Shown here: piece by piece, positions 1 to 12,650 of the stretch
Numbering within the stretch: the first letter of the stretch is position 1
How the letters are laid out: every line of letters begins with the position of its first letter
Source of the DNA: Candidatus Poseidoniaceae archaeon
Lineage (GTDB): Archaea; Thermoplasmatota; Poseidoniia; Poseidoniales; Poseidoniaceae
Assembly: GCA_013330015.1 (NCBI GenBank)
Contig: DUJC01000096.1
Coordinates: 1-12,650 of the forward strand
DNA: 12,650 nt
Direction: 5' to 3'
Position numbers and translations under genes: made by a program
The notes under the pieces: model-generated
What the model was told of the DNA's origin: nothing
Database searches by the model: none
The model's input: only the letters and a program-made list of their open reading frames with translations

Positions 1-2229
1 CGAAAACTTTCAAACTGGGAACGAGTCGAATATCTTGAATTGAACCGTGAATTGGATTTCTTCTATTTGCCACCTGATTGGGGCGGTGATCCGACTGATC
101 CTTCCCTCATGATGCACGAAACCACACACGTCGTTCGAGCAACAGACGCATGGCACCGGGCCATCATCGATGTCAATGGAAATGTACAGTTTGAAACGGA
201 CAATGCGTTTACCGAATGGGACGGAGATGGCACCGCTGTTGTCGACCTCGATACTGGTGTTGATGCAGGCCACCCAGACTTCGATTACCTTGAACCTTGG
301 ACAGGTGAGAAAGTCATCTACTCTGCAAAATGGAATGGCGTTTGGACAGAAACCCGAAACTCGGACACATCCTCTGGACACGGAACACACGTGGGTGGAA
401 CCATTGCAGGAAATGGTGATGCATCTGCTGGTCGGAGAGCAGGTGTTGCGAAGGGCGGACAAATGGTCGCATTAGGGACGGGGGATGGCGCATCGATATT
501 TGCTGCAGAACAAGGTCTCGAGTGGACGTTTGAACACTCAATTCCATCGCAAAACCCGTACCATATTCGTGTTGTATCGAATTCATGGGGCACAGACGGT
601 GATTACGATCCGAACGGCGCTATCGCTACAATCACTGACAGACTCACCTTCGAAAATGGTGTTGCCGTTATCTTCGCCGCTTCCAATTCAGGTGGCTCCG
701 GTGGTGGAGGCGAATGTGGTGGAGATTTGCGAACAAATGTCTACGCCAACACGCCTTCCGCCATCTCCGTTGCTGCTCTAACACATGACGGAACCCAGGT
801 CACCTCGTTTTCCTCAAGAGGTTGTATGAATCAACAGCATACGTGGCCCGATGTAGGTGCTCCAGGACGTGACATTTGGGCGACAGCCCCTCGTGGCACC
901 GCCATCGATGCAAGCACTCGGACGCAAGGTGACCTGTACTACATGGCTATCTCTGGTACGTCCATGGCGACCCCCCACGTTGGCGGCATGGCCGGAGTCA
1001 TTCTCGATATCGCTCCATCCTTGGGTGTCGCAGATTATCATCGTGAAGACCACGATGAAGGCGATAGTCTGGTCGGTGGAGAGGGCACTGCTGCATACGG
1101 GCAATTCGACGATTGGGATACAGCCAACTATTCGCGTGTTCACGAACTCGAATTAATCCTCGAATTAACGGCTCGCTACGAAGGAATGGACAATGCATGC
1201 GAAGACGGTAATGACGAAGATTCATGCAACGATATTCCTGAAGAATGTTATCGCTCGGCAACTGGTGAATGCCACGATTGGAGAATTGGTCATGGATTAA
1301 CCGATGTTGATGCAGCTATCGCTTTGGCACGAACGCTTCAACTCATGCGCGACCAGGATGGCGACGGTTTTGTTGATCACCCAGAATACACAGTTTGGGA
1401 TGCATGGGCCATTTACGAATCCATGATGGTTGAAGCATCCATCCCTGTCAATACAGACCGAGTGAGTCATAGTTGGAAGGGCGATTGGAATCATTTCAAC
1501 AACGGTGCTACTGGTGCTGTGTATTACACCGAAGATTCTCATTACGTTTGGATTCCAAATGGTACAACGCAAATGGAGGCTCGCTTCGTTCCAACAGAAT
1601 TTGATTTGGATACTGCACAAGGCGGTGCTCTGCAACTTGAAATCGATCTTGGAGAAGATGGAAGCAACGACGCACAAGGAGCGTGCACACGTGTCTCGGA
1701 TGCTTGGATTTGCGATCTCGATGTTGAATCATCGCACTGGAACGCATGGGCACATTTCGATGTCACCGGTCAAGCATTCACGTTCCTAGGTATCCTCAAC
1801 GATCCTGAGTTCTTTGAATCTCGAATTCCCTACACGGTGGATGTTACACTCACGTTGGATTTGAGTCAACCTGTCGACATTTCCATCGAGCAACGACCTG
1901 ATTTCTACTCAGACCTCGATCCTGCCTCTCCATCGGATGCGTACGATTCGGAGTACGATGGTATGCTCACTTTCACTCGACCAGTGTACGACCAACAAGC
2001 CGTTGCAGCAATGATTCAACCGAAGGAAGTTGTCACAGACGATGGCGAGGTAGGCTTCTTCTCCGCTCTAGGAGATTTGTTTTCTGATTACTTCGGGGCT
2101 GCAAGTTTCTTCTTCTTGTTCGTTCTTTTGAGTGCCCTTGGAATTGGGTATCTCGTGCGCTCGAGCCGAATTGATGATACCAAAATGTTGGTCTCTACAT
2201 CCGTAGATGCTGAACTTATTGAAGATTAG
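1..2229 (+). CDS. Membrane-anchored subtilisin-like serine protease (S8), 5' end missing
   Basis: Extracellular subtilase that probably cleaves proteins outside the cell while tethered to the membrane. The frame is open from base 1, so the signal peptide and most of any propeptide lie outside the window; 742 residues are visible. Numbering from the in-frame TTG at 40, which is not the true start, the catalytic Asp is D71 (DTGVD), the His is H114 (GHGTHVGG), the oxyanion Asn is N216 (AASNSGG) and the nucleophile is S308 (GTSMATPH). All are intact, so the enzyme should be active. After the catalytic domain come an acidic Cys-containing stretch (about 395-415), an EF-hand-like calcium loop DQDGDGFVDHPEY (about 438-450), and a beta-rich region. 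A single membrane helix (about 686-706) is followed by a short Arg/Ser-containing cytoplasmic tail. This matches a protein anchored by its C-terminus. The stop overlaps the stop of the convergent neighbour. The family is certain; the substrate is unknown. Confidence 0.95.
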   Translation, partial: RKLSNWERVEYLELNRELDFFYLPPDWGGDPTDPSLMMHETTHVVRATDAWHRAIIDVNGNVQFETDNAFTEWDGDGTAVVDLDTGVDAGHPDFDYLEPWTGEKVIYSAKWNGVWTETRNSDTSSGHGTHVGGTIAGNGDASAGRRAGVAKGGQMVALGTGDGASIFAAEQGLEWTFEHSIPSQNPYHIRVVSNSWGTDGDYDPNGAIATITDRLTFENGVAVIFAASNSGGSGGGGECGGDLRTNVYANTPSAISVAALTHDGTQVTSFSSRGCMNQQHTWPDVGAPGRDIWATAPRGTAIDASTRTQGDLYYMAISGTSMATPHVGGMAGVILDIAPSLGVADYHREDHDEGDSLVGGEGTAAYGQFDDWDTANYSRVHELELILELTARYEGMDNACEDGNDEDSCNDIPEECYRSATGECHDWRIGHGLTDVDAAIALARTLQLMRDQDGDGFVDHPEYTVWDAWAIYESMMVEASIPVNTDRVSHSWKGDWNHFNNGATGAVYYTEDSHYVWIPNGTTQMEARFVPTEFDLDTAQGGALQLEIDLGEDGSNDAQGACTRVSDAWICDLDVESSHWNAWAHFDVTGQAFTFLGILNDPEFFESRIPYTVDVTLTLDLSQPVDISIEQRPDFYSDLDPASPSDAYDSEYDGMLTFTRPVYDQQAVAAMIQPKEVVTDDGEVGFFSALGDLFSDYFGAASFFFLFVLLSALGIGYLVRSSRIDDTKMLVSTSVDAELIED

Positions 2230-3371
2230 AGGGGGTTCTGTGGTGCTTCTTTTGGAGCACTACTCGGCATCGATTCAAGGTCTTCGAACGTCAGTTGTCC
2301 TGTGTGAATTTCTTCAATTTCCTGAAGCCGCTCTGCCATCGGCTTCCGAACAATAAATTCGATGCGCCCTTTGCTTCGTGTCAAATCGTAGGAAAGCGGG
2401 TCAAGTGCTTCGATGACCTGTTGTTCGAACGATCGTTGGACTTTTCGTCCTCTCCATATTGAATACCCCCATTGATATGCAATCCCCACGATGGCCGCAC
2501 CGTAGAGGATGGCAAGGAAGGTTGCAGCAAACAAGGCGGCATTTCCTCCACGTGCTTCCTCAAGCAAATCTCGGCCAAGAAGGAAAATCAAACCAACACC
2601 GACCAAAGGTTTGAGCAACGATTCTACCCACTGATCAATCGGTATGAGCCGACCTTTGGAAGGGTCAACAAAGACAAGGTCTGTTTCAAACGCTGTTGAT
2701 AGTACACCGACCAGTGCCAACAGTGCGATGTACAACAAGGAGGAGAGAATTATTTCTGTTCCAAAGTTCTCCAACTTGAAGATCCAATGGACAATCAAAT
2801 AGGCGAACAATCCCAAAAATACACCGCGTGGTACTCTGTGAAAGTGCTCGATATGCTGTGAAAATTCAGTGTAATTTCGCTCTTGTGCAGGATTGCCACG
2901 GTGAGCTTGCGGGATGTGGATGATTTGCCAGTGCATCGTTCGCTCAACGAGGCTCATGATTCGGATTAAGATGCGACGCCTGATTAGGACAAATTCAACC
3001 AAAAGAATCACAGGGAGACCAACCAGCATGACTGGAAGGGCTACGATGAATGCGAGTGGAAAAATAATCAGCGCTGGAAGGATAAGGAAATGGGAAATCG
3101 ATAACGGATTCAATATGTCTGCCTCAATCAATCGTTGTCGTGATGGAGTAATTCTCAAGCTTCGAGCAACATCGTTCAGTGAATGTCTGTAACTTTCCAA
3201 TTGTCTGCCAGAGTCAATGATTTGTCGTACGTTTGTTCGGTATTCGGATTCTTCGTGACTTCCACCGATCCAATATTGCCACATAAAGCGGAGTGGTATT
3301 GCTGTCAAAACAGGCACAGAGAGGATGCCTAAAGCCCAGATAAGTGATTGGATATCAACCTCTGCTGCCAT
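2226..3371 (-). CDS. Multi-pass membrane protein of unknown function
   Basis: I do not recognise this 381-residue protein. Hydrophobic segments lie at about residues 7-28, 95-131 (long enough for two helices), 183-200, 207-226, 252-268 and 277-300, suggesting about seven membrane spans. A soluble basic/acidic loop at about 40-90 and another at 132-180 separate the first helices. The C-terminal tail of roughly 80 residues (from about 305) is charged and cytoplasm-like. The ORF extends upstream to 3518, but that extension would run across the start of the divergent serA gene. I chose the ATG at 3371 because the hydrophobic N-terminus begins there and an AGTGAG lies 4 bases upstream. An intermediate ATG at 3473 would overlap the serA start and is less likely. 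The stop shares bases with the protease stop (TTAG at 2226-2229). No transporter signature or catalytic motif was seen. Confidence 0.75.
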   Translation of the reverse strand: MAAEVDIQSLIWALGILSVPVLTAIPLRFMWQYWIGGSHEESEYRTNVRQIIDSGRQLESYRHSLNDVARSLRITPSRQRLIEADILNPLSISHFLILPALIIFPLAFIVALPVMLVGLPVILLVEFVLIRRRILIRIMSLVERTMHWQIIHIPQAHRGNPAQERNYTEFSQHIEHFHRVPRGVFLGLFAYLIVHWIFKLENFGTEIILSSLLYIALLALVGVLSTAFETDLVFVDPSKGRLIPIDQWVESLLKPLVGVGLIFLLGRDLLEEARGGNAALFAATFLAILYGAAIVGIAYQWGYSIWRGRKVQRSFEQQVIEALDPLSYDLTRSKGRIEFIVRKPMAERLQEIEEIHTGQLTFEDLESMPSSAPKEAPQNPL

Positions 3372-3471
3372 AGGCTCACTGGACCATCCCAGTTTTCTCC
3401 TTCCTATGAATCCATTGTGAAAAAATCGAAGCGAACCCAATGTTCTAACACCTCTTCGATAAGCATCAACC
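3372..3471. promoter_or_regulatory. Divergent intergenic region between membrane protein and serA
   Basis: These 100 bases separate two divergent start codons and must hold both promoters. An A-run, GTGAAAAAATCG (about 3417-3428), lies roughly 45-55 bases upstream of the serA ATG and is the most AT-rich element, but it is not a clear archaeal TATA box. No GGTG-type ribosome binding site precedes the serA ATG, so that transcript may be leaderless or nearly so. The promoter placement is inference. Confidence 0.3.
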
Positions 3472-4458
3472 ATGCGAAGAGTAGCCGTAACCGACGGTAT
3501 GGCGCAAGAGGCCGTCAAGAAACTCGAAAGTGCTGGTTGCGAGGTTGTTCAGGATTTCATCGAACACGATCAACTGGTTGATGGGGCATTGGCTGATTTC
3601 GATGCAATCATTGTTCGCAGTGCAACCAAACTGACGAAAGAGATGTTGGACGCAAGTCAACCTCGGTTGAAGGTGGTTGCACGTGCAGGCGTCGGTGTCG
3701 ATAACATCGACCTTGACGCAGCCTCTCGTCTAGGCCTGCCGGTCGTCAACGCACCTCGTGCGAGTACCCAGAGCGTCGTGGAACTCACCGTTGGACATTT
3801 GCTGTCTTCGCTTCGATTCATCCCACGTGCCGATCGATTATTACGTGATGGTGTATGGGCAAAAAAGGAACTTAAAGGAACAGAACTCTACGGAAAAAGG
3901 CTCGGCCTCGTTGGTTTCGGAAGGATTGCACAAGGTGTTGCAAACGTCGCTCAGGCGTTTGGAATGGAGGTTCATTCTTACGATCCCTATCTTCCACTTG
4001 CCATCGCAAAGAAGGCAGGTGTGACGATGCACAAGAACGTCGACAATCTCTTCAAAACATGCACGCATATCTCCATTCACTGCAACTTGACTGATGAAAC
4101 ACATCATCTTGTCAATCAAAAGCGCATCAGGATGATGCCCGGCGTCGATCCGTTCAATCTCAAATGTGGCAATCATGTCGTCAACTGCGCCCGAGGAGGT
4201 ATCGTTGATGAAGATGCAGCTTTTGAAGCACTTGAATCTGGACAATTGTTGTCCTTGGCCCTTGACGTCTTCGAACACGAGCCAGTTGATTCCACATCTC
4301 CTCTTCTTCAACATCCAAATTTCCATGGTACGCCTCATATCGGTGCTGCTACCATCGAAGCACAGCGACGTGTAGGGCTTGATATCGTCGATGCCGTTCT
4401 CACTGTTTTGGATGGTGGCATGGCCGAAACCACTGTCAATCGAAGCGATCTTTCCTGA
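3472..4458 (+). CDS. serA: D-3-phosphoglycerate dehydrogenase, short form without ACT domain
   Basis: NAD-dependent enzyme that oxidises 3-phosphoglycerate to 3-phosphohydroxypyruvate, the first step of serine synthesis, in the cytoplasm. The 328 residues form a complete D-isomer-specific 2-hydroxyacid dehydrogenase. The N-terminal substrate-binding part carries RAGVGVDNID (71-80), typical of SerA. The Rossmann motif GFGRIA is at 148-153, followed by a plausible NAD-selecting acidic residue D171 after the second strand. The catalytic triad is R241 (CARGG), E270 (FEHEP) and H289 (PHIGA). Other family members (glyoxylate reductase, lactate dehydrogenase) are possible, but RAGVG and NAPRASTQSVVELT favour SerA. 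It lacks the C-terminal regulatory ACT domain of long SerA proteins, so serine feedback through ACT is not expected. A loop before the catalytic Arg (about 223-236) is roughly 9 residues longer than usual. It stands alone, divergent from the membrane protein. Confidence 0.88.
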   Translation: MRRVAVTDGMAQEAVKKLESAGCEVVQDFIEHDQLVDGALADFDAIIVRSATKLTKEMLDASQPRLKVVARAGVGVDNIDLDAASRLGLPVVNAPRASTQSVVELTVGHLLSSLRFIPRADRLLRDGVWAKKELKGTELYGKRLGLVGFGRIAQGVANVAQAFGMEVHSYDPYLPLAIAKKAGVTMHKNVDNLFKTCTHISIHCNLTDETHHLVNQKRIRMMPGVDPFNLKCGNHVVNCARGGIVDEDAAFEALESGQLLSLALDVFEHEPVDSTSPLLQHPNFHGTPHIGAATIEAQRRVGLDIVDAVLTVLDGGMAETTVNRSDLS

Positions 4459-4520
4459 CCATTTTCACTTTTCAGAAGGGGTTCGCACAACGCTTCACTA
4501 GCGTTCGTCGTTCCAACACT
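4459..4520. promoter_or_regulatory. Intergenic gap upstream of the small protein-PolB2 pair
   Basis: This 62-base gap follows the serA stop. It begins with a pyrimidine-rich stretch (CATTTTCACTTTTC, about 4460-4473) that could serve as an archaeal T-rich terminator for serA. It then holds a perfect inverted repeat (separate entry) just before the next ATG. Any promoter for the polymerase pair must be here, unless the pair is read through from serA. No obvious TATA box or ribosome binding site was found. Confidence 0.35.
4489..4505. repeat. Inverted repeat AACGCT-N5-AGCGTT before the PolB2 operon
   Basis: A perfect 6-base inverted repeat (4489-4494 and 4500-4505) with a 5-base spacer ends 15 bases before the start of the 97-aa gene. 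It could be a repressor operator or a hairpin in the leader RNA. An arm of this length occurs by chance fairly often in a gap this size, so only its position makes it notable. Confidence 0.35.
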
Positions 4521-4814
4521 ATGGGACGAACTGTACCAACTTGGCGAGGACGCGTTGAACAAGAGATCGAAATTCTCGTACCGTACCGGCGTGCACTATC
4601 GCATGAGGATCGCTGTCGTTTTGATGCGATGCTCCATGATGTTCGAATGCGTCGAGCAGCAGGCGGCATGCTTCCTGCGCACGAGGCGTGGAGGCCGATG
4701 CTCTTGTCGATGATTCTCGGCGCTCATGAACGAATTCAAGCGCTTGAACAGTGTGTTACGTCTCTTCAACAACACATTTTGTCTTTGGGTGGAGACGAGC
4801 ATGAGCAGCACTAG
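4521..4814 (+). CDS. Small conserved-looking protein coupled to PolB2
   Basis: A 97-residue basic, helical protein that I cannot assign to a named family with confidence. It opens with MGRTVPTWRGRVEQE, continues with an Arg/Asp/His-rich segment (RRALSHEDRCRFDAML, about 23-38; VRMRRAAGG about 41-49), then an amphipathic helix with heptad-like Leu/Ile spacing (about 59-90, LLSMILGAHERIQALEQ), and a short acidic tail. The last helix could form a coiled coil for dimerisation or partner binding. From memory, similar small proteins beginning MGRT.PT occur in haloarchaea; I could not check this. Its stop codon lies 14 bases inside the PolB2 frame and the PolB2 ribosome binding site lies within this gene, so the two should be translationally coupled. 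That suggests a partner or accessory subunit of the polymerase. No membrane segment, catalytic motif or clear DNA-binding fold was seen. Confidence 0.75.
   Translation: MGRTVPTWRGRVEQEIEILVPYRRALSHEDRCRFDAMLHDVRMRRAAGGMLPAHEAWRPMLLSMILGAHERIQALEQCVTSLQQHILSLGGDEHEQH
4788..4792 (+). promoter_or_regulatory. Ribosome binding site GGTGG for PolB2
   Basis: GGTGG lies inside the end of the 97-aa gene, 8 bases before the ATG at 4801. It matches the archaeal anti-16S pattern and sets the PolB2 start at 4801 rather than at the upstream in-frame ATG at 4726, which has no such site and would add 25 residues unlike any polymerase N-terminus. Confidence 0.6.
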
Positions 4815-7194
4815 TGGCTGGATTTTGGACGCCCATCTTTGCTCAGCACAACTCGAAATGCTGGTATGGATTGTGACTGAGCAAGGCTCCGTTGTTTCAT
4901 TTCGTGAGCCTTGGCATCCTACACTTCATGTCGCCGGAAGTTCATCAGATCTCGAGCACCTCGTCGAATGGTTGTCGCAGCCAGAACTCTGGATTCGATA
5001 CGGTCTGCAACGTTATGCCTTCGAGAGAAAGCGACCCGAATTGGGTTCCTTCGATACGGAACGTATGCTTGCACTTACGCTTGAATCGTGTGCTACATTA
5101 CGCGCTCTCGCCGAACACATCGATGCGCGTGGTGAGCATGTTCGATACAACCTCTATTCCGTAGATGTTCGAGCTGAACAGCAATATCTCACTTCAAAGC
5201 GATTGACCATTGGTTCACCTGTGTCTCTCGAAAACAACCACCTTTCGCTCTTGGAAAGAGACGTTCAACGACGTGACTGGCGATGTTGTCGACTTGAGGT
5301 TGTTCTCGAGGAGGTTGGTCAAGGAGAAACCCTGTGTCGCCAGCCAACACGTGTTCTCGTTACACCATGCGATACGTCTGGCAACGTCACAGGGCCACAA
5401 GCTGCTTTTTTTCTGCAGCAATCCTCATCTCTCCAACAATTGGAACAGTGGTTTCGAAAGTATGATCCGGATCTTGTGCTGTCGTTGCGTGGCAATACCG
5501 AAGGCTTTCCACATCTGTTGCGTTACGTTGAAGCCAAACATACAGCGATCTGTCTTGGACGAAACCAGACTCCTCTGAGACAGATTGGTCAAACGAGGAT
5601 TCTTTCGTCCTATGGGCAGGTGTTGCGAAGCGATCCTCAGTTCCCGCTCGAAGGTCGTATTCATATCGATCTTTCGTCAAGTTTCATGTTTCGAGAAGGG
5701 GGGCTCGATGGACTGTACGAACTTGCGCGTGTTTCTGCAACACGAATCAGTGATGCCTCAAGGAAATCTCCGGGTTCGGTCATCAGTGCGATACAATATC
5801 GAGTAGCAATGGAAGATGGTGTGCTTGTTCCGTGGAAAAAGACGCGTCCTGAAGATACCAAGTCAGCATGGGATTTGTTGCAATCTGATCGAGGAGGGCT
5901 CTACTTAGACAGCCGACCTGGTGTCTATGCCAACGTCATCGAACTCGATTTTGCAAGTCTCTTTCCAAGCATCATTGCAACACGTAACATCTCTCCTGAG
6001 ACCCTGAATTGCAGTTGTTGTCAACCGGCGAAGAACACCACGCCACTCCCTCTTCACCCGGATGAAGCCAAAAAGCGGTTTCAATTGCAACAGCAGCAAT
6101 GGAAATCAGCAAGTCTTGCTTTTCCTCAACAGTGCTCAAATGCGTTTCAGGTCCCTGAGTTGATGACGCATACATGTGGTCGCAGGCACGGTTTTCTCGG
6201 CCGAGTCGTTGCACCTCTCATCGAACGCCGTCGGCAACTCAAGCAGCAAATTGTCGTTAAGGGTGATGCAGCAGATCGTCAGCAGAACGCTCTCAAATGG
6301 CTTCTTGTCACGTGTTTTGGTTACACAGGATATCGAAACGCTCGCTTCGGTCGTATTGAAGCACATGAAGCTATATGTGCTTGGGCTCGTGAACTTCTCT
6401 TGCAGACCATCGATTGTGCCCAAGAACGTGGTTGGGAAGTGTTGCATGCCATTGTCGATTCCATCTGGATCCGTGATCGAGAGGGCCGTTCTCTCGAAGA
6501 GCAGCATCAATCGGCGATGGATCTCTCGAACCATGTGCACAAAATGACGGGCATTCCTCTCGAATACGAAGCAACGTACCGCTGCATCGCTTTCCTCCCA
6601 AGCAGGGTGCACAGCGGTGGTTCACTTACGAAGTATTGGGCATATGGCGAGAATGGAATGAAGATTCGAGGCCTTGAGTTGCGGCAACATTCGACGTGTC
6701 CTTGGGTTGCTCAACTGCAAACACGGGCGTTGGAAATGCTGGCGGAAACCGAGGATTTGGTCGATGGCATTCCAAGTTATCGTGTACAATGCCACATTCA
6801 ACGTCTTCTCCTCGACGAAGTGCAGCGTCTTGAGCACCATCAGGTGCGTGCAAAGAATTTGCTCATTGCCCAACGAATCTCTCGAAGGCCCTCTGCGAAT
6901 TCCTCACAAACCGTGGCTATGTTGGCCTATCAGCGCTCGGAGTCGCTCGGTTATCCTCTGGAATTGGCTTCAAAAGTACGTTTTGTTGTGTGCACAAAAG
7001 ATGCCATCAATCCGTTGCAACGTGTTGTTCTTGCACGGGAATGTGAACACTTGGATGGTCCACTTCGGCGCATCGATGTCGATTACTACCGTCGACTTGC
7101 TGTGCGGGCAATATGGTCGGTTCTCGCTCCGTTTGGTTGGTCGGAAGAGCAGCTGCTTGAGCCGCCAGTCGCTCGGTTGGAACAATGGATGTAA
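4801..7194 (+). CDS. Archaeal family B DNA polymerase, PolB2 group, with degraded active sites
   Basis: A 797-residue family B polymerase, normal length for archaea, with N-terminal, exonuclease-like, palm, fingers and thumb regions. Motif A is intact (D383 in DFASLFPSII). Motif B keeps K499 but reads VTCFG (503-507) where NSxYG is usual. Motif C reads HAIVDS (549-554): D553 is kept, but the position of the other catalytic Asp is I551. In the exonuclease region Exo I reads CRLEV (163-167) instead of DIE, and Exo II reads TEGFP (233-237) with Gly in place of Asp, so proofreading should be lost. Cysteines C404, C406, C407, C445 and C459 between motifs A and B could bind a metal. These changes match the archaeal PolB2 group (Sulfolobus Dpo2), which is linked to DNA damage tolerance rather than replication. 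It may be a weak or error-prone polymerase, or a scaffold. It shares an operon with the 97-aa protein and is convergent with a RecA-like ATPase. Confidence 0.9.
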   Translation: MSSTSGWILDAHLCSAQLEMLVWIVTEQGSVVSFREPWHPTLHVAGSSSDLEHLVEWLSQPELWIRYGLQRYAFERKRPELGSFDTERMLALTLESCATLRALAEHIDARGEHVRYNLYSVDVRAEQQYLTSKRLTIGSPVSLENNHLSLLERDVQRRDWRCCRLEVVLEEVGQGETLCRQPTRVLVTPCDTSGNVTGPQAAFFLQQSSSLQQLEQWFRKYDPDLVLSLRGNTEGFPHLLRYVEAKHTAICLGRNQTPLRQIGQTRILSSYGQVLRSDPQFPLEGRIHIDLSSSFMFREGGLDGLYELARVSATRISDASRKSPGSVISAIQYRVAMEDGVLVPWKKTRPEDTKSAWDLLQSDRGGLYLDSRPGVYANVIELDFASLFPSIIATRNISPETLNCSCCQPAKNTTPLPLHPDEAKKRFQLQQQQWKSASLAFPQQCSNAFQVPELMTHTCGRRHGFLGRVVAPLIERRRQLKQQIVVKGDAADRQQNALKWLLVTCFGYTGYRNARFGRIEAHEAICAWARELLLQTIDCAQERGWEVLHAIVDSIWIRDREGRSLEEQHQSAMDLSNHVHKMTGIPLEYEATYRCIAFLPSRVHSGGSLTKYWAYGENGMKIRGLELRQHSTCPWVAQLQTRALEMLAETEDLVDGIPSYRVQCHIQRLLLDEVQRLEHHQVRAKNLLIAQRISRRPSANSSQTVAMLAYQRSESLGYPLELASKVRFVVCTKDAINPLQRVVLARECEHLDGPLRRIDVDYYRRLAVRAIWSVLAPFGWSEEQLLEPPVARLEQWM

Positions 7195-7843
7195 AATGGT
7201 TCAATTGTTGTTGAGCAATTGGATGACTCGGTTCTTTCATGGTCATTTGGTAAACACCTGTGGAGCTTGTGAGTCGAAGTGTTGTTTTCTCTCGGTCGTT
7301 CCATGTTCCTTTCAATCGATGTCGAACATAAGGCCGCATCGTATGCTTGAGTTGTTGATGCAAAGGAGAGGTTGCCTTTCCATCGAGAAGAACAATTGGA
7401 CAGTTTCGGCCCACTTCTTCGAGAGAAGCCATGCAATGACGTAGAATCGAACGAGCTTCAAATCGTTTGATTTGTTCATCAAGAAACATTGCGAGCATAC
7501 CATCGACAACAATCATCGATGCCTGTGTTAATGCAACCTCATTCCGAACTCTTTGAATCAGTGCATGCAGTTGATGTAAGGTGAATCCTCTTCCAATGTA
7601 CAATCGACGTAAACCATCTTCGATAGGACAATCGAGTGAACGCATGGATGGAAAAAACCCGCTTGGGTCAAACCGATGGCCTCCATCAATCCAATGCACA
7701 GCATGCCCTCTCGAAAGAAGAATGCTCGTCCAATGTTGAGCGAGCAATCGGCCGTCTTTTCCAAAGTGCCCTGGTCCCTCGAGCAGGGTGATGCCTGTCG
7801 AAGGGATGCGCAATTCACTACGCTGTCGTTCCACTGGATGCAT
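7007..7843 (-). CDS. RecA/RadA-superfamily ATPase (RadA-paralog or ImuA-like)
   Basis: A 278-residue P-loop protein. The Walker A loop is GPGHFGKD (23-30); K29 is present but the usual Thr/Ser after it is D30. WIDGGHRFDP (51-60) matches the strand after the P-loop in RadA paralogs, where ID(G/T)..F is common. FTLHQLHALI (87-96) is another RadA-paralog-like segment. Walker B is MIVVD (110-114). It lacks the N-terminal helix-hairpin-helix domain of true RadA and is shorter than a recombinase, so a regulatory or loader role like bacterial ImuA or SulA is more likely than strand exchange. I chose the ATG at 7843 because GGTGAG lies just upstream; a TTG at 7864 would add 7 residues. The core ends near residue 216, and about 62 further residues are encoded opposite the PolB2 3' end. 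It diverges from the Y-family polymerase with a 73-base gap, which suggests co-regulation. Confidence 0.82.
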   Translation of the reverse strand: MHPVERQRSELRIPSTGITLLEGPGHFGKDGRLLAQHWTSILLSRGHAVHWIDGGHRFDPSGFFPSMRSLDCPIEDGLRRLYIGRGFTLHQLHALIQRVRNEVALTQASMIVVDGMLAMFLDEQIKRFEARSILRHCMASLEEVGRNCPIVLLDGKATSPLHQQLKHTMRPYVRHRLKGTWNDREKTTLRLTSSTGVYQMTMKEPSHPIAQQQLNHFTSIVPTERLAAQAAALPTNQTEREPTILPAQQVDGSNRHRCAEVDHPSVHIPVQEQHVATD

Positions 7844-7916
7844 TGTCTCACCAAGTATTGCCAATCACTGAAACCAAACCTCAGTGTTTTTGCAGAGGGT
7901 AATGGAAAAGTGAAGG
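7844..7916. promoter_or_regulatory. Divergent promoter region between RecA-like ATPase and Y-family polymerase
   Basis: This 73-base gap must hold the promoters of both divergent genes. On the minus strand GGTGAG (7852-7847) lies 3 bases before the ATPase ATG, a close but plausible ribosome binding site. The polymerase ATG at 7917 has no clear site. A perfect inverted repeat sits near the middle (separate entry). No convincing TATA box was seen on either strand. Confidence 0.5.
7866..7886. repeat. Inverted repeat CACTGA-N9-TCAGTG in the divergent promoter
   Basis: Perfect 6-base arms at 7866-7871 and 7881-7886 have centres 15 bases apart. The element lies near the middle of the gap between the ATPase and the Y-family polymerase. 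The geometry suits a dimeric regulator controlling both genes. Chance occurrence cannot be excluded from one copy. Confidence 0.4.
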
Positions 7917-9065
7917 ATGAATTTCAAACACTGCCGACAAGTGTATCGGTGTGTGCGTGAAGAGCGAATCATCATCCATTGCGACCTCGATGCATTTTTC
8001 GCATCGGTCGAGATTCTTCACCACGGCTTCCCTGAGGATGAACCGTTAATCATTGGATCGGATCCGATGCAAGGACGTGGCCGAGGCATTGTATCGACAT
8101 GCAACTATGCTGCAAGAGAATACGGTGTTCGGTCTGCGATGCCAATTTCTGAAGCATGGCGTCGATGTCCTGGGCACCCTTTTGGCCCTGCTCGCTTCAT
8201 TCGGGGCACTCGATCTTTGTATTCGATGGCTTCACGACGCGTCATGAAGATTCTGAGGCAAGACTCAGTCAAATTCGAACAAGCGAGCATCGATGAAGCC
8301 TATCTCGATGTTACTGAGATTGTCAAGCACGATTGGGATGAAGCGATGGCCCTTGCACGAAGACTGCAACGAACGATTCATTCAAAGGTGGGGTTAACAG
8401 CTTCTTTTGGAATCGGACCAACACGAATCATCGCGAAGATGTCCTCCGAAGTGAACAAACCAAACGGTATTCATCGAGTTTTACCCGATGAGATTTCAGA
8501 GTTTTTCGAGGCTCGATCTGTGAGAGAAGTACCAGGTATTGGTCCGAAAACTGCCAATGTTCTCGCAGAGTGGGGTGTGACAACCATGGACGAGGCGGTT
8601 GAATTGGGTGAACTGGCTCTTGCCCGAATGACATCTCGTCGATTTGCTTCTTGGTTGTTAAGGGTGGTTGAGGGTTTGACATCCAACGATGTTAGCCCCC
8701 TAAGGTCTCGACGCTCGATTGGTAAAGAGCGAACATTTTCCAGCGATCAAAGTGATCATGAGCATGTGCTCGAACTTCTTGAACAATTGACGCAGTCTGT
8801 ATTAGAAAAAGCTCGAACTGAAGGAATTGCGGGCCGCCTTGCAGAAGTCAAGATCCGATACACTGGCTTTGAAACACATACGCATGGGCGTTCGATACCC
8901 GTTGCCATGGATGATACAGATGTATTTCTTAGACAAGTCCGCAGACTGTTCGCAGAAAATGTTCACCAAGATGAAAAAATTCGGCTCATCGGTTTTCGAC
9001 TAGGGCAACTTGAAGAATTGGATTCCCGTCAAACCACGCTGGACTTTATCGATGAATCAGAGTAA
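7917..9065 (+). CDS. dinB: Y-family translesion DNA polymerase (Pol IV/Dpo4 type)
   Basis: Translesion polymerase that copies past damaged bases with low fidelity. The 382 residues cover the whole DinB/Dpo4 architecture: palm, fingers, thumb with helix-hairpin-helix, and little-finger domain. The catalytic acidic residues are all present: D23 in CDLDAFFASVE (22-32) and D126/E127 in SIDEAYLD (124-131). F28 is the steric gate that excludes ribonucleotides. NYAAREYGVRSAMP (63-76) is the fingers motif of the family, and VPGIGPKTANVL is the thumb HhH. The C-terminus ends with QTTLDFIDESE (372-382), which resembles a PCNA-binding box but is one residue shorter than the QxxLxxFF consensus. The ATG at 7917 adds about 15 residues before the conserved first strand; a GTG at 7953 is an alternative start. 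It is divergent from a RecA-like ATPase and close to PolB2, pointing to a joint damage-tolerance role. Its stop overlaps the valS stop by 9 bases. Confidence 0.95.
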   Translation: MNFKHCRQVYRCVREERIIIHCDLDAFFASVEILHHGFPEDEPLIIGSDPMQGRGRGIVSTCNYAAREYGVRSAMPISEAWRRCPGHPFGPARFIRGTRSLYSMASRRVMKILRQDSVKFEQASIDEAYLDVTEIVKHDWDEAMALARRLQRTIHSKVGLTASFGIGPTRIIAKMSSEVNKPNGIHRVLPDEISEFFEARSVREVPGIGPKTANVLAEWGVTTMDEAVELGELALARMTSRRFASWLLRVVEGLTSNDVSPLRSRRSIGKERTFSSDQSDHEHVLELLEQLTQSVLEKARTEGIAGRLAEVKIRYTGFETHTHGRSIPVAMDDTDVFLRQVRRLFAENVHQDEKIRLIGFRLGQLEELDSRQTTLDFIDESE

Positions 9066-11519
9066 TTTGTGCATCCGAGTGAGGGTATCCTTGAATCCAG
9101 TGAGGTTGTCTGGAATCACGACGCCTTCTATCTCGGCATTCAGCGATAAGCCGTTTTCTTTCTTCGTTTTCCAAACCTCACTGTTGAACGACTCAATGTC
9201 TGAAGTTTTGGAATTCAAATCCTCATCGACTGGTGGTAGATTGGGGAAGGTATCAACATCAACAGCGCTCGTTCCGTAGAGCGTCATTGAAATGTGATGA
9301 CAAAAGAAGGGACAAACTGGACTGAACGCAGCGAGGAAATCACGCAGTATGTTGTGAATGGTCCAAGCAGCATGCTGATCTCCATCGTACAACCGAGATT
9401 TTGCCATTTCAAGCCAATGTGAAGGCAAAACCCCAGTTCCGAATGTCTTGAGAGCCTGAGTAGCAGTGTAAATATCGAGATTTTCCCATGATGTTCGTAC
9501 GCTTGCCATCATGGTTGCGAACTCAGATTGAATCCAACGATCTTCAATCGGATACGGTGCAGATGGTTCCTCATCTGGACAATCGAACTGGCTAGCAAAT
9601 CGTGCGACGTTGAATAACTTCGTTAGTACACCGAAGTACTTCGATTCAATTTCTTCTGGATTGATGTGGAAATCATCTCCAACTTGAGCTTCACATGCCT
9701 TCCATAGTCGGAAACATTCGCTACCAATTTTGTTGGCTTTGAGACTGACCGAACCATCTGGTCCTCGCACCTTCCATGAACCTGTTCGTCCTCCAGCTCC
9801 ACATTCAAGAACACTATCTGCATCGATTCCATTTCCGAGCGATTTCGACATCTTTCTGCCCCACGGGTCCATGCCCAAACCATCGATCCACACATGTTTG
9901 AAACCTGGTTGCTCAAGCAAGAGCGCAGATTTGAGTAAAGTATAGTACAACCAGGTACGAACGATTTCTTTTCCTTGAGGGCGTAAAGCCGTTGGGAACG
10001 CCTTTTCGAAAACCTCTGGTTTGTTGAGATACCCGCTGACGAACAGATTGGAATTGGATGAATCCATCCATGTATCGAAGACTTTCTCTTCACCACGGAT
10101 TTGCCCCATCTGCTCTTTGAGGTCGGAATATGATCCAATGTCCTCTCTGGAATCTCGTTGCAACACTCTTGATCCTTCTGGAGGTACGTCCTTCCAAGGC
10201 TGTACATAGGTTCCTGCTGGTGGAACAATGATGTGGTCCTCGTTTTCACTATACCAAATCGGAATCTCAGTGTGATACCATCGTCTTCGTGATATTGGCC
10301 AATCGATGCTAATGTTGTCCATCCAATCCAACAAGAATTGTCGGTTACGTGGCGGGTGGAATTCAATCTGTTCAATCAAGTCGAGCATCTTGTCTTGCAT
10401 GTGTGTCTGACGAACGTACCATTCCTTCAGAAGAATGATTTCGACAGGGTTCTTCCCTCGTTCTGAAACGGGGACTTCCTGCTGTCGCTCTTCAATGGCG
10501 TCGATGTTACCTTCCATTTCCAACATCTCGATGGCTTTTGTGCGGGCATCAAGGACTGATAACCCTTCAAGAGGGCCCGAGATTGAGGTCATGCATCCGT
10601 TCAAATCGATTGCTTGGAATGGTGCAAGGCCAAGTTCTCTGAAAACTGCGACGTCGTTTTGATCACCAAACGAACAAACCATCAAAATTCCACTTCCAAA
10701 TTCGGACTTGACCGATGGGTGTGTCTGAATTTCAACGGATTGTTCGCGTCCTGATACCGGCATTGGAAGAATGGCTTTTTTCCCAACAAGATGTTGGTAA
10801 CGCTGGTCATCTGGATGGACAACAACGACGCCACATGCACAAATCAATTCCGGCCGTGTTGTTGAGATGACAAGGTCTTCACCATCTTCGGTCTTCCAAC
10901 GAACATCGACCAATTTGGTCATTCGACCAATTCGCTCTACTTCAGCATCAGCAATCGTCGTTCCTTCGACCGGGTCGTAGATGTTGGGCCTCAAGTCTTC
11001 GACGATGTCTCCTTTTTTGAAAAGTTCAATGAAGATTGATTGGGTTACGGATCGGTAATCAGGAGCGTCGGTGAGATACTCTGCTGCAAAATCGCAAGAT
11101 AAGCCTACACGAGCAGCTGTTTTTCGCATGGCTTGGGTGAAGGTCTCGATGGTTTCACGACATAAGTTGAGAAATTCCTCTCTGTCGTACGTTTTCATCT
11201 TTCGTTTCGTGTTCTTTTCGACGGTGAATTCAATGTTAATTCCATTCCGATCGACACCCCAAGGAAAGTAGACTTCCTTACCAAGCAATCGTTGAGAACG
11301 AGCCAGAACATCGATCATCGAATATTGAGCAACAGCACCAATGTGCCACGTCCCTGATGGGTATGGAGGTGGTGTGTCAATCACAAAAATTGGTTTCCCA
11401 CTCTCTGGCTTGAAACCATATCGTTGTTGATATGCGCTTTCATCTGCGTAATGTTGTTCCTGTATGCTCTTTTCGAGGTCGATTGACCATCGCTTTTCTG
11501 GAAGTCGAGGCGTCCCCAT
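9057..11519 (-). CDS. valS: Valyl-tRNA synthetase, archaeal type
   Basis: Class I aminoacyl-tRNA synthetase that charges tRNA-Val with valine; cytoplasmic and essential. The 820 residues include the HIGH-type motif HIGA (59-62, after TPPPYPSGTW), the CP1 editing domain with STTRPEL and a VVVHPDD segment, the FDTWMDSS segment, and KMSKS (556-560) followed by LGNGID. A helical anticodon-binding domain makes up the rest. The bacterial C-terminal coiled-coil arm is absent, as expected for archaea. Two oddities are seen. An extra stretch of about 25 residues (573-597, rich in Gly/Ser/Lys) interrupts the usual 'EKYGADAxRxW' segment straight after KMSKS. The CPxC zinc pair usually found before TAIADAEVE is also missing (the stretch reads NIYDPVEGTTIADAEVE). 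I chose the ATG at 11519 because GGTG lies 6 bases upstream; the frame extends to 11675, but that extension is low in family character and would cross the next promoter. Assignment over IleS or LeuS rests on the editing and TWMDSS segments. Confidence 0.93.
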   Translation of the reverse strand: MGTPRLPEKRWSIDLEKSIQEQHYADESAYQQRYGFKPESGKPIFVIDTPPPYPSGTWHIGAVAQYSMIDVLARSQRLLGKEVYFPWGVDRNGINIEFTVEKNTKRKMKTYDREEFLNLCRETIETFTQAMRKTAARVGLSCDFAAEYLTDAPDYRSVTQSIFIELFKKGDIVEDLRPNIYDPVEGTTIADAEVERIGRMTKLVDVRWKTEDGEDLVISTTRPELICACGVVVVHPDDQRYQHLVGKKAILPMPVSGREQSVEIQTHPSVKSEFGSGILMVCSFGDQNDVAVFRELGLAPFQAIDLNGCMTSISGPLEGLSVLDARTKAIEMLEMEGNIDAIEERQQEVPVSERGKNPVEIILLKEWYVRQTHMQDKMLDLIEQIEFHPPRNRQFLLDWMDNISIDWPISRRRWYHTEIPIWYSENEDHIIVPPAGTYVQPWKDVPPEGSRVLQRDSREDIGSYSDLKEQMGQIRGEEKVFDTWMDSSNSNLFVSGYLNKPEVFEKAFPTALRPQGKEIVRTWLYYTLLKSALLLEQPGFKHVWIDGLGMDPWGRKMSKSLGNGIDADSVLECGAGGRTGSWKVRGPDGSVSLKANKIGSECFRLWKACEAQVGDDFHINPEEIESKYFGVLTKLFNVARFASQFDCPDEEPSAPYPIEDRWIQSEFATMMASVRTSWENLDIYTATQALKTFGTGVLPSHWLEMAKSRLYDGDQHAAWTIHNILRDFLAAFSPVCPFFCHHISMTLYGTSAVDVDTFPNLPPVDEDLNSKTSDIESFNSEVWKTKKENGLSLNAEIEGVVIPDNLTGFKDTLTRMHKLL

Positions 11520-11525
11520 GCTTAA

Positions 11526-11529
11526 CACC
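11526..11529 (-). promoter_or_regulatory. Ribosome binding site GGTG for valS
   Basis: On the minus strand GGTG lies 6 bases before the ATG at 11519. It supports that start over upstream in-frame codons. Confidence 0.5.
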
Positions 11530-11536
11530 GGCCCTG

Positions 11537-11567
11537 CCCCCTGTGAACGGGGGGGTCCGATTGACCC
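11537..11567. repeat. Paired short hairpins in the valS leader
   Basis: CCCCC (11537-11541) can pair with the G7 run (11549-11555) across a 7-base loop. GGGTC (11553-11557) can pair with GACCC (11563-11567) across a 5-base loop. The two hairpins share bases 11553-11555, so they are partly exclusive alternatives. They lie 18-48 bases upstream of the valS ATG. A regulatory function is speculative. Confidence 0.3.
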
Positions 11568-11652
11568 TGTGTGCGTTTCTTTTTCAACGGTTCCCTCACA
11601 ATGAGACAGCAATACTTTCAATGAAAGACCCGAGGGGCTGTTGGGTAGCCGT

Positions 11653-12650
11653 ATGCCGGATGACGCCGAAGACAAAACATCCTCTCATGATGAAGAGGAC
11701 GTTGGACGTATTCAGGCGATTGCTGACTACAGCCGAGAGCGTGTACGAGTGGCCTCGGTTGACATCTCTGCCCGAGTGCGCGATTTTGATGCGAAAAAGG
11801 CAGTTGACGCAGTTCTCGAAGCTCCGAAGAGGTTGAAACGAGAATGGCAGAAAACCGGAGCAACGGGTGTTATCACACGTTTTCCTATTGCAACCGTTGC
11901 CTTGTTTTTGATGATCACATTGTATTTTGTCACAACGTCAGGATTCCTTGACGACACGCAGTTTGATGATGATCCAAACGAACCTGCGCTCAATGTCAAT
12001 GGTGATATGGAAGTATACCTCCCAGATGGGAGTGAGGTCAAGGAACTTATTGAAATGGTTGAAGCGGATTGGACAACCAACGTTATGGTCATTTACATAG
12101 AATCGGATAAAAACAACATCACTGACCAAAGAATTTTACAAGAAATCAGCTATGTTGAAAAAAGCATCAATCCTTATGTTTCTGACAACGAAAGCGATGA
12201 TGTCATTTACATTCTTTCAATTTCAACGGTACTGAAGGAAATCAATTCAAGTTTGCCACGTGTACGTGATGCTTTCATTACCGAATTGGGTCGTCAATGC
12301 CCCTCCTTCCAAGAGGTTTGTGAGAATTTCGCAGCAAGTGTCAACACGGCACTCTCTGCAGGAGATGACCAATTTGCTGGTGGTTACGAAATTCCTTCCC
12401 AGACAACCATCGATTTGATCATCGGTGAAATGTACGAAACCGACGGGTCACCAACGCCAGGTCTCGATAAACTCGCTCGAAATACCAATGCATGCAGCGG
12501 CCAACCGAACGATGAAGATACCGATGACAACGGATGTTTTGATGGAGAGGATTTGAAACTTGACCGGGCCATCATGGCGGTTGCAGTCGTCGACTCCATC
12601 GAAGCCAAAGATATCATCGAAGCAACACAACAACGACTTGACAACATCTC
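11653..12650 (+). CDS. RND/MMPL-like membrane protein, N-terminal part
   Basis: The frame is open from the ATG at 11653 to the window end (332 codons visible). A charged cytoplasmic N-terminus of about 74 residues is followed by one strong membrane helix (about 75-98, FPIATVALFLMITLYFVTT), then a large acidic extracellular domain. One helix followed by a large outer domain, with the pattern DMEVYLPDGSEVKELIEMVE (119-138) and a later strand VMVIYIESD, is what RND-superfamily/MMPL exporters show at their N-terminus. In such proteins the remaining helices would follow beyond the window. A DxDxDG-like acidic calcium-loop candidate with a Cys lies at about 287-300 (DEDTDDNGCFDGED), and other Cys residues in the outer domain could form disulfides. 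The substrate is unknown. An in-frame TTG four codons upstream is an alternative start; no clear ribosome binding site was seen. The family call is moderate because the diagnostic later helices are not visible. Confidence 0.65.
   Translation, partial: MPDDAEDKTSSHDEEDVGRIQAIADYSRERVRVASVDISARVRDFDAKKAVDAVLEAPKRLKREWQKTGATGVITRFPIATVALFLMITLYFVTTSGFLDDTQFDDDPNEPALNVNGDMEVYLPDGSEVKELIEMVEADWTTNVMVIYIESDKNNITDQRILQEISYVEKSINPYVSDNESDDVIYILSISTVLKEINSSLPRVRDAFITELGRQCPSFQEVCENFAASVNTALSAGDDQFAGGYEIPSQTTIDLIIGEMYETDGSPTPGLDKLARNTNACSGQPNDEDTDDNGCFDGEDLKLDRAIMAVAVVDSIEAKDIIEATQQRLDNI

Follow-up and report, generated by a model that had tools for sequence, protein, structure and literature searches.

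A PolB2 mutasome cassette between the serA and dinB genes of a Marine Group II archaeon and the promoter box before its two transcription units

The window, a stretch of 12,650 nt from the 1.3 Mb, 57% complete genome of a Marine Group II (Poseidoniales) archaeon, carries in close succession genes for a small protein, a family B polymerase, a RecA-like protein and a Y-family polymerase. A sequence-only reading had joined all four into one candidate mutasome. The locus thus raises the question of which of these genes form a system and which are neighbours. We read the block, with a probability of about 0.8, as a PolB2 mutasome cassette lodged between serA and dinB, organized in two boxed transcription units, DinB being separate. 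Gene order in the window is subtilase-like, membrane protein (minus strand), SerA (plus), PPB2 (plus), PolB2 (plus), iRadA (minus), DinB (plus) and ValRS (minus), followed by the start of another long ORF on the plus strand.

Composition and class-wide conservation of the cassette

The left border of the insertion site is a SerA-like dehydrogenase gene (3472..4458, plus strand), assigned by Pfam and synteny, which ends 62 nt before PPB2. PPB2 (4521..4814, plus strand) encodes a 97-aa helical PolB2 partner of the arCOG07300 type with the N-terminus MGRTVPTWR; published PPB2 has the same MGRT N-terminal arm, with Arg at positions 3 and 9 (PMC11791011). In the alignment, M1, G2, R3, W8 and R9 were identical in 115/115 class sequences, while position 4 was T (85) or S (30). 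PolB2 (4801..7194, plus strand), a translesion B-family polymerase (Pfam DNA_pol_B, E 1.2e-27), is coupled to PPB2, its ATG at 4801 falling within the 3′ end of the 97-aa gene. The small coupled protein and the family B polymerase of the sequence-only reading were thus confirmed.

Residue alignment and tree of PolB2 were built on 117 of the 121 loci surveyed, the 4 with fewer than 600 aligned residues being omitted. Motif A (DFASLFPS) is intact in the window and motif C reads IVD in place of DxD. Within the DR motif at 363-364, R364 was found in 117/117 sequences and D363 in 115/117, the other 2 being unreadable. This polymerase had been called degraded, and the first motif C Asp is indeed lost: I551-V552-D553 occurs in 117/117 aligned sequences, the window included, with Ile at the first Asp and the second Asp kept. 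Such uniform loss would suit a dead relic that serves Poseidoniales as a scaffold only. However, the equivalent substitution, IID, occurs in Sulfolobus Dpo2, and PolB2 is active there (PMC11791011, PMC8764526); moreover, 117 divergent sequences all keep the motif A Asp, the second Asp of motif C and Lys499, as selection predicts. We therefore consider a dead PolB2 very improbable.

The third gene, iRadA (an inactive RadA/Rad51 homologue; 7007..7843, minus strand), runs from ATG 7843 to a stop at 7007, and TTG 7864 upstream is also open. Among the nearest homologues a length of 278 aa, which matches ATG 7843, is common, and by this comparison that ATG is the more likely start. The hit to the Rad51 profile was marginal (Pfam E 0.079). 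In the predicted structure (mean pLDDT 69) the core 16-211 is good and 212-285 is not; the model matches RadA/Rad51/XRCC2 cores (Foldseek E 5.9e-9; about 1e-8) and is devoid of the N-terminal domain. The P-loop reads GPGxFGK[D/E] in the alignment rows viewed, with the catalytic Thr/Ser absent and Walker A spoiled. Since it ends in Lys-Asp or Lys-Glu, iRadA should not be able to hydrolyse ATP. Of the RecA-superfamily ATPase proposed earlier, the fold is thus retained but not the working ATPase. Near the C-terminus, a QxxLxxFTSxD-like stretch with T225 invariant in 47 sequences resembles the clamp motif QxxLxxFF minus the second aromatic residue; a clamp-binding motif in iRadA or PolB2 is described for some PolB2 mutasomes (PMC11791011).

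iRadA is antisense to PolB2 and convergent with it, with a tail-to-tail overlap of 188 nt in the window. The four genes are adjacent, as had been stated, but do not run in one direction, and because iRadA is on the opposite strand the cassette here consists of two transcription units.

We then examined the trio across the class. At E 0.001, 250/339 genomes of the class gave PolB2 matches; many were weak and probably represent other polymerases of family B. The survey comprised 121 PolB2 loci from 120 genomes (120 strong matches and the window; 86 in family f1, 35 in family f2), and strong matches in five genomes (G027, G093, G134, G137 and G179) were left unfetched. PPB2 was found upstream on the same strand in 116/121 loci and iRadA downstream in 118/121, counts that draw on many related genomes and are not independent events. 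All 8 gaps lie at contig ends, the trio being complete wherever the contig extends. The three genes are therefore linked class-wide. iRadA was on the strand opposite to PolB2 in 118/118 loci that have it, and the tails overlapped in 104/112 measured loci, the overlap being 4-219 nt; this count leaves out 6 loci in which genes are split or insertions separate PolB2 from iRadA. By comparison, four haloarchaeal plasmid loci, 29-31% identical, show co-directional iRadA-PPB2-PolB2; hence convergence is a trait of this class.

PPB2-PolB2-iRadA is the published PolB2 mutasome (Timinskas et al. 2025, PMC11791011), and the operon association of PolB2 had been reported by Makarova et al. in 2014 (PMC4104785), who point back to 2013. 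The proposal that the small protein, PolB2 and the RecA-like protein work together agrees with this conserved linked set, which is very probably a mutasome; the system is known already and the claim is right, not new. What is new is the convergent iRadA, splitting the kit into two transcription units: neither this architecture nor the promoter box presented below was found in the openly licensed literature searched, outside which most subscription papers lie.

DinB as a neighbour of the cassette

DinB, the Y-family polymerase (7917..9065, plus strand; Pfam IMS E 9.4e-38), keeps its catalytic residues as had been noted, D23, D126 and E127 being unchanged in 57/57 class sequences. Its start is uncertain, since the frame from ATG 7917 meets a stop at codon 10 in three relatives (L116, L118 and L145; read by eye, with stops flagged computationally), and GTG 7953 is one candidate. 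A class I tRNA synthetase gene (9057..11675, minus strand; Pfam tRNA-synt_1), ValRS-type by our reading, forms the right border of the SerA-DinB-ValRS block.

DinB adjoins the trio in 58/121 loci, all of family f1; as far as the contigs extend, SerA precedes the cassette in these and ValRS follows DinB. These 58 loci span four genera, with PolB2 outside the genus of the window about 41-56% identical to that of the window, and in the occupied site the dinB start lies beside the divergent iRadA promoter. Both observations would speak for a four-subunit mutasome in which DinB inserts and PolB2 extends within one complex, and an inserter-extender partnership has been posed as an open question (PMC8764526). 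However, the unrelated SerA, Mem and ValRS genes also hold their positions, and in 50 loci that are long enough to tell, DinB is not near the trio.

Importance was then given to DinB loci without an adjoining cassette: 40 loci in 39 genomes, chosen by us from 175 genomes with a match, none in family f3, PolB2 being absent or elsewhere in the genome. SerA was upstream of DinB in 40/40, ValRS was present in 39/40 and all four markers in 38/40; in one locus (L162) ValRS is missing beside DinB though the contig continues. The SerA-DinB gap ranged from 57 to 1580 nt, mostly 57-315, with others about 670-860. In L187 and L188 it is about 1.5 kb and holds two unrelated ORFs. The gap of L187 (genome G184) also contains a degraded PPB2 (MGRTVPTWRGHIED...) 66 nt past a 15.6-bit copy of the promoter box, which we read as the probable scar of a lost cassette. 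Conversely, a search at E 1e-20 found no DinB in the 35 f2 genomes, all incomplete drafts, from which a PolB2 locus was fetched; within f2, DinB matches are confined to one genus (g19), which is without a strong PolB2 match. Finally, none of the 40 cassette-free DinB upstreams carried a box of at least 12 bits.

Thus, DinB-free PolB2 genomes in f2 and cassette-free SerA-DinB loci indicate that a DinB subunit is unnecessary and that adjacency is synteny. Together with the missing box they speak against the fourth subunit that the sequence-only reading had placed in the mutasome, and one complex of four is most unlikely. A plausible-partner adjacency lost its meaning once the cassette-free site was examined.

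In the PolB2 tree (FastTree, 117 loci and 4 halophile outgroups), SerA|DinB cassettes formed the successive basal branches of f1 (node support 0.79). Nested among these is one clade (23 sequences, support 1.0) that has the cassette at other sites and includes members of g5 and g9, genera that otherwise use the SerA|DinB site. A single g7 PolB2, also sited elsewhere, stands apart with weak support (0.62). The likeliest history suggested by this tree is that the cassette relocated once or twice, with transfer between genera. With so few events, its arrival next to a translesion gene may have been chance.

A tandem promoter box and the genes behind it

In the genus alignment, CCATTTTCACTTT was invariant upstream of PPB2, and a block matching it stood in the same orientation upstream of iRadA. 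In the window, the box ACCATTTTCACTTTTCAG (4458..4475, plus strand) is located 63 nt before the PPB2 ATG and consists of tandem ATTTTC-ACTTTT, with 13 invariant columns in 17 same-genus loci. A weaker copy, TCATCCTTCACTTTTCCA (7903..7920, minus strand; 15.2 bits), lies upstream of iRadA in the iRadA-DinB intergenic region; it reads ACTTTT and includes no exact ANTTTC. The class-wide consensus TTCACTTTCACTTTCA is a tandem, oriented ACTTTC of period 6, which begins about 60-83 nt before the PPB2 ATG where clear (typically about 65). A palindrome upstream of PPB2, AACGCTtcactAGCGTT, was dropped as an operator candidate, not being conserved in the genus alignment.

A scan of 1.45 Mb of fetched loci, with a matrix derived from the PPB2 and iRadA upstreams themselves, gave 108 matches of at least 16 bits, of which 71 preceded PPB2, 30 preceded iRadA and 7 lay at other places. 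None of the 101 matches at PPB2 and iRadA was reversed, and outside these positions the 7 matches compare with 8 for the reversed matrix, indicating no enrichment elsewhere in the fetched loci. The box repeat reads nearly alike backwards, so that a reversed-pattern count, about equal to the matches, is invalid as a control, and the reversed-matrix control near PPB2 and iRadA is partly undermined as well; specificity was therefore judged by a composite pattern and by fixed control genes, both given below. No PPB2 upstream was obtained for scoring from 6 of the 121 loci. Boxes at iRadA score lower: with a PPB2-trained matrix, 31/116 upstreams reached at least 12 bits and 52/116 at least 8. With the joint matrix, iRadA upstreams of at least 8 bits numbered none in f1g6, f2g12, f2g13, f2g16 and f2g17, 1/5 in f2g22 and 10/27 in f1g9, and PPB2 itself reached 8 bits in only 1/8 f1g6 loci and 0/1 in f2g12. 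By eye, the box was not seen in the four haloarchaeal PolB2 loci, which have GGAAAC repeats instead. The box exists and is specific.

Pattern searches in 20 and 16 genomes revealed further genes behind the box. A composite pattern (box, N6 and GGG) with at most one mismatch gave 64 matches in 16 genomes against 13 for the reversed control; many of the 57 one-mismatch matches stand at no recognisable gene start, and all 7 exact ones precede one of two genes. The first, p58, encodes a 58-aa protein beside an RFC small-subunit gene; the second, the propeller gene (187-205 aa), lies behind a TFIIB gene, both neighbours being identified by Pfam. The propeller protein is predicted to be a 16-strand propeller (pLDDT 88), near the designed four-bladed Ika4 in length and predicted fold. 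p58 is present in 130/339 and the propeller gene in 160/339 class genomes, with or without PolB2. A third box gene, of 91-97 aa, was found in four f2 genomes.

We scored these upstreams with a matrix made from PPB2 only. At least 12 bits were reached by 28/28 propeller and 25/25 p58 upstreams with a recognised start, against 0/308 controls (SerA 0/93, ValRS 0/84, Mem 0/91, cassette-free DinB 0/40), the controls being four families of one locus and not random promoters. Boxes were 64-68 nt before the ATG, except at two p58 starts (89). Control windows were 150 nt, tested ones 110 nt or, for 20 added loci, about 240 nt, and the best of several possible starts was taken. The first-round loci were the best 30 of 130 for p58, all f1g5, and the best 30 of 160 for the propeller gene, f1g9 or f1g5; 5/30 and 2/30, respectively, had no recognised start and were left uncounted. 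Both families were discovered through the box, so these counts are not blind. As the first-round loci came from two genera, 20 more were chosen from nine genera: 18/20 reached at least 12 bits and the remaining two 9.8 and 9.7, and in 19/20 an ATG followed after 57-68 nt. One of the 20 is the propeller gene in the genome of the window, whose box scores 23.5 bits and lies at 66 nt; p58 had no match in this 57% complete assembly.

The repeat unit recalls an element of Sulfolobales. The ups promoters of Sulfolobus acidocaldarius depend for their activity on ACTTTC/ANTTTC located upstream of the core promoter (PMC5817253), and in S. islandicus Orc1-2 binds ANTTTC as well as its own promoter (PMC9738581). 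The Sulfolobus PolB2 genes rise 21-26 fold with NQO (PMC10470591, Table 1). By the published criterion, an oriented ANTTTC at -80 to -30 of the start codon (PMC5817253), forward sites were found at 91/115 PPB2 (reverse 4), 26/28 propeller and 25/25 p58 genes and 12/308 controls; iRadA was not counted because its start is uncertain. Among the controls, cassette-free DinB accounted for 7/40 and the other genes for 5/268, and a weak ANTTTC site may exist at some dinB genes. Two Orc1/Cdc6 genes scored above the cut-off in 21/22 genomes and one in the remaining genome (G016); the second may be an Orc1-2 equivalent. Upstream of this second gene (start codons guessed), no box was found in 20/20 genomes, the best score being -1.8 bits, and a single ANTTTC occurred in 2/20. 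Autoregulation of Orc1/Cdc6 through the box was thus not seen.

A tentative reading, which we place slightly short of even odds, is that the ACTTTC box and the ANTTTC/Orc1-2 damage-response element of Sulfolobales are one and the same. Archaea would then have a domain-wide equivalent of the SOS box, which would reach mesophilic surface-ocean archaea and there control the PolB2 mutasome from two opposing promoters, along with two or more uncharacterised small genes as new damage-response factors. The small genes concerned are p58 beside rfcS, the propeller-like gene behind tfb and the 91-97-aa protein in the other family. The box could otherwise be a promoter element specialised for something other than damage, such as control by the cell cycle or growth phase, with a coincidental likeness to ANTTTC; we consider this less likely than not. 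ANTTTC is low in information, with just five fixed bases, and the boxless second Orc1/Cdc6 gene points the same way. The position of p58 by the RFC small-subunit gene and of the propeller gene behind TFIIB could indicate replication or transcription control, and both genes also occur in genomes without PolB2. Against coincidence, the repeat unit agrees with ANTTTC in each of the five fixed bases and shares its orientation and its -80 to -30 range, and it precedes the PolB2 operon, whose Sulfolobus counterpart is the one induced by the damaging agent (PMC10470591).

A working model and its relation to known systems

Beyond the conserved trio and its box, we infer complex formation, damage induction and the identity of the regulator. 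According to published models, a PPB2 trimer would insert one MGRT arm into the PolB2-iRadA cleft, with iRadA docked on PolB2 in the manner of one RadA subunit on another. PolB2 would extend primer ends beyond lesions, and DinB, from its separate chromosomal gene, may insert opposite lesions ahead of this extension. The tandem ACTTTC box, regular at PPB2 and patchier at iRadA, would switch both units on jointly and co-activate at least two other small genes, most likely upon DNA damage. The box provides a way to test how marine archaea that are abundant, sunlit and for the most part uncultured respond to damage, and it singles out a few more genes as possible partners of the PolB2 mutasome. 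If it is the Sulfolobales element, archaeal damage-induced mutagenesis would be under one old control circuit.

Like the DDRE/Orc1-2 regulon of Sulfolobales, the box is an oriented, non-palindromic hexamer (ACTTTC in ups promoters) located 30-80 nt before the start codon (PMC5817253), and the genes induced by damage there include those of PolB2 (PMC10470591). In contrast, here the repeat is tandem with period 6, the gene set found is small and the second Orc1/Cdc6 gene is boxless. Since neither the second Orc1/Cdc6 gene nor the halophile loci carry a box and the hexamer is short, we do not file it in the Sulfolobales regulon and propose by analogy that it would work like the ANTTTC element.

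With the PolB2 mutasome, described as a heteropentamer with a PPB2 trimer (PMC11791011), the cassette shares the same three proteins, the MGRT arm, the D(K/R) motif, the altered DxD, the inactive P-loop and tight linkage. It differs in its convergent iRadA, which usually overlaps the 3′ end of PolB2, and in two promoters against one operon; the three genes are described in the same orientation in "most cases", an arrangement that is usual and not essential (PMC11791011). The main text of that paper names no Poseidoniales, Marine Group, Thermoplasmata or Euryarchaeota, and its relevant passages no DinB-PolB2 neighbourhood.

ImuA-ImuB-DnaE2 similarly combines a RecA-family protein with an error-prone polymerase. 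There, however, the polymerase is the C-family DnaE2 and the Y-family ImuB is inactive, whereas here the polymerase is of family B, the block has no ImuB-like adaptor and the Y-family gene, its catalytic residues kept in 57/57, is a mere neighbour. The swapping of roles relative to ImuAB-DnaE2 put forward by the sequence-only reading is not supported, as PolB2 itself is the catalytic subunit in the PolB2 mutasome (PMC8764526). Compared with Pol V (UmuC, UmuD'2, RecA), the catalytic subunit here is of family B, the small subunit is different and the RecA homologue is inactive; both, by published models, would place the N-terminal arm of a small subunit near the active site and dock a RecA-family subunit.

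The SerA-DinB gap in genomes without the cassette

At locus L187, from a genome in which PolB2 has no strong match, the SerA-DinB gap contains a degraded PPB2 together with two boxes, the oriented tandem-ACTTTC promoter element, and this remnant is read as a scar left by loss of the cassette. At L188, the boxes are retained in the gap and PPB2 is not recognisable. In f1g5 genomes without PolB2 (L170-L177), the gap measures 165-315 nt, and DinB may there have joined the box genes. Several of these loci combine a weak resemblance to the box (scoring 9.5 bits at most), close to the gap start, with a longer open frame for DinB.

Other genes preceded by the box

A box also lies ~65 nt 5′ of a gene for a 58-aa protein (L199, L215, L198 and L212 in G115, G108, G111 and G056 respectively), with the pattern LDLMCWTxAAPLxR...RISRLLxxIxxAHxDLLS, for which a Pfam search returned no match. 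According to Pfam assignment of neighbours at L199 and L207, this gene directly adjoins one for the RFC small subunit in genus f1g5; in genus f2g19, an 83-aa relative (L207 in G279) has such a gene as its convergent neighbour. A predicted small beta-propeller protein of 187-205 aa is likewise encoded by a gene with a box (L196, L193, L219, L221, L232 and L243; L360 in the window genome), and precomputed Pfam places PF25171 on 10 of 39 homologues. Its gene follows a TFIIB gene, with one small gene intervening in some loci, and precedes a convergent metallo-beta-lactamase-fold gene (neighbours assigned by Pfam at L196). In family f2, finally, a box accompanies a gene for a 91-97-aa protein (L208-L211; G298, G307, G311 and G328) with the pattern YRKRPEPxRVVxLAxLxRT...ISPSSWAGL. 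Near it, at L209 and L210, are genes resembling, by eye, those of IMP dehydrogenase and a prenyltransferase.

The iRadA tail

The iRadA tail at 7007-7200, which forms the 188-nt overlap with PolB2, is variable in length within the genus of the window, where overlaps range from 26 to 188 nt. Many iRadA homologues are ~50 residues shorter at the C-terminal end, stopping soon after a clamp-motif-like QxxLxxFTS stretch.

Upstream elements other than the box

Inspection by eye revealed another recurring element, resembling TTCAAGAACGGTTGGC or TTTCAAACACCxTTGGCA, upstream of the second Orc1/Cdc6 gene and of DinB at many loci (L264-L283 and cassette-free DinB loci); it is possibly the ordinary promoter of the class. 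Upstream of the haloarchaeal plasmid iRadA-PPB2-PolB2 operons (L284-L287), we noted, also by eye, repeated GGAAAC-like motifs, a possible separate element.
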